Shown here in pieces: positions 1-64,000 of a DNA stretch of 64,000 nt. Under the pieces are notes generated by a model. The model was not told where the DNA came from. It saw nothing but the letters and a program-made list of their open reading frames with translations, and searched no databases. Location of the stretch: positions 62,001-126,000 of the forward strand of contig NZ_LVEG02000008.1 of assembly GCF_001614315.2 (NCBI RefSeq). Reading direction: 5' to 3'. Source of the stretch: Halofilum ochraceum. GTDB lineage: Bacteria; Pseudomonadota; Gammaproteobacteria; XJ16; Halofilaceae. The position numbers were made by a program, and so were the translations under genes. Every line of letters starts with the position of its first letter. Position 1 is the first letter of the stretch.

Positions 1-303
1 GCGCCGTTTCCGACCGGACCGTTCATCATCGCGGCGCTGCTCCATTGCCCGGTCTATCTGATGACCTGTGTGCGCGTCGAAGGACGCTACCGCATCGATG
101 TGGTGCACTTTGCCGAGGAGATTACGCTGTCGCGCAAAAACCGGGATGCGGATCTGCAATACTGGGCGCAGCGATACGCGGACGATCTCGAGGCGAGGGC
201 ACTCGAGACGCCCATGCAGTGGTTCAATTTCTATGATTTCTGGGGGCATCCGGTGACGGGCGAGGGCGCAGCCCGGAAGCGGGATGGGCATGGCGGTGAC
301 TGA
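1..303 (+). CDS. LpxL/HtrB-like lipid acyltransferase, C-terminal fragment
   Basis: The reading frame is open from the first base of the window and ends at a TGA at 301-303, so only the last 100 residues are present. The fragment contains a conserved-looking FPTGPF stretch, a hydrophobic strand and an ending in WFNFYDFWG, which resembles the C-terminus of LpxL-type acyltransferases found in aryl polyene and related polyketide-lipid clusters. Such enzymes move an acyl chain from an acyl carrier protein to a lipid at the inner membrane. The next gene, a ketosynthase, starts 20 nt before this stop, which points to translational coupling and a shared operon. The family call rests on a short fragment and on the neighbour; the N-terminal HX4D motif lies outside the window. 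Confidence 0.6.
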   Translation, partial: APFPTGPFIIAALLHCPVYLMTCVRVEGRYRIDVVHFAEEITLSRKNRDADLQYWAQRYADDLEARALETPMQWFNFYDFWGHPVTGEGAARKRDGHGGD

Positions 304-1492
304 TCGGCGCGAACCCGTATACCTGAATACCCTTGGCGTGGTGAATGCGCTCGGCCGGGGCTGCGAGGCCGTTTTCGCGAACCTGCTGCGGGGGCACGCC
401 CCCGGCATGCAGCCCCGGAGCGGCTGGATCCCCGAGCGCAGCGTCCACGTCGGCCTCGTGACGGATGAACTGCCCGCCTGGCCCGAAGAGCTCGGTGCCT
501 TCCATTCCCGCAATAATCGACTGCTCGCGGCGGCCGCCGAGGAGATCGCCGCACCGCTGACGGCGGCGCGCGAGCGCTTTGGTGCCGATCGGATCGGTGT
601 GGTCCTCGGTTCCAGCACTTCGGGGATCGCGGAAGGTGAGGCGGCCATCGCCGCGCATGCGAAGACCGGTGCGGTGCCGCCCGGCTTCGACTACCGCCAG
701 CAGGAGATCGCGAGCCCGTCCGAGGGCCTGGCCCGGCTGCTCGGGCTGGAGGGCATCGCCTACACGATCTCCACTGCCTGTTCGTCCAGCGCGAAGGCGT
801 TCGGCGCCGCGCGCAATCTCCTCGAGATGGATCAGTGCGATGCGGTAGTCGTCGGCGGCGCCGATTCCCTCTGTCGCCTGACGCTGAATGGCTTCGCTGC
901 CCTGGAATCCGTCGCCGCCGGTCCCTGCAGGCCGTTCTCCAGCGAGCGCGACGGTATCAACATCGGTGAAGGCGCCGCGTTGTTCCTGATGACGCGTGAT
1001 CCCGGACCCATTCGCCTCGTCGGGGTGGGCGAGTCCTGCGATGCCCACCACATCTCGGCACCCGAGCCGGACGGCATCGGGGCCGAAGCGGCGATGCGCG
1101 CGGCCCTGGATGAGGGCGGGGTAGATCCCGAGGCGGTCGGCTATCTGAACCTCCACGGTACCGCCACCCCGAAGAACGACGAGATGGAGAGCGCGGCGGT
1201 AGCGCGCGTGCTCGGCCCCGACACACCCTGCAGTTCGACCAAGTCGCTGACCGGCCACACCCTCGGCCCGGCCGGGGCGATCGAAGTCGCCCTGTGCTGG
1301 CTGCTGCTCAGCGAATACAACAAGGGCAACGTCCTGCCGGCGCACATATTCAACGGCCCGCGCGACGAGTCGCTGGCCCGGATCGGCCTGCTTGAAGAAC
1401 CCGGGAAACTGCCCACCGGCAGCCCGCGCTACTGCCTCAGCAACTCCTTCGCCTTCGGCGGCAACAACTGCTCCGTGTTGATTGCGGGGTAG
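284..1492 (+). CDS. Beta-ketoacyl-ACP synthase (aryl polyene/fatty-acid type)
   Basis: This 402-residue protein is a condensing enzyme of the KAS I/II thiolase fold. It joins an acyl starter to malonyl-ACP with loss of CO2. The catalytic triad is visible: Cys166 in STACSSS, His291 in LHGTATP and His325 in TGHTLGPAGA. A glycine-rich FAFGGNN motif closes the protein. It overlaps the upstream acyltransferase fragment by 20 nt; an alternative ATG lies 6 nt downstream. Together with that acyltransferase and the phosphopantetheinyl transferase that faces it, it looks like the end of an aryl-polyene or similar lipid-pigment cluster whose main part lies left of the window. A housekeeping FabF is less likely, because FabF normally sits with acpP and fabG. 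Confidence 0.85.
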   Translation: MGMAVTDRREPVYLNTLGVVNALGRGCEAVFANLLRGHAPGMQPRSGWIPERSVHVGLVTDELPAWPEELGAFHSRNNRLLAAAAEEIAAPLTAARERFGADRIGVVLGSSTSGIAEGEAAIAAHAKTGAVPPGFDYRQQEIASPSEGLARLLGLEGIAYTISTACSSSAKAFGAARNLLEMDQCDAVVVGGADSLCRLTLNGFAALESVAAGPCRPFSSERDGINIGEGAALFLMTRDPGPIRLVGVGESCDAHHISAPEPDGIGAEAAMRAALDEGGVDPEAVGYLNLHGTATPKNDEMESAAVARVLGPDTPCSSTKSLTGHTLGPAGAIEVALCWLLLSEYNKGNVLPAHIFNGPRDESLARIGLLEEPGKLPTGSPRYCLSNSFAFGGNNCSVLIAG

Positions 1493-1510
1493 GCCTTTTC
1501 GCGAATCCGG

Positions 1511-1771
1511 GAAAGTCAACGGCGATCTCTCGCCAAGACGCCAAGCGCGCCAAGTAAGGTCAAAGACAATTTCTCGCCGAGGCGCGGAGCCCGCCAGGAA
1601 AGGCATAAAGGTTTGGCCGGCGAGGAACTCACACAGGGACAGACTGACGATCAGGGCCCTAAAGCGTGCCCCTTAACCCGATACATCAACGCGCCCACTC
1701 ACCCACTCTTTACAGATTTCGACTTTCCTTGGCGCGCTTGGCGTCTTGGCGAGAGATCGCCTTTGACTTTC
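1511..1771. repeat. Long intergenic inverted repeat, SCCAAGACGCC family, locus 1
   Basis: Two 44-bp arms, 1511-1554 and 1728-1771, are reverse complements with a single mismatch (1520 against 1762); the inner 34 bp are perfect. The arms contain the core TCTCGCCAAGACGCCAAG. A second, related unit in direct orientation with the left arm lies at about 1572-1604 (TCTCGCCGAGGCGCGGAGC). The 173 bp between the arms have no credible gene. The repeat separates the convergent ketosynthase and phosphopantetheinyl transferase genes, where it could fold into a large hairpin or cruciform. A near copy occurs at 24371-24612 and a relative at 20586-20848. Confidence 0.9.
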
Positions 1772-1778
1772 GGGCATT

Positions 1779-2531
1779 TCACTCACCATCCACGCCGTGG
1801 CGCACCCCCGCCAGATCTGCGGTAACGGTCATCGGTTCCGGTGTTTCACCGGGGCGGATCCAGTAGACGTCGGGCGGGGTGCCGTCGCCCGCCAGGTGGG
1901 AGAGGGCGAGGCTGTAGTCGTCGCCGGCGTCGAAATGCCACCAGGCGACCGGGGCGCAGCACTCGGCCTTTCCCGAGAGGCGCAGGTCCGGGCGGCCCGT
2001 TTCGATACCGGTGAGGCGGATGCCGGACAGCGTGGTCCACATGCCGCGGCCCATCGCCTTGGTGACCGCCTCCTTGACGGTCCAGACCTGGAAGAAGCGG
2101 TAGCGACGCGCGGCGTCGTCCAGGGCTGAGAGTTCCGCCTGCTCGTCGGCGCCATACCAATGGCGCGCCAGCTCATCGATGCGGGTGCGGCGCGCGCGCG
2201 ACTCGACGTCCACGCCAACAGGCGCATATGGCGCCAGCGCCAGCACGACCCGGTCGTGGCTATGCGACAGGTTGAAGTGCCAGGCGTCGCCGCCGGTGAG
2301 GGTCGGTTTGCCTTCGGGACCGAAGCTGAAATCGATCATCTCGGGGCGGCACCCGAGGCGCTGCGCCAGTTCCAGTCGGAGCAGGGCGCGGGCAATCAGC
2401 GCTCGGTTCCGGGCGTCCTGCTGGCGCAGGCCGTCGACGCGCCGGCGCTCGCCGGCCGTGAGCAGCTCGCGCCACTCCGCCGGCCGTATGGCCGGGTCGT
2501 CGAGGCGGCAGACCAGCAGGGTTGGCGACAT
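1779..2531 (-). CDS. Sfp-type 4'-phosphopantetheinyl transferase
   Basis: The protein moves the phosphopantetheine arm of coenzyme A onto a carrier-protein serine, turning apo-ACP into the active form. Family motifs are present: a FNLSHSHD segment, GVDVES with the Mg-binding acidic residues, and WTVKEAVTKAMGRG (the WxxKEAxxK motif). The ATG at 2531 gives 250 residues and is preceded by AGGA at 9-nt spacing; a longer frame to 2663 adds 44 residues that look unlike the family. The gene converges on the ketosynthase and most likely activates the ACPs of that lipid cluster. It is larger than AcpS and belongs to the Sfp/EntD class, so secondary metabolism is the likelier target. Confidence 0.88.
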   Translation of the reverse strand: MSPTLLVCRLDDPAIRPAEWRELLTAGERRRVDGLRQQDARNRALIARALLRLELAQRLGCRPEMIDFSFGPEGKPTLTGGDAWHFNLSHSHDRVVLALAPYAPVGVDVESRARRTRIDELARHWYGADEQAELSALDDAARRYRFFQVWTVKEAVTKAMGRGMWTTLSGIRLTGIETGRPDLRLSGKAECCAPVAWWHFDAGDDYSLALSHLAGDGTPPDVYWIRPGETPEPMTVTADLAGVRHGVDGE

Positions 2532-2690
2532 GCGATGGAGTCCTTGCGGTGAATGGGGCGCGGTGATCATGAATGGCGTCCCCGCAGCGTTCAGGGCCGG
2601 CGCCACGCGGCCATCTCGGGCCATTATCGCCGAGTTGTCGAGGCCGGCGCACGGTGGGTCCATGCGGAGGTCGCGTGCCCGTGTTGGCGA

Positions 2691-4221
<1,531 letters not shown>

Positions 4222-4243
4222 TCGGGCTTCCCGCGAAAGTCGG

Positions 4244-4583
4244 GAACCACGAATGAACACGAATGGACACGAATGTTTCCCGTGGCCGGCGGACGTTCGT
4301 GGAGCTGCGCTGATTTCGGGTTGTTGTTTTCCGTGAAAATCGGAACCACGGATGGACACAGATAAACACAGATAAGGCGAACGATCCCTCGCCGCGGATT
4401 CGGACCGACCGGAGAGTTGGCTTGCCGCAGTTCTGGCCCCGCATGGACCGACGATCTTTATCTATCTGTGTTCATCTGTGTCTATCTGTGGTTCCGGCAG
4501 CGGTGCGTGGTGTCAGCGCAGCTCCACCAAACTCGGATGCTGCCCCGGAGCCATTCGTGTTCATTCGTGTTCATTCGTGGTTC
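4244..4583. repeat. Nested 340-bp palindrome between guaB and guaA
   Basis: Three pairs of arms lie one inside another. The outer pair, 4244-4275 and 4552-4583, is built of CACGAATG-type units and matches over 32 bp with one mismatch. The middle pair, 4299-4313 and 4513-4527, is a perfect 15-bp match (GTGGAGCTGCGCTGA). The inner pair, 4342-4375 and 4457-4495, is built of ACACAGATAA-type units and is imperfect. No open frame in the 413-bp gap looks genuine. The outer and inner arms share the start AACCACG and a 9-10 bp period, so they look like diverged members of one repeat type. The structure lies in the guaB-guaA intergenic space and could form a long RNA hairpin in a read-through transcript. 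Confidence 0.92.
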
Positions 4584-4634
4584 TTTTCACACATGAGCAC
4601 CTGTACCACCCCCTGACCCGGAAGCCTTCGTCCC

Positions 4635-6209
4635 ATGTCCGATATCCACGACCAGCGCATCCTGATTCTCGATTTCGGTTCGCAGTACACGCAACTGATC
4701 GCGCGGCGGATCCGGGAGCTCGGGGTGTATTCCGAGATCCATCCCTGGGACTGGGACGACGCCAAGCTGCGCGAATTCAATCCGCGCGGCGTGATCCTCT
4801 CGGGCGGTCCCGCGTCCGTGGTCGGGGATGAGCCGCCGCGGGTGCCCGATGCCGTATTCGATCTCGGCGTGCCGGTGCTGGGGATCTGTTACGGCATGCA
4901 GGCCATGGCGGCGCAGCTGGGCGGCAGCGTCGAGACCGGGCATGAGCGCGAGTTCGGTTATGCGCAGGTGCGCGTGCGGGGCCATTCGCGGCTGCTCAAG
5001 GACATCGAGGATCACGCCGGTCCGCGCGGCGAGGGATTGCTTGATGTCTGGATGAGCCACGGCGATCGGGTGGGGCGTCTGCCGGAGGGCTTCCGCACCA
5101 TCGCCGAGACGGACAACGCGCCGCTGGCCGGGATGGCCGATGACGAGCGCGCGTTCTACGGTCTGCAGTTCCACCCGGAGGTCACCCATACGCCGCAGGG
5201 CGGGCGGGTCCTGGAGCGCTTCGTGCGCACCATCTGCGGCTGCGATGGGCTCTGGACCGCCGGCAATATCATCGATGACGCCATCGCGCGCATCCGGGAA
5301 CAGGTCGGCGACGGCGAGGTCATCCTGGGTCTTTCTGGCGGGGTCGATTCCTCGGTGGTGGCGGCGTTGCTGCACCGCGCGATCGGGGATCAGCTCGCGT
5401 GCGTATTCGTCGATAACGGGCTCCTGCGTCTGGGCGAGGGCGACAAGGTCATGGCGACCTTCGCCGAACACTTCGGCATCCGCGTGTTCCGCATTGATGC
5501 CGAAGACCGATTCCTCGACCGGCTCGAGGGCGTCGATGACCCCGAGGAAAAACGCCGCATCATCGGCAACGAGTTCATCGCCATCTTCGACGAGGAGGCG
5601 AAGAAGTTCCGCAACGCGGCGTATCTCGCCCAGGGGACGATTTATCCGGACGTGGTCGAGTCGGCGGGTACCAATACCGGCAAGGCGCATGTGATCAAGT
5701 CGCATCACAACGTCGGCGGTCTGCCGGAGCACATGAACCTGAAGCTGGTCGAGCCGCTGCGGGAACTGTTCAAGGACGAGGTGCGGCGAATCGGGGTGGA
5801 ACTGGGGCTGCCGGCGGATATGGTGTACCGCCACCCGTTCCCGGGTCCCGGGCTCGGGGTGCGGATCATGGGCGAGGTCCGCAAGGAATATGCGGATCTG
5901 CTGCGCCGGGCCGACGCGATTTTCATCGAGGAACTCGAGCGCCACGGTTTCTACGACCGCGTCTCGCAGGCGTTCGCGGTGTTCCTGCCGGTCAGATCCG
6001 TCGGGGTCGTCGGCGACGGGCGTGCGTACGAGTACGTGGTCGCTCTCCGGGCAGTGGAAACCGTCGATTTCATGACCGCGCACTGGGCGAACCTGCCGTA
6101 TGAATTCCTGGATCACGTGTCGCGGCGGATCATCAACGAGATCGGCGGTATCTCTCGGGTCGTCTACGATATCTCCGGCAAACCCCCCGCGACGATCGAA
6201 TGGGAGTGA
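4635..6209 (+). CDS. guaA: GMP synthase (glutamine-hydrolysing)
   Basis: GuaA aminates XMP to GMP using glutamine-derived ammonia and ATP. The 524-residue protein has an N-terminal class I glutamine amidotransferase domain with the nucleophile in GICYGMQ (about residue 85) and the His/Glu pair in [10 protein letters not shown]. An ATP-pyrophosphatase domain with LSGGVDSSV follows, and the C-terminal dimerisation domain ends in PPATIEWE. The start at 4635 ([17 protein letters not shown]) matches the family; no strong ribosome site precedes it. It completes the guanine-nucleotide branch started by guaB, but the palindrome between them makes separate or attenuated expression possible. Confidence 0.97.
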
Positions 6210-6316
6210 TCCCGTGACGTTCCGCGGTTACCCGGTGGGATCGGGGCCCATCGGTTGCCGGTCCCGCTGCTGATTCCCCTACTGAAACGCACGCACCGGC
6301 TCCGGCCTGGCACTCT

Positions 6317-6345
6317 CTTGAAAGGCCCATGGATTTCTCCCATAT
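6317..6345 (+). promoter_or_regulatory. Sigma-32 heat-shock promoter of hsp20
   Basis: CTTGAAA at 6317-6323 is followed after 14 bp by TCCCATAT at 6338-6345. The E. coli RpoH consensus is CTTGAAA, 11-16 bp, CCCCATnT, so the -35 is exact and the -10 differs at one base. Transcription would start near 6352, leaving a leader of about 77 nt in front of the hsp20 ATG. Confidence 0.82.
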
Positions 6346-6428
6346 ATCAATACGGGTTGCGGGCGAACGCCAGCGGCGTCCCGCGGCCCGCTGGTATCCG
6401 TGGACGATTCAAACGGGAGGTGATAACC

Positions 6429-7007
6429 ATGGTGCGCAGCAACGAAAACGTAAGCCGTATGCCCGAACGGCAGACGGATCGCGAGGTCCCGGTTCGCGGG
6501 GGCGGCCTGTCCTCGCTCCGCAGCGAGATGAATCGCCTGTTCGATCGCTTCGGCGGGCGTGGAGTCGCACCGGCCGGCGGTCGGCGGACCGGGGATCTGG
6601 CCGCTTTCGACCCGTTCGGCCGCGATCCGTTCGAACTGCTGGAGAATGCATTGGCAGAGGGCGGACTCGAGTCCTTCGGTCGCGCGGATCTCAGTGAGAC
6701 GGATGAGGCGTACGAACTGCAGGTCGATCTGCCGGGCATGAAGAAAGATGATGTCGCGGTGGATTACTCCGACGGGATCCTCACGATCTCCGGCGAACGC
6801 CGCGATGAACGTGAGGACGAGCGCAAGGGGTACTATCTCAGCGAGCGCAGTTACGGTGCCTATCGCCGCAGCTTCCGGGTACCGGAGAGTGTCGATCACG
6901 ACTCGATCGCGGCCCGGTTCAGCGATGGCGTGTTGACCGTCAAACTGCCGAAGACCGAGGAGTCCCGCGAGACGTCGCGGCGGATCGATATCAAGGACGA
7001 GAACTGA
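6429..7007 (+). CDS. Small heat-shock protein, Hsp20/alpha-crystallin family
   Basis: This 192-residue cytoplasmic holdase binds unfolding proteins under stress. The alpha-crystallin domain covers about residues 75-172, including YELQVDLPGMKKDDV and the GVLTVKLPK strand that ends the domain. The N-terminal arm carries SLRSEMNRLFDRFG, as in IbpA/HspA-like proteins. The ATG at 6429 is chosen because GGGAGGTGAT ends 4 nt before it; a frame extending to 6255 would cross the sigma-32 promoter and is not needed. A strong terminator follows at 7035, so the gene is probably monocistronic. The leader can fold with the Shine-Dalgarno in an internal loop, possibly a thermosensor. Confidence 0.93.
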   Translation: MVRSNENVSRMPERQTDREVPVRGGGLSSLRSEMNRLFDRFGGRGVAPAGGRRTGDLAAFDPFGRDPFELLENALAEGGLESFGRADLSETDEAYELQVDLPGMKKDDVAVDYSDGILTISGERRDEREDERKGYYLSERSYGAYRRSFRVPESVDHDSIAARFSDGVLTVKLPKTEESRETSRRIDIKDEN

Positions 7008-7034
7008 TCGAGTCCGCCCCGGAAGCGTTTTCGA

Positions 7035-7062
7035 CCCGCCCGGGGTCCCGGGCGGGTTTTTT
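7035..7062 (+). terminator. Rho-independent terminator after hsp20
   Basis: A 10-bp GC-rich stem (CCCGCCCGGG, 7035-7044, with its complement at 7047-7056) is followed by six T residues at 7057-7062. It lies 27 nt after the hsp20 stop codon. Confidence 0.92.
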
Positions 7063-7124
7063 CGTGCCGCGTAGCCGAGCCAATCGGTGCGTGTCCCGGC
7101 CTCCTGTGGCAACATGCGCCCGCT

Positions 7125-9428
7125 GTGGCTGCCCGTAAACGTTCCCCTCGCCGTCGTTCCCCGACCCGCCGTCGTGGCTGGCTCGCGCGCCTGCGTCCGT
7201 GGTTGCTGTTGCTCGTCGGCGTGGGCCTCGCGTTCGGCGCGACTTCCTTCGTCCTGCTCGATATGCGGGTCCGGGCCCAGTTCGGCCAGACGCAGTGGCG
7301 GGTGCCCGCGCACGTCTACACGCGCCCGCTGGAAATCCACGATGGCCGCGACATCGGGCGCACGGCCGTCGTTCGGCATCTGGAGGCAGCGGGGTACCGG
7401 CGCACGGCGGATACGTCGCGCCCGGGCCGCTATCACGTCGACGGCAATACAGTCGAACTCCACACGCGTCCATTCGCCTGGCCGGACGGTCAGGAGCCGG
7501 CACGGCGTCTTACCGTCCGGTTTGAGGGTGAGGAAATCGCGCGCGTCGATACGGCAACCGGGCGTCCGGCCCTCGCACGCATCGAGCCCGAACGGATGGG
7601 CAGCGTCTATCCCGGGCGCCGCGAAGACCGGGTCCTCGTCCGCCTCGAGGATACGCCGCCGCTGTTGACGGAGACACTGATTGCAGTCGAGGACCAGGAT
7701 TTTCACTCCCATGTCGGTGTCCAGCCGTCGGCCATTCTGCGTGCGGCGCTGGCGAATCTACGCGCGGGGCGTACCGTCCAGGGCGGCAGCACCCTGACCC
7801 AGCAGCTGGTGAAGAACTTCTTCCTGTCGAACGAGCAGACACTCGGACGGAAGTTCACCGAGGCGCTGATGGCGCTTTCACTGGAGTGGCACTACAGCAA
7901 GGATCAGATCCTCGGTGCTTATCTCAACGAGGTCTATCTGGGTCAGGATGGCAAGCGCGCGATTCACGGTTTCGGTCTCGGCGCCCGATTCTGGTTCAAT
8001 CGCCCGCTCGGTGAGCTGGAGCTCCCGGAGATCGCGTTGCTGGTCGGTATGGTCAAAGGGCCGTCGTACTACGACCCGCGCGCGCATCCCGAGCGGGCCC
8101 GCCAACGCCGGAATACCGTGCTGCGCCTGCTGGCCCGTACCGATACCGTGGAACGCGAGCGGGTCGAGGCGGCCATGGACGCCCCCCTCGGCGTGGTCGA
8201 TCGCGACGCCGTGCGCCTCCACACCTATCCCGCCTATCTGGATCTCGTCCGTCGCGAACTCGCCCGCAATTATGACGAGGAGGCACTGCGGGAGGCCGGG
8301 CTGCGCGTATTCACCCATCTGGATCCCGTCGTCCAGAAGGCGGCGGAACGGGCGTTGTCAGAGCGCCTCGATCGCCTCGATGAAGGCGGGGAGCAACTGC
8401 AGGGCGCGGTCGTGGTCGCTGAATATGACAATGGCGCCGTCCGCGCCATCGTCGGCGATCGGGCAGGCGATCGTTCCGGCTTTAACCGGGCGCTGTCCGC
8501 GCGTCGCTCGGTGGGGTCGTTGATCAAGCCGGCCGTGTACTACACCGCGCTGGAGCGGCCTGATGAGTACACCCTGATTACGCCCCTGCGCGACGAGCCG
8601 CTGCGGATCGAGCGCACCGGCAGCCCGGTGTGGGAGCCGGAAAACTACTCCGGCGAGTTCCATGGCGAGGTACCATTGATTGACGGACTCGTGCATTCCT
8701 ACAACGCGGCGACGGCCCGGCTGGGTATGGATCTCGGCCTGCCGGCGGTCGGTCGAACCCTGGAGCGCCTGCGCATCCGCGCGGCGGGCTCGCTGATGCC
8801 GGCCGATCTGCTCGGCTCGACGTCGTTGTCCCCGCTGCAGGTGGCCCGGATGTATCAGACCTTCGCGGCCGGCGGTTTCGACACCCCGCTGTCCACGATC
8901 TCGGCGGTGCAGTCGGGTGACGGCGAAACGCTCAGCGAGGATTCGATCGACGTGCGCCAGGCGCTCGATCCGGCCCCGACGTACCTGGTCAATACCGCCA
9001 TGGAGCGAGTCGCTCAGGAAGGGACCGCACGCGCGCTGCGGCATCTGTTGCCGGGACGGCGTGTGGCGGGCAAGACGGGCACCACCGATGAACTGCGCGA
9101 TTCATGGTTCGCCGGTTTCGATGGGCGGCGTGTGGGCGTGGTCTGGGTCGGGCGCGACGACAATCGTCCGGCCGGCCTGACGGGCAGTGCTGGCGCGCTG
9201 CGTGTCTGGGCCGATATGATGGGGCAACTGTCCGTGGTGCAACGCCGCTCGACGCCACCGCCGGGCATCGTCGAAGTGCCGGTCGATCCCGCTTCCGGGT
9301 ACAGCCTGCCGGAGGACTGCGACGAAGCGCTCCGCCTGCCGTTTATCGAAGGCTCGGTGCCTGAGCGGGCGCGCCGCTGTGAGCCCGGATCCCTGTGGGA
9401 TACGGGGCGTTCGAGGGATGCCCGATGA
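7125..9428 (+). CDS. mrcB: Penicillin-binding protein 1B, bifunctional peptidoglycan synthase
   Basis: PBP1b polymerises lipid II into glycan strands and cross-links the stem peptides in the periplasm. The 767-residue protein has a basic cytoplasmic tail, one membrane anchor at about 24-45, a UB2H-like region, then a GT51 glycosyltransferase domain with EDQDFHSHVG (Glu near 190) and GGSTLTQQLVKN. The transpeptidase domain has the SxxK serine near residue 465 (SLIK) and KTGT near 650. The start is a GTG at 7125. The stop overlaps the next lipoprotein gene by 4 nt (ATGA), which favours a dedicated partner. It opens a run of overlapping genes that continues to tsaB. Confidence 0.95.
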   Translation: MAARKRSPRRRSPTRRRGWLARLRPWLLLLVGVGLAFGATSFVLLDMRVRAQFGQTQWRVPAHVYTRPLEIHDGRDIGRTAVVRHLEAAGYRRTADTSRPGRYHVDGNTVELHTRPFAWPDGQEPARRLTVRFEGEEIARVDTATGRPALARIEPERMGSVYPGRREDRVLVRLEDTPPLLTETLIAVEDQDFHSHVGVQPSAILRAALANLRAGRTVQGGSTLTQQLVKNFFLSNEQTLGRKFTEALMALSLEWHYSKDQILGAYLNEVYLGQDGKRAIHGFGLGARFWFNRPLGELELPEIALLVGMVKGPSYYDPRAHPERARQRRNTVLRLLARTDTVERERVEAAMDAPLGVVDRDAVRLHTYPAYLDLVRRELARNYDEEALREAGLRVFTHLDPVVQKAAERALSERLDRLDEGGEQLQGAVVVAEYDNGAVRAIVGDRAGDRSGFNRALSARRSVGSLIKPAVYYTALERPDEYTLITPLRDEPLRIERTGSPVWEPENYSGEFHGEVPLIDGLVHSYNAATARLGMDLGLPAVGRTLERLRIRAAGSLMPADLLGSTSLSPLQVARMYQTFAAGGFDTPLSTISAVQSGDGETLSEDSIDVRQALDPAPTYLVNTAMERVAQEGTARALRHLLPGRRVAGKTGTTDELRDSWFAGFDGRRVGVVWVGRDDNRPAGLTGSAGALRVWADMMGQLSVVQRRSTPPPGIVEVPVDPASGYSLPEDCDEALRLPFIEGSVPERARRCEPGSLWDTGRSRDAR

Positions 9429-10447
9429 AATCGCGCCTGTTGATTCCGTTGATCGTTCTCCTGCTGGCCGGCTGCGCCGGCACCGGCCCGTCGCGCGACG
9501 CTGATGAAGGGGCGCCGGCCGACGAGGGCCCGCTCGACACGGACAAGTCGGTACGCCATGAGGTGGACAACCGCGCCGTGGCGATGCTTTGGGATCAGGC
9601 GGAGGAGGCGCGCCGCGAGAACCGGACCGGCGATGCCATCGAGGCGCTCGAACGTGCGTTGCGGGTCGCCCCCGAGGATCCCGTCCTCTGGAGCCGCCTG
9701 GCCGAAATGCGTCTGCGCCAGGAAGATTTCGCCGTGGCCGAGAATCTGGCCGCCAAATCGAATGCCCTGGCCGGTGATCGGCGCCTGCTGCGCTACCGCA
9801 ACTGGCTTCTGATCGCCGAGGCCCGCAAAAGGCGCGGGGATGAGGCGGGTGCGCGCGAAGCGCGGGAGAAAGCCGATGGGTTGCGTGGTGGGCAGGCCCG
9901 CGGCGGCGACGGACGCCCTGACGCCGACGATCCAGCCGTGGCGGCGCAGGACGAGGCCCGCGATCGGGCAGCGTCGTCCGCGGACACCGCGACCCTGCCG
10001 CCGGACGCGATCGCGGAACGCGTCGAACTGGCCGCATTCGAGGTCGACCGGGAGGCGGCCATCGGTGCGGACTTCGAACTGCCTCCCGGCTATGAACTGA
10101 TCACACCGGATGGCGGGCGATCCGCGGCGGCCGCGTCCGAACGTGTGACGCCCGTGGAACCGGAGCGGCCACCGGCAGGCGAGTGGGCTGTTCAGACAGG
10201 CAGTTTCACGCGTGCTTCCACGGCGGACGCGGTGCGGGCGCGTCTGGACGCCGAAGGCTTCCCGGCATTTATCCGCACGGTGACGGTCGATGAACGGCGC
10301 TTCCACCGGGTGAGGGTCGGTCCCGCCGCCAGCCGCGCGGAGGCCGCACAGCTCGCCGCGCGCATCCGCGAGCGCCTCGATCACGAGGCCATCGTCGTCC
10401 GCGATCGCACGGCGGTGGCATCGGGGCGGGATGACGGCGCCCAATGA
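9425..10447 (+). CDS. LpoP-like PBP1b-activator lipoprotein with TPR and SPOR domains
   Basis: The 340-residue product begins with a lipoprotein signal peptide, LLLAGC, acylated Cys17. Residues about 50-150 form TPR-type helix pairs rich in Ala, Arg and Glu. A low-complexity linker follows, and residues about 252-333 form a SPOR domain (WAVQTGSFTR, then FHRVRVGP). In Pseudomonas aeruginosa a TPR lipoprotein, LpoP, is encoded next to the PBP1b gene and activates it. The position directly after mrcB with an ATGA overlap, and the TPR region, support the same role here. The SPOR domain, which binds denuded septal glycan in other proteins, would add a way to bring the synthase to the division site. 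The function is inferred from context and domains. Confidence 0.75.
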   Translation: MKSRLLIPLIVLLLAGCAGTGPSRDADEGAPADEGPLDTDKSVRHEVDNRAVAMLWDQAEEARRENRTGDAIEALERALRVAPEDPVLWSRLAEMRLRQEDFAVAENLAAKSNALAGDRRLLRYRNWLLIAEARKRRGDEAGAREAREKADGLRGGQARGGDGRPDADDPAVAAQDEARDRAASSADTATLPPDAIAERVELAAFEVDREAAIGADFELPPGYELITPDGGRSAAAASERVTPVEPERPPAGEWAVQTGSFTRASTADAVRARLDAEGFPAFIRTVTVDERRFHRVRVGPAASRAEAAQLAARIRERLDHEAIVVRDRTAVASGRDDGAQ

Positions 10448-12375
10448 CGTCGGCGGGTGAGGCGCTCGGCGCGGATGGCCCCATCGCGCGCTCGATCGAC
10501 GGGTTTGCCCCGAGGCCCGGTCAGCAGGCCCTCGCCGATGCCTTCGAGCGCACGCTCATCGAGGGCGGGGCGCTGATCGGCGAGGCCGGGACCGGCGTGG
10601 GCAAGACCTTCGCCTATCTGGTGCCGGCGCTGACCCGCGGGGAGAAGATCATCGTCTCCACCGGCACGCGCCACCTGCAGGATCAACTCTTCCACAGTGA
10701 CCTCCCGCGCGTGCGCCGCGCGCTCGGCACACCGGTACGGGCCGCGCTGCTCAAGGGCCGCTCGAACTACCTGTGTCTGCACCGGATGGAACTGGCGGAT
10801 GGGGTTCCGCTCACCCGCAGGCCCGAGATGGCCGCACAACTGGAGCGCGTGCGCGCGGCCGCGCGCCGGACGCAGACGGGCGATATCGCGGAGATCACCG
10901 ATGTCCCCGAGGACTCGCCGATCTGGCCGTATGTGACCTCGACCGCCGAGAATTGCCTCGGCCAGGAGTGCCCGCTCTACCGCGACTGCCACGTCCTGCA
11001 GGCGCGCAAGGCGGCGCAGGAGGCGGATGTGGTCGTGGTCAATCACCATCTGCTGTTTGCCGATATGGCGCTGAAGGAGAGCGGTTTCGGTGAAGTGCTG
11101 CCGAGTGCCGACGCGTTCATCCTGGACGAGGCGCACCAGCTACCCGATACGGCGACCAATTTCTTCGGCCAGCGCATCAGTGCACGCCACATCCAGGAAC
11201 TCGCGCGCGATTCGATCGCCGAGCATCTGCGCGAGGCGGCCGATGCCGGCTGGATCCGGGACGCGGCCGAGGCGCTCGAGCAGGCCGCCCGCGACTTCCG
11301 ACTCGCGCTCGGCAGCGAGGCGCGGCGGGCGAGCTGGTCCGAGGTGGCCGGGGATCCGGGCGTGACCGACGCACTGGCCGGACTGCGCGACGCCGTCGAG
11401 GCCCTGGAAGGCGAGCTGGCCGGTCAGGCCGAGCGGGGTCGTGGCCTCGAGCAATGTGCGCGGCGCGCACGTGAACTCTCGAAGCTGCTCAACGAATGGC
11501 TCGAGCCCGATGCCGATGCGGGCCTGGTCCAGTGGTTCGAGACCTGGCGGACCGGTTTCGCGCTGGCGCTGACGCCGCTCGATATCGCCGGGCGGTTCGC
11601 GCGTCTGATGAATCAGTGGCCGGCGGCGTGGCTGTTTACCTCGGCGACGCTGTCGGTTGACGGGCGTTTCGACCATTTCCGGCGCCGCCTGGGTCTGGAT
11701 GAGGCCGAAGAGATCCTCGTGGACAGCCCCTTCGACTACGCGCGGAACGCGCTGCTGTATCTGCCCCGAGGGCTGCCGGAACCGTCGCATCCCGGCTACA
11801 CGGAGGCGGTTCTGGAGGCCGCGCGTCCGGTACTGGCTGCCTCCGGCGGGCGCGCGTTCTTCCTGTTCACGAGTTATCGCGCACTGCATCAGGCGGCGGA
11901 GCGGCTGCGCGGCGAAGGGCGGCATACGATCCTGGTGCAGGGCGAGCAGCCGAAGCATGAACTGGTCGAACGCTTCCGGCGCGAGTCATCGGCCGTGCTG
12001 CTGGGCACGGCGAGTTTCTGGGAAGGCGTGGACGTGCCCGGTGAGGCCCTGTCCTGCGTCATCATCGATAAACTGCCGTTTGCGGCCCCGGGCGATCCGG
12101 TCGTACAGGCACGCCTCGATGCGCTGCGCGCCGCCGGCGGCAACCCGTTTGGCGAGTATCAGTTGCCGCAGGCCGCGATCGCCCTCAAACAGGGTGCCGG
12201 CCGGCTGATCCGCGGGGTCGATGACCGCGGCGTACTGATGCTCTGCGACCCGCGTCTGCACTCGCGCGGCTACGGCCGGGTATTCCTCAACAGCCTGCCG
12301 CCGATGGGGCGCACGCGCGATCTCGCGGATGTGGAACGGTTCTTCGATCCGGTGCCGGAGACCGGTGGCGCATGA
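10444..12375 (+). CDS. yoaA: DinG/XPD-family Fe-S DNA helicase YoaA
   Basis: This 643-residue superfamily 2 helicase resembles YoaA, which in E. coli works with the clamp-loader subunit HolC on stalled forks. A Walker A motif reads EAGTGVGKT, and the DEAH box is LDEAHQLPD. Four cysteines that can hold a 4Fe-4S cluster are at about 113 (YLCLH) and 171-182 (CLGQECPLYRDC). The C-terminal helicase half has LGTASFWEGVDVPG and QGAGRLIRG. The start overlaps the previous stop by ATGA, and the stop overlaps tsaB in the same way. yoaA next to tsaB is the order also seen in E. coli. Confidence 0.9.
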   Translation: MTSAGEALGADGPIARSIDGFAPRPGQQALADAFERTLIEGGALIGEAGTGVGKTFAYLVPALTRGEKIIVSTGTRHLQDQLFHSDLPRVRRALGTPVRAALLKGRSNYLCLHRMELADGVPLTRRPEMAAQLERVRAAARRTQTGDIAEITDVPEDSPIWPYVTSTAENCLGQECPLYRDCHVLQARKAAQEADVVVVNHHLLFADMALKESGFGEVLPSADAFILDEAHQLPDTATNFFGQRISARHIQELARDSIAEHLREAADAGWIRDAAEALEQAARDFRLALGSEARRASWSEVAGDPGVTDALAGLRDAVEALEGELAGQAERGRGLEQCARRARELSKLLNEWLEPDADAGLVQWFETWRTGFALALTPLDIAGRFARLMNQWPAAWLFTSATLSVDGRFDHFRRRLGLDEAEEILVDSPFDYARNALLYLPRGLPEPSHPGYTEAVLEAARPVLAASGGRAFFLFTSYRALHQAAERLRGEGRHTILVQGEQPKHELVERFRRESSAVLLGTASFWEGVDVPGEALSCVIIDKLPFAAPGDPVVQARLDALRAAGGNPFGEYQLPQAAIALKQGAGRLIRGVDDRGVLMLCDPRLHSRGYGRVFLNSLPPMGRTRDLADVERFFDPVPETGGA

Positions 12376-13055
12376 GACTTCTTGCCATCGATACCGCGAC
12401 CGAGGCCTGTTCGGTTGCCGTGCAGACCCCTGACGGCGTATTCGAGCGCTGGGTGGAGGCACCGCGCGAGCACGGTGATCGCGTGCTGGGCATGGTCGAC
12501 GCCGTGCTCGAAGAGGCCGGTATCGTCGCCGCCGATCTTGATGTCATCGCATTCGGGCGGGGTCCCGGTGCCTTCACCGGCGTGCGTATCGCGACCGCAC
12601 TCGTCCAGGGCATGGCCGCCGCACTGGATCGGCCGGTCGTCCCGGTCTCCACGCTGGCGGCCATCGCGCAGGGCGTCCATCGCCGCACCGGCCATCGCCG
12701 CGTCCTCGCCGCGCTGGATGCGCGCATGGGCGAGGTGTATTGGGGTGGCTGGGCGCTCGATGATGGGGGTGTCATGCGGGCGGCTGACGAAGAATGCGTC
12801 GCCAGCCCCGCGGCGGTACCGTTACCGTCAGGCGGGGGATGGGTCGGGGCCGGTACCGGATGGGCCCGTTACGAAGACAGCCTCACCGAGCGTGTCGGCG
12901 ACGCACTCGAGGCCTGCCTGGGCCACGCCCTGCCGGCGGCGCGCGACCTGTTACCCGCTGCCACGGCGGCGTACACCGCGGGTGAGGCGGTGCCGGCAGA
13001 GCGGGCCCTTCCCGTGTATCTGCGCGACCGGGTGGCCGAACGACCCCGGCGCTGA
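12372..13055 (+). CDS. tsaB: tRNA threonylcarbamoyladenosine biosynthesis protein TsaB
   Basis: TsaB is the inactive ASKHA-fold partner of TsaD; with TsaD and TsaE it makes the t6A modification at position 37 of ANN-decoding tRNAs. The 227-residue length and the N-terminus LLAIDTATEACSVAV match the family, as does GRGPGAFTGVRI. It overlaps yoaA by 4 nt. tsaE is also in this window at 57.3 kb; tsaC and tsaD are not. The gene ends the mrcB-yoaA-tsaB run and converges on a FecR-domain gene. Confidence 0.95.
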   Translation: MRLLAIDTATEACSVAVQTPDGVFERWVEAPREHGDRVLGMVDAVLEEAGIVAADLDVIAFGRGPGAFTGVRIATALVQGMAAALDRPVVPVSTLAAIAQGVHRRTGHRRVLAALDARMGEVYWGGWALDDGGVMRAADEECVASPAAVPLPSGGGWVGAGTGWARYEDSLTERVGDALEACLGHALPAARDLLPAATAAYTAGEAVPAERALPVYLRDRVAERPRR

Positions 13056-13110
13056 CGGGGCGCCGCGTAAGTGCCGCCTGATCGAAAACGGACATTCCGG
13101 TGTGCCCGGA

Positions 13111-13932
13111 TCAGTACGGGCTCGCGCCGGGTGGACGCCTGAAGTTCGCGCCCGGGGCGGCGAACGGGGGGATCCGCCCCACCAGTTCCTCGATCAGGAT
13201 AAGCTCCATGTCCGTGTGGTTGATCACGGGCGCATGTTCGATCCGGTGTCCCGTGGCGCCATCGCCCAGGATGTAACGGGGTGCATCGTGGTATTCGGAC
13301 GTCACCGATTCCCGGCTGGCCGGATCGCCGACGGCGGCGAGCCGGGTTGCCCCGTAACAGGTGCAGACGTAGCTGCGGTCGGATTCGGACTCCACATAGA
13401 TCCCCGTGCCCCGCACACCGATGGTTGCGGTCAGTGTCTGGATCCGAAGGGGCTCATCCGGTCCGCGCGCGCCGAACACGGACAGTAGACGGCCGGAGAG
13501 CAGCCGCAGGCCGCCGAGGATCGAGGCTCGCGCCGAGGCGATGCCGATGCCGGCGGGGAAGCCGTTACTCGCGACCGCGACCCCCAGCGCGGACAGTTCC
13601 AGCGTGCTGTTCCCCCGCAGGATGAATGCATCCTTGCCGACGACGAACACGAGTTCCGCATTGCTGCCGGTCTCGATCCTGGCGTTCGGGTCGATGCGGG
13701 TCCGGCGATCGGCGGGTTCGCCATTGACACGGACATCGCCGCGGACGCGATAGATCGAGCGCCCAGGTGCAAGGATCCGGTCTTCGTCCGCTGGCCGCGT
13801 CAGGGCGCGGGAGCAGGCGAGGGGACCGCCGAGCGCGAACACCCCCATGGTGAGCGCCTTGACCAGGAACGCACGGCGCGGGTCTTCGTAGTCGTCTTTC
13901 CCGTCGCGATTGCGGAATGTGAAGAAGTCCAT
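13111..13932 (-). CDS. FecR-domain exported protein
   Basis: The 273-residue protein carries a twin-arginine-like export signal, DPRRAFLVK, followed by a hydrophobic segment ending GGPLAC, which could also act as a lipobox. A FecR-type beta-rich domain follows (residues about 60-185), with the usual order of a short repeat, GSNAELVF and ATIGVRGTGIYVE. FecR proteins pass cell-surface signals to a sigma factor or act as structural periplasmic proteins. No FecI-type sigma factor or TonB receptor lies beside it, and a YVCTCYG segment with two cysteines is notable. The frame stops cleanly and converges on tsaB. The exact role is unknown. Confidence 0.75.
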   Translation of the reverse strand: MDFFTFRNRDGKDDYEDPRRAFLVKALTMGVFALGGPLACSRALTRPADEDRILAPGRSIYRVRGDVRVNGEPADRRTRIDPNARIETGSNAELVFVVGKDAFILRGNSTLELSALGVAVASNGFPAGIGIASARASILGGLRLLSGRLLSVFGARGPDEPLRIQTLTATIGVRGTGIYVESESDRSYVCTCYGATRLAAVGDPASRESVTSEYHDAPRYILGDGATGHRIEHAPVINHTDMELILIEELVGRIPPFAAPGANFRRPPGASPY

Positions 13933-14016
13933 TTCCGGGCCCTCTCGCCGGGGAATGCGAAAACTCTAGCAGGTTTCGCGGGGCGATTCCGTCGCGCTGA
14001 GATGGGCGAAGGGAGA

Positions 14017-14060
14017 GGGCCAAGGGCCAAGGGCTGAGGGCTGAGGGCTGAGGGCTGAGG
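14017..14060. repeat. Heptamer tandem repeat (GGGCCAA)2(GGGCTGA)4
   Basis: Two copies of GGGCCAA at 14017-14030 are followed by four copies of GGGCTGA at 14031-14058. A related run of GGGCCAA units precedes the homologous element at 62.5 kb. There are no spacers, so this is a microsatellite-like array and not CRISPR. Confidence 0.9.
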
Positions 14061-14065
14061 TTGCC

Positions 14066-14201
14066 GTGTAGGCCGGTCTTTCCCGGTGCCCCTCGCATTC
14101 GTGACATGCACCGTCGCCCGCCGCCGGGGAGTGCCGGGATTGCGCGGTGACATGTCCCGGGCCGGTATCCATGGCCGCGGACCGCGCAAGGCCGGCCCGC
14201 G
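14066..14201. repeat. ~135-bp intergenic element with inverted ends, copy 1
   Basis: The segment begins with TAGGCCGGTCTT and ends with AAGGCCGGCCCGC, so its ends are imperfect inverted repeats. The interior contains TGCACCGTCGCCCGCCGCC and GGATTGCGCGGTGA, which recur in the same order at 62515-62645. It lies between the FecR-domain gene and gloB, in the 277-bp gap 13933-14209. No gene is visible in it. Confidence 0.8.
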
Positions 14202-14209
14202 TCCAACGC

Positions 14210-14983
14210 TCAGAAGTCGTTTTTCCAGTCGCGGAGGACCCCGAATACCTCGGCCGGGGTTTCGAGTTCGCGGCCGGCGTGGGCCTCGGCGGCCTGGTGG
14301 ACGGTCGGTTCCTGGCAGCGCATGAAGGGATTGGTACGCAGTTCGTCGCCGAGTTCGAAGGGGACCGTGGGCCGGCCCGCGTCGCGCAGGGCCCGGGCAT
14401 CGTGCTGGCGCTGGACCAGGGCCGCGTTGTCCGGTTCCACGGCAAGAGCGAACTCCAGGTTCGCCAGCGTGTATTCATGCCCGCAGCAGCAGACGGTCTG
14501 GCGGGGCAGTTCGGACAGTCGTTCCAGCGACGCGTGCATCTGGTCGTTCGTGCCTTCGAAGACGCGCCCACAGCCCCCAGCGAACAGCGTATCGCCGGAG
14601 ATCAGCAGGCCCCCGCCATGGAACACGACATGGCCCAGCGTGTGCCCCGGCGTCGCGATCACGTCGAGCTCGAGGTCGAGCCCCTCCAGTTCCACCCGGG
14701 CGCCGTCCTCGACCGCTTCCGTGACGCCGTCGACCGGTTCGCTGGCGGGGCCGTAGACGGGGATGTCGGGCCAGGCCGAACGGATCTCCTTCAGACCGCC
14801 GACATGGTCATGGTGGCGGTGGGTAATCAGGACCGCCACGGGGTCCAGGCCCTCCCTGCGGATCGCCTCGATCACGGGGCCGGCTTCGCCGGGATCGACG
14901 ATCGCGCAGTTGCTGCCGTGGTCGGATCGGATCAGCCAGACGTAATTGTCCGACAGGGCGGGGATGGCGATCGGTTGCGGCAT
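14210..14983 (-). CDS. gloB: Hydroxyacylglutathione hydrolase (glyoxalase II)
   Basis: GloB hydrolyses S-D-lactoylglutathione to D-lactate and glutathione, the second step of methylglyoxal detoxification. The metallo-beta-lactamase metal motif THRHHDHVGG is present, with further ligands in TPGHTLGH, SGDTLF and CGHEYT. The start at 14983 gives 257 residues beginning MPQPIAIPALSDNY, as in the family, and AGGAG lies 8 nt upstream; a longer frame to 15061 adds 26 residues without support. A good promoter is visible upstream. The C-terminal HAGYB-type domain is complete. Confidence 0.94.
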   Translation of the reverse strand: MPQPIAIPALSDNYVWLIRSDHGSNCAIVDPGEAGPVIEAIRREGLDPVAVLITHRHHDHVGGLKEIRSAWPDIPVYGPASEPVDGVTEAVEDGARVELEGLDLELDVIATPGHTLGHVVFHGGGLLISGDTLFAGGCGRVFEGTNDQMHASLERLSELPRQTVCCCGHEYTLANLEFALAVEPDNAALVQRQHDARALRDAGRPTVPFELGDELRTNPFMRCQEPTVHQAAEAHAGRELETPAEVFGVLRDWKNDF

Positions 14984-15011
14984 GGGGGCGGCTCCTGAGC
15001 GTGGCCCTGTG

Positions 15012-15040
15012 ATTGTAGTGGCCGATGGCCCCTGTACCAA
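15012..15040 (-). promoter_or_regulatory. Sigma-70-type promoter of gloB
   Basis: On the minus strand TTGGTA (15040-15035) and TACAAT (15017-15012) are separated by 17 bp. The predicted leader is about 22 nt and includes the AGGAG ribosome site. Confidence 0.6.
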
Positions 15041-15061
15041 TGCCGGCATGGGCGCGGCCAA

Positions 15062-15304
15062 GGGTCAACGGCCGTAATTGCGGCCACTGGACGTTTTGAA
15101 CGTTTTTGCGGGTGATCTCCGGAAAAGACTTCGGTGTTCCGCCTAATAGAAACGAAAAAACAATAAGTTACACGTATAAGTTCAACAATAGTTGATGCGT
15201 GGAACGATACATTCGCTGCGCGGCTTTTGTCCGCTATTGAACCCGATCGGGCTCATGTAAAACGTTTATAAACAGGAAGATATGCAGAAAACGCAGAAAT
15301 GGAG
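15062..15304. other. AT-rich non-coding island
   Basis: This stretch is clearly richer in A and T than its surroundings, with runs such as GAAACGAAAAAACAATAAG and TAAAACGTTTATAAACAGG. I see no open frame with coding character and no tRNA-like fold. A small hairpin, GCGG-7-CCGC, lies near 15220. It sits upstream of the gloB promoter and downstream of the eIF-2B-like gene, whose stop is at 15305. A decayed insertion, a regulatory region or a small RNA gene are all possible. Confidence 0.5.
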
Positions 15305-16195
15305 TTAATCTTGGTCGCTGTCGGCGCGGGCGGCGTAGCGGACGCCGGTTTCGTCGATCCATGCGTCGATCAGGCGGGCCGGCGTGATATCGAAATAGAC
15401 GTTGAGTGGGGTGATGTAGCGGCCGCGCGGCGCGTCGAGTTCGCCCGGGTCGAGTGTCTCCAGCTCGAACGAGGCCGCGCCGTACGGGACCTGTTTGAAG
15501 CTCTCGCAGCAGACATAGAACGGGATCCCGCAGTCACGCGCGGCCAGGGCCAGCAGATAGGTGCCGGCCTTGTTCACGAGGGCGCCATCGCCCAGCAGGG
15601 TATCCGCGCCCACGAGGGCGACGTCGGCGATCCGGCTGAAGTGGCCGAGCTGGGCATCGGTGATGAAGCTGACAGGGACGCGCGCCTTATCCAGGTAGCG
15701 GGCCTGGTTGCGGCCCTCGAGCCCCGGGCGGGACTCGGTCACGATGGCGCTGACGTCGGCCGCGGCGAGCGCGCGGAAGGCCTCCAGCACGGTCGAACTG
15801 AGGGAGTGGGTGATGATGGTCGCGCCGGGGCCGATCAGACGCGCCGCCTCATGAGCGGCGGCCGCCACCGCGTGGATCGACCCGTCGGAAAGCTCCTGGG
15901 CGATCGTGGCGCCGTCACGACGCAGTTCCTCGGTCGTGGCGGGCTCCAGGCCGGCGACCCGATCCGCCCAGCGCTCGACCAGGTTGTGGATCGGGGCCAT
16001 GTTGGGGCGGGCATACTGCAGTTCCTCGGCGAACTCGAGTAGCGATTCCTGCAGTTCATCAGGCTCGTCGGCCGAGCAGCTCCCGGAGAATTCCGCCAGG
16101 CTGTCGAGGGCCTTGCGCGCCAGCTGGCTGGCGCCATTGATGCGGTCATCCGCCAGTTCGCGGCGATGCAGAGAGCGGAATTCCGCGTCATCCAT
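15305..16195 (-). CDS. eIF-2B alpha/ribose-1,5-bisphosphate isomerase-like protein
   Basis: The 296-residue protein belongs to the ISOCOT/IF-2B fold family, which includes eIF2B subunits, methylthioribose-1-phosphate isomerase MtnA and archaeal ribose-1,5-bisphosphate isomerase. Visible family segments are ITHSLSSTVLEAF, TESRPGLEGR and VGADTLLGDGALVNKAGT. A helical N-terminal domain occupies about residues 1-110. The ATG at 16195 is preceded by GAGGGG at 7-nt spacing; a GTG 6 nt upstream is less likely. The substrate in bacteria is unknown; an isomerase acting on a phosphorylated sugar is the cautious guess. The next gene upstream is a small DUF6494 gene 21 nt away, so the two are probably co-transcribed. 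Confidence 0.75.
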   Translation of the reverse strand: MDDAEFRSLHRRELADDRINGASQLARKALDSLAEFSGSCSADEPDELQESLLEFAEELQYARPNMAPIHNLVERWADRVAGLEPATTEELRRDGATIAQELSDGSIHAVAAAAHEAARLIGPGATIITHSLSSTVLEAFRALAAADVSAIVTESRPGLEGRNQARYLDKARVPVSFITDAQLGHFSRIADVALVGADTLLGDGALVNKAGTYLLALAARDCGIPFYVCCESFKQVPYGAASFELETLDPGELDAPRGRYITPLNVYFDITPARLIDAWIDETGVRYAARADSDQD

Positions 16196-16216
16196 GATCA
16201 CGCCCCTCGACGGCTG

Positions 16217-16423
16217 CTATTCGAGACGGATCTCGTCGTCGATCGTCACTTCCAGATCGAGTTCCGGGACCCGCAGGACAACCGAGGCCGGCAGGCTTTC
16301 GTTGCCCTGCAGGCGGCCGTCACCAACGCGCTCGTAGACCGCTTTTTCGAGCTCCCGCTGCGACGTGATGCCGACTTTCTTGAGGAAGCCGCGCATCTGC
16401 TTGTTGAAGAGTTCCTCGTCCAT
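16217..16423 (-). CDS. Small DUF6494-type protein
   Basis: The product is 68 residues, beginning MDEELFNKQMRGFLKKVG and containing TSQRELEKAV and GNESLPASV. I recognise this as the pattern of the DUF6494 family of small cytoplasmic proteins of unknown function. The start at 16423 has GGAGG 6 nt upstream, which decides against the longer frame to 16453. It precedes the eIF-2B-like gene by 21 nt on the same strand, which suggests one operon. No catalytic residues can be named. Confidence 0.75.
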   Translation of the reverse strand: MDEELFNKQMRGFLKKVGITSQRELEKAVYERVGDGRLQGNESLPASVVLRVPELDLEVTIDDEIRLE

Positions 16424-16515
16424 GCTGCACCTCCGCGGTGGACTGTACCGCACCCATGATAGTCGCAGGGACCGGCGGCGGTCACGAATCGTGCCGCCGC
16501 CGCTCCTGGTCGCGG

Positions 16516-17793
16516 TCAGGCGCGGGCCGCGGCAAGCGCCTGGTCGATATCGGCCAGGATGTCGTCGATATGCTCGATCCCGACCGAGAAGCGCACCATG
16601 TCCTGGCTGACGCCTGCCTTCTCGAGTTCATCCGGATCGAGCTGGCGATGCGTGGTGGTCGCCGGGTGACAGGCGATCGTCTTGGCGTCGCCGATGTTCA
16701 CCAGCCGGGTGATCAGCTGCAGGGCATCGATGAACCTGGCACCGGCGTCACGGCCGCCCTCGATACCGAACGACAGGATCGAGGCGGCGCGCCCATCCAT
16801 GTAGTGCTTCGCCAGCGGGTGGTCGGGGCTGTCCTCGAGGCCGGCGAACTTCACCCAGGTGACCTCGCCATGGGCGCGCAGGTGTTCCGCCACGGCCTGG
16901 GCGTTGTCGCAGTGGCGCTCCATGCGCAGCGCGAGCGTTTCGATCCCCTGCAGGATCTGGAAGGCATTGAACGGGGACAGGGCGGCGCCCGTGTTGCGCA
17001 GCGGGCCGACGCGGCAGCGGGTGATGTAGGCGGCGGGCCCCGCGGCGTCTGTGAAGACCACACCGTGGTACGAGGGATCGGGCTCGGTCAGCATCGGGTA
17101 ACGCGCGGCGTGCTCGGTCCACGGGAAGTTGCCGGAATCGACTACGCAGCCGCCGACGGTGGTGCCATGCCCGCCCATGTATTTGGTCAGGGAATGGACG
17201 ACGATATCGGCGCCATGCTCGATCGGCCGCCACAGGTAGGGCGTCGGCACCGTGTTGTCGACGATCAGCGGGATGCCGGCCGCGTGCGCGATCTCCGCGA
17301 GGCGCGCGATGTCGACCACGTTGCCGGAGGGGTTGCCCACGGTCTCGCAGAACAGCGCTTTGGTGCGCTCATCGATCAGGCCGGCGAGGCCGTCGAAATC
17401 GTCATGACCGGCGAAGCGGACATCGATGCCAATGGCCGGCATGCTGTGGGAGAACAGGTTGTACGTGCCGCCGTAGAGCTGGCTGGTGGTGACGATATTG
17501 TCGCCGGCGCGTGCGATCGTCTGGATCGCGTAGGTGATCGCGGCCATGCCGGAAGCCGTCGCCAGTCCGCCGATGCCGCCCTCGAGTTCGGCCACCCGCT
17601 GTTCCAGCACCGCATTGGTCGGATTCATGATGCGGGTGTAGATATTACCCTGCACCTTGAGGTCGAACAGATCGGCGCCGTGCTGGGTGTCGTCGAACGC
17701 GTAGGAAGTCGTCTGGTAGATCGGCACCGCCACGGCATGGGTGGTCGGATCGGGCGCGTAGCCCGCATGGATGGCACGGGTCTCGAATTTCAC
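16516..17793 (-). CDS. metY: O-acetylhomoserine sulfhydrylase (PLP-dependent)
   Basis: The 425-residue enzyme belongs to the Cys/Met-metabolism PLP family. It most likely makes homocysteine from O-acetylhomoserine and sulfide. The PLP lysine is in HSLTKYMGGHG, and the active-site tyrosine region is NIYTRIMNPTN. The length and the SQLYGGTYNLF and EHIDDILADI segments are typical of MetY and not of the shorter MetB/MetC. No SAM riboswitch fits the short upstream gap. The gene is followed after about 90 bp by the DUF6494/eIF-2B-like pair on the same strand. Confidence 0.92.
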   Translation of the reverse strand: MKFETRAIHAGYAPDPTTHAVAVPIYQTTSYAFDDTQHGADLFDLKVQGNIYTRIMNPTNAVLEQRVAELEGGIGGLATASGMAAITYAIQTIARAGDNIVTTSQLYGGTYNLFSHSMPAIGIDVRFAGHDDFDGLAGLIDERTKALFCETVGNPSGNVVDIARLAEIAHAAGIPLIVDNTVPTPYLWRPIEHGADIVVHSLTKYMGGHGTTVGGCVVDSGNFPWTEHAARYPMLTEPDPSYHGVVFTDAAGPAAYITRCRVGPLRNTGAALSPFNAFQILQGIETLALRMERHCDNAQAVAEHLRAHGEVTWVKFAGLEDSPDHPLAKHYMDGRAASILSFGIEGGRDAGARFIDALQLITRLVNIGDAKTIACHPATTTHRQLDPDELEKAGVSQDMVRFSVGIEHIDDILADIDQALAAARA

Positions 17794-17862
17794 GGCGGGG
17801 TCCTCTTCTGATCGGTGGTAACGGATCGGCCATCGGGCCGACCCGCCGAGCGTAGCACGCCC

Positions 17863-18387
17863 TCAACGCATGCGGGGTGTGGCGCGGGCCGTGACTGGCG
17901 GGCACGGCCGGTCGTGCGTCCGGGGGGATTCGCGATGCCCCTCGCCCAGTGCCTGCAGCAAGCGGTCCGGGGCGATATTGCCATCGCGGCCGCGCAGGAG
18001 GCCGTGGATGCGGGCGCTGGCGCAGACGCGCTCATCGGTCTCGAAGCGTTGCTCCAGGTAGAGCCACTTTTCGTCCCAGCCGGCGAGCCGGGTATGGAGG
18101 CGGAAACGCTGGAACGGCATCAGGGGCTTGAAGTATTCGATCTCGAGACCCCGGACGAGGGGCATCCAGCGCTGCCGCGTGGCGACACCCAGCAGGCCGG
18201 TCCGCGCCATGAGTGCATAGCGGCCGAGATCCATCACCGACAGGTAGCGGCCATTGTTCATGTGGCGCTGGATGTCGAGGTCCGTCGGCCAGACGCGGAG
18301 GTCCAGCACCACCTCTTCAAGCAGATCGACCCGCGATTGGCGCTTGAGGGTCAGATGGAGCAGGAGCAGTCGCAGCCAGAGATTCAT
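17863..18387 (-). CDS. Hotdog-fold acyl-CoA thioesterase family protein
   Basis: This 174-residue protein has a 4HBT/hotdog thioesterase core with DIQRHMNNGRYLSVMDLGR, in which the Asp and the following helix form the active site in this family. Residues about 25-145 form the domain; the C-terminal 30 residues are Pro- and Arg-rich and probably disordered. Such proteins hydrolyse acyl-CoA or acyl-ACP thioesters; the substrate is not predictable. The N-terminus is hydrophobic (LWLRLLLLHL) and might bind the membrane, as in THEM6-like proteins. It lies between metY and aat on the same strand. Confidence 0.75.
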   Translation of the reverse strand: MNLWLRLLLLHLTLKRQSRVDLLEEVVLDLRVWPTDLDIQRHMNNGRYLSVMDLGRYALMARTGLLGVATRQRWMPLVRGLEIEYFKPLMPFQRFRLHTRLAGWDEKWLYLEQRFETDERVCASARIHGLLRGRDGNIAPDRLLQALGEGHRESPRTHDRPCPPVTARATPRMR

Positions 18388-18461
18388 ACGCGTACCGGTG
18401 GTGCCGTCGAGGGACAGCGAATCCTGCCACGCCGATCGCGCTGCAGCCAGCCGCGGCCGGA

Positions 18462-18554
18462 TCAGAGTTCGAAGCCTTCCTCGTCCGGTTCATCACTCAG
18501 TGGTTCGCGCAACGGCGCGCGCTCGTCGAGCAGTTCGTCGATGTATTCGTCCAT
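18462..18554 (-). CDS. Possible 30-residue acidic small protein
   Basis: An ATG at 18554 opens a frame of 30 codons rich in Asp, Glu and Leu (begins MDEYIDELLDER, ends EEGFEL). A weak GGGA lies upstream. The gap between the thioesterase and aat genes (18388-18630) contains nothing else. The composition is plausible for a short acidic helix, but there is no homology evidence, and this may be chance. Confidence 0.2.
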   Translation of the reverse strand: MDEYIDELLDERAPLREPLSDEPDEEGFEL

Positions 18555-18630
18555 CAGCGTTCCCGTAACCGCAGTTGCTGCAACGGATCCGGGAGTGAGT
18601 GTGCCCGCGCCGCGTGACAGGCGGATGACT

Positions 18631-19293
18631 TCAGGCGTCGGGGACACCGAGGCGCGCGATCAGCGTCCGGAAATGCGCGCGCGGTATCTCTTCGGCCCCC
18701 ATGCGCTCGAGATGCGGATTGCTCAGCTGGCAGTCGATCAGCTCGACATCTTCGGCGGCCGCGGTGGCGGTCAACGCGACCTTGGAGGCATCCGTCGCGC
18801 GGCTGAACATCGATTCGCCGAAGAACACCCGGCCGAGGTGCACGCCATAGATGCCGCCGGCGAGCCGGCCGTCCCGCCAGCACTCGAACGAGGTCGCGTA
18901 ACCGAGGCGGTGCAGTTCGATATAGGCGTCGATCATCGCCGGCACGATCCAGGTCCCGGGGCTGTCGGCGCGCGGCTCGGCACAGCCGCGTACGACCGCC
19001 TCGAAGGACCGATTCCGGGTGACGGTGAATACCTCCCGCCTGAGAGTCCGCCGCAGACGGCGCGAGACGTGCAGGCGGTCCGGGAAAATCACGCAACGGG
19101 GATCGGGTGACCACCAGAGAATCGGCTCGCCGTGACCGAACCACGGGAAAATCCCATGGCGATAGGCATCCAGCATCCGCCGTGGTCGCAGGCTGCCGCC
19201 AACGGCGAGCAGTCCGTTCGGCTCGCGCGCGGCGGTATCGACCGCGGGGAACGGGACGCTGTCATCGTCGTGCGGTAGCAGGGCTATGGGCAT
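18631..19293 (-). CDS. aat: Leucyl/phenylalanyl-tRNA-protein transferase
   Basis: Aat adds Leu or Phe from tRNA to proteins with N-terminal Arg or Lys, creating N-degrons for ClpS/ClpAP. The 220-residue length fits, and signature segments are AYRHGIFPWF, WWSPDPRCVI and GIYGVHLGRVFFGESMFS. The start at 19293 (MPIALLPHDDDSVPFP) matches the family. The FemAB-like gene upstream ends at 19360 on the same strand, so the two may share a transcript. The arginyl-transferase gene that often follows aat is absent here. Confidence 0.95.
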   Translation of the reverse strand: MPIALLPHDDDSVPFPAVDTAAREPNGLLAVGGSLRPRRMLDAYRHGIFPWFGHGEPILWWSPDPRCVIFPDRLHVSRRLRRTLRREVFTVTRNRSFEAVVRGCAEPRADSPGTWIVPAMIDAYIELHRLGYATSFECWRDGRLAGGIYGVHLGRVFFGESMFSRATDASKVALTATAAAEDVELIDCQLSNPHLERMGAEEIPRAHFRTLIARLGVPDA

Positions 19294-19359
19294 CGGTCAC
19301 GGATCGTCTGCATGGCGGGGACAGGATGCCACCGTTGCGGCTCGGGTGGGATCGCGCGG

Positions 19360-20508
19360 TTAGCCCCCGTCGTCCCGATCACGGAAGGGAGAGCCGGATG
19401 CCAATTCGCGAAAGTGGGCGGCGAGTAGTTGCCGCTCCCGGTCCAGGTAGTCCGCGATCGCATCGCGGAATGCGGGTTCCGCGATCCAGTGCGCGGAGTG
19501 GGTCCAGGTCGGCAGGAAGCCGCGGGCGATCTTGTGCTCGCCCTGCGCGCCGGGTTCGAACCGCTGCAGGCCCTGTTCGATCGCGTACTCGATACCCTGG
19601 TAGTAGCAGAGTTCGAAGTGGAGGCTGTGGAAATCGGCATCGCAGCCCCAGTAGCGTCCGTAGAGGGTGTCGCCGCCCCGGAACAGGATGGCCGCGGCCA
19701 CGGTCCGCCCGGCGATGCGGGCGAACACGACGATGATCCGATCGCCCATCGTTCGTCCCAGTTCGGCGAAGAAGTCGCGCGTCAGGACCGGGATGTTCCA
19801 CTTCTTTTCGAAGGTCGCGGCATAGAAGTGATGGGCGAGGGTCCACTCCTCGGCGTCCATGTCCGATCCGTGGCGCCGGACGATCTCGATGCCCTGTTCC
19901 TGCACGCGGCGGCGCTCTCGGCGGGCTTTTTTCCGCTTGCGGCTGGTGAACGCCTCCAGGAAGGCATCGAAATCGGCATAGCCATCGTTGGTCCAGTGAT
20001 ACTGGATATCGTCGCGGATCAACAGGCCGTCCGCGCTCAGGGTCTCCAGGTCGTGCTCGACCGGGAACAGCCAGTGCAGACTGGAGACCCCGAGCTCCTC
20101 CGCCTGCTCGCGCACTGCCGCCGCGAGCGTGGCCGCGACCCGCTCGCGCTCCTGTCCCGGCGCGACCAGCAGCCGAGGCCCGGTGGCCGGCGTGTAGGGA
20201 GCGGCGGCGACGAGCTTGGGGTAGTAACGCAGTCCGTGGCGTTCATAGGCCTCGGCCCACGCGAAATCGAATACGAACTCGCCGAACGAATTGAGTTTGA
20301 GGAAAGTCGGCGCCGCTGCCAGGAGCGCACCTTCCGGGCCGTCGCGCAGCAGCAGGAAGTACGGAATCCAGCCATAGTCGCGCCCGATACAGCCATGACG
20401 CTGGAGCGCGCTCAGGAACTCGTGGCGCAGGAACGGGAACTCGCCGGCAAGCGCATTCCATTCGGCCGGTTCGACATCGTCGAAGCGTTTGAGGACTTCG
20501 AGCTGCAT
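19360..20508 (-). CDS. FemAB-like GNAT acyltransferase (DUF482)
   Basis: The start at 20508 (MQLEVLKRFDD) gives 382 residues; a longer frame to 20691 crosses repeat DNA and is not used. The family (FemAB_like, PF04339, often mislabelled as peptidoglycan biosynthesis) has a doubled GNAT fold. Recognisable segments are FLRHEFLSALQRHG, FTSRKRKKARRERR, GRYWGCDADFHSLHFELCYYQGIEYAI and GEHKIARGFLPTWTHSAHW. The C-terminal block is the best-conserved part. The substrate is unknown; aminoacyl or acyl transfer is assumed from the fold. The gene is next to aat, itself a GNAT-fold transferase. Confidence 0.8.
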   Translation of the reverse strand: MQLEVLKRFDDVEPAEWNALAGEFPFLRHEFLSALQRHGCIGRDYGWIPYFLLLRDGPEGALLAAAPTFLKLNSFGEFVFDFAWAEAYERHGLRYYPKLVAAAPYTPATGPRLLVAPGQERERVAATLAAAVREQAEELGVSSLHWLFPVEHDLETLSADGLLIRDDIQYHWTNDGYADFDAFLEAFTSRKRKKARRERRRVQEQGIEIVRRHGSDMDAEEWTLAHHFYAATFEKKWNIPVLTRDFFAELGRTMGDRIIVVFARIAGRTVAAAILFRGGDTLYGRYWGCDADFHSLHFELCYYQGIEYAIEQGLQRFEPGAQGEHKIARGFLPTWTHSAHWIAEPAFRDAIADYLDRERQLLAAHFRELASGSPFRDRDDGG

Positions 20509-20585
20509 TGCCTGCGTCCTCCGCCGGCATCGGACCGACCGGGTAGCCTCTGGGTCTTCTGAGGCCGGTGGAACACCCGTCCCAT

Positions 20586-20848
20586 GGTTCTCGCCAAGGC
20601 GCGGAGAGCGCCAAGAGGCGCAAAGGAAGGAAACAACCTGTAGGAGCGAGCTTGCTCGCGAACCGATTTCCACGCCCCGCGGGTTCAGCATGACCGCTGT
20701 GGGCGCAGATGCGATCGCGGTGGCGCGTAACGGTCAACCGCTTACGGATACCCGACCCGGAACGCCAGTTCACGGCGGTTCGCGGCCAAGGCCGCTCCTA
20801 CAGTCAGTCTTCGCGTCCCTTGGCGCCCTTTGCGCCTTGGCGAGAACC
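20586..20848. repeat. Nested inverted repeats between the FemAB-like gene and trxB
   Basis: The outer arms, 20586-20629 and 20809-20848, share GGTTCTCGCCAAGGCGC and are related to the repeats at 1.5 and 24.4 kb. The inner arms, 20639-20664 and 20777-20802, begin TGTAGGAGCGAGCTTGCTCG and end CCGCTCCTACA. The inner motif is the well-known GTAGGAGCGAGC REP type common in Pseudomonas. The 112 bp in the middle have no gene. The 407-bp gap 20509-20915 thus holds two repeat families, one placed inside the other. Confidence 0.9.
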
Positions 20849-20915
20849 CGGAACCGGAGCGTAGCCGAACCCCCGGGGATGGAATCTCGCAACCGCGCCC
20901 GGGGGATCTCTCGGA

Positions 20916-21938
<1,023 letters not shown>

Positions 21939-22011
21939 TTACGAGACGGCCCCCACCCGGTAAAGCGCATACCGCGACGGGCGGGGGTCGACCGGCGACG
22001 GGGACTCCGGT

Positions 22012-24342
22012 TTGGCGCAGGCCAAAAAGCAACGCGGCAGCGACGGCCCGCCGGCGATCGTGCGCCATGTCCAGCGAGGACTCCGTGAGGGGGCGTTCTT
22101 CCTCCTGCTGGCGATCTCCGCCTATCTGCTGCTTTCCCTGCTGACTTTCAATACCGCGGACCCCGGCTGGTCGCATACCGGCACCGGTGGCCCCGTCCAG
22201 AACGCCGGCGGTCACGCCGGTGCCTGGTTCGCGGACATCTTTCTCTATCTGTTCGGCTATATCGCGTACCTGATCCCGGTCATGGTCGCCTGGGGCGGAT
22301 GGATCGTGTACCGCGGCCGTGTGCCGGCGGACGAGGCCGGTGCGATCCGCTTCCACCTGCTGCGCTGGGCCGGCTTCCTGTTCACGCTGCTGGCCGCCTG
22401 CGGGCTGGCTTCACTGCACTTCGCGGCGGCACCGGGCACGCTCCCGATCGGGGCCGAGGCGGGCGGCGTCCTCGGCGGCGTGATCTCGATTCAGGGGATC
22501 CGGGTGCTCGGCCTGCTCGGCAGTACGCTGCTGCTGCTGGCGCTGCTGCTCGCGGCGGTAACGCTGTTCACCGGCATCTCCTGGTTCGGCGTGATGGACG
22601 CGCTCGGCCGGGGCGTGCTTTGGCTGGGTGCGTGGCTCCGGCGCGCCACGGCCGCGATCCGCGAACGCCTTCAGGCCCGGCGCGCGCGCCAGCAGCGCGA
22701 GCAGAAAGTGGCCCGCGAGACGCGCAAGACCGAATCGCGGCGTAAGAAGGCCCCGCGGATCGAGCCGGTCGTCGAGGCGCCGAAGGAGAGCAAGCGCGCC
22801 CAGAAAGAGAAACAGATTCAGCTGTTCGAGACGCCCTCGGATTCGCAGCTGCCGTCGCTCTCGCTGCTGGATTCGGCGAAGGATGAGAAAGGCGGTTATT
22901 CGAACGAATCGCTGGAGGCCATGTCTCGGCTGCTGGAGCACAAGCTCGATGACTTCAACATCACGGCCGAGGTGGTCGCCGTTCATCCCGGACCGGTCAT
23001 TACCCGCTTTGAGCTGCAGCCGGCCGCCGGCATCAAGGTCAGCGCGATCACGAATCTCTCCAAGGACCTCGCGCGCTCGATGTCGGTGGTCAGCGTGCGC
23101 GTCGTCGAGGTCATTCCGGGCAAGTCCACGGTCGGTCTCGAAATCCCGAACGAACAGCGGCAGATGGTGCGGCTCTCCGAGGTCCTGCGCTCGCAGGAAT
23201 ACGATCAGTCCAAGTCGCCGCTGACGCTGGCGCTGGGGCAGGACATCAGCGGTCAGCCGGTGGTCGCCGATCTGCAGAAGATGCCGCATCTGCTGGTCGC
23301 GGGGACGACCGGTTCCGGCAAGTCGGTCGCCGTGAACGCCATGCTGCTGAGTCTGCTGTACAAGGCCCAGCCGAAGGACGTGCGCCTGATCCTGATCGAC
23401 CCGAAGATGCTGGAACTGAATGCCTATGAAGGCATCCCGCATCTGCTCGCGCCGGTGGTGACGGACATGAAGGAGGCCGCCAACGCCCTGCGCTGGTGTG
23501 TCGCCGAGATGGAGCGGCGCTACAAACTGATGGCGTCACAGAACGTGCGCAACATCGCCGGGTTCAACCGCAAGGTGCAGGAGGCGATCGACGCCGGCGA
23601 GCCCATCAAGGATCCGTTCTACAAGCCCGAAGAGGCGGCCGATCCGGAGGCACCCGCACCGACGCTCGAGCCGCTGCCCTATATCGTTGTCGTGATCGAT
23701 GAGTTCGCCGACATGATGATGGTGGTCGGCAAGAAGGTGGAGGAACTCATCGCGCGGATCGCCCAGAAGGCGCGCGCCGCCGGGATCCACCTGCTGCTGG
23801 CTACCCAGCGCCCGTCGGTCGATGTCATTACGGGCCTGATCAAGGCCAACATCCCGACCCGGATGGCCTTCCAGGTGTCCTCGCGGGTCGATTCGCGGAC
23901 CATCCTCGATCAGCAGGGTGCCGAGCAGCTGCTCGGCAATGGCGACATGCTGTACGTACCGGCCGGGACCAGCTATCCGCAGCGCGTGCACGGCGCATTC
24001 GTCGATGATCACGAGGTGCATGCCGTGGTCGAGAGCCTGAAAAAGGCCGGACCGCCCACGTACGACGAATCCATTATCGAGGAGCAGTCCGGAGCGGGCA
24101 GCACGCTGCCTGGGGAATCCGGCGGCGATAACGGTGGCGAGTCGGATGCGCTGTACGATGAAGCAGTGGCGATCGTGACCGAGAGCCGCAAGGCATCGAT
24201 CTCCTACGTCCAGCGCCGCCTCAAGATCGGCTACAACCGGGCCGCCCGCATCGTCGAGGAAATGGAAAGCGCCGGCGTCGTCTCCCCCGTCCAGTCCAAC
24301 GGCGCCCGCGAGGTGGTTGCACCGCCACCGCCGAAGGAGTGA
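22012..24342 (+). CDS. ftsK: DNA translocase FtsK
   Basis: FtsK is a septal DNA pump that aligns chromosome termini and activates XerCD at dif. The 776-residue protein has four membrane segments within residues about 25-195, a basic linker that is short compared with the E. coli linker, a RecA-like motor with Walker A GTTGSGKS near 433 and Walker [11 protein letters not shown] near 560, and a C-terminal gamma winged helix ([19 protein letters not shown]) that reads KOPS. The start is a TTG at 22012; the first ATG downstream would cut off membrane segments, so the TTG is preferred. The order trxB, ftsK, lolA, rarA is also found in E. coli. Here a repeat separates ftsK from lolA. Confidence 0.95.
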
Positions 24343-24370
24343 GGGCGATTAGAAAGGCAGTGAAAATCGT

Positions 24371-24612
24371 TTTCTCGCCAAGACGCCAGGTGCGCCAGGG
24401 AAAGTCAAAGGCAATCTCTCGCCAAGACGCGGAGCGCGCCAAGAAAGGCGATAATGAGTGTAAAACCCGGGCTGCAGAAAGGTTCACGTTGAGTGTCGAA
24501 CGAAGAATCAGGGCATCACGCTGGGCCGATGAGTGACATACATCTGAATGCCCGGTCACGAACGCATTCTGCCTTTGACTTTCCTTGGCGCGCCTGGCGT
24601 CTTGGCGAGATA
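24371..24612. repeat. Long intergenic inverted repeat, SCCAAGACGCC family, locus 2
   Basis: The arms 24371-24413 and 24570-24612 (43 bp) are reverse complements with about four mismatches. They contain TCTCGCCAAGACGCCAGG and GGAAAGTCAAAGGC, the same modules as at 1.5 kb. A second direct unit, TCTCGCCAAGACGCGGAGC, lies at about 24417-24449, exactly as in locus 1. The 330-bp gap between ftsK and lolA (24343-24672) holds only this structure. Confidence 0.9.
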
Positions 24613-24672
24613 CCGAATTTTCACCGGATCAATCGACCACATTCGATCCATTGCAAGGAGCCCTGATAACCA

Positions 24673-25329
24673 ATGGGCATCAAGACGATACGTAAGAGCC
24701 TTCTGGGCATGCTTCTCGGTCTGTTGGCGGTGCCGGCGTCGGCCGGGGAGGCGCTGGAGCGGCTGAAGGACTTTACCCAGGGACTGGAGTCGTTCACGGC
24801 GGGGTTCGTGCAGACGCGCTACGACGAAGACCAGGAGCCGATCCGCGAGAGCAAAGGGCTGGCCTGGCTGAAGCGTCCCGGGCTGTTCCGGTGGGAGTAT
24901 CGTGAGCCGTACCAGCAGATGATCGTCGCCGATGGCGAGCGCCTGTGGATCTATGATGTCGATCTGGAACAGGTGACGGTCAAGGAAACCGAGCGTGCGC
25001 TGGGTACGGCGCCGATCATGCTGCTCTCGGACTCGCAACCGCTGTCCGAGCAGTTCAACCTGACCGATCTCGGCAAGCGCGAGGGCCTTTACTGGGTGCG
25101 TCTGCGACCGAAGGTCGACGATACGGATTTCGATGAGATCTACCTGGGCTTCGATGACCGCTCGCTCAAGGTCATGGAGTTGCGCGACCGCTTCGATCAG
25201 GCGACCCAGATCCTGTTCAACAATGTCGAGCTCAACCCGGACGTATCGCCGGAGCGGTTTCGCTTCGAGCCCCCCGAGGGCGTCGACGTGATCGGGCCCG
25301 GCGCCGACGGGATCAACGGGGACGGCTGA
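24673..25329 (+). CDS. lolA: Outer-membrane lipoprotein carrier protein
   Basis: LolA is a periplasmic chaperone that takes lipoproteins from LolCDE to LolB. The 218-residue precursor has a signal peptide ending VPASAGEA at about residue 24. Family segments are FTAGFVQTRYDE, GLAWLKRPGLFRWEY, WIYDVDLEQVTVK and FDDRSLKVMELRDRFDQ. AAGGAG lies upstream at 24655-24660, a rather long 12-nt spacing. rarA starts 1 nt after the stop, so the two genes form an operon, as in E. coli. Confidence 0.95.
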   Translation: MGIKTIRKSLLGMLLGLLAVPASAGEALERLKDFTQGLESFTAGFVQTRYDEDQEPIRESKGLAWLKRPGLFRWEYREPYQQMIVADGERLWIYDVDLEQVTVKETERALGTAPIMLLSDSQPLSEQFNLTDLGKREGLYWVRLRPKVDDTDFDEIYLGFDDRSLKVMELRDRFDQATQILFNNVELNPDVSPERFRFEPPEGVDVIGPGADGINGDG

Positions 25330-25330
25330 T

Positions 25331-26698
25331 ATGGCCGGGGACCGCCAGGGCTCACTGCTGGATACCGGTCCGGGCGGTGAGGATCGCAAGGGCACGGCGG
25401 AAGGGCCCGATTACCGGCCGCTGGCCGATCGCATGCGCCCGCGCGCTCTCGATGAGTTCGCGGGCCAGCAGCACATCCTTGGTGCCGGCAGCCCGCTGCG
25501 CGAGGCGATCGAGCACGATCGGCTGCACTCGATGGTCTTCTGGGGGCCACCCGGCACGGGCAAGACCACGCTGGCCCGCATGATCGCCGCGCGCTGCGGC
25601 GCCGAGTTCATCGCCGTGTCCGCCGTCCTTTCCGGCGTCAAGGATATTCGGGCGGCCATCGATCGGGCCCGCGAGGTGCGCCAGTACGATGGCCGTCCGA
25701 CCGTCCTTTTCGTCGACGAGGTGCACCGCTTCAACAAGGCGCAGCAGGATGCCTTCCTGCCGCACGTCGAGGACGGCACCGTCTTCTTCATCGGCGCGAC
25801 CACCGAGAATCCGTCGTTCGAACTCAACAACGCGCTGCTCTCGCGCGTGCGCACCTACATCCTCAAGGCGCTGACGGCGGAGGATATCCGCGGCGTGATC
25901 GATCGTGCACTGGAGGACACCGAGCGTGGTCTCGCCGGCCGCGGTATCGCCATGGACGAGGACGAGCGCGATCGCCTGGCCGCGGCCGCCGACGGCGACG
26001 CCCGTCGGGCCCTGCTGCTGCTCGAGATCGCCGCGGATCTCGCGGAGGGCGAGGGCGACGGGCGGATCACCGACGACATCCTCGAACAGGTCTCACGCGA
26101 GAGCCTGCGACGGTTCGACAAGGGCGGGGACTATTTCTACGACCAGATCTCGGCCCTGCACAAGGCGATGCGCGGATCCAATCCGGATGCCTCGCTGTAC
26201 TGGTTCTGCCGCATGGTCGACGGCGGCTGCGACCCGCTCTATATCTGCCGCCGCGTGGTCCGCTTCGCCTCCGAGGACATCGGCAACGCCGATCCGCGGG
26301 CGCTGCAGCTCGGCCTGCAGGCCTGGGATACCTATGAGCGCCTCGGTAGTCCGGAGGGCGATCTGACCATCGCCCAGGCCATCGTGTACATGGCCTGCGC
26401 CGCCAAGAGCAATGCGGTGTATACGGCCTTCAAGGCCGCCACGCGCGACGCCAAATCGACCGGCTCGGCCGAGGTCCCCATGCATCTGCGCAATGCCCCG
26501 ACGGCGCTGATGAAGGAACACGGCTGGAGTGAGGGCTACCGCTACGCCCACGACGAACCGGACGGTTTCGCTGCCGGTGCGACGTACTTCCCCGACGCGA
26601 TGGGGGAAACGGTCTATTACGAGCCGGTCGAGCGCGGCCTCGAGGCGCGCATCGCGGAGCGCCTGCGCGACCTGAGGGCACGGAATCGGGAGGCCTGA
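25331..26698 (+). CDS. rarA: Replication-associated recombination protein A (AAA+)
   Basis: RarA (MgsA) is a tetrameric clamp-loader-like AAA+ ATPase acting at stalled forks. The 455-residue protein has Walker A GPPGTGKTTLARM, Walker B LFVDEVHRFNKAQQDAF, sensor region IGATTENPSFELNNALLSR, and the C-terminal MgsA domain with SNPDASLYWFCRMVDGG. It starts 1 nt after the lolA stop. In E. coli serS follows rarA; here a DinB-fold gene follows and serS lies 8.4 kb further on. Confidence 0.95.
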   Translation: MAGDRQGSLLDTGPGGEDRKGTAEGPDYRPLADRMRPRALDEFAGQQHILGAGSPLREAIEHDRLHSMVFWGPPGTGKTTLARMIAARCGAEFIAVSAVLSGVKDIRAAIDRAREVRQYDGRPTVLFVDEVHRFNKAQQDAFLPHVEDGTVFFIGATTENPSFELNNALLSRVRTYILKALTAEDIRGVIDRALEDTERGLAGRGIAMDEDERDRLAAAADGDARRALLLLEIAADLAEGEGDGRITDDILEQVSRESLRRFDKGGDYFYDQISALHKAMRGSNPDASLYWFCRMVDGGCDPLYICRRVVRFASEDIGNADPRALQLGLQAWDTYERLGSPEGDLTIAQAIVYMACAAKSNAVYTAFKAATRDAKSTGSAEVPMHLRNAPTALMKEHGWSEGYRYAHDEPDGFAAGATYFPDAMGETVYYEPVERGLEARIAERLRDLRARNREA

Positions 26699-26736
26699 AA
26701 CCGTAATCCATGTGCCGGCAGGGGGATGCAATCGCT

Positions 26737-27261
26737 ATGAGTACGCCGCAGCAGTACGAACTCATGGCCCGCTACAATGCGTGGATGAACGGCAAGCTGT
26801 ACGCGGTCTGCGCGGAGATGTCCGACGCGGAGCGTCGACGCGATCTCGGTGCCTTCTTCCGGTCCGTGCATGGCACGCTCAACCACCTCCTGTTCGGCGA
26901 TCGTGCCTGGCTGGGCCGGTTCACCGGTGAGCGATTCGACCTCAAACCGATCGGCGAGGATCTGTTCGAGGATTTCTCGGAGCTGCGCCGCGAACGCGAG
27001 GCCATGGACGATCGCATTCTCTGCTGGGCCCGGGGACTCGATCCCGAATGGCTCGCGGCGGACTTCGAATACACCAGCGGGATCGACCGGATTACCCGCG
27101 TGGTGCCCGCCTGGATCCTCGTGACCCATATGTTCAATCACCAGACGCATCACCGGGGTCAGCTGACGACCCTGATCAAGCAGCTCGGCTACGAGCCGGG
27201 CGTTACCGATATCCCGTGGATGCCGGGCGTTGCCCGCGGGGATCCGCCTGCCGCGGATTGA
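26737..27261 (+). CDS. DinB-fold (YfiT-like) four-helix metalloprotein
   Basis: The 174-residue protein from the ATG at 26737 has the DinB/YfiT four-helix bundle signature: YELMARYNAWMN at the N-terminus, a first histidine in HGTLNHLLFGD, and the HxxxH pair in MFNHQTHHRGQ that binds a divalent metal. The family includes thiol transferases and damage-inducible proteins of unknown activity; it is unrelated to DNA polymerase IV. The start is preferred over an ATG 27 nt upstream because MSTPQQYEL fits the family. It follows rarA by 38 nt and may be co-transcribed. Confidence 0.85.
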   Translation: MSTPQQYELMARYNAWMNGKLYAVCAEMSDAERRRDLGAFFRSVHGTLNHLLFGDRAWLGRFTGERFDLKPIGEDLFEDFSELRREREAMDDRILCWARGLDPEWLAADFEYTSGIDRITRVVPAWILVTHMFNHQTHHRGQLTTLIKQLGYEPGVTDIPWMPGVARGDPPAAD

Positions 27262-27287
27262 CCACCGGTCGCAATTACGCCTGGCGT

Positions 27288-28208
27288 TTACGTTCCGGTG
27301 AGCAGGTAGAGCCAGACGGGCAGGGTGGCGAGCGACAAGGCGGTCGAGATCGTGACGATCAGCGAGTAGTAGCGCGACTCGAGTCCGTAGCGATCGCAGA
27401 GCACGATGCCGAGGACCATGCTCGGCATCGCCGCCTCCAGGATCGCCCCCGTGCGGTAGTCGCCGGTCAGGCCGATGGCGTCGGTCAACAGCAGGGCGAT
27501 CAGGGGCTGAATGGCCAGCTGGATGGCCAGCACGGGCACGATCGCCCACGCCGTACCCCGGTCCAGGGCCTGCCAGGACAGGCTCATGCCCAGCGCCAGC
27601 AGCATCAGCGGCACGACCCCGGCACCGAGCGTGTCCAGCAACCCTGCGAGGGCCTCCGGCAGCGCGATCCCCAGCGCGTTCAGCGTGACGCCGGCGACCG
27701 CCGCCCAGAACGGCGGGACGCGGGCCAGCCGCAGCCAGGCCGGGACCGAGTCGCCGCCCGAGCCGTAGCGCTGGGCCATGACGACGCCGAAGGTCAGCAG
27801 GATCGGGGTGCAGGCGAAGTAGTCGAACTGGATCGCGATGCCGGCGCCGATCGGACCGAGCGCGGCGTCGAGTGCCGGCAGGCCCATGTAGGTGGCGTTC
27901 GGGAAGGCGGCGGCAAGAAGCAGGGCGCCGGTGCGCGCGGGGGTCAGTTGCAGGCGGTGGGCGGCGAGCAGGCCCAGTGCCCATCCGGCGATCACCACGA
28001 CGACGCCGGTCAGTGCGATCCGGACCGAGTCGAGCCCCAGCGGCGCCGACCAAAGGATCTGCAGTACCAGCGCCGGCAGCAGCAGGTAATAGACAAGTGT
28101 GGCGATGGCCGCGCGCAGCGTATCACCGTCGAGGCCGCCGGGTCGGACGATCCGCCAGGCGACGCCGAGGGCGATCAGCGCGGCCATGCGCAGCAGGACG
28201 TCGAACAT
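27288..28208 (-). CDS. AEC-family permease
   Basis: The 306-residue product is almost entirely hydrophobic, with about ten predicted membrane segments. This fits the auxin efflux carrier (AEC, PF03547) family, a bile/arsenite/riboflavin-type transporter fold. Segments such as AAAFPNATYMGLPALDAALG and AMPSMVLGIVLCDRYGLE are typical. Bacterial members export malate, malonate or other small acids; no substrate can be assigned. The ATG at 28208 is chosen over a GTG 9 nt upstream. It follows queG by 21 nt on the same strand. Confidence 0.85.
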   Translation of the reverse strand: MFDVLLRMAALIALGVAWRIVRPGGLDGDTLRAAIATLVYYLLLPALVLQILWSAPLGLDSVRIALTGVVVVIAGWALGLLAAHRLQLTPARTGALLLAAAFPNATYMGLPALDAALGPIGAGIAIQFDYFACTPILLTFGVVMAQRYGSGGDSVPAWLRLARVPPFWAAVAGVTLNALGIALPEALAGLLDTLGAGVVPLMLLALGMSLSWQALDRGTAWAIVPVLAIQLAIQPLIALLLTDAIGLTGDYRTGAILEAAMPSMVLGIVLCDRYGLESRYYSLIVTISTALSLATLPVWLYLLTGT

Positions 28209-28229
28209 GGGTGTCACCGGCGCCGCCGG

Positions 28230-29309
28230 TCAGGCCGCGTGGTGCCGCCGAAGCGCCCACTCGACGTGTTCCCGAACGATCGGATCCGGGTGGTCCTGAC
28301 GGGTGCGCAGTGCATCGACGATGCGCTCGGACGTTGGCGCATTGCCGAGCGCGACCGCGACGTTGCGCAGCCACAGCGCGTGCCCGAGACGGCGCACGGG
28401 CGAGCCCTCGAAACGCCGCAGGAATTCTTCCTCGGACCAGGAAAACAGCCATACGGGGTCCGGTGAATCGAGGCCGTTGCGGGCCCGGAAATCCTGTTCA
28501 GCGGCGTCGGTTGCGTAACGGTTCCAGGGGCAGACCAGCTGGCAGTCATCGCAGCCGTAGACCCGATTACCCATCAGCGGCCGCAGGGATTCCGGAATCG
28601 AGCCGGGATTCTCGATCGTCTGATAGGAGATGCACAGACGCGCATCGAGCTGGTACGGCGCGGTGATCGCACCGGTCGGGCAGGCGTTGATGCAGGCGCG
28701 ACAGCCGCCGCACACATCTTCCCGCGCCGGCTCGTCCACTGGCAGTGGCAGATCGGTGTACAGCTCGCCCAGGAAGAAATACGAGCCGCGTTCCGGATCG
28801 ATCGCACAGGTGTGCTTGCCCTGCGTAGCCAGGCCGGCCTTTTGCGCCAGCGGTTTCTCCATGACCGGGGCACTGTCGACGAACGCGCGATAGCCGAACG
28901 GACCGACCTCGTCTTCGATCCGCCGCGCCAGCTTCTGCAGGCGGTTGCGCATGAGCTTGTGGTAATCGCGGCCGAGCGCGTAACGCGATATGTAGGCCTT
29001 GTCCGGATCCTTCAGCGTGCCCTTTGCGGACTCGCTGTCCGGCGGCCAGTAGTCCATCGATACGCTCAGTACCCGTATGGTGCCCGGCACCAGTTCCGCG
29101 GGCCGGGTCCGTTTCGTCCCATGGCGCTCCATCCAGTCCATGGCGCCATGCCGGCCTTCTTCGAGCCATGCCCGCAGACGCGGCTCGATCGCCGACAGGT
29201 CGACGTCGGTGACGCCAAAGCCACCGAAGCCGAGTTCGCGCGCCCAGCCGGCGATGCGCGCACGCAGATCCGACCAGTCACCCGGGGTGGGCTGCGTTGC
29301 ATTGGTCAT
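28230..29309 (-). CDS. queG: Epoxyqueuosine reductase
   Basis: QueG reduces epoxyqueuosine to queuosine in tRNA using cobalamin and two 4Fe-4S clusters. The start at 29309 (MTNATQPTPGDW) gives 359 residues. Two Fe-S motifs are visible, CGGCRACINACPTGA and CDDCQLVCPWNR, and the catalytic aspartate region reads FVDSAPVMEK. The C-terminal HEAT-like repeats cover about 300-357. It diverges from the cardiolipin synthase gene; the 262-bp gap shows nothing else. Confidence 0.95.
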   Translation of the reverse strand: MTNATQPTPGDWSDLRARIAGWARELGFGGFGVTDVDLSAIEPRLRAWLEEGRHGAMDWMERHGTKRTRPAELVPGTIRVLSVSMDYWPPDSESAKGTLKDPDKAYISRYALGRDYHKLMRNRLQKLARRIEDEVGPFGYRAFVDSAPVMEKPLAQKAGLATQGKHTCAIDPERGSYFFLGELYTDLPLPVDEPAREDVCGGCRACINACPTGAITAPYQLDARLCISYQTIENPGSIPESLRPLMGNRVYGCDDCQLVCPWNRYATDAAEQDFRARNGLDSPDPVWLFSWSEEEFLRRFEGSPVRRLGHALWLRNVAVALGNAPTSERIVDALRTRQDHPDPIVREHVEWALRRHHAA

Positions 29310-29571
29310 CGCGGCATGTCTCCGGCGCACTCGGGCACTGTGCTCGACTCCGTTGCGGTGGACCGCAACCCTGGCGGGCAATGGCCCACCAGCGTATCAA
29401 TATCCGGGCGGATCCGTGGATGCCGAAGAGGATACCGACAAACGGGCCGACGGGCGTTCCAGGTGTTCATCACTTGCGGCTGCACGCCGCCGGAATCGCG
29501 CCAGCGACATGGATCATTGGCCTGAACGTCCGGCTTGCGTAGGGTACAGGCCGACGCGACGGAGACCCGGG

Positions 29572-31005
29572 ATGCTCGCCACGCTGATTGTACTGCTCCA
29601 TGCGACCCTCGCGGTCCTCGGCGCCGGGCACGCGCTGGTGTTCAAGCGCGATTCGCGGTCGGCCCTGGGCTGGATCGGCATGTGCGTGGTGTTCCCCGTG
29701 GCCGGGCCCGTGCTGTATTTCCTGTTCGGCGTGAACCGCGTCCACACGCGTGCCCAGCGGATGATCCGCGACGCGCCCTTCCGGCTCGGTGTCGGCTATG
29801 AACGCGGCGAATACGGCTCGCGTCGCTCGGTCGTCGCCACCGACAGCGTGGCGCCGAAGTGGCGTGTTCTGGCACGGGTCTCCGGGGCGCTCACGCGACG
29901 CCCGCTGGTGAACGGCAATCGGGTCGAGCCGCTGCATAATGGCGAGGCCGCCTATCCGGCGATGCTCGAGGCCATCGATCAGGCGCGCGAGCGCGTATTC
30001 CTCTCCACGTATATCTTCGAGACGAACGCGAGCGGGCGCTGGTTTATCGACGCGCTGGCCAACGCCGAAAGACGCGGCGTCGATGTACGGGTGCTGATTG
30101 ACGGCGTGGGCGAACTGTACGCGCTGCCCTGGGCGGGGCAGCTGCTGCGCGAGCGCGGGGTGCGTACCGAACGCTTCATGCGCCCAAGCCTCTGGCCGCC
30201 ACGGCTCGATATCAATCTGCGCAACCACCGCAAGATCCTGGTGGTGGATGGCGAGACCGCGTTCATTGGCGGCATGAATATCGGCGATCGACACCTGCTC
30301 GGCGCCGGTGCGACGCGTAATCCCGTCATCGATCTGCATTTCCGCCTCGGTGGGCCCGTGGTCAACCAGATCGAGACGGTGTTCGCGGAAGATTGGCGGT
30401 TCGTGACCGGGGAAGTCCTGGAGCCCACGCCCATGGATGGCAGGGAGCCGGAGGGGCCCTCGGTATGCCGCGCATTTACCGATGGACCCAACGAGGATCT
30501 CGATACCATGGCGCTGGTCCTCAATGGCGCCGTGAGCAGCGCGACGGACCGTGTGGACATCATGACGCCGTATTTCATTCCCCCGCCGGCGCTGATCGCC
30601 GCCATGCAGACGGCCGCCCTGCGCGGCGTCCATGTGCGCGTCCTCCTGCCCGCCCGCAGCAATCTGCGCTTCGTCGACTGGGCCACGCGCAACATGCTCG
30701 GCGAGCTGCTGGCGTTCGGGGTGGATATCCGTTATCAGCCGGCCCCGTTCGTGCACTCGAAGCTGTTCGTGATCGACCGGCACTACGCGATCATCGGATC
30801 CGCGAATATCGATCCGCGCAGCCTGCGTCTCAACTTCGAGCTCGCCACGGAAATATTCTGCGATGCCACGGCGGGGCTGCTGGCCGATCATTGCGACCGG
30901 GTGGCCGCGCGTTCGACGGCCGTTCTGCAGTCGGAAGTGGATGAGCGGCCACTGGCGACGCGGGTACGCGATTCCGCCTGCTGGCTGTTTTCACCCTATC
31001 TCTGA
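29572..31005 (+). CDS. cls: Cardiolipin synthase
   Basis: Cls joins two phosphatidylglycerols into cardiolipin at the inner membrane. The ATG at 29572 (MLATLIVLLHATL) gives 477 residues; a longer frame to 29077 runs through the queG region and is rejected. Two N-terminal membrane segments precede two phospholipase-D HKD motifs: NHRKILVVDGETAFIGG and HSKLFVIDRHYAIIGS. Length and layout match ClsA. Cardiolipin often rises in salt-adapted membranes. Confidence 0.92.
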   Translation: MLATLIVLLHATLAVLGAGHALVFKRDSRSALGWIGMCVVFPVAGPVLYFLFGVNRVHTRAQRMIRDAPFRLGVGYERGEYGSRRSVVATDSVAPKWRVLARVSGALTRRPLVNGNRVEPLHNGEAAYPAMLEAIDQARERVFLSTYIFETNASGRWFIDALANAERRGVDVRVLIDGVGELYALPWAGQLLRERGVRTERFMRPSLWPPRLDINLRNHRKILVVDGETAFIGGMNIGDRHLLGAGATRNPVIDLHFRLGGPVVNQIETVFAEDWRFVTGEVLEPTPMDGREPEGPSVCRAFTDGPNEDLDTMALVLNGAVSSATDRVDIMTPYFIPPPALIAAMQTAALRGVHVRVLLPARSNLRFVDWATRNMLGELLAFGVDIRYQPAPFVHSKLFVIDRHYAIIGSANIDPRSLRLNFELATEIFCDATAGLLADHCDRVAARSTAVLQSEVDERPLATRVRDSACWLFSPYL

Positions 31006-31040
31006 GCGTCGTGGCAGCCGGTGCCCGGCGTTCGCCGTAA

Positions 31041-32120
31041 TCAGAACAGTTCCGTCTGGTCACCCGGCCGCGGCGGCCGCCGGAAGTCTTCCGAGGACAG
31101 GTTGATACGCCGCGAGGGGTCGATACCGGCGCGTCGGCAGGCGACCCCGAAACGGCGCCGGAGCAGATCCGCCCAGGCACCGCTCCCGCGCATGCGGTGC
31201 CCGAACGATGCGTCGTAGCAATTGCCGCCGTGCGCATCACGCAGGTGATTCAGGATCCGATCCGCGCGATCGGGGTAATGGGCACGCAGCCACTCGGTGA
31301 ACAGCGGCTCCACTTCATGCGGGAGACGTAACAGGACGTAGCCGGCGGAACGGACGCCGGCGTCGGCCGCGGCCTGCAGCAGATGCTCCAGCTCATGATC
31401 GGTGAGTGCCGGGATCACCGGTGCGATCAGGGTCCCGACCGGAATGCCCGCGTCACTGAGGCGTTCGATCGTACGCAGTCGGCGCGCCGGTGCCGCGGCG
31501 CGGGGTTCCAGCAGGCGCTTCAGTCCGGCATCCATGCTGGTCAGACTGACCATGACCGAGACGGCATTGCAGCGGGCGAGTTCCTGCAGGACATCGAGGT
31601 CGCGCTCGACCAGTGAGCCTTTGGTGATGATGCTGACGGGATGCCGGTACTCTGCGAGCACTTCGAGCAGTCCGCGCGTGACCCGGTATGAGCGCTCGAT
31701 CGGCTGGTACGGATCGGTATTCGCGCCCAGTGTGATCGGCGCCGGCTCATAGGTCGGGGAGCGGATCTCCTCCTCGAGAAGGCGTGCGGCGTCTTGTTTG
31801 TAGAACAGTTGCGTCTCGAAGTCCTGGCCTGGTGACAGGCCGTACCAGGCGTGGCTCGGCCGGGCGAAGCAGTAGATGCAGCCGTGTTCGCAGCCACGAT
31901 ACGGATTGATCGACCGGTCGAACGGGACGTCGGGGGATTCGTTCCAGGCGATGACGCTACGTGCCCGGTCCACGCCGACCGTGGTCTCGAGAGCGGGAAC
32001 GGGCTCATCGAGATTGCCCCAGCCGTCGTCGATCGACTCGGTGACCACGGACTCGAATCGTCCGGCGGGCGCGGAGAGGGCGCCACGGCCTTTCTGCCAG
32101 GTGCGTTTGGACGTGTCCAT
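31041..32120 (-). CDS. SPL-like (PA0069-family) radical SAM protein
   Basis: The 359-residue protein has the radical SAM cluster motif CEHGCIYC (Cys77, Cys81, Cys84), followed by FARPSHAWYG and NTDPYQPIERSYRVTRGLLEVL. This is the pattern of the PA0069/Rv2578c family, related to spore photoproduct lyase. The activity is unknown, but the relatives repair UV-damaged DNA. The ATG at 32120 is preferred; a TTG 15 nt upstream would lie inside a LexA box. The perfect palindrome beginning 6 nt upstream of the ATG suggests SOS control, so a DNA-damage role is plausible. A promoter overlapping the box would give a leaderless message. Confidence 0.85.
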   Translation of the reverse strand: MDTSKRTWQKGRGALSAPAGRFESVVTESIDDGWGNLDEPVPALETTVGVDRARSVIAWNESPDVPFDRSINPYRGCEHGCIYCFARPSHAWYGLSPGQDFETQLFYKQDAARLLEEEIRSPTYEPAPITLGANTDPYQPIERSYRVTRGLLEVLAEYRHPVSIITKGSLVERDLDVLQELARCNAVSVMVSLTSMDAGLKRLLEPRAAAPARRLRTIERLSDAGIPVGTLIAPVIPALTDHELEHLLQAAADAGVRSAGYVLLRLPHEVEPLFTEWLRAHYPDRADRILNHLRDAHGGNCYDASFGHRMRGSGAWADLLRRRFGVACRRAGIDPSRRINLSSEDFRRPPRPGDQTELF

Positions 32121-32125
32121 ACGAT

Positions 32126-32145
32126 AACTGTACAAAAATACAGTT
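32126..32145. promoter_or_regulatory. LexA (SOS) box at the radical SAM gene
   Basis: CTGT at 32128-32131 and ACAG at 32140-32143 are separated by 8 bp, and the symmetry extends to AACTGTA/TACAGTT. This matches the E. coli-type LexA consensus CTGT-N8-ACAG. On the minus strand CTGGCA, 18 bp, TACAGT forms a possible promoter overlapping the box. Confidence 0.8.
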
Positions 32146-32187
32146 ATTCATGCCAGTGCCGCTGTGCACCGGCGCGCTCCCGAGGGC

Positions 32188-32514
32188 TCAGTACATATTG
32201 GCGGCGAGTCGTGCCGGCGCCTTGCCAACGACCTCCGGCATGGCCACCAGCGTGGCTGTACCGCCCAGCGCGCCGAGTGCCATCGCCAGCAGGATCGGTG
32301 CGATCGGTCCTCGCGGCGCACGCCAGCACGCGAAGCCGGCAATGACGGCGAGCACCACGGTCGCGATCACGGGGGACTGGAGCGCCACGAGACGGTCCCA
32401 GGTGGGCCGTTCCGCGAGCCCGAGCGCATCGGCCTCGAACGGGATGATGGTCGCGGCCAGCGTCAGCAGGGCGAGGCCCGACGCAAGCAGGGGGAGAGCG
32501 ACGCGACGGCTCAT
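32188..32514 (-). CDS. Small hypothetical membrane protein
   Basis: This 108-residue frame encodes about three hydrophobic segments (around 8-26, 48-65 and 71-90) separated by short polar loops. I do not recognise a family. It starts with an ATG at 32514 without a strong ribosome site. It lies between the radical SAM gene and the rhomboid gene, and its clean membrane pattern favours a real gene. Confidence 0.45.
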   Translation of the reverse strand: MSRRVALPLLASGLALLTLAATIIPFEADALGLAERPTWDRLVALQSPVIATVVLAVIAGFACWRAPRGPIAPILLAMALGALGGTATLVAMPEVVGKAPARLAANMY

Positions 32515-32694
32515 TTTTCAGGAAATCCCGTGTGTCGTGGATGCGTGAAGCGAAGACCGGCGAGGACCGCCAGGGAGCGCTAATTATGGTTCTTCACGGC
32601 TCGTTTACAAGGGGGAATGTGCTTTTTTCGGGCCTTCGCGAGCCCAGCGTTTTCACGCATACTTTGCGCGCCGCCCGTGCCCCGCGGATGACCG

Positions 32695-33381
32695 ATGATC
32701 CCGCTCAAAGACGACAATCCGACCCGTATCACGCCCGTGGTGAGCATTGCGATCCTGGTCGCCTGCGTGGCGGTTTTCCTGTGGCAGTTCAGCCTCGGTC
32801 CCGAGGCGGGCCAGCGCGTGATCTACAGCTTCGGCATGATCCCGGCGGTGCTCAGCGGCCAGGCCTCGCTGCCGCCGGGGATGGCCGTGGTGCCGCCGGC
32901 GGCCACGGTGCTGACCTCCATGTTCATGCATGGTGGCTGGATGCATCTCATCGGCAACATGCTGTATCTGTGGATCTTCGCGGACAACGTCGAGGATGCG
33001 ATGGGACACAGCCGGTTCGTGGTGTTCTACATCGTCTGCGGGATCGCCGCCGCCATGGCCCAGCTCGCGCTGGATCCGGCGTCGGAAATCCCCATGGTGG
33101 GCGCGTCCGGTGCGATCTCCGGCGTGCTCGGCGCCTATCTGCTGCTGCATCCCAAAGCGAAGGTGCTGGTCGTGATCCCGCTGGGTTTCCTGACGCAGAT
33201 CGTGCATCTGCCCGCGTTGATCGTGCTCGCGCTCTGGTTCGGGCTGCAGCTGTTCCAGCAGATGATGGCCGGCACCGGTGGCGGCGGCGGCGTCGCGTTC
33301 ATGGCGCACATCGGCGGATTCGTAGCGGGGATGGTTCTGATCCCGTTCTTCCGGTGGCGGCAGGTCCCCCTGTTCCGCTGA
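32695..33381 (+). CDS. Rhomboid-family intramembrane serine protease
   Basis: The 228-residue protein has six to seven membrane segments. The catalytic serine is Ser138 in VGASGAISG and the histidine is His205 in AHIGGF. The oxyanion-loop region FMHGGWMHLIGNM is also present. Rhomboids cleave membrane-anchored substrates within the bilayer. The substrate is unknown. An Slp-type lipoprotein gene converges on it. Confidence 0.93.
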   Translation: MIPLKDDNPTRITPVVSIAILVACVAVFLWQFSLGPEAGQRVIYSFGMIPAVLSGQASLPPGMAVVPPAATVLTSMFMHGGWMHLIGNMLYLWIFADNVEDAMGHSRFVVFYIVCGIAAAMAQLALDPASEIPMVGASGAISGVLGAYLLLHPKAKVLVVIPLGFLTQIVHLPALIVLALWFGLQLFQQMMAGTGGGGGVAFMAHIGGFVAGMVLIPFFRWRQVPLFR

Positions 33382-33414
33382 CACACGCGCGCCCGTGCGA
33401 TCAGCATTTTGGGG

Positions 33415-33921
33415 TCACGGGTAGGGGTAATACCGCCAGTACGGGTCGTACCACCAGCGCGGCGGGGGCAGCGGGCTCGGATCGACCACCCGCCGTTCCG
33501 GCCAGATGTGTGCGGCGTCGAGCCCCAGGACAGGGTAGCGGTAGTCGTATTCTCCGATCGCCCGGGTCTCGAAGCCGCTTATTTCGCCGACTACCGTTAT
33601 ATCGGATTCGGCCGGATAAGAGGCCGGGTCGGCGAATCCTTCCCGGCAGGCCAGGAACCGGCGGCCCGGGCGCGTGCTGCTCTCGACCGGGCGGGCGACA
33701 TCATCCAGTTCACGGGCGAGGATCTCGAAGCAGGTCCGGTCGCGCTGTGGCTGGACCTCCAGCAGGCGCCCGCCCCAGCGCACGGCGGTGCCGATATCCT
33801 CCTCGGTGGCCTCCGCCGGCTCGGGCCCCGTGTAGCCGCCACGGAGTTGCTCCGGCGTGCTGGCGCAGCCGGACAGGGCGGCGCCCAGAACAAGCGCGGT
33901 GATGGCGCGGAGTCGTTGCAT
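33415..33921 (-). CDS. Slp-family outer-membrane lipoprotein
   Basis: The ATG at 33921 gives a 168-residue precursor with a lipobox ALSGC and acylated Cys19. The body has RWGGRLLEV, TCFEILARELDD, RFLACREGFADPASY and GEYDYRYPVL, as in Slp, the starvation-inducible E. coli lipoprotein. The C-terminus is Pro-, Trp- and Tyr-rich. The function of Slp proteins is unclear; they respond to carbon starvation or acid. A longer frame to 34041 has no lipoprotein signal at its start. Confidence 0.82.
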   Translation of the reverse strand: MQRLRAITALVLGAALSGCASTPEQLRGGYTGPEPAEATEEDIGTAVRWGGRLLEVQPQRDRTCFEILARELDDVARPVESSTRPGRRFLACREGFADPASYPAESDITVVGEISGFETRAIGEYDYRYPVLGLDAAHIWPERRVVDPSPLPPPRWWYDPYWRYYPYP

Positions 33922-34085
33922 CGTGGGGTCCGGGTGCAGTCGCCGGGGTGGCGGTACAATGGGTTTATCAGGCTCTCGAACATCTGACAAGACCAGAGCC
34001 CGTGCGTTCACTGTCCCCGTGTTTTCCCGGAGTGTCTCCACGGTCAGTTATAATCCCGTGGCCCATTCGCCGATCGGGATTTCCA

Positions 34086-34640
34086 ATGACGCAGCTCGTC
34101 GCGCTTTCCGGCAGTCTTCGCCGCGAATCCTTCAACACGGCGCTGGCCAACGCGTTCGCCGAACTCGCGCCAGCCGGAGTATCCGTCGAGGTATTCACGC
34201 CGGCCGGGGTGCCCCTGTATGACGCCGATCTCGAGGCCGCGGAGGGTCTCCCCGAGGCGGTCGAGGTCCTCAAGGAGCGGATCATGTCCGCCGACGGCAT
34301 GATCCTGGTGACGCCCGAATACAACCAGGGCGTGCCCGGTGTGCTCAAGAATACCGTCGACTGGCTATCGCGGCCGCCGGCGGACATCAAACGCGTGTTC
34401 GGCGACCGCCCGCTGGCCCTGTGCGGCGCCTCCGCGGGGCGGGGCGGTTCGCGTGCCGCCCAGTACGCGTGGTTGCCGACCCTGCGGGCGCTGGGCGTCC
34501 GCCTCTGGAATGGCGGTCAACTCTATCTCCCCGCGGCGGGGGAGTTGATGGGGGACGACGGGCGCCTTGTGGACAATGACATGCGCGAGCGTGTGGAGGG
34601 TTTCGTGAGGGGCTTCGCCGAATTCTCCGGACACGGTTGA
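34086..34640 (+). CDS. NAD(P)H-dependent FMN reductase (ChrR/YieF-like)
   Basis: This 184-residue flavodoxin-fold enzyme has the FMN phosphate loop ALSGSLRRESFN and the PEYNQGVPGVLKNTVDW segment. Relatives reduce quinones, chromate or azo dyes with NAD(P)H in the cytoplasm. A TATAAT at 34049-34054 may be its -10; no clear -35 is seen. The start at 34086 is the first ATG after it. The crcB gene starts 10 nt after the stop, so they are probably co-transcribed. Confidence 0.9.
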   Translation: MTQLVALSGSLRRESFNTALANAFAELAPAGVSVEVFTPAGVPLYDADLEAAEGLPEAVEVLKERIMSADGMILVTPEYNQGVPGVLKNTVDWLSRPPADIKRVFGDRPLALCGASAGRGGSRAAQYAWLPTLRALGVRLWNGGQLYLPAAGELMGDDGRLVDNDMRERVEGFVRGFAEFSGHG

Positions 34641-34650
34641 GCGCAGGAAC

Positions 34651-35037
34651 GTGCAGACCTGGATCGCGATCGCGTTGGGTGGTGCGGCCGGTGCCGTTTC
34701 GCGTTGGCTGATGGCGACCGGGGTGCAGCGCTGGCTGGGGCGCGATTTCCAGTTCCCCTGGGGGACGCTGAGCGTCAATGTGCTGGGCTCGTTCGCGATG
34801 GGGTTGCTGGTGCTGCTTTTCGTCGAGCGTTTCGATCCGGGACCGGCCCTGCGATTGGGTCTCCTGGTCGGGTTCCTCGGTGCGTTCACCACCTTCTCGA
34901 CCTTCGCCGTCGAGACCGTGAACCTGGTCCAGAATGACGCACCGCTGCGCGCGTCCGTATACGTGCTTGCAAGCGTCGGCGCCTGTGTAACCGCCGCGCT
35001 CGCGGGTATGCTGATCGGGCGGCAGATCATCACCTGA
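34651..35037 (+). CDS. crcB: Fluoride exporter CrcB/Fluc
   Basis: CrcB/Fluc is a dual-topology dimeric fluoride channel. The 128-residue protein has four membrane segments and the family segments GGAAGAVSRW, TLSVNVLGSF and GFLGAFTTFSTFAVE. It starts with a GTG. The gap of 10 nt to the reductase leaves no room for a fluoride riboswitch. Co-transcription with the FMN reductase and the position before serS suggest constitutive expression. Confidence 0.92.
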   Translation: MQTWIAIALGGAAGAVSRWLMATGVQRWLGRDFQFPWGTLSVNVLGSFAMGLLVLLFVERFDPGPALRLGLLVGFLGAFTTFSTFAVETVNLVQNDAPLRASVYVLASVGACVTAALAGMLIGRQIIT

Positions 35038-36414
<1,377 letters not shown>

Positions 36415-36490
36415 GCAGGTAGCGTCGGTGCACGCCCGGGGCCGGGGCGGTAATGCCGGCCCACGATTCAGGCCCCGGTGGCATGCCCCA

Positions 36491-36679
36491 TCAGGACTGC
36501 GCCAGCCAGATCAGCAGCAGCACGAACAGCACCACGCCGCCGATCGGCAACAGGGCGCCGAGCCAGTCGCTGGCCGAGCCTTTCGGGCTGTTCTTGACCG
36601 CCTCGCCGGCCTTGGGGCCGAAGTAGAACAGGGCGACCAGTGCCATGGCGCCCAGAGCGATCTGCATCCACAGGGTCAT
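36491..36679 (-). CDS. Small two-helix membrane protein
   Basis: This 62-residue frame has two membrane segments (about 5-22 and 44-60) joined by GPKAGEAVKNSPKGSASDW. The pattern resembles small conserved proteobacterial membrane proteins whose function is unknown. A GGGAA lies upstream of the ATG. It lies just downstream of a terminator belonging to the YccA-like gene, so it probably has its own promoter. Confidence 0.6.
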   Translation of the reverse strand: MTLWMQIALGAMALVALFYFGPKAGEAVKNSPKGSASDWLGALLPIGGVVLFVLLLIWLAQS

Positions 36680-36692
36680 ATCGGATTCCCGG

Positions 36693-36722
36693 AAAAAGCG
36701 AGCCCCGCACTGGGCGGGGCTC
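36693..36722 (-). terminator. Rho-independent terminator after the YccA-like gene
   Basis: On the minus strand a 9-bp stem (GAGCCCCGC with GCGGGGCTC, loop of 5) is followed by GCTTTTT. It lies 36 nt beyond the stop of the YccA-like gene. Confidence 0.88.
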
Positions 36723-36758
36723 GGTACTGCGGTTACCGCCTCTGAATCGGCTTGCCGA

Positions 36759-37433
36759 TCAGCGCTCGCCGGCGAAAGCCGCCAGCAGCTGCAGCAGGCT
36801 GAGGAAGAGGTTGTAGATGGCGATGTAGAGCGTCACGGTCGCCATGATGTAGTTCGTCTCGCCGCCATGGATGATCGCGCTGGTCTGGTACAGGATCATC
36901 CCCGACATCAGGAGGATGAACATCGCCGAGACCACCAGCGACAGCGTCGACAACCCGAAGATCGCCGCGCCGATGCCGGCGAGGAACGCGACCAGAATGC
37001 CGACGAACAGGAACCCGCCGAGGAAGCTGAAATCACGCTTCGAGACGAGCGCGTAGGCTGACAGACCGAGGAAAATGATCCCCGTCCCGCCAAGCGCGGT
37101 CATCACGAGCTGGCCACCGTTCGACAGGGCGGCAAGGTAGTAGCTGAGCACGGGCCCCAGCCCGAAGCCGAGCAGGCCGGTCACGCCGAAGACGACGCCG
37201 ATGCCCGCCGCCGAATTCGCGAACCTGGGGAGCACGAACCACAGCAGGCCGAGACTCGCCAGCGTGCAGATGAGCCCGGCACCCTGGCCCACGTTCAGGG
37301 CCATCGCCAGGCCCGCCGTCATGGCGCTGAACAGCAGCGTCATCGACAGCAGCATGTACGTGTTGCGCAGTACCCGGTTGGTGGAAAGTACACCCGCTTC
37401 GGTACGGCCGTGCAGGACACGATCCTGATTCAT
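36759..37433 (-). CDS. Bax inhibitor-1/YccA-family membrane protein
   Basis: The 224-residue protein has seven membrane segments and the family end TLYIAIYNLFLSLLQLL. YccA of E. coli binds and restrains the FtsH protease and protects SecY. The N-terminal 20 residues are polar, as in that family. The start at 37433 follows no obvious promoter. The call to YccA itself is by length and topology. Confidence 0.88.
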   Translation of the reverse strand: MNQDRVLHGRTEAGVLSTNRVLRNTYMLLSMTLLFSAMTAGLAMALNVGQGAGLICTLASLGLLWFVLPRFANSAAGIGVVFGVTGLLGFGLGPVLSYYLAALSNGGQLVMTALGGTGIIFLGLSAYALVSKRDFSFLGGFLFVGILVAFLAGIGAAIFGLSTLSLVVSAMFILLMSGMILYQTSAIIHGGETNYIMATVTLYIAIYNLFLSLLQLLAAFAGER

Positions 37434-37708
37434 TTCACTCCTCCAATGGACACGGAGATCGCTCCCACGAGGCGCAATCGCCCCGCACGATCCCTTCTGA
37501 CCCCGCTATTTCGACAGGTAGTGACGCGGACGTCAACTTACAAGTGGTTTAGCCGGGAAACGCCCGTGAGGGCGAGCCATGGCGTGCTTCGAAGGTCCAT
37601 TTTCGCCGAGGCACCCCAATGCGCTAGTATTCGCGCCCGGTAGGCGGACGGTTGCATGCGGCAGGTGTGCGGACACACCGCTCGCGGCCGGCCGGAGCCC
37701 ACCAGACC

Positions 37709-37798
37709 GGAGGGGTGGCAGAGTGGTCGATTGCAGCGGTCTTGAAAACCGCCGAAGGTTTACGCCTTCCGTGGGTTCGAATCCCACCCCCTCCGCCA
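37709..37798 (+). tRNA. tRNA-Ser(UGA)
   Basis: The 90-nt gene has acceptor GGAGGGG pairing with CCCCTCC, a G discriminator base and an encoded CCA. The anticodon loop CTTGAAA has TGA at 37743-37745, which reads UCA and UCG-type serine codons. The long variable arm typical of tRNA-Ser is present, as is the TTCGAAT T-loop. A possible promoter has TAGTAT at 37625-37630. Confidence 0.97.
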
Positions 37799-37986
37799 TA
37801 TAAACAAAAAACCCCGCCCGCGGCGGGGTTTTTTGTTTATGCGGTGCGGGGTGCGTGGACGAACCGACCCTGGGGTTCGACCAATCGGCAGGAAAGCCGA
37901 TCGGGACGCCGACCGAAGGGAGGCGCCCCGAAGGGGTGGCCGCCATGGATGGCGGCCATCTATCCCACCCCCTCCGCCATATAAAC
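37781..37986. repeat. Duplicated tRNA-Ser 3' end (att-like direct repeat)
   Basis: A 25-bp sequence covering the last 18 nt of tRNA-Ser plus TATAAAC (37781-37805) recurs exactly at 37962-37986. Similar terminators follow both copies. The DNA between them has a perfect 9-bp hairpin (37938-37957, GGCCGCCAT arms) but no gene. It resembles an integration scar or the remains of a second tRNA-Ser gene. Confidence 0.85.
37801..37839 (+). terminator. Terminator after tRNA-Ser
   Basis: A stem of CCCCGCC with GGCGGGG is flanked by runs of A and T (AAAAAA before, TTTTTT after), so it can work on both strands. It starts 3 nt after the CCA. Confidence 0.93.
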
Positions 37987-38016
37987 GAAAAAAACCCCGC
38001 CTTCAGCGGGGTTTTT
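37987..38016 (-). terminator. Terminator shared by the tRNA remnant and acdS
   Basis: AAAACCCCGC (37991-38000) pairs with GCGGGGTTTT (38006-38015), with A and T runs on the outside, so it can stop transcripts from either side. It lies 13 nt beyond the acdS stop. Confidence 0.85.
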
Positions 38017-38028
38017 CATTCAGCCAAC

Positions 38029-39042
38029 CTACCCATTCCGATACAGATAACTGTACCCGTTGATCGCGGGGACACCACCAAGGTGCGCGTACAGAACCCT
38101 TGATCCTTCAGGGAAGTACCCTTTCCGCACCAGATCGATCAGCCCCTGCATCGATTTCCCCTCGTAGACCGGGTCCGTCATCATCCCCTCGAGACGGGCG
38201 CAAAGGCGGATGGCATCGCTGGTCTCCTCTGACGGCACGCCATAGACGGGGTAGGCGTAGTCCCGGTTGAGAACCACTTCGTCTTTCTCGATAGGGCGTT
38301 CCAGTCCGACCAGATCAGCGGTCCGGTCGGCGATCGATCGCACCTGATTTTCGGTTTTCTCCGGCGTCGCGGAGGCATCGATACCGATCACATTCCGGGC
38401 GCGATCGTCCGCGGCGAATCCGACCACCATGCCGGCATGCGTCGATCCGGTCACCGTGCAGACGACGATGTAGTCGAAGCGCAGACCCATCTCCCGTTCC
38501 TGCTGGCGGACTTCCTCGGCGAAGCCCACGTAGCCGAGACCGCCGAGTTCGTGCACCGATGCGCCGGCGGGGATCGGGTAGGGCGTCCCGCCGCCGGCGC
38601 GTACATTGTCCAGCGCCTGTTCCCAGCTCTCGCGGATTCCGATATCGAACCCGCGATCGACCAGCTCGATCTCGGCGCCCATGACGCGGGACATGAGGAT
38701 ATTGCCGACACGGTCGTAGACTGCGTCGGGGAACGGCACCCAGCTCTCCTGAACCAGGCGACAGCGAAGACCGAGCTTCGCGGCGACCGCGGCAACCTGG
38801 CGGGTGTGATTCGACTGGATCCCGCCGACGGTGACGAGCGTGTCGGCCCCCTGTCTCAGAATGTCGGGAACAAGGTACTCGAGTTTGCGGATCTTGTTGC
38901 CGCCGAACGCGAGTCCGGAATTGCAGTCCTCCCGTTTGGCGTGGATTTCCACCGCACCGCCGAGTTGCTCGCTGAGGCGGTCGAGGCGTTCGATTGGGCT
39001 GGGCCCGAAAGTGAGCGGGTAGCGTTCGAATTGTTCAAGCAT
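38029..39042 (-). CDS. acdS: 1-aminocyclopropane-1-carboxylate deaminase
   Basis: AcdS is a PLP enzyme that cleaves ACC, the ethylene precursor of plants, to 2-oxobutanoate and ammonia. The 337-residue protein matches true AcdS along its length: [27 protein letters not shown] (PLP Lys50), [26 protein letters not shown]-like segment [12 protein letters not shown], and [12 protein letters not shown]. The Tyr-Glu pair of VYEGKSM, which marks ACC deaminase, is kept. D-cysteine desulfhydrase is a less likely alternative. No Lrp-type activator (AcdR) lies beside it. It starts the accessory block after tRNA-Ser. Confidence 0.88.
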
Positions 39043-39214
39043 GCCTTGCGTCCCGTTTCCCGATGTCGAGGAGGATGATAACCGCCCACGGCAGCGAGCG
39101 GCGTTGGGCAGCCGTTTCCAGAACGCGAACCACTCCCTGCCAAGGGCTCGATTCTGCTAGGCTCAATTACGATTCACGGCGCATTATCCGATTCTGTAGA
39201 TGCGAGCGTAACCG

Positions 39215-39709
39215 ATGGACAATCAACCGGAAATCGCCATCCTGCTGGTGTGCATGGGGAATATCTGCCGGTCACCCACCGCCCATGGCGTGTTCCGGCG
39301 TCGACTCGCCGAGGCCGATCTGCTGGATCGGGTCCTCGTGGAGTCCGCTGGCACCCACGACTATCACGTCGGCCATGGTCCGGATCGGCGCGCACTCGAA
39401 GCCGCCCGCGACCGCGGGTATGAATTCGACGATCTGCGGGCACGCCAGGTCGAGGCCGCGGATTTCCATCGCTTCGACTATGTCCTTGCGATGGATCGGG
39501 ATAACCTGGCAATTCTCGATCGGCTCGGATCGGGCGGTAGTGCGCGCGCGGAGATCGGGTTGTTCCTCGATTATTCCCCGGATCTGGCCGGCCGTGAGGT
39601 GCCCGACCCGTACTACGGCGCCATGAACGGCTTCGAGGAAGTGCTCGACCTGGTCGAGGCCGGCGCTGACAGCCTTCTGACGCATCTGCGCCGCCAGCAC
39701 CGCATCTGA
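39215..39709 (+). CDS. Low-molecular-weight protein-tyrosine phosphatase
   Basis: The 164-residue enzyme has the P-loop VCMGNICRSP (Cys13, Arg19, a C-X5-R motif) and the general-acid loop VPDPYYG near residue 130. Such phosphatases dephosphorylate tyrosine kinases of capsule export or small arsenate-like substrates. No tyrosine kinase gene is nearby, so the partner is unknown. The gene diverges from acdS. Confidence 0.93.
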   Translation: MDNQPEIAILLVCMGNICRSPTAHGVFRRRLAEADLLDRVLVESAGTHDYHVGHGPDRRALEAARDRGYEFDDLRARQVEAADFHRFDYVLAMDRDNLAILDRLGSGGSARAEIGLFLDYSPDLAGREVPDPYYGAMNGFEEVLDLVEAGADSLLTHLRRQHRI

Positions 39710-39801
39710 CACCGGATCCAGGGGTGGGGGGCGCTGCAAATGCGCCCGATGTCGGCGTACACTGACGCTCTCTGACTGATTGGCGATCCGAGGTGGCTGC
39801 G

Positions 39802-40605
39802 ATGTCGAATCCCTCGCTGGCGAATACGATGCCCCGGTTCGGGCGCGTCACGATCGACTGGGAGCCCGAACCGGTCGCCGCACGACTGCGTTTCGGTCTG
39901 GTCGCCCTGGCGACGGACCACGTCTCCGAGAGCGAGCTCCATCGGATGCTGCCGCCCGATGATGTCGATCTCTTTGCGACCCGTACGCGCCACGATGGTC
40001 AGTGCGACGTCGGATCGCTGCGCGCGATGGCGGATGGGTTGGCCGCCTCCTGCGAACTCCTGCTGCCGGGGACGCCGCTGGACGCGATCGCGTACGGCTG
40101 CACCTCGGGGACGGTGGCGATCGGTTTTGACCGGGTCGCGGCCACGATCCAATCGCAACGGCCGGGGGTCGCCGTTACGACCCCGATCACCGGTGCCGAG
40201 GCCGCCTTCCGCGCCCTTGGCGCGCAGCGTATTGCCATGCTCACGCCGTATGTCGATGAAGTGAATGAACTGGTCGCGGATTATCTGGAAGGAAACGGTG
40301 TATCGGTGACGACGTTGCGGAGTTTCGGCCTCGATACCGATATCCAGATGTCGACGGTCCCGCCGGAGGCGATCGAACGGGCGGCGCTCGATCTCGACAC
40401 CAGGGGGGCGGACGCCGTATTTATCTGCTGTACCGCGCTGCGGTCGGTAAGCACCATCGCGCCGCTTGAGCAGCGGCTCGGACTGCCGGTGGTCACCAGT
40501 AACCAGGCCATGCTCTGGGAGATGCTGCGGGCGAGCGGCTATTCGCGACCGGTGCCCGGGTACGGGCGCCTGCTGGCCGACTTTACGGTGGGAAGCAACG
40601 GCTGA
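39802..40605 (+). CDS. Asp/Glu racemase-superfamily enzyme, EutA/maleate-isomerase-like
   Basis: The 267-residue protein has the two-cysteine active site of the maleate isomerase/arylmalonate decarboxylase group: Cys100 in YGCTSGTVAIG and Cys209 in FICCTALRS. The same layout is found in EutA, encoded in ectoine-utilisation loci. The start at 39802 has AGGTGG 5 nt upstream; a GTG 9 nt earlier is less likely. The neighbouring EhuB-like and TRAP genes favour an ectoine-related role, but none of the other eut or doe genes is in the window. A maleate or hydantoin role cannot be excluded. Confidence 0.7.
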   Translation: MSNPSLANTMPRFGRVTIDWEPEPVAARLRFGLVALATDHVSESELHRMLPPDDVDLFATRTRHDGQCDVGSLRAMADGLAASCELLLPGTPLDAIAYGCTSGTVAIGFDRVAATIQSQRPGVAVTTPITGAEAAFRALGAQRIAMLTPYVDEVNELVADYLEGNGVSVTTLRSFGLDTDIQMSTVPPEAIERAALDLDTRGADAVFICCTALRSVSTIAPLEQRLGLPVVTSNQAMLWEMLRASGYSRPVPGYGRLLADFTVGSNG

Positions 40606-40656
40606 ACGGCCTCGCGCGGCGCCCGACACGTCCTCCCCGTCGGGCGCCTCTGCGGA

Positions 40657-41535
40657 TCAGGCGTCGCTCTTGCAGAGCTCCTCGGCGGTCATGTCCGGTT
40701 CCATGTCCGGCGCGAAGCCGAACTCCTCGACCATGGCCCAGTGTTCGTCGGTGCCGACGAATTCGTCGATCTCCCGGTTGAAGGCCTCAACGATCGCTTC
40801 GTCGCCCTTGCGGAAGGCGAAGGCCCCATACCCTTTCTGTTCTTCGCCGTGGATCACCGGATAGAACTGCGGCGTCGCCTCGAAGCGGCCGTCGCCGACG
40901 CGCCGCGCCAGAGAGCGGGCCGTGAGCGAGGTGAGGCCGACCGCATCGACTTTGTCGGCTTCGAGCGCGTCCACCGCGCGCGTGAAGTCCCGGTACAGGA
41001 TCGCGCGTTCCGCGGGGATGCCGGCGTGCATGGCGTAGTTGTACTCGACCGTACCGGCCACGAGCGCGACCTTCGCGTCGGGATTGTTCGAGATCGAATG
41101 GTAGTCCGTGATCTCCTCGGGATTGCCGGAATCAACCAGGAATGACTCACCCACCACGTACGTGGGATCCGTGAACGCGACTTCCCTGCAGCGTGCCGGC
41201 GTAATGAACATGCCGGCGGCGATCACGTCGACCTCCCCGTCCTGAACGGATGGGATCAGTCTGCTCCAGTCCATCGCCTTGCCTTCCATGCGGATGTCCG
41301 GATCGATTCGGCGCAGGATTTCGCGGGCGACGGTCGGCGCTTCGCCGGTGAGGTTGCCGTCGCTGTCGATGTAGCCGTACGGCTGCTCGTTGGCGACTGC
41401 GACCCGGATGCTGTCCTCGGCGGTGACGCGTTCAAGTGTTGTCTCGGCCGTCGCCGTAAGGGGGATCAGAAGCGATACGGCGAGGCCGAATGCCTTCAGG
41501 GGCAAGGCGTGAGCCGCCTGTGTGCGGTATTCCAT
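40657..41535 (-). CDS. EhuB-like ectoine-type ABC substrate-binding protein
   Basis: The 292-residue precursor has a signal peptide ending TATAET near residue 30. The mature part is a family 3 solute-binding protein: RVAVANEQPYGYIDSDG, VDVIAAGMFITPARCREVAF, and TAEELCKSD near the C-terminus. This arrangement resembles EhuB, the ectoine/hydroxyectoine binder of Sinorhizobium. Its start is set by GGAGGTGA 6 nt upstream. No permease or ATPase gene follows, so it is an orphan in this window. It lies 52 nt behind the usp gene of the TRAP operon and may be co-transcribed with it. Confidence 0.72.
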   Translation of the reverse strand: MEYRTQAAHALPLKAFGLAVSLLIPLTATAETTLERVTAEDSIRVAVANEQPYGYIDSDGNLTGEAPTVAREILRRIDPDIRMEGKAMDWSRLIPSVQDGEVDVIAAGMFITPARCREVAFTDPTYVVGESFLVDSGNPEEITDYHSISNNPDAKVALVAGTVEYNYAMHAGIPAERAILYRDFTRAVDALEADKVDAVGLTSLTARSLARRVGDGRFEATPQFYPVIHGEEQKGYGAFAFRKGDEAIVEAFNREIDEFVGTDEHWAMVEEFGFAPDMEPDMTAEELCKSDA

Positions 41536-41587
41536 CTGCGTTCACCTCCGTACCCGTGTTCCACGCAAGGGAGACAGCGGGTCTCCG

Positions 41588-42052
41588 TCAACGCACCGTA
41601 ATGCAGGTGCAGTCCGCCAGCGCGTTGACCTTGTGCGATACGCTGCCAAGGAAGAAGCCCTCGACATCGCCAAGCCCCCGCGTCCCGAGGACGATGGCGT
41701 CGGCGTCGTTTTTCTTGGCCGTCTGCACGATCGTGCGTGCGGGGGGGCCGCGCCGGATCATGGTCTCGACCCCCTCGATGCCGGCCTCCGTGAAGCGCTC
41801 CGCGGCCCATTCGACCGCCTCCTGCGCGAGATCGTGCATGACCTCGTCCGGTGGGGCCGGCACCTGCCGTGTGCGCACGAGAGACAGGGAACTCTCCATG
41901 TGGCTCGTGTGCTTGTAGACACTGAGTACCGTCACCTCGGAGCCGAAATGACGGGCCAGTTCAATCGCGAACTGGACGGCCCGGCCGGCGTTCTCGGAAC
42001 CGTCGACGGCCACCAGGATGCGGTGCAGCGCCGTGGAATTGGATTCATTCAC
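41588..42052 (-). CDS. Universal stress protein (TeaD-like)
   Basis: The 154-residue UspA-family protein has the beta-strand start HRILVAVDGSENAGRAV and the ATP-binding GTRGLGDVEGFFLGSVS loop. It follows dctM by 21 nt. In Halomonas elongata the TRAP ectoine transporter TeaABC is encoded with TeaD, an ATP-binding Usp that modulates transport, so the same role is likely here. The order small subunit, large subunit, usp matches. Confidence 0.85.
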   Translation of the reverse strand: MNESNSTALHRILVAVDGSENAGRAVQFAIELARHFGSEVTVLSVYKHTSHMESSLSLVRTRQVPAPPDEVMHDLAQEAVEWAAERFTEAGIEGVETMIRRGPPARTIVQTAKKNDADAIVLGTRGLGDVEGFFLGSVSHKVNALADCTCITVR

Positions 42053-42073
42053 GCTTGTATCCCTCGCTTGGTT

Positions 42074-43360
42074 CTATCGGAACGCCATGTCCCGCAGGAA
42101 GAGGGCGATCTGCGGGAATGCGATCAGCAGAACCGTTGTCAGCAGCAGGAGAAGGAAAAACGGTGGCGTGCCGCGGATGACGTCGAAATACGGTCGCCGA
42201 AAGATGGCGATCGCGGTAAAGATGTCGCAACCGAAAGGCGGCGTGGCCGAGCCGATCGCGACCTGCAGCGTGATCAGCGTGCCGACGAGGACCGGGTCGA
42301 TACCGGCGTCCGCGACGATCGGGGCGAAGATCGGCGTCAGTACGAGGATCACGACGATCGGGTCGACAAACATGCAGCCGATGAAGAAGGCGACCGAGAT
42401 CGCGATCAGGATCCAGACCGGCTCGGCGCCGGCGAGTCCGAGACCGCCCAGGATCTCCTGCGGCACCTGGGCGAACGACAGGACCCACGAAAACGCGTTG
42501 CCCGCGCCCACGAGGATGAACACGACGGCCGTGATCAGCCCGGTCGAGAGGGCGATGGCCGGGACCTCGCTGATGCGAACGGAGCGGAAAATGAGGAGCT
42601 CGAGGATCAGGGCGTACATCACCGACACGGAGGCCGCCTCGGTCGGGCTGAAAATGCCGCCGTAGATGCCGCCGATGATGATCACGGGGAAACCGAGCGG
42701 CCAGAGTGCGCCGCGCACGCCGCGCAGGCGATCCATCCAGCTCGATTTCTCGAGCACCTCGATGCCGGCGCGTCGCGCGTAGATATAGCAGTACGCCGAG
42801 AACAGGATGAGGATCAGGATGCCGGGGCCAAGGCCGGCGATGAACAGCTCGGCAATCGAGGTGCCCGAGATGACGCCGTAAATGATCATGCCGATGCTGG
42901 GCGGGATCAGGAACGCGATGTCGCTGGCGTTGATCGCCAGCGCCATCGTGAACGAATCGCCATAACCCGCTTTCAGCATTTTCGGCCGCAGGGGCCCGCC
43001 GATCGCGACCACGGTGGCCTGGGTCGAGCCCGACACCGCGCCGAAAAGGGTGCAGGTCACGGCAGTGGTGATCGCGAGGCCGCCGCGGACATGCCCGACG
43101 AAGCGCATGACCATGTCGATGAGCCGATCGGCCGAGTATCCCTTGGTCACGATGTCCGCGGCGAAGATGAACATCGGCACGGCAACCAGTGCCGCTGGCG
43201 TTACGCCGCCGATCATCTGCTGGATCATGATGTTCGGCTGCATGCCCGCGAAGTACACGAAAAAGCCGAGCATGGTGGCGCCCAGCAGCGGGATCATCAT
43301 CGGGAACCCGAGCAGCAGGAGCACGATCATCAGCGTGAGCATTGCGGCGCCGATACTCAT
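42074..43360 (-). CDS. TRAP transporter large permease (DctM/TeaC-like)
   Basis: This 428-residue DctM-type permease has about twelve membrane segments with family pieces AGMQPNIMIQQMIGG, FGAVSGSTQATVVAIGG and NASDIAFLIPPSIGMIIYG. It forms the Na+-driven pore. It begins 57 nt after the DctQ gene on the same strand. The substrate is inferred from the divergent TeaA-like protein and the TeaD-like Usp. The gene symbol is withheld because the substrate is not proven. Confidence 0.9.
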   Translation of the reverse strand: MSIGAAMLTLMIVLLLLGFPMMIPLLGATMLGFFVYFAGMQPNIMIQQMIGGVTPAALVAVPMFIFAADIVTKGYSADRLIDMVMRFVGHVRGGLAITTAVTCTLFGAVSGSTQATVVAIGGPLRPKMLKAGYGDSFTMALAINASDIAFLIPPSIGMIIYGVISGTSIAELFIAGLGPGILILILFSAYCYIYARRAGIEVLEKSSWMDRLRGVRGALWPLGFPVIIIGGIYGGIFSPTEAASVSVMYALILELLIFRSVRISEVPAIALSTGLITAVVFILVGAGNAFSWVLSFAQVPQEILGGLGLAGAEPVWILIAISVAFFIGCMFVDPIVVILVLTPIFAPIVADAGIDPVLVGTLITLQVAIGSATPPFGCDIFTAIAIFRRPYFDVIRGTPPFFLLLLLTTVLLIAFPQIALFLRDMAFR

Positions 43361-43417
43361 CGCCGGGCTCCCTTGTGCCGTTCCATAGGAGTAATCGTAG
43401 CGGTCTCCGGGATCATG

Positions 43418-44020
43418 TCAGACCTGGGTTTCATCGCTCTCTCCATAGCTGTCGATGAACTCGTATGAGATGTACACCTCGGAGGACCGTAAATTCTGAT
43501 ACGCCGTGAGCAGATACTGGATCCCGGCGATCACGAATCCAAGCGGGACCCAGAGGTACATGATCCACTGCGGGAATCGCAGCGACGGGGTGACCTTCTC
43601 GAGCTCCCACAGGCGGTGGACATAGCTGACAGCGTAGTAAGCGAGCACGAACATGATGATCGCGGTCAGCAGAGAGATCACGATCATGAGAACCTTGCGA
43701 CCGATATCCGGCAATTGGTCGTAGATCGCGGACATGCGGATATGGCGGCCCCGCCGCGCCGCGTAGCCGAGGCCCATGAAGGTAATCAACACCATCAGGA
43801 AGGCATTGAGTTCGTTGCTGAAGTAGATGCTGCGGCCGAATCCGAAGCGTCCGATGACGTTTGCCATCGAATTGATGGCCATGATCAGTACGCCGTAGGA
43901 GAGAACGATCCGTTCGAAATTGGCGATGGCGCGGTCAAGGCCCCAGATGGACACGCCGATCGCGTGACCAACCTTGTTGAGAGGGCCTTTGCCGGTACCG
44001 GAGTCCTCGGGATTGGTCAT
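43418..44020 (-). CDS. TRAP transporter small permease (DctQ/TeaB-like)
   Basis: The 200-residue protein from the ATG at 44020 (MTNPEDSGTG) has four membrane segments and the DctQ pattern RFGFGRSIYFSNELNAFLM and YAARRGRHIRMSAIYD. It has a long N-terminal cytoplasmic stretch of about 40 residues. It is the first gene of the dctQ-dctM-usp set, and a strong promoter is visible about 150 bp upstream. Confidence 0.88.
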   Translation of the reverse strand: MTNPEDSGTGKGPLNKVGHAIGVSIWGLDRAIANFERIVLSYGVLIMAINSMANVIGRFGFGRSIYFSNELNAFLMVLITFMGLGYAARRGRHIRMSAIYDQLPDIGRKVLMIVISLLTAIIMFVLAYYAVSYVHRLWELEKVTPSLRFPQWIMYLWVPLGFVIAGIQYLLTAYQNLRSSEVYISYEFIDSYGESDETQV

Positions 44021-44169
44021 TGTTATCGTGCCCCCGGAACGCACCGGCCCCGTAGTGGGCCGTACGCACTGACTGTAACACCAACGGCTCCGCGATCCGA
44101 AAAACGGCACGCCCGGAAGCGGCATCGACCACTCCGGCGCCGCCGGGGAGGGCGGACGTATGGTTGTTG

Positions 44170-44198
44170 GTTATAGGCCAATGGCCATCCACCGTCAA
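44170..44198 (-). promoter_or_regulatory. Promoter of the TRAP permease operon
   Basis: On the minus strand TTGACG (44198-44193) and TATAAC (44175-44170) are separated by 17 bp, each a five-of-six match. The leader would be about 140 nt. Nearby GGCCAATGGCC and CATGGCCAGGCC half-palindromes could be operators, but no regulator is identified. Confidence 0.65.
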
Positions 44199-44401
44199 CG
44201 CATGGCCAGGCCGGGCGATCGCCATGGGGAATTATTTTTATCCCTGGCCTGGTTGTGGACGATTTTTTTGCAAAGGTTGGTTCAGCTCGCAGGAATTTCG
44301 GTGTGGCCCCCAATGGTCGTCGTTAAGGTTTGCAGTTGAAGGCAAAAGGGCTAGAGTCGAATACGGGTTCCCGATGGAGCCAGGGCCGCACGTGGTACGA
44401 A

Positions 44402-44410
44402 TGGTATGAT
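44402..44410 (+). promoter_or_regulatory. Extended -10 promoter of teaA-like gene
   Basis: TGGTATGAT is an extended -10 (TGn + TATGAT). No good -35 lies 17 bp upstream. It would leave a leader of about 65 nt. The 461-bp gap 44021-44481 holds this, the divergent permease promoter and no gene. Confidence 0.45.
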
Positions 44411-44481
44411 GTATGACATCGCCGTCCGTACCGCGGTGCGGCGCATTCCCCGGCTGATTGCCAGGACGATGGAGAATGATG

Positions 44482-45507
44482 ATGCAGACGAGAAACAGTC
44501 GAAAGCCCGTTGCAGCGACAGTCACGCTGCTCGCGGCCGCGTTTTTTGCCCAGGGGGCGCAGGCCGAAACCTGGAAGTTCGCGCTCGAGGAAGTCGACGG
44601 CAGCGTCCAGGACGCCTATGCGGAGGAGTTCAAGAAGCGGATCGAAGAGCGGTCCAATGGTGAGGTAACGGTCCAGATCTATCCGTACGGCACCCTGGGT
44701 ACCTCGCAGGATATCGCCGAGATGACTGGCCAGGGCGTGCTCAAGCTCGCCAATGCGTCACCCGGGCATCTCGGGTCGCTCATCGAGGAAATGAACGTGT
44801 TCAACATCCCTTACCTGCTGTCCCAGGACAACCAGGTCAACAAGGATGTGCTTACGGACAGCCAGTGCATCTACGGCAAGCTGGAGGACGAGTTCCACAG
44901 CAAGGGGCTGGAACTGTTGACCATGTATCCCGAGGGCGACATGGTCTGGACCACCCAGAAGCCCGTGCGCAGCCCGAGCGACCTGAACGGTGTGAAGATG
45001 CGCACCATGACCTCGCCGCTGCTCGTGGCGGCCTATGAGGCATTCGGCGCGGATCCGACGCCGATGCCCTATGGTGAGGTCTACGGCGGCCTGCAGCTCG
45101 GCCAGATCGATGCCCAGGTGAACCCGATCTTCGCCATCGAAGAGATGAAGTTCTACGAGGTCACCGACTACATGGTCTGGGCCGGCCAGCAGCAGTTCAC
45201 TACCACGGTGGTGGGCAACCGCGACTGGTACGCGGGTCTGTCGGACGACCGCAAACAGATGCTGGACGAGGTCGTGGACAGCATGGCGGACTACATCTTC
45301 GAAACCCAGGCGCAGTACAACGAGGAGCGCCTCGAGGCGATCAAGAAGGCGAAGCCCGACATGGAGATGATCCAGCTGAGCGAGGAGGAGCGCCAGCCCT
45401 TCCGCGAAGCCAGCATGAAGGTCCGCGACAAGTTCGTCGAAATGACCGGCGACAGTGGGCAGGACGTTCTGCAGTGCCTGGCCCAGGAGTTCGGCACGGC
45501 ACGCTGA
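44482..45507 (+). CDS. TRAP substrate-binding protein, TeaA-like (ectoine type)
   Basis: The 341-residue precursor has a signal peptide ending GAQAET near residue 27. The mature protein strongly resembles Halomonas TeaA as I recall it: LEEVDGSVQDAYAEEFKK, NASPGHLGSL, ELLTMYPEGDMVWT, RTMTSPLL and GEVYGGLQLG with NPIF. The Arg of RTMT and the Asn of NPIF align with residues that hold the ectoine carboxylate and ring in TeaA. The ATG at 44482 has GGAGA at 6-nt spacing; two further ATGs at 44476 and 44479 are possible. It is transcribed away from the permease genes, unlike the collinear tea operon. A strong terminator follows. Confidence 0.85.
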   Translation: MQTRNSRKPVAATVTLLAAAFFAQGAQAETWKFALEEVDGSVQDAYAEEFKKRIEERSNGEVTVQIYPYGTLGTSQDIAEMTGQGVLKLANASPGHLGSLIEEMNVFNIPYLLSQDNQVNKDVLTDSQCIYGKLEDEFHSKGLELLTMYPEGDMVWTTQKPVRSPSDLNGVKMRTMTSPLLVAAYEAFGADPTPMPYGEVYGGLQLGQIDAQVNPIFAIEEMKFYEVTDYMVWAGQQQFTTTVVGNRDWYAGLSDDRKQMLDEVVDSMADYIFETQAQYNEERLEAIKKAKPDMEMIQLSEEERQPFREASMKVRDKFVEMTGDSGQDVLQCLAQEFGTAR

Positions 45508-45551
45508 TCGTCGGTGACCGACCGGCGCCATCGGCGCCGGATGGTCGAAAA

Positions 45552-45582
45552 CCCCGGCAGGCTCCGCCTGCCGGGGTTTTTT
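45552..45582 (+). terminator. Terminator after the TeaA-like gene
   Basis: An 11-bp stem, CCCCGGCAGGC (45552-45562) with its complement at 45566-45576, is followed by six T. Four A residues before the stem make it usable for the convergent CocE gene as well. Confidence 0.94.
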
Positions 45583-45593
45583 AATGCCCGCGA

Positions 45594-47621
45594 TCAGACC
45601 AGATCGCGGGGGATCTTGCGGTCCCAGGTCTCGGCAAACACGCGCGTATCGCCCTCGTAGGCATCGAGTGTTGCCCGGATCCGGAAATTATTCGCGTCGG
45701 CGGTAAGCAGGGTTCGGGTGATCGTGGTCACTTCCCAGTCGCCACGCCGGAATCCGCGCACCCATTCGCACCAGCCCCGCAGGGAGTCGTGATTGGCGTA
45801 TGAGTGTGTATAGCGCTCGGTGACCTTGCCGCTCACGTCGAGATCGATATCCTCGAACCGCCGCGTACCGGAGTCGTTGACGACCTGGAGTGTCGTGCGA
45901 TCGTGGGCGAGATCGCGGATCACGGTCCATTCCTCCTGGGTCGGCTGAACCAGCGTGATATTCGCCGGAGGCGCCGATTCCGGTTCATCGAAGGGCCGCA
46001 GGGCGGCCTCTTCTTCCGGTCGCGGCTCGCGGATCGGCAGTACCAGTTCGCTGTCGCGCGGGCTGATGGTGAGCTTGACGGGTTTCGGCGACGGCCACGC
46101 GAGAGGCCAGTACACGGTCGAGATCGACAGCCGGATCGAATGGCCAACCGGGAACCGCTGGGCAATGTGTTTGAGCTTGACCGTCACGCGGTAGCGCTTG
46201 CCAGGCTCCAGCGGTTCGGGGAATTCGTCGCTGTCGCGATGGGTGAGGTTCAGCACGCCATAGGAGATGCGGGTGGCCGCGTCATCCGGCGCGACATCGA
46301 TCAGCCGCGCGGCCACCATCGCCACGGGCCGGTCGGACTCCACATCGAGCGTCAAGGTGGGCTCACCACAAATCTCGACGGCCTCTTCCAGCCGTTCCGT
46401 CTCGAATACGAGCGCACCGCCGTCTTCGTCGCGCTGGTCGTGCGGCAGATCCGGGGGCGCGTTGTAGGAACACCACTTGCCGGCGTAGAGGCCGACGAAC
46501 AGGGGAGATTGGATCCCGAGTCGACGCTCGTCGTCGGGCTGCTCGCCGTCCGGGTGGAGCCCGAGTCCGTAACTCATGCGGTACGCGCGTGGTTCGATCT
46601 CGGGTGACGGCCAGATATCCTCGCTGATCCAGCGCCCCGGGCGCGTCGTGTAGCGGGCGCTCGGGGGGACGCTGTCCTGCATCCACACGCGGAGCATGGG
46701 TTCGTCCATGATCCCCGTGTCGATATCTTTCAGCCAGTAATCATAGAAGCGGATGCATTCCTGCAGGAAGCCGATCGCCGGTCCCGGTTCGCCCAGATGC
46801 GGATACTTGTGCGACCACGGCCCGACCAGACCCTTGCGCGGTCCCTCGAGCCCCTTGAGGAGCCGGAATACGGCGTTGCAGTAGCCATCCGCCCAGCCGC
46901 TCACCGCGTAGACGGGGCAGCGGACGGCCGAGTAGTCCTCGCAGACGGAGCCGTGCTTCCAGTAGTCGTCGCGACGCTGGTGCTCGAGCCATTTCTCCAG
47001 CCACAGACCGCTGTGTTCCAGCCGCTCCATCCACATATCCCGCCAGCGGTCGCCGACCAGCGCAGGGTCCGGCGGGTGGGTGTTCTGATCGAACATCGTG
47101 GACGCCCAGGACAGGTTGTCGCCCAGCAGGCAGCCGCCCATGTGGTGGACATCGTCGGCATAGCGATCGTCCGTGGAGCAGAGCGTAATCACCGCGCCCA
47201 GCTCGGGTGGCTGCAGTGCGGCGATCTGCAGGCCGTTGAAGCCGCCCCAGGAGATGCCGATCATGCCGGCACGCGCGGTGCACCATTTCTGGCGGCCGAT
47301 CCACGCCAGGATCTCCACGCCGTCATCGAGTTCCTGCTGCAGGTACTCGTCCGGGAGGATGCCGTCCGATTCCCCGCTCCCGCGGATATCCGCCCGTACG
47401 CAGGCATAGCCGTGGCCTGCGAAATACGTATGCATCGGGACATCGCGGTCGGCGGTCAGTTCGCGTTTGCGGTAGGGCAGATACTCGAAGATGGCTGGGA
47501 CGGGGTCTTCCTCGGCGTCAGCCGGGCGCCAGATGCGTAGCGCGATCCGGCAACCATCGGAAAGGGTCATCCACGTTTCTTCTTCGATGACTTCGCGGGG
47601 CAGGTTCTCGACGTATCTCAT
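45594..47621 (-). CDS. CocE/NonD-family (X-Pro dipeptidyl-peptidase S15-like) hydrolase
   Basis: The 675-residue protein has an alpha/beta-hydrolase domain with the nucleophile Ser124 in GISWGGFNG, a catalytic histidine in GPWSHKYPHLG, and a conserved EYLPYRKR near residue 47. A C-terminal jelly-roll domain spans about 400-560. The last 110 residues form an extra domain beyond the usual CocE length. Members cleave esters or amides such as cocaine, glutaryl-cephalosporin or proline peptides. There is no signal peptide, so it acts in the cytoplasm. The ATP-grasp gene lies 142 bp upstream on the same strand, so the pair may make and break the same amide bond; this is inference. Confidence 0.82.
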   Translation of the reverse strand: MRYVENLPREVIEEETWMTLSDGCRIALRIWRPADAEEDPVPAIFEYLPYRKRELTADRDVPMHTYFAGHGYACVRADIRGSGESDGILPDEYLQQELDDGVEILAWIGRQKWCTARAGMIGISWGGFNGLQIAALQPPELGAVITLCSTDDRYADDVHHMGGCLLGDNLSWASTMFDQNTHPPDPALVGDRWRDMWMERLEHSGLWLEKWLEHQRRDDYWKHGSVCEDYSAVRCPVYAVSGWADGYCNAVFRLLKGLEGPRKGLVGPWSHKYPHLGEPGPAIGFLQECIRFYDYWLKDIDTGIMDEPMLRVWMQDSVPPSARYTTRPGRWISEDIWPSPEIEPRAYRMSYGLGLHPDGEQPDDERRLGIQSPLFVGLYAGKWCSYNAPPDLPHDQRDEDGGALVFETERLEEAVEICGEPTLTLDVESDRPVAMVAARLIDVAPDDAATRISYGVLNLTHRDSDEFPEPLEPGKRYRVTVKLKHIAQRFPVGHSIRLSISTVYWPLAWPSPKPVKLTISPRDSELVLPIREPRPEEEAALRPFDEPESAPPANITLVQPTQEEWTVIRDLAHDRTTLQVVNDSGTRRFEDIDLDVSGKVTERYTHSYANHDSLRGWCEWVRGFRRGDWEVTTITRTLLTADANNFRIRATLDAYEGDTRVFAETWDRKIPRDLV

Positions 47622-47668
47622 ATTCGTTGTTTTCTCTCCGTCCGGGGCCTTTGGCTCATTACGATGAT

Positions 47669-47734
47669 GGCCCGAGCCATCGGGCTGCCCCGCGCATCCT
47701 GTGTGGCGCGCGGGGCAGCCCGATGGCTCGGGCC
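47669..47734. repeat. Perfect 27-bp-arm hairpin between ATP-grasp and CocE genes
   Basis: The arms 47669-47695 and 47708-47734 are perfect reverse complements (begin GGCCCGAGCCATCGGGCTG), with a 12-nt loop. No T run follows on either strand, so it is not a typical terminator. It lies in the 142-bp gap between two minus-strand genes and would form a very stable RNA hairpin in a joint transcript. Confidence 0.95.
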
Positions 47735-47763
47735 GGTTACCTTACCCCCTGACGGGGTACGGG

Positions 47764-49092
47764 TCAGGCGGGGGGCTGGCTCTCTTCAGCGGGCCGCGAG
47801 AAGGTATCGTCGACCTTCTCCAGCTCGAACGGCAGCCGCTCCAGCACACGTTCATAATTGCTGAGCAGCGATTCCTCGTCCTGTGCCCCCATATAGATGT
47901 AGGCAAGGGCATAGCTGTAGCTGTCCTGCTCGGGCAGGTCCGACAGCCAATCGCCGGGTTCCACCTGCGGCAGGATGTACGTGCCCGGGAAGTCCTTCTG
48001 GATGGCCTGGATCTCCTCCTTCGTGGGCGCGCGCTTGACGCGGGCGTCGCCGCTGAACACCCGGTGGAAGAACTTGCTCGCGATCGGGAACTGGCCTTCC
48101 CGCGAGGGCATGTTCGGGTGCCGTCCCAGCGCCAGGTCGATCGTCAGCTGCTGGTTACTGACCCCGTCCACCTTCTCGAAGATATCGCTGTGCGACTGCG
48201 AAATCCGGGTATTCACCTCGAGCAGCCAGACCTTGTCGAGCTGCTCGTCCCAGAAATACTCGATGTTGAACGAGGAATTGTTATAGCCGACATGGGTCAT
48301 GATCCGGTCCGTCAGACGGGCCATCTCATCCTGGATCCGCTCGGGCAGCCGCGACGGATACTGGTAGCGGAAAAAGCTCAGAACCTGTGGATACCGGATG
48401 GAATCCACGAGCCCGGTGCAGGTGACCTTGCCGTCGTACACGTAGCCTTCCATCGTGCACTGGCGCCCGCCGATGATTTCCTCGGCGATGCAGTAATGAC
48501 CGCCGATTTCACTGACATCGGGAGGCAGCTGCAGCTGATCGAGGATGTAATCGAATGGCTCGGAAATCGTCCCGATCTCGGCCCGCAGGCGCTCGATCGC
48601 ATAGTCGAAATCTTCCGGCTTGTCGATCCGGAACCCGAGCCGCGAGCCCGACCCCTTGATCGGCTTGACGAAGAAAGGGAAACCGAGCCCGATGTGCGCG
48701 AGGGCCTCGTTGTCGAACGGGTCGAACGCCTTGAACCCGGGGATGTGGTCGGGAATCGCCTCACGCTGGCAGAGACGGCTCCAGTACTTGTGCTCGCATT
48801 TCAGCAGCGCTTCCAGCGAAACGCTCGCGGTGTCGAAGCGCTCGCAGATGATGGGGAGCATGGTGGAAACGGGAAAATCCATGTAGCCGGCGATGCCGTC
48901 GATGGACCCGTCGAATGCGTTGAGTTGTTCTTCCGCCGCTTTCAGCAGGGACGGGATGTCGAATTCTTCGGTCTCGTAGAAGAGTGCCGGATCGAGCAGT
49001 CCGTGAAATTCGATCTCGTCGGCGCCGCGCAGATGGCGGAGCATGTTGAGGTTGAATTCATTCAGTCCGATAACGAATACATTCTTCTTCAT
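47764..49092 (-). CDS. ATP-grasp carboxylate-amine ligase of unknown substrate
   Basis: The 442-residue protein has a pre-ATP-grasp domain beginning NVFVIGLNEFNLNML, an ATP-grasp core with FPFFVKPIKGSGSRLGFRI, and a metal-binding segment WLLEVNTRISQSHSDIFEKVDG. The proteins of this fold join a carboxylate to an amine or thiol by way of an acyl-phosphate. No named subfamily could be recognised. Its neighbours are a CocE-type hydrolase and a predicted compatible-solute transporter. A small amide or dipeptide, possibly an osmolyte, is a reasonable candidate product, but this is a guess. Confidence 0.8.
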   Translation of the reverse strand: MKKNVFVIGLNEFNLNMLRHLRGADEIEFHGLLDPALFYETEEFDIPSLLKAAEEQLNAFDGSIDGIAGYMDFPVSTMLPIICERFDTASVSLEALLKCEHKYWSRLCQREAIPDHIPGFKAFDPFDNEALAHIGLGFPFFVKPIKGSGSRLGFRIDKPEDFDYAIERLRAEIGTISEPFDYILDQLQLPPDVSEIGGHYCIAEEIIGGRQCTMEGYVYDGKVTCTGLVDSIRYPQVLSFFRYQYPSRLPERIQDEMARLTDRIMTHVGYNNSSFNIEYFWDEQLDKVWLLEVNTRISQSHSDIFEKVDGVSNQQLTIDLALGRHPNMPSREGQFPIASKFFHRVFSGDARVKRAPTKEEIQAIQKDFPGTYILPQVEPGDWLSDLPEQDSYSYALAYIYMGAQDEESLLSNYERVLERLPFELEKVDDTFSRPAEESQPPA

Positions 49093-49257
49093 TGAGCGCC
49101 CAGTTGGCCGATGACGTCGGCGGTGAAAGGTATTTCGACTCTAGCATGTGAACGCGGTTCCTGCTTGCGTATCCGGAGACGTTCCGAGGCGGGCGAGGCG
49201 GGAATAATGATCGCCGTGGGAGAACGCGGCGGCGCGGAGGCGGGTTGGAGGGTGGTC

Positions 49258-49283
49258 CGGCGGCGCCCGGGCGGGCGCCGCCG
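49258..49283. other. GC-rich hairpin downstream of rne
   Basis: An 11-bp stem (CGGCGGCGCCC, loop GGGC) follows the rne stop by a few bases on the minus strand. It lacks a T run, so termination, if any, would be Rho-dependent or imperfect. The gap 49093-49289 otherwise shows nothing. Confidence 0.5.
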
Positions 49284-49289
49284 AAGATG

Positions 49290-52200
49290 CTATTTCTCGT
49301 CCGTTCCGGTGCCGGACACGGGTTTGTCCGGCGAGTGATCTTCCCCGGCTTTGTCCGCGTTCGATCGCTCTTTGTCGGATGCCTCGTGCGTATCCGGGGT
49401 GGCCGGCTTGTCCGCAGCCGCCGGGTCGGCGAGCGAGCGTACGCGTGTACCGAGTTGGCTCGGCTGCCGGGCAGAGACAGTCGCGTCGTCGGCGCTGTCA
49501 TTGCCGCCTGCAGACGTGTCGCTTCCCGATGACGTTTCACTGGACGCGGGACCCGCGGCGCCGGATTGCGCGCCCGCGCTATCCGCGCTCGCCCCGGGCT
49601 TCGCCGGTTCCTTCACCGACTCCCGTTTCCCGGTTGCCGGGTCGGCCGTATCCGTGGACGGAGAACCCGCGGCGGCTTCCGGCGCGGCAGCGGCCGATGG
49701 CGTGTCGTTGACGCCCGACCCCGCGTCCATCTGTTCCGGACGCTTCGGTCGATCGTCGTTCGACTCCTTTTCGCCTCGGTTCGTGCTCTGCGTGTCGCGG
49801 TCGGCGTGGCCCGTGTCGGGGCCGCGTTTCGATCGGTCGGCGCTGGGCGGCTGCTCTGTCGCGGCGGATTCGCGGCTCGACTTCGCGCCCGATGAGGCGG
49901 CTTCGCTCGGCGTATCCGAACGTGCGGATTCCGGAGTCGGTTTCGTGTCGCTGCCGATGTCGGCTTTACCGGATGCAGCGTTACCGGATGCACTGGTTCC
50001 GGAGCCACTGTTCCGGGACCCTTTGGCCCTGGAATCGTCGCTGGCATCCGGCGCATCGTCCTGGTTCGCTTTCCGGGAGCCGGCGTCGCCAGCCGCAGTC
50101 TGCGTGTCCTTCTCCGCGGCGTCGCTGGTGGCGGGCTTGGAGCCGGACTGGTCTTCGCCACTCGTCGCGCTCTCGGTGGTTGCGGCGCTGGAACCACTGT
50201 TCCGGCGCCCACCGCGGCGGCGACGGCCGCCACGCCGGGAACGGCCGCGCGACCGCGACTTGCCGCTGCCCGAACCCTCCTGTTGCCCGCTGTCGGTGCC
50301 CGTCTCGCCGGATGCGTTGCTTACGTCCGTCGTATCCTTTTCTGCTGCCGAGTCTCCGCTCGCGTTGACAGCGGTGGACTCTTCTGCACGCTGACGACCA
50401 TCGCCGCGCGGCCCTGCACTCTTCTTTTCTTCGGTGGCCTCCTTGTCGCTCTGGTTGCCGGTCTTGCCGCCGGCATCCTTACGGCGGCGGTCGCCGGCGC
50501 CGCTGCGGTTTTCTTTACGGCTACCTTCCTGCTGTTTTGAACTGTCAGCGCGCGGGCCCTCATTGTCTGTGCCCCGGCGACGGTCGGCGTCACCGCTGCG
50601 GCGCTCGGATTTCGAGTCGCCGTTCCCGCCTCCGCCTCCGCGGCGGTTGCGGCCACCGCGCCGCTGACCACTACCGGAGCCCGAACGCGACTGATTGCGG
50701 TTGCCTCCGGAGCGTGACTGCTCCCCCTGGCCGGACGTATCCGCCGCTTTGGAATCCTGGCTCGGCTGCTCCTGCGTGGCGGTATCGGCGACGGGGGCCG
50801 CCGGCTGTTCCGCCGATGGCAGAATCGCACGCGTCAGGCGCGCGAGCAGGCCGGGGCGCCGCGGCGCGGCGGCTGCCTGCTGCTGCGCCGGTGCCGGTTG
50901 CGCCTCGGACGCCTCGGGCGCCGCGGCCTCGCGGCGGGCGGCAGGGGCCGGTGCGGGACCGCTTGGCGAAACGGCCCGGACCGCCGGTTCTTCCGGGGGC
51001 TTGCGTTCTTCCTCGGCCGGCGGCAGCACGTTCGCGTCCGCCGCTTCGCCAGCGAGTTCGTAGCTCCGCCGGCTGTGCGATTCGTGCTCATTATCCGATG
51101 ACCGGACACGCTCGATGTTGTAATGCGGCGTTTCCAGGCTCGGATCGGGAATGATCAGCAGATGGACGCGGTTTCGCTCCTCGATCTGCGTCAACTGTTC
51201 GCGTTTCTCGTTGAGCAGGTAGGTGGCGACCTGAACCGGTACCTTCGTGACGACGCGGTCGGTGCCATCCTTCATGGCCTCTTCGCCGAGCACGCGCAGG
51301 ATCGTCAGCGAGAGTGAACCCAGGCTGCGGATCGTGCCATGCCCCAGGCACCGCGGGCAGGAACTCGACGCCGATTCACCCAGTGACGGCTGCAGCCGCT
51401 GGCGCGACATCTCCAGCAGGCCGAAGCGGGAAATCCGCCCGATCTGCACGCGGGCGCGGTCCATTTTCACGGCCTCGCGCAGCCGGTTTTCGACCTCGCG
51501 TTGATGTTTGTTGCTCATCATGTCGATGAAATCGACGACGATCAGGCCGCCGATATCGCGCAGACGGAGCTGGCGCGCGATCTCGTCCGCCGCCTCCAGA
51601 TTGGTGTGGAACGCGGTGTCCTCGATGTCGGAGCCCTTGGTCGAGCGTGCCGAGTTGATGTCGATCGAGATCAGGGCCTCGGTGTGATCGATCACCAGCG
51701 CGCCGCCGGCCGGCAGGGTCACCTCCCGTTCGAAGGCGGTTTCGATCTGGTGTTCGATCTGGAACCGGGAGAACAGGGGGACGTTATCCTCGTACAGCTT
51801 CAGCTTGCCGAGGTTGTGCGGCATGGTCTGTTCGATGAACTGCCGCGCCTGCTCGTAAATCCGCGGCTCGTCGACCTGGATGATGCCGATGTCGTTGCGG
51901 AAATAGTCGCGCAGCGCCCGGATGATGACGTTGCTTTCCTGGTAGATCAGGAAGGGGGCTTTCCGGGTGTCGCCGGCCTTGCGGATCGATTTCCAGATGT
52001 CCACCTGGTAATCGAGGTCCCACTGGAGCTCCTCGGCCGTGCGGCCGACGCCCGCGGTGCGCACGATGGTGCCCATGCCCTCGGGCACCTCCAGCTGGCT
52101 GATGGCCTCGCGGACCTCGCTGCGGTCCTCACCCTCGATGCGGCGCGAGACGCCGCCGGCGCGGGGATTGTTCGGCATCAGCACGAGATAGCGTCCGGCG

Positions 52201-52562
52201 AGGCTGATGTACGTGGTCAGGGCGGCGCCCTTGTTGCCGCGCTCTTCCTTCTCGACCTGTACGACGATCTCCTGGCCGTCCTTCAGCGCTTCGCGGACGG
52301 CCGCTTTCCCCTCGGACTTCGCGTCGGCGAGATACTCGCGCGCGATCTCCTTGAACGGCAGGAAACCGTGGCGATCGGCGCCGAAATCGACAAACGCCGC
52401 TTCGAGGCTGGGTTCGATGCGGGTGATGACACCCTTGTAGACGTTGGACTTCTTCTGTTCGCGCGCGCCGTGCTCGATATCCAGATTTTCGAGGCGCTGG
52501 CCGTCGACGATCGCGACACGCAACTCCTCCGGCTGAGTTGCGTTGATCAGCATACGTTTCAT
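49290..52562 (-). CDS. rne: Ribonuclease E
   Basis: RNase E is the main endoribonuclease of mRNA decay and rRNA/tRNA maturation at the inner membrane. The catalytic half (about residues 1-510) matches E. coli, with [19 protein letters not shown], an S1 domain, catalytic aspartates in IDINSARST and VVDFIDMM, and the zinc link SCPRCLGHG. The C-terminal half is about 560 residues of low-complexity Ser, Asp, Ala, Thr and Glu with two Arg/Gly-rich boxes near 680 and 790 ([13 protein letters not shown]). The final 290 residues are almost without hydrophobic residues. It diverges from rluC, the standard order. Confidence 0.95.
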
Positions 52563-53064
52563 GTTGGACCCGTTCGGTTGAACGCGGCGCGGGGCAGGGA
52601 ACAGCCCGGCGCGGACACGGCGAGGTGTCGCGCTGGCGCTCGGCGTCGATCGGTTCGATCACGGCGAGACGATGGTCCGCGGGAGAGTTCCGCCGGCGTG
52701 CGCGCGCGTTATGATTCATTGTCCGCATGTCGCCCGCAGGCGGCATGCCCGTTTTCGTTCCGTGGCGGGGACGGCCTGTCGTCCCGGCCGGGCGCTGTCG
52801 CGGCAACTGGCCGGATGCGCCGTCTGCAAATCGGTGGCGGCGCGCGGTTCGATTTCGCCGCACCCGCCGCCCTGGAACCGCCAATCCAACCCGCCGGCCG
52901 TTCCTCGAACCCGGCGTGGTCGGTACAATCCCGTTCCGGTCGGACCTGCGCCCATGCGCCCTCCGCCGGTGAATCACGTCTTTGCGCCGACCCACGACCA
53001 CCCGTACGCAACAGGAAACCGGGGATGTGCATCCGTTTGAATTGCGGGCAAAAAACGCGAACGC
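52563..53064 (-). promoter_or_regulatory. Long rne 5' untranslated region
   Basis: About 500 nt lie between the predicted rne promoter and its ATG and contain no credible gene on either strand. In E. coli the rne leader is also several hundred nt long and lets RNase E control its own mRNA. The same autoregulation is likely here; the hp2-type hairpin was not located by eye. Confidence 0.55.
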
Positions 53065-53093
53065 AATATAGCAGTAACCCCACGCACCCGCAA
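53065..53093 (-). promoter_or_regulatory. Promoter of rne
   Basis: On the minus strand TTGCGG (53093-53088) lies 17 bp before TATATT (53070-53065), which is preceded by TGC to make an extended -10. Transcription would start near 53058. Confidence 0.6.
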
Positions 53094-53110
53094 TCCGCGC
53101 GCGGGCGGCC

Positions 53111-54049
53111 GTGAGCGCCGGCGAGACCGGGCAGGGCGCCCGGACCGAACAGGCGGGCGCCGACGACGCCGGGCAGCGGATCGACAATTATCTGCTGCGT
53201 GTCCTGCGCGGCGTCCCGCGGACCCGGGTGTACCGGCTGCTGCGCAAGGGCGAAGTCCGTGTCAACGGCGGGCGCGTGAAACCCGCGTACCGGCTGCAGG
53301 AAGGCGACCGCGTACGTCTCCCACCCGTGCGTACCGACCGCCATCCGGATGGCCGGCTGCCGCCCGCCGCGCTCGAGCGGCTGCGCGATTCGGTTCTGTA
53401 CGAGGATGAGCGCTGCCTCGTCATCGACAAGCCGCCGGGGCTCGCCGTGCACGCGGGCAGCGGTCTCGCCGCCGGCGTGATCGATGGCATGCGCGAGCTG
53501 CGCCCGGACCTCGGCGGGCTGGAGCTGGTGCACCGCCTCGATCGCGACACCTCCGGTTGTCTGCTCCTGGCCCGGGGCCGGCCGGCGCTGCGCGCATTGC
53601 AGCAGGAACTGCGCGAGGGTGGTTTTGAGAAGACCTATGCGGCCCTGCTGATCGGGCACTGGGCGGGGCCCGAGACCACCGTCGATCTCGCGCTGCGGCG
53701 CGATGTGCTCTCCTCGGGGGAGCGAATGGTCCGCCCGGATGCCACCGGCAAGTCCGCCCGCAGCCACTTTCGCCGGCTCGGCGGATCGGATCGGCTGACG
53801 CTCGCCGAGGTCGTGATCGAGACCGGGCGCACGCACCAGATCCGCGTGCACGCCGCTACGCTCGGCCACCCGGTGCTCGGGGACTCGAAGTACGGTGACG
53901 CGTCGGCGGCCCGCGCCGCGCTCGGGCGCAAGGCGCCGCGGTTGTATCTCCACGCCTGGCGGCTGGCCTTCACCGGGGCCGCGGGGCGGGTCACCGTCGA
54001 GAGCCCGCTGCCCGACGAGTTCCGCACGCTCGCTGGCGGACCGCAGTGA
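53111..54049 (+). CDS. rluC: 23S rRNA pseudouridine(955/2504/2580) synthase
   Basis: RluC converts three uridines of 23S rRNA to pseudouridine. The 312-residue protein starts with a GTG. It has an N-terminal S4 RNA-binding domain (about 20-80, VYRLLRKGEVRVNGGRVKP) and a catalytic RsuA/RluA domain with the nucleophilic Asp in HRLDRDTSGC. Position opposite rne supports RluC over RluA or RluD. It starts the same-strand run rluC, HAD, sppA, nnr, tsaE. Confidence 0.94.
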   Translation: MSAGETGQGARTEQAGADDAGQRIDNYLLRVLRGVPRTRVYRLLRKGEVRVNGGRVKPAYRLQEGDRVRLPPVRTDRHPDGRLPPAALERLRDSVLYEDERCLVIDKPPGLAVHAGSGLAAGVIDGMRELRPDLGGLELVHRLDRDTSGCLLLARGRPALRALQQELREGGFEKTYAALLIGHWAGPETTVDLALRRDVLSSGERMVRPDATGKSARSHFRRLGGSDRLTLAEVVIETGRTHQIRVHAATLGHPVLGDSKYGDASAARAALGRKAPRLYLHAWRLAFTGAAGRVTVESPLPDEFRTLAGGPQ

Positions 54050-54050
54050 T

Positions 54051-54737
54051 ATGAAGCGGATCGAGCTGGTGGTCTTCGACTGGGACGGCACACTGATGGA
54101 TTCCGCCGCCCGCATCGTCGAGTCGGTCCAGGCGGCGACCGGCGCCGCGGGGTTGCCGCCACGCTCCGGGGCCGAGATCCGGGAGATCATCGGGCTCGGT
54201 ATGGGGGAGGCGATCAAGGCGCTTTACCCGGAAGAGCCCGCGGAGCGCCATGCCCGGTTGGCCGCGACGTACCGCGATGCGTTCGTGCGTGCGGTCGCCG
54301 ACCGCCCGGCGGATCTGTTTCCCGGTGTCGAGTCGGTACTGGGAACGCTCGAAGCCGAGCGCCGGATGCTTGCGGTCGCCACCGGCAAGAGCCGCTCCGG
54401 CCTGCAGCGGGATCTCGAACGCGCCGGCATCAGTGGCCGTTTCGTGGCCAGCCGCACGGTCGACGAATCCCCGTCGAAACCGGATCCCCACATGCTGCAG
54501 GAAATCATGGCCCTGTGCGGCGTCGGGCCGGATGCGACACTCCTGGTGGGTGATACCCTGTTCGATCTGGAGATGGCCGCACGCGCGGGCGTGCCCGCAC
54601 TCGGCGTCGCCTGGGGCGTACACGCGGCCGAGCGCCTCTGGCAGGCGGAACCGCTGGCCGTGCTGGAACGAATCGAACACCTGCCGGAACGTCTGCGCCA
54701 GTTCGAGCATTGCGTGCACGGACCGGGCGAACCCTGA
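54051..54737 (+). CDS. HAD-superfamily phosphatase
   Basis: The 228-residue enzyme has HAD motif I FDWDGTLMDS, motif III with SKPDPHML and motif IV GDTLFDLEMA. A helical cap lies at about 20-85. It is related to phosphoglycolate phosphatase and often found beside rluC in gammaproteobacteria. It starts 1 nt after the rluC stop. The substrate is unknown. Confidence 0.9.
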   Translation: MKRIELVVFDWDGTLMDSAARIVESVQAATGAAGLPPRSGAEIREIIGLGMGEAIKALYPEEPAERHARLAATYRDAFVRAVADRPADLFPGVESVLGTLEAERRMLAVATGKSRSGLQRDLERAGISGRFVASRTVDESPSKPDPHMLQEIMALCGVGPDATLLVGDTLFDLEMAARAGVPALGVAWGVHAAERLWQAEPLAVLERIEHLPERLRQFEHCVHGPGEP

Positions 54738-54763
54738 ATTCCGTTCAACGGAGACTTTGCAAC

Positions 54764-55741
54764 ATGGCGGAAACGGACGAGGACCTCCCGCGCGGCGGTG
54801 ACGGACGCTGGGAACGCGATACCCTGGCACGGCTGGCAGCGGCCGGGCTGGTGGAACAGCGGCGTTCGCGGCGCTGGGGCATTCTGATCAAACTGCTGGT
54901 CCTGCTGTATCTGTTCGCGCTGCTGTTTGCCGCGCTCAATGTGTCGACGCTGACAGGGGCCGCCGCCCCGTCCGCCGGTACGCACACCGCCGTGGTCCGC
55001 GTTGAAGGCATGATCGCGGCGGAGAGCGATGCCAGCGCGGAGCGCGTGAACCAGGGGCTGCGCGACGCCTTCGCGGCCAGCGGCACGCGCGGCGTGCTCG
55101 TGCACATCAACAGTCCCGGGGGCAGCCCGGTCCAGGCGGGTCTGATCTACGACGAGATGATGCGCCTGCGCGAGCAGTATCCGGATACGCCGCTGTACGC
55201 GGTCACGACGGATCTGGCCGCTTCCGGCGGCTACTACATCGCCGCGGCGGCCGACCGGATCTTCGCCAACCGGGCCAGTCTGGTCGGCTCGATCGGCGTG
55301 CGTTTCGGCGGCTTCGGTTTCGTCGAGGCGATGGACAAGGTGGGGGTCGACCGCCGCCTGATTACCGCCGGTGAGAACAAGGCCCTGATGGACCCGTTTC
55401 TGCCACAGGACCAGGAGCAGGTCGCCCACATCCAGAATACCGTCAATCGTATCCACGAGCAGTTCATTACGGCGGTGAAGAAAGGCCGCGGAGATCGCCT
55501 CGGCGAGAATCCGCCGGATGAACTGTTTTCCGGGCTGATCTGGACCGGCCAGGAGGCGGTCGATAACGGCCTGGTGGATGATCTCGCCAGCCCCTCGCAG
55601 GTGGCGCGCGAGATCGTCGGCGCCGAGCGTACGGTCGATTACACGCCGCGCAAGGATCTGTTCCAGCGCTTCTCGGACCGCGTCGGCGCCACGATCGCGC
55701 AGACGCTGAAGAGCGAAGCCCTGGTACCCGACCTGCGGTGA
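54764..55741 (+). CDS. sppA: Signal peptide peptidase SppA-type S49 protease
   Basis: SppA degrades cleaved signal peptides in the inner membrane. The 325-residue short form has one membrane segment at about 42-62. The catalytic serine is about Ser153 in LAASGGYYIA, and the lysine base lies in GENKALMDPF near 205. The ATG at 54764 (MAETDEDLPR) is chosen; a frame 54 nt longer overlaps the HAD gene. The 26-nt gap to the HAD gene and the 13-nt gap to nnr fit an operon. Confidence 0.9.
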   Translation: MAETDEDLPRGGDGRWERDTLARLAAAGLVEQRRSRRWGILIKLLVLLYLFALLFAALNVSTLTGAAAPSAGTHTAVVRVEGMIAAESDASAERVNQGLRDAFAASGTRGVLVHINSPGGSPVQAGLIYDEMMRLREQYPDTPLYAVTTDLAASGGYYIAAAADRIFANRASLVGSIGVRFGGFGFVEAMDKVGVDRRLITAGENKALMDPFLPQDQEQVAHIQNTVNRIHEQFITAVKKGRGDRLGENPPDELFSGLIWTGQEAVDNGLVDDLASPSQVAREIVGAERTVDYTPRKDLFQRFSDRVGATIAQTLKSEALVPDLR

Positions 55742-55754
55742 GCGGGGTGGCGTC

Positions 55755-57299
55755 ATGAGGATCGAGTCTGATCGCCTTTATACCGCCGAAGGGGTGCGGG
55801 AACTCGATCGGCGCGCGATCGAGGATCACGGTATCCGCGGCTACGACCTGATGGTCCGGGCCGGCCGGGCCGCCTTCCGCCTGTTGCGCCTGCGCTGGCC
55901 GCGGGCCCGCCGGATCGCGGTGTATTGCGGTGGCGGCAACAACGGCGGCGACGGTCTGGTGGTCGCGCGGCTCGCACGCGAGGCCGGATTCACGGTCGAT
56001 CTCGCCCTGGCCGGGGATCCCGACCGCCTCAAAGGTGCGGCCGGCGAGGCGTGGCGGGCCTGGGTCGACGCCGGTGGCGCGTCCGCCGCGCTCGACGCGA
56101 TCGATCCGGCGGAGGCCGACGTGATCGTCGATGCGTTGCTCGGCACCGGTCTCGATCGACCCGTACGCGGGGCAATCGGTACGGCCATCGAGGCCATCAA
56201 TGGGGTCGCCGTACCGGTCCTCGCGCTCGATATTCCCAGTGGCCTGCAGGCCGATACCGGCGCCGTGATGGGCATCGCCGTGCGCGCGCAGGCGACCGTC
56301 ACGTTCATCGGTCACAAGCGCGGCCTGTTCACCGCCGCGGGCCCCGACTGGACCGGTGCCGTGTTCAGCGATGACCTGGATGTGCCGGCGGCCATTTATG
56401 CCGACGAGGATCCCGCCATCGAGGTCATCGGCCGGGACACCGTGGCGCGCATGCTGCCGCGTCACCGACCGGCCGCGCACAAGGGGGACCGGGGGCGGGT
56501 ACTGGTGGTCGGTGGCGACTGCGGTTATGCCGGAGCGGTCCGGTTGGCCGCCGAGGCGGCCCTGCGCGCCGGTGCCGGACTGATCACGGTGGCCACCCGC
56601 GCGGCGCATGCACCGGCGCTCGCCGCGGCACGGCCCGAGCTGATGGCCCGGGGTGTCGAGGATCCGGCCAGCGAACTGCCGGCGCTGATCGAGGCGGCCG
56701 ATGTCGTCGTCGCAGGCCCTGGGCTGGGGGCCGGTGACTGGGGGCGTGCCGCACTGGCGGCGATCCGGCAGGCCGCCCCGGAGCGGCTGCTTCTCGATGC
56801 GGATGCCCTCAATATCGCCGCTGCGGAGCCCGGGAAGGCCCCGACGCCGACGATCATCACGCCCCATCCGGGCGAGGCCGGCCGCCTGCTCGGGATGGAA
56901 ACCGGGGCGGTCCAGGCGGACCGGTTTGCTGCGCTCGAAGGGCTGCTTGATCGGTACGGTTGCACGGTCGTGCTCAAGGGCGCCGGGACGCTGGTCGGAA
57001 CGGCTGGACAGGGCACGGCCCTGCTGCCCGGGGCGCGTCCGGAACTCGGCGTCGGCGGGACCGGCGATGTCCTCAGTGGCCTGATCGCCGGATTGCTCTC
57101 GCAGGGTCTGTCCGGCCATGACGCCGCCTGCACGGGCGTGTGGCTGCATGCGGCGGCTGTCATGCGCACGAGGGATCTGTCCGCCGGGCCCCCGCTACCG
57201 TCCGAACTCGCGGAGAACGTGGCGGCGATGGCGACACACCTGACGGGACGTGGGCGGCATGGCGCACGGTGGGATCGCGGATGGCGGATCGAAGCGTAG
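55755..57299 (+). CDS. nnr: Bifunctional NAD(P)H-hydrate repair enzyme
   Basis: Nnr repairs damaged NAD(P)H hydrates. The 514-residue protein joins an N-terminal epimerase (YjeF_N, about 1-215, with CGGGNNGGDGLVVAR) to a C-terminal ADP-dependent dehydratase (about 230-505, with HPGEAGRLL and GTGDVLSGLIAG). Fusion of the two is normal in bacteria. The end overlaps the tsaE start by 19 nt, as in the conserved nnr-tsaE-amiB-mutL-miaA order. Confidence 0.94.
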   Translation: MRIESDRLYTAEGVRELDRRAIEDHGIRGYDLMVRAGRAAFRLLRLRWPRARRIAVYCGGGNNGGDGLVVARLAREAGFTVDLALAGDPDRLKGAAGEAWRAWVDAGGASAALDAIDPAEADVIVDALLGTGLDRPVRGAIGTAIEAINGVAVPVLALDIPSGLQADTGAVMGIAVRAQATVTFIGHKRGLFTAAGPDWTGAVFSDDLDVPAAIYADEDPAIEVIGRDTVARMLPRHRPAAHKGDRGRVLVVGGDCGYAGAVRLAAEAALRAGAGLITVATRAAHAPALAAARPELMARGVEDPASELPALIEAADVVVAGPGLGAGDWGRAALAAIRQAAPERLLLDADALNIAAAEPGKAPTPTIITPHPGEAGRLLGMETGAVQADRFAALEGLLDRYGCTVVLKGAGTLVGTAGQGTALLPGARPELGVGGTGDVLSGLIAGLLSQGLSGHDAACTGVWLHAAAVMRTRDLSAGPPLPSELAENVAAMATHLTGRGRHGARWDRGWRIEA

Positions 57300-57715
57300 C
57301 GGATGAAGCGGGCATGGCGGCGCTTGGCCACGAGCTCGCCGGGGCGGTGGCGGCGCCTGCGGTGATTTTCCTGGAGGGGACACTCGGTGCCGGCAAGACG
57401 ACGCTCGCGCGCGCATTTCTGCAGGGACTCGGATACACGGGGGCAGTACGCAGCCCGACCTATACGCTCGTCGAGAGCTATCCGTTCGAGACCTTCGACG
57501 TCCACCACCTGGACCTCTACCGCATAGCGGATCCGGATGAACTCGAGTTCCTCGGGATTCGTGATCTCGCGGCGGCGGATGCCATCTGGCTGGTGGAATG
57601 GGCCGAGCGCGGTGCCGACCGGCTGCCGGCGCCGGATTACGTGATCCGGATCGCCTTCGATGGCACGGGGCGGCGCGTTACGGGCCTCCCGGACGCGCTG
57701 GCAACCCCGGCGTAG
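57281..57715 (+). CDS. tsaE: tRNA threonylcarbamoyladenosine biosynthesis ATPase TsaE
   Basis: TsaE is the P-loop ATPase that works with TsaB and TsaD in t6A synthesis. The ATG at 57281 (MADRSVADEAG) gives 144 residues. The P-loop is EGTLGAGKTTLAR, and SPTYTLVESYPF and HLDLYRIADPDELEFLG follow in the family order. A longer frame to 57140 lies within nnr. tsaB is 44 kb to the left. Confidence 0.94.
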   Translation: MADRSVADEAGMAALGHELAGAVAAPAVIFLEGTLGAGKTTLARAFLQGLGYTGAVRSPTYTLVESYPFETFDVHHLDLYRIADPDELEFLGIRDLAAADAIWLVEWAERGADRLPAPDYVIRIAFDGTGRRVTGLPDALATPA

Positions 57716-57832
57716 GTTCAGTGGTGGTTGAGAATGTACGCGTATCTGACTGCACAGACTCGAAAATTGCTTGACCTCAGTCCGATTTTGGTCAAACTTG
57801 TGTCTGTCGCGTAAGCCTTGAAGCACCCGCAG

Positions 57833-59044
57833 ATGGCCAGACGCCCGCATACAACCCGTGATCGTGGACCGTGTCTTCGGGCTCTGCCGCTGTTGCTGGT
57901 GGGCGTGTTCGGCATGCTTCTGTCCGGTATCGCGAGTGCCGATTCGACCCGGATCACCGGTCTGCGAACCGCCGCGGACAAGGATCGGTCACGGCTGGTG
58001 TTTGATGTCGGCGGTCCGGTCGAGCACCAGATATTCACCCTCGAGAATCCCAGTCGAATCGTCATCGATATCGAGGACGTGAGTGTCGATACGGATCTGC
58101 GCGAGGCCGTTCCCGATTCCGATCTGATTCGCCGTATCCGCAGCGCCACGCGCAACGGCGACGATCTGCGCGTCGTGCTCGACCTGACCGAATCGGCGCG
58201 CCCGAAGAGCTTCGTGCTCGCGCCCGCCGCCGATTACGGTCACCGCCTGGTCGTGGACGTGGTCGGCGGGAAGGCGAGGGCCGCCGGCTCCGGGGGGGAG
58301 AGCAACCAGCCGAAGGCCGACGAGCCGCGCGATCTCGTCATCGCGATCGATCCCGGTCATGGTGGGCATGACCCCGGTGCAGTCGGTCACGGCGGCGTCA
58401 ACGAGAAACTGGTGGTCCTGCAGATCGCCCGGCGTCTCAACGACCTGCTGGAACAGACGCCCGGATTCAAACCGGTCATGACGCGCAACAGCGATGTCTA
58501 TCTGCCCCTGCGCGAGCGTATGCGCCGGGCGCGCGAGGCGGACGCGGATCTGTTCATATCGCTGCATGCCGATGCCTTCCGGGATGCGCGTGCACGCGGG
58601 TCTTCGGTGTATGCGCTGTCGACGAACGGGGCCAGTTCGGAGGCCGCGAAATGGATCGCGAACCGTGAGAACTCCGCCGATCTGCTCGGCGGCGTATCAC
58701 TCGAAGGCAAGGACGAGATGGTCGCATCGGTGCTGCTGGATCTGTCGCAGCGGGCCACGATCGAGTCCAGCCTGACCGCCGGCGAGCACATCCTGGATCA
58801 ATTGGGCAGCGTCAATCGACTGCACAAGCACTCCGTCCAGCAGGCCGGCTTCGTGGTCCTCAAGGCGCCCGATGTCCCGTCGCTGCTGGTCGAAACCGCC
58901 TTCATCTCGAATCCGCAAGAGGCCCGCAATCTGCGCTCCAGCGCCCACCAGCAGAAACTGGCGCGGGCGATGCGCGACGGGATCAAGGCCTACTTCGAGA
59001 CCGCCGCGCCACGCGGTACCCGGTTCTACGCCCAGAACCACTGA
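57833..59044 (+). CDS. N-acetylmuramoyl-L-alanine amidase with AMIN domain
   Basis: The 403-residue periplasmic enzyme splits daughter cells by removing septal stem peptides. An export signal (PLLLVGVFGMLLSG, ending ASADS) is followed by an AMIN septal-targeting domain (about 40-140) and an Amidase_3 domain (about 170-395). Zinc ligands lie in IDPGHGGHDPGAVG, VNEKLVVL and SLHADAF, and the catalytic Glu in LVETAFISNP. The start is uncertain between the ATG at 57833 and a TTG at 57818. A TTGACC-13-GGTCAA inverted repeat lies upstream at 57771-57795. The AmiB/AmiC distinction cannot be made; no LysM repeats are present. Confidence 0.92.
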   Translation: MARRPHTTRDRGPCLRALPLLLVGVFGMLLSGIASADSTRITGLRTAADKDRSRLVFDVGGPVEHQIFTLENPSRIVIDIEDVSVDTDLREAVPDSDLIRRIRSATRNGDDLRVVLDLTESARPKSFVLAPAADYGHRLVVDVVGGKARAAGSGGESNQPKADEPRDLVIAIDPGHGGHDPGAVGHGGVNEKLVVLQIARRLNDLLEQTPGFKPVMTRNSDVYLPLRERMRRAREADADLFISLHADAFRDARARGSSVYALSTNGASSEAAKWIANRENSADLLGGVSLEGKDEMVASVLLDLSQRATIESSLTAGEHILDQLGSVNRLHKHSVQQAGFVVLKAPDVPSLLVETAFISNPQEARNLRSSAHQQKLARAMRDGIKAYFETAAPRGTRFYAQNH

Positions 59045-59130
59045 CCCCGCCAGGGGCCCGGCTACGGGCCTGGCCTGTTCCGCGTCCGATACCATGGCCT
59101 CCAGACCACCCGGCGCAGTACCATGCGCCC

Positions 59131-60933
59131 ATGCCCATTCAGGCCCTCCCCGAATCACTGGTCAACCAGATCGCTGCCGGCGAGGTCGTCGAGCGGCCCG
59201 CGTCCGTCGTCAAAGAACTGGTCGAGAACGCGCTTGATGCCGGCGCGCGGCGCATCGCCGTTGAAGTGGAGCAGGGCGGCACCCGCCTGATCCGCGTGCG
59301 CGACGACGGCGGCGGTATCCCGGCCGCCGAACTGCCGCTGGCGCTCGCGAGCCACGCGACCAGCAAGATCGCCTCACTCGACGATCTGGAACATGTCGCC
59401 AGTCTCGGCTTCCGCGGCGAGGCGCTGCCGAGCATCGCCTCGGTCGCCCGTCTGCGCATCACCTCGGCCACGGCGGATGCCGATCACGCCACGGCGATCG
59501 AGGAGGACGGACAGACCGCACCCGCGGCGCACCCGACGGGGACCACCGTCGAGGTGCGCGACCTGTTCCACAACGTCCCCGCGCGGCGCCGTTTCCTGCG
59601 CACGGAGCGTACCGAGTACGGGCACATCGAAAAGACCCTGCGGCGGCTCGCGCTGGGGCGGTTCGATGTCGACTTCCGCCTGACGCACAACGGCAAGCCG
59701 ACCGGTCACTGGCCCGCGGCGGTGGAGGCGACCGAACTCGAGCGGCGCATCGGCGCGGCCTTCGGCACCGGGTTCGTGGAACACGCCCTGCGGATCGATC
59801 ATGCCGGCGCCGGTCTGCAGCTGTCGGGCTGGATCGCGCAGCCGACGTTCTCGCGCAGCCAGGCCGATCTGCAGGAGTTCTTCGTCAATGGTCGCGCGAT
59901 CCGCGATCGCCTGGTGACCCACGCGGTGCGCCAGGCCTATGCGGACGTGCTGTATCACGGACGCCAGCCCGCGTTCGCGCTCTACCTCGCCATCGATCCG
60001 GCCCAGGTGGACGTGAATGTCCATCCCGCCAAGCAGGAGGTCCGGTTCCGCGAGAGCCGGCTGGTGCATGAATTCCTCCGCCGCACGGTCGAGGAGGCGC
60101 TTCAGACCCCGCGCGGGGAACGCGCGGACGCCCCGTCCCCGAAGGCGGCCGCGAGCCTGGTCTCCGGATCGGAGGCAGGTGATCATCGGCCCATGCCGTC
60201 GCGCCAGAACCGCATGGCGTTGCCGGTTTCCGAGCAGATGGCGGGCTATGCCGCACTCCACCCCACCAGTGGCGCGGCGGCGGACGCGGCGGTCGCCGCC
60301 CCATCGGCGGAGGCCGGTGTCGATGCGGCTGAAGCCCGGGCGGAGACCCCCCCACCGCTGGGCTTCGCCAGGGCCCAGATCCGCGATGTCTATATCGTCG
60401 CGGAGAACGAACAGGGCCTGGTCCTGGTCGATATGCACGCCGCCCATGAGCGTGTGACGTATGAACGGCTCAAGAGCGGCCATGCCAGCGGCCGGATCCG
60501 CAGTCAGCCGCTGCTGGTTCCGCACGACATGGCCGTCAGCCGCGGCGAGGCCGATGCGGCGGAGGCGCACGGGGAGGCCTTCGCGTCGCTCGGTTTCGAG
60601 GTGGACCGCGCGGGCCCGGAGCGCCTGACCGTGCGCTGTGTTCCGACCCTGCTCGCGGATGGCGACATCGAGGCCCTCGTGCGCGACGTACTCGCGGATC
60701 TGCAGACGCTCGGCAGCAGCGAGCGGCTGCAAGAAGCGATCAACGGCGTGCTCTCGACCATGGCCTGTCACGGCTCGGTGCGTGCCGGGCGCACGCTGAC
60801 CCGGGAGGAGATGGACGGCCTGCTGCGCGCGATGGAACGGACCGAGCGGGCGGATCAGTGCAACCACGGTCGCCCGACCTGGATTCAGCTCGGCATGCAG
60901 GATCTCGACCGGCTCTTCCTGCGCGGGCGATGA
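59131..60933 (+). CDS. mutL: DNA mismatch repair protein MutL, endonuclease type
   Basis: MutL links mismatch recognition by MutS to strand removal. The 600-residue protein has the GHKL ATPase motifs [13 protein letters not shown] and [13 protein letters not shown], then a linker at about 330-415 and a C-terminal domain. That domain has [12 protein letters not shown] near 434, matching DQHA(X)2E(X)4E with Met for Gln, plus ACHGSVR near 545 and CNHGRP near 586. These metal motifs mark an active nicking MutL, found in bacteria without MutH. It overlaps miaA by ATGA. Confidence 0.95.
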
Positions 60934-61892
60934 CGGTCAGGGAAGCCACCGGGCGGCCGTCTGCCATCTTCCTGATGGGGCCGACGGCCTCCGGCAAGAC
61001 CGACGTCGCCCTGCATCTCGCCGAGGCCTTCCCGCTGGAAATCATCAGTGTCGATTCGGCGGTCGTCTACCGCGGCCTCGATATCGGCACGGCCAAGCCC
61101 GGGCCCGATGAGCGGGCGCGCGTCCCGCATCACCTGGTCGACATTCTGGATCCCGAAGAGCCGTACTCGGCCGGCCGCTTCCGCGAGGATGCGATGGGTG
61201 CCATGGCCGCGATCCGCGAGCGCGGCCGGATCCCGTTGCTCGTGGGCGGGACCATGCTCTATTTCCGGGCCCTGGCCGAGGGGATCGGTCCCATGCCCCC
61301 GGCCGATGCGCAGGTCCGTGCGGCGCTGGATCGTGAGGCCGGGGAACGGGGTCTCGCAGCACTCCATGATGAGTTGCGCGCGCTGGACCCCGATGCCGCC
61401 GAGCGTATCCATCCGAACGATCCGCAGCGGATCCAGCGCGCACTCGAAGTCCACCGCATCACGGGCCGCCCGATCAGCGCCTTCCAGGGGGAACAGAGCG
61501 CCCAGGCGCTTGCGGACCGGATCCTCCAGCTCGCCGTCGCGCCAGGCGACCGGGAGCGTCTGCATGCGCGCATCGCCGAACGCTTTGATGCCATGCTCGC
61601 CGCCGGTCTGGTCGCGGAGGTCGCCGCGCTGCGCGAACGCCCGGGGCTTCATCGGGACCTGCCGTCGATGCGGGCGGTCGGGTATCGTCAGGTCTGGCAG
61701 TACCTGGACGGCGAACTCGATGAGCGGGCGTTGCGTGAGCGCGGCATCATCGCGACACGTCAGCTGGCCAAACGCCAGCTTACCTGGCTGCGCGGCATGC
61801 GTGATGTCCAGTGGTTCGACAGCGAACCGGATCCATTCCCGGCGATTCGTGCGGAGGTCGCGCGTTTCCTCGGGATGGAGGCGAATGAATGA
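60930..61892 (+). CDS. miaA: tRNA dimethylallyltransferase
   Basis: MiaA adds a dimethylallyl group to A37 of tRNAs reading UNN codons. The ATG at 60930 overlaps the mutL stop and gives 320 residues. The P-loop [12 protein letters not shown], the [16 protein letters not shown] and the [11 protein letters not shown] segments are typical. In most gammaproteobacteria hfq follows miaA; here a DUF4124 gene follows instead, so hfq must lie elsewhere or is absent. Confidence 0.96.
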
Positions 61893-61987
61893 TGGCCCGG
61901 GCCGATACGGTGATAATCTGAAGGCCGATTTCCAGACAGCGCGGCGGACGACTGAGGAGCGCGCGTCGAAACGGCATGGGAGTGGGG

Positions 61988-62455
61988 ATGAGGATGACGG
62001 TTGCGAAAACACCCGCGCTTTGGGGGCTCGCCCTCGGGCTCGCGCTTGCCGCACCCCTGCAGGCGGCCGAGATCTACAAGTGGGTGGACGAGGAGGGCGT
62101 GACCCATTATTCGCAGCAGCCGCCGCCGTCCGGCGATGCCGACCGCGTCGGCGTCGACACCCCGCCGGATGAAGAGATAGCGCGGGAACGCGAGGAGATG
62201 GAGGAGACCGGCGAGCGACTCGAGGCCCAGCGCGAACAACGCCGGGAAGCCGAGCAACAGGCACAAGAGAACGCGGCGGAGCGTGAGCGGCGCCAGCAGC
62301 GCTGTGCGGACCTGCGCGCATCCCTGCAGAAGCTGACCGAGAACCGGCGCCTGCTCGTCCCGGACGAGGAGGGTAATGTCCGCCGTCTCTCGGAGGAGGA
62401 ACGGCAGCAGCGCGTGGCCGAACGCCGCCGCCAGATCGATGAGCAATGCGGGTGA
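61988..62455 (+). CDS. DUF4124-domain periplasmic protein
   Basis: The 155-residue precursor has a signal peptide ending APLQAAE. A DUF4124 motif, IYKWVDEEGVTHYSQQPP, follows at about 26-45. The rest is a highly charged Glu/Arg helix, likely a coiled coil, with two cysteines (CADLRASL and DEQCG). The function is unknown. The start is chosen at the ATG 61988 with GGAG upstream; ATGs at 61976 and 61994 are alternatives. Confidence 0.8.
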   Translation: MRMTVAKTPALWGLALGLALAAPLQAAEIYKWVDEEGVTHYSQQPPPSGDADRVGVDTPPDEEIAREREEMEETGERLEAQREQRREAEQQAQENAAERERRQQRCADLRASLQKLTENRRLLVPDEEGNVRRLSEEERQQRVAERRRQIDEQCG

Positions 62456-62475
62456 GGCGAAGGGCGTAGGGGCTA

Positions 62476-62503
62476 GGGCCAAGGGCCAAGGGCCAAGGGC
62501 CAA
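62476..62503. repeat. Heptamer tandem repeat (GGGCCAA)4
   Basis: Four exact GGGCCAA units run from 62476 to 62503. They precede the element at 62515, as the mixed heptamers precede its homologue at 14066. Confidence 0.92.
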
Positions 62504-62514
62504 GGCTACAGATC

Positions 62515-62645
62515 GTAGGCCGGCCTTGCCCGGCGCTACCGCGCGTTCAGTGTGTGCACCGCCGTCCGCCGCCGGGGAATGCCGGCATTGCGCGGTGATA
62601 CCCTCGGCCGATTCCAGCGCACTGGACCGCGTAAGTCCGACCTAC
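62515..62645. repeat. ~130-bp intergenic element with inverted ends, copy 2
   Basis: The left end GTAGGCCGGCCTT and right end AAGTCCGACCTAC form imperfect inverted repeats. The interior shares TGCACCGCCGTCCGCCGCC and CATTGCGCGGTGA with copy 1 at 14066-14201, in the same order and spacing. The TAGGTCGGACTT-like ends recall a REP-like sequence common in gammaproteobacteria. The gap 62456-62671 holds only this and the heptamers. Confidence 0.85.
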
Positions 62646-62671
62646 GTGTGACGGCGGCAGGCGGCCCCTGG

Positions 62672-62980
62672 TCAGGTCTCGCGATCCCGCCCGCAGGCCC
62701 AGCAGATCTCGAACGCCGGCTCGTTGATCTCGCGGCAGTGGCGGCAGATCCACTGTTCCCCCTCCGGGCGGGCCCGCTCGAATTGAGCAATCAGGTCGCG
62801 GGCGCGCTCGTAGAGGTCCGGATCCTCGATCCACACCGTCGGCCGGGTGTCCATCGGCAGTTCACCGATCGCCCCGGTCAGCATGTTGCCGTGCACCGTC
62901 GCCGTGATCCCCTGGTGTTCCAGGTGGTCACGGATGATCTGCGCGTCGAACGCGTTTTCCGCGCTGTAAACGCGTTTCAA
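62672..62980 (-). CDS. DUF2007 protein with zinc finger
   Basis: The 102-residue protein has a DUF2007 signal-transduction-like domain (MKRVYSAENAFDAQIIRDHLE, about 1-68) and a C-terminal zinc ribbon, CRHC and CWAC. Such proteins are cytoplasmic and of unknown role. It starts 1 nt after the ygfZ stop on the same strand, so they form an operon. Confidence 0.85.
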   Translation of the reverse strand: MKRVYSAENAFDAQIIRDHLEHQGITATVHGNMLTGAIGELPMDTRPTVWIEDPDLYERARDLIAQFERARPEGEQWICRHCREINEPAFEICWACGRDRET

Positions 62981-62981
62981 T

Positions 62982-63920
62982 TCACGCCGCCTCGTCTTCG
63001 ACGCTGTACGGCAGCGCCCGGCGCTCAGCCGTGTGGCCCTCGATCGTCAGCGGCTCGCCCGCCTCGCGGTGGATGACCGCCAGCAGGAGACTGCCATCCG
63101 CCGGCAATGGTGCGGCCTCGACGACCTCGCCCACCTTTTTGCCATCGTGTTCGACGACCGCACCGGGTTCGGGAGGCGACGTGCCAGCGCCGAGCTGGAG
63201 CAACTGCATGCGGCGTTTGATGCGACCGAGATAGTGTGTGCGCGCGATCACCTCCTGGCCGGGGTAACACCCCTTGCGGAAGTCGACCGCGCCGAGGCGG
63301 TCGAGATTGAGCATCTGGGCGACGAAGTGGCCCGCCGTGGCCTCGTGCACGCTGGGGATGCCCGCCTCGATATCCAGCAATCGCCATTGGGCGCTGTCCA
63401 CTTCGATCGCATGCCCGGCGAGTTGATCCCAGACGGCGTTCACCGCTTCCGGTTCGCCGTGGATCTGCCAGCGCGGACGCGGACCGGCGAGGCACACGAT
63501 GCATGCCCCCGCATCCGTGATCGCGGACTGCCCCGGTTCGGTGGGCAGGGACTCGACCACGGCACCCAGAGCGATGGCCGCGCTGTGACCGGCCACCGCG
63601 CAGTGTGCGAGTGCATCCGAGACATCTTCGATGCGGACATCCGCCCGCAGCACGTACTTGGCGAGTTGCTGACGAACCGCTTCGATCCGGTCGTCGGGGA
63701 TCTCCAGGAGGAAGCGGTCGGGCTCCGCGTAGAGTCGCCCGACCATCAGCAGTCGGCCGCGCGCATCGGAGTATGACGTCAGGCGCGATTCGCCGGCCGT
63801 AAGCCCGAGAACATCCGTGCTCAACTGACCGTGCAGGAATGTCGCGGCGTCGCCGCCCTGGAGCGATAACAGACCCCGATCGTCGAGCCGGCTGCGGATG
63901 CTGCCATCCGTGATCGCCAT
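62982..63920 (-). CDS. ygfZ: Folate-binding Fe-S cluster repair protein YgfZ
   Basis: YgfZ uses tetrahydrofolate to support repair or assembly of some Fe-S enzymes such as MiaB. The hallmark KGCYPGQE lies in FRKGCYPGQEVIARTHYLG, and DAATFLHGQLSTDV marks the N-terminal lobe of the GcvT fold. The ATG at 63920 gives 312 residues; a start at 63992 would add 24 polar residues and its ribosome site is cut by the window edge. The gene is complete with either start. Confidence 0.9.
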   Translation of the reverse strand: MAITDGSIRSRLDDRGLLSLQGGDAATFLHGQLSTDVLGLTAGESRLTSYSDARGRLLMVGRLYAEPDRFLLEIPDDRIEAVRQQLAKYVLRADVRIEDVSDALAHCAVAGHSAAIALGAVVESLPTEPGQSAITDAGACIVCLAGPRPRWQIHGEPEAVNAVWDQLAGHAIEVDSAQWRLLDIEAGIPSVHEATAGHFVAQMLNLDRLGAVDFRKGCYPGQEVIARTHYLGRIKRRMQLLQLGAGTSPPEPGAVVEHDGKKVGEVVEAAPLPADGSLLLAVIHREAGEPLTIEGHTAERRALPYSVEDEAA

Positions 63921-64000
63921 GCTCTGGTCGTCCCGGTCCTGTCCGCTTTGGGGACCGTGGCCGGGAAGGGGAGTGGAAACCGTCGCGGACATCGCTGCAC

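Follow-up and report, generated by a model that had tools for sequence, protein, structure and literature searches.

The palindrome that separates guaB from guaA in the DNA studied here can be compared with bacterial MITEs, REP/BIME repeats, the genes for GxxExxY (PDDEXK_3) proteins, and the 23S rRNA intervening sequences. Bacterial MITEs (for example ERIC, NEMIS/Correia, RUP, and Nezha) are described in PMC3733652 as gene-less, gene-adjacent elements of 70–300 bp that have terminal inverted repeats and give hairpin transcripts. The family to which the guaB–guaA element belongs is similarly short and gene-less, with terminal inverted repeats and ~55 dispersed copies in the studied genome (G000). 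It is also MITE-like in that its ends are common to a coding element, as two of its arm types (A arms in G000 and B arms in the sister species, G001) enclose GxxExxY, a candidate autonomous gene. The family differs from MITEs in having arms of tandem words phased at 10 bp, which change from one family to another, in its concentric shells and fixed middle motif with near-random linkers, and in its tie to a solo nuclease gene rather than to a known transposase.

The likeness to REPs and BIMEs (RAYT, IS200/IS605-like) lies in the mosaics and in the location of extragenic palindromes at gene 3' ends, and the occurrence of REPs inside longer palindromes has already been reported (PMC3733652). The guaB–guaA element is not a REP, however, as the family unit is a ~30-bp arm of 3 × 10 bp with a GAACC end and a REP is a 20–40 bp stem-loop with a GTAG/CGTC foot. 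A RAYT was also considered as the mobiliser and rejected: Y1 transposase genes are present, but the flanks of eight of them were inspected and none has such arms.

Matching arms flank one GxxExxY/PDDEXK_3 gene (TIGR04256, PF13366) in G000 and arms of the same grammar flank such genes in many phyla, but the guaB–guaA copy encodes neither a GxxExxY protein nor anything else, is too short to house the gene, and is therefore a gene-less derivative at best. The open-licence papers searched gave no description of GxxExxY as a mobile element, the name being met only in passing, and PF13366 was mentioned in an unrelated paper. Finally, 23S rRNA intervening sequences with S23 genes are small selfish elements with one small gene (PMC4990558), and an S23 gene of G000 likewise has inverted 7-bp tandem arrays. 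This four-helix-bundle gene lies between inverted arrays of the unit GGGCCAA (L067, G000:C20:45691-46005). Both this arm type and the gene family differ from those of the guaB–guaA family, whose elements lie outside rRNA. Arrays of another 7-bp unit, GGAGTCA, were seen near A/B-type palindromes in Phycisphaerae (L203, L207), and in L207 they surround such a palindrome at near-symmetric offsets (241/243, 301/303).

In the window, i.e., the whole 64,000-nt stretch that was analyzed, guaB (IMP dehydrogenase, named from sequence; a 492-aa ORF at 2743–4221, plus strand) is followed by guaA (GMP synthase; a 524-aa ORF at 4635–6209, plus strand, with relatives in 24 genomes). The two genes are 413 bp apart, compared to about 360 bp in the sister species and roughly 20–130 bp in other families where they adjoin, and in terms of spacing this bears out the claim of an earlier, sequence-only reading that the guaBA operon is interrupted. 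The palindrome (4244–4583, 340 nt) starts 22 bp past the guaB stop and leaves 51 bp between its right arm and the guaA start codon. Three concentric arm pairs, made of short units with a common start, had been noted in that reading, and an inverted-repeat search recovered them all. The outer repeat (4244–4280/4547–4583; 37 nt, 92%) contains 32-nt arms of the A type at 4244–4275 (left, plus strand; GAACCACGAATGAACACGAATGGACACGAATG, three 10-bp units with the start GAACCACG) and 4552–4583 (right, minus strand). The middle repeat (4296–4313/4513–4530; 18 nt, 94%) has as its core the motif GGAGCTGCGCTG at 4301–4312 (plus strand), which starts 57 bp from the start of the outer arm, and CAGCGCAGCTCC (GCGNAGC) at 4514–4525 (minus strand), 31 bp from the end of the inner arm. 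The inner repeat (4341–4374/4463–4496; 34 nt, 91%) holds B-type arms at 4343–4374 (plus strand, 42 bp from the start of the middle motif) and 4463–4494 (minus strand), between which is a central core of 88 nt (4375–4462, no strand). The complement of the left middle motif contains GCGCAGC, a GCGNAGC mini-hairpin sequence; d(GCGNAGC) is an unusually stable DNA mini-hairpin (PMC4686876).

Folded as RNA, the 340 nt had an energy of −195.6 kcal/mol (z −12.2) and none of 100 shuffles was equally good; folded as DNA, the same sequence gave a z of −11.5. No Rfam family scored above its gathering score over the palindrome, the only match in the window being a tRNA, and no sigma-70 promoter was predicted inside the element. 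A terminator scan of the element found one terminator-like site, on the minus strand, which is no more than was found in shuffles.

The wider family was described from 52 extracted genome stretches, and its counts rest on draft genomes and one close relative, with those of one pattern scan being lower bounds (at least the number given). The ~55 elements in G000 share one plan: an arm, the middle motif GGAGCTTCGCTG (written GGAGCTNCGCTG family-wide), a second arm of type B, C, or D, a core, and then the mirror image. The A arm (GAACCACGAATGNACACGAATGNACACGAAT) was found in 111 copies in G000 and 25 in G001, the B arm (CACAGAT words) in 35 and 102 copies, respectively, and the C arm (AACCAAAAAATGGACTAAAAATG) in 14 copies in G000; the D arm word is CACAAAATG. 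A reversed-pattern control had no matches in G000 against the 111 for A arms and 35 for B arms, and thus the arm copies are not due to chance. Elements with A arms make up ~0.5% of G000. Both A and B arms are absent from a third, more distant member of the genus (G002), and none of 34 genomes from other families contains the A arm.

Conservation within these elements is uneven. Outer arms and middle motifs are 94–97% alike between copies, while linkers are 49–62% alike versus 45–50% for shuffled linkers and yet are of almost constant length. Variation in the middle motif is mostly in the GCGNAGC loop, and the GC/GC stem hardly ever varies. Across the ~55 elements the middle motif starts 57 ± 1 bp from the arm and the inner arm nearly always follows at 41 ± 2 or 30 ± 2 bp, distances one helical turn apart, and arms of two, three, or more units move the next part by 10-bp steps. 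No covariation was found between left and right middle motifs, and between left and right arms of the A family there was none except at a single position, where the signal was weak (p 0.03); left and right variants are largely independent for the middle motif and most spacer bases. The 10-bp phasing, the quantised spacing, and this independence make the arms look like arrays for a putative protein that binds one face of the DNA.

Other kinds of change to the elements were also seen. In L013 and L019, part or all of the element is tandemly duplicated together with its flank. A 65-bp REP-like triple hairpin (ATT/GCTCGGCGC...GGCGAATC/TTTCGTG) is inserted in an A-arm unit, always at CATT^CGTG, at about ten loci in two species (L012, L026, L038, L042, L048, L069, L128, L137, L145, and L159). 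One copy (L132) is outside arms, and none was found elsewhere in the window.

The arms are also found around genes. In element L046 of G000, A arms enclose one of only two GxxExxY genes in that genome (TIGR04256, 128 bits), and at the orthologous site in G001 a GxxExxY gene, whose protein is ~60% identical to that of G000, is enclosed in B arms. Around the remaining GxxExxY genes of the genus, the inverted phased arms are of other kinds. In the same class, inverted phased arms above shuffled controls were found at 26 of the 34 loci examined (33 GxxExxY and one S23 gene), and in arm-bearing genomes of other phyla they flank 24 of 28 GxxExxY loci. GxxExxY is present in 25/29 arm-bearing genomes versus 35/229 genomes of the class, although the two taxon samples differ. 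On a tree of 60 nuclease proteins, the rows of which mix phyla and in which one genome can hold two arm classes, the class of arm word changes 4 times as opposed to 16.7 when shuffled (0/200 as low). The A and B arms belong to the AT class, as do those around L064/L065. In all three genus members the arm word of the resident nuclease is the dominant dispersed word (A in G000 and B in G001, by the copy numbers above, and CACGAAA in G002), and resident and dispersed words also agree in the majority of ten further genomes whose nucleases are of the AT class, with one clear mismatch. In a Terriglobia chromosome (G244, OX638355, L359–L373), at least 15 dispersed arm copies surround only the last 43 GxxExxY codons, and these arm/remnant copies are embedded in larger mosaic repeats.

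An AlphaFold model of the GxxExxY protein (pLDDT 94) has a PD-(D/E)XK fold, and the nearest folds are those of the Cas4-type SSO0001 (Z 9.6) and archaeal Hjc resolvases (Z 6–7). Conserved residues include D, E/D-x-K, and QxxxY, and a sequence search of solved structures with the protein returned nothing significant. Based on the model, GxxExxY is a small PD-(D/E)XK protein with a Cas4/RecB-like fold and a putative nuclease, fold alone being no proof of activity.

Comparison of G000 with its sister species revealed how these sites change. The flanks of elements are 84–94% identical between the two, and the orthologous sites mapped on both sides (a count over the extracted G001 stretches) are occupied in both species in 22 of 22 cases. 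Once the arms are masked, the interiors can be aligned at only about 6–9 of the 22 sites, and content has been replaced at about 13. About ten orthologous sites have outer A arms in G000 but outer B arms in G001, and there the interior is changed too. Between guaB and guaA, G001 has intact B arms, no left A arm, and a decayed right A arm that is split by the 65-bp triple hairpin. In G002, two orthologous sites are empty, and the orthologue of L009 is a nested palindrome composed of other words (CGCCAAG outer, CGCAGG inner). The full occupancy, the exchanged content, and this differently worded nest indicate that sites persist while their content turns over, and that nesting recurs with other arms. 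A target-site duplication could not be defined: there is no clean empty site between G000 and G001, whose mapped orthologous sites are occupied, and the sites in G002, which are empty or differ, are too diverged for exact ends. A pair of G001 sites that lack an element in G000 were considered as empty sites and rejected, as other genes are there in G000. No movement of elements was seen. At one site, a whole gene that looks like dihydroorotase in G000 (L318 1216-2486) corresponds to an A(B) element, i.e., B arms within A arms, in G001 (L145 3225-3624).

Overall, our data support, with moderate confidence, that the guaB–guaA spacer is a gene-less MITE-like derivative of a nuclease-encoding family, possibly handled in trans, that is turning over in place. 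The ends of the family would be the helically phased inverted arms, which in larger members enclose a single GxxExxY gene. The resident nuclease, alone or as part of a complex, may bind the phased arms and act on gene-less copies in trans, as suggested by the co-variation of nuclease and arm word. Counting against this reading are the lack of observed movement, the presence of only two GxxExxY genes in G000, and the greater decay of B arms inside A arms; moreover, the case for trans action is a correlation in three genus members and most of ten others, and the GxxExxY protein, a putative mobiliser, could also be cargo. New copies would land at a fixed position inside older copies or replace them, and a site would keep an element even as content and arm type change, giving nests of the kinds A(B), B(A), and A(A). 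In-place exchange with occasional fixed-position insertion would produce both the conserved sites and the Russian dolls, whereas random insertion at any point of a loop would not. When transcribed, the guaB–guaA copy would fold into a single long hairpin, and this may split the guaB message from that of guaA or have a part in their processing.

The main rival, which we regard as unlikely, is that these are static 3'-end structures (terminators, RNase III sites, or BIME-like) under selection, with arms changing in concert through the needs of a host protein or RNA and with no present movement. The location of the elements fits this, as 54 of 55 adjoin a gene 3' end (the other lies between divergent genes), the arm follows the stop codon at a median of ~17 bp, and at seven loci (L012, L018, L035, L037, L038, L040, and L041) the upstream frame stops at a TGA within the arm itself. 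Also in its favor are the very strong RNA fold, the conserved occupancy between sisters, and the finding that, in the middle motif and at most spacer bases, left variants are not associated with right ones. Against a static structure stand the identity of the arms with those that surround nuclease genes, their agreement with the nuclease tree across phyla, the dispersal of truncated-gene copies in Terriglobia, and the switch of outer arms from A to B, in which the interior changed as well, to the point of a different GxxExxY gene.

Repeated targeting of loops, with each inner palindrome arriving later and independently in the loop of one already present, had been proposed in the sequence-only reading. 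Nesting is systematic and not a matter of chance: in G000, every B arm (35 of 35) and every C arm (14 of 14) is within an element that also bears A arms, and independent random placement of the A and B families was rejected. The arm orders found are A(B), A(C), A(D), B(A), B(A(C)), and A(A), and the last three of these, together with the B and C counts, indicate that an element does lie within another of its kind. A precedent exists in REP dimers within longer palindromes of A. variabilis and H. neapolitanus (PMC3733652), and in A(A) elements the outer arms are the more decayed pair, which favors the loop model. The opposite is true of the A(B) elements of G000, in which the inner B arms are more decayed than the outer A arms, so that the inner shell is not always the younger. 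The fixed, helically quantised spacing also argues against simple random insertion, as do the two remainders in nested copies (about 60–84 bp), the sum of which does not match the commonest loop of un-nested copies (~117 bp). In addition, A(C) composites resemble one homologous family, with cores about 72–90% alike, and on this comparison many nested copies have probably spread as ready-made composites. Simple insertion into a loop is thus only partly supported, and as a full account we consider it improbable.

That a nucleoid-type or boundary protein uses the arms as arrays of binding sites, with nuclease cassettes merely exploiting the same sites, is very improbable, because, despite the ten-bp phasing, left/right independence, and extragenic location, the words differ by genome and follow the nuclease clade over unrelated hosts rather than the host.

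The wider family, the rule for the middle motif, and the nuclease link go beyond what had been noted from the locus earlier. No description of these arms was found in the open-licence literature searched, arm sequences included, and the putative family of mobile elements is apparently undescribed. More tentatively, it may represent an unnamed and widespread class of mobile element, in which a solo Cas4-like GxxExxY nuclease with cognate phased arms is accompanied by concentric derivatives that lack the gene and enter or overwrite one another at fixed sites just after stop codons, and in which a change of nuclease would re-letter the arms genome-wide.

These data give a large and apparently unnamed group of intergenic palindromes a candidate cognate protein in the taxa that bear the arms (Cyanobacteria, Planctomycetes, PVC, Acidobacteria, Desulfobacterota, Gammaproteobacteria, and archaea), and the GxxExxY/PDDEXK_3 protein, which occurs in many environmental genomes, gains a testable DNA target. 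They also point to repeat sites that stay in place from one species to the next although what they contain, and even the sequence of their ends, is exchanged, and the nested, site-specific turnover of repeats becomes directly testable.
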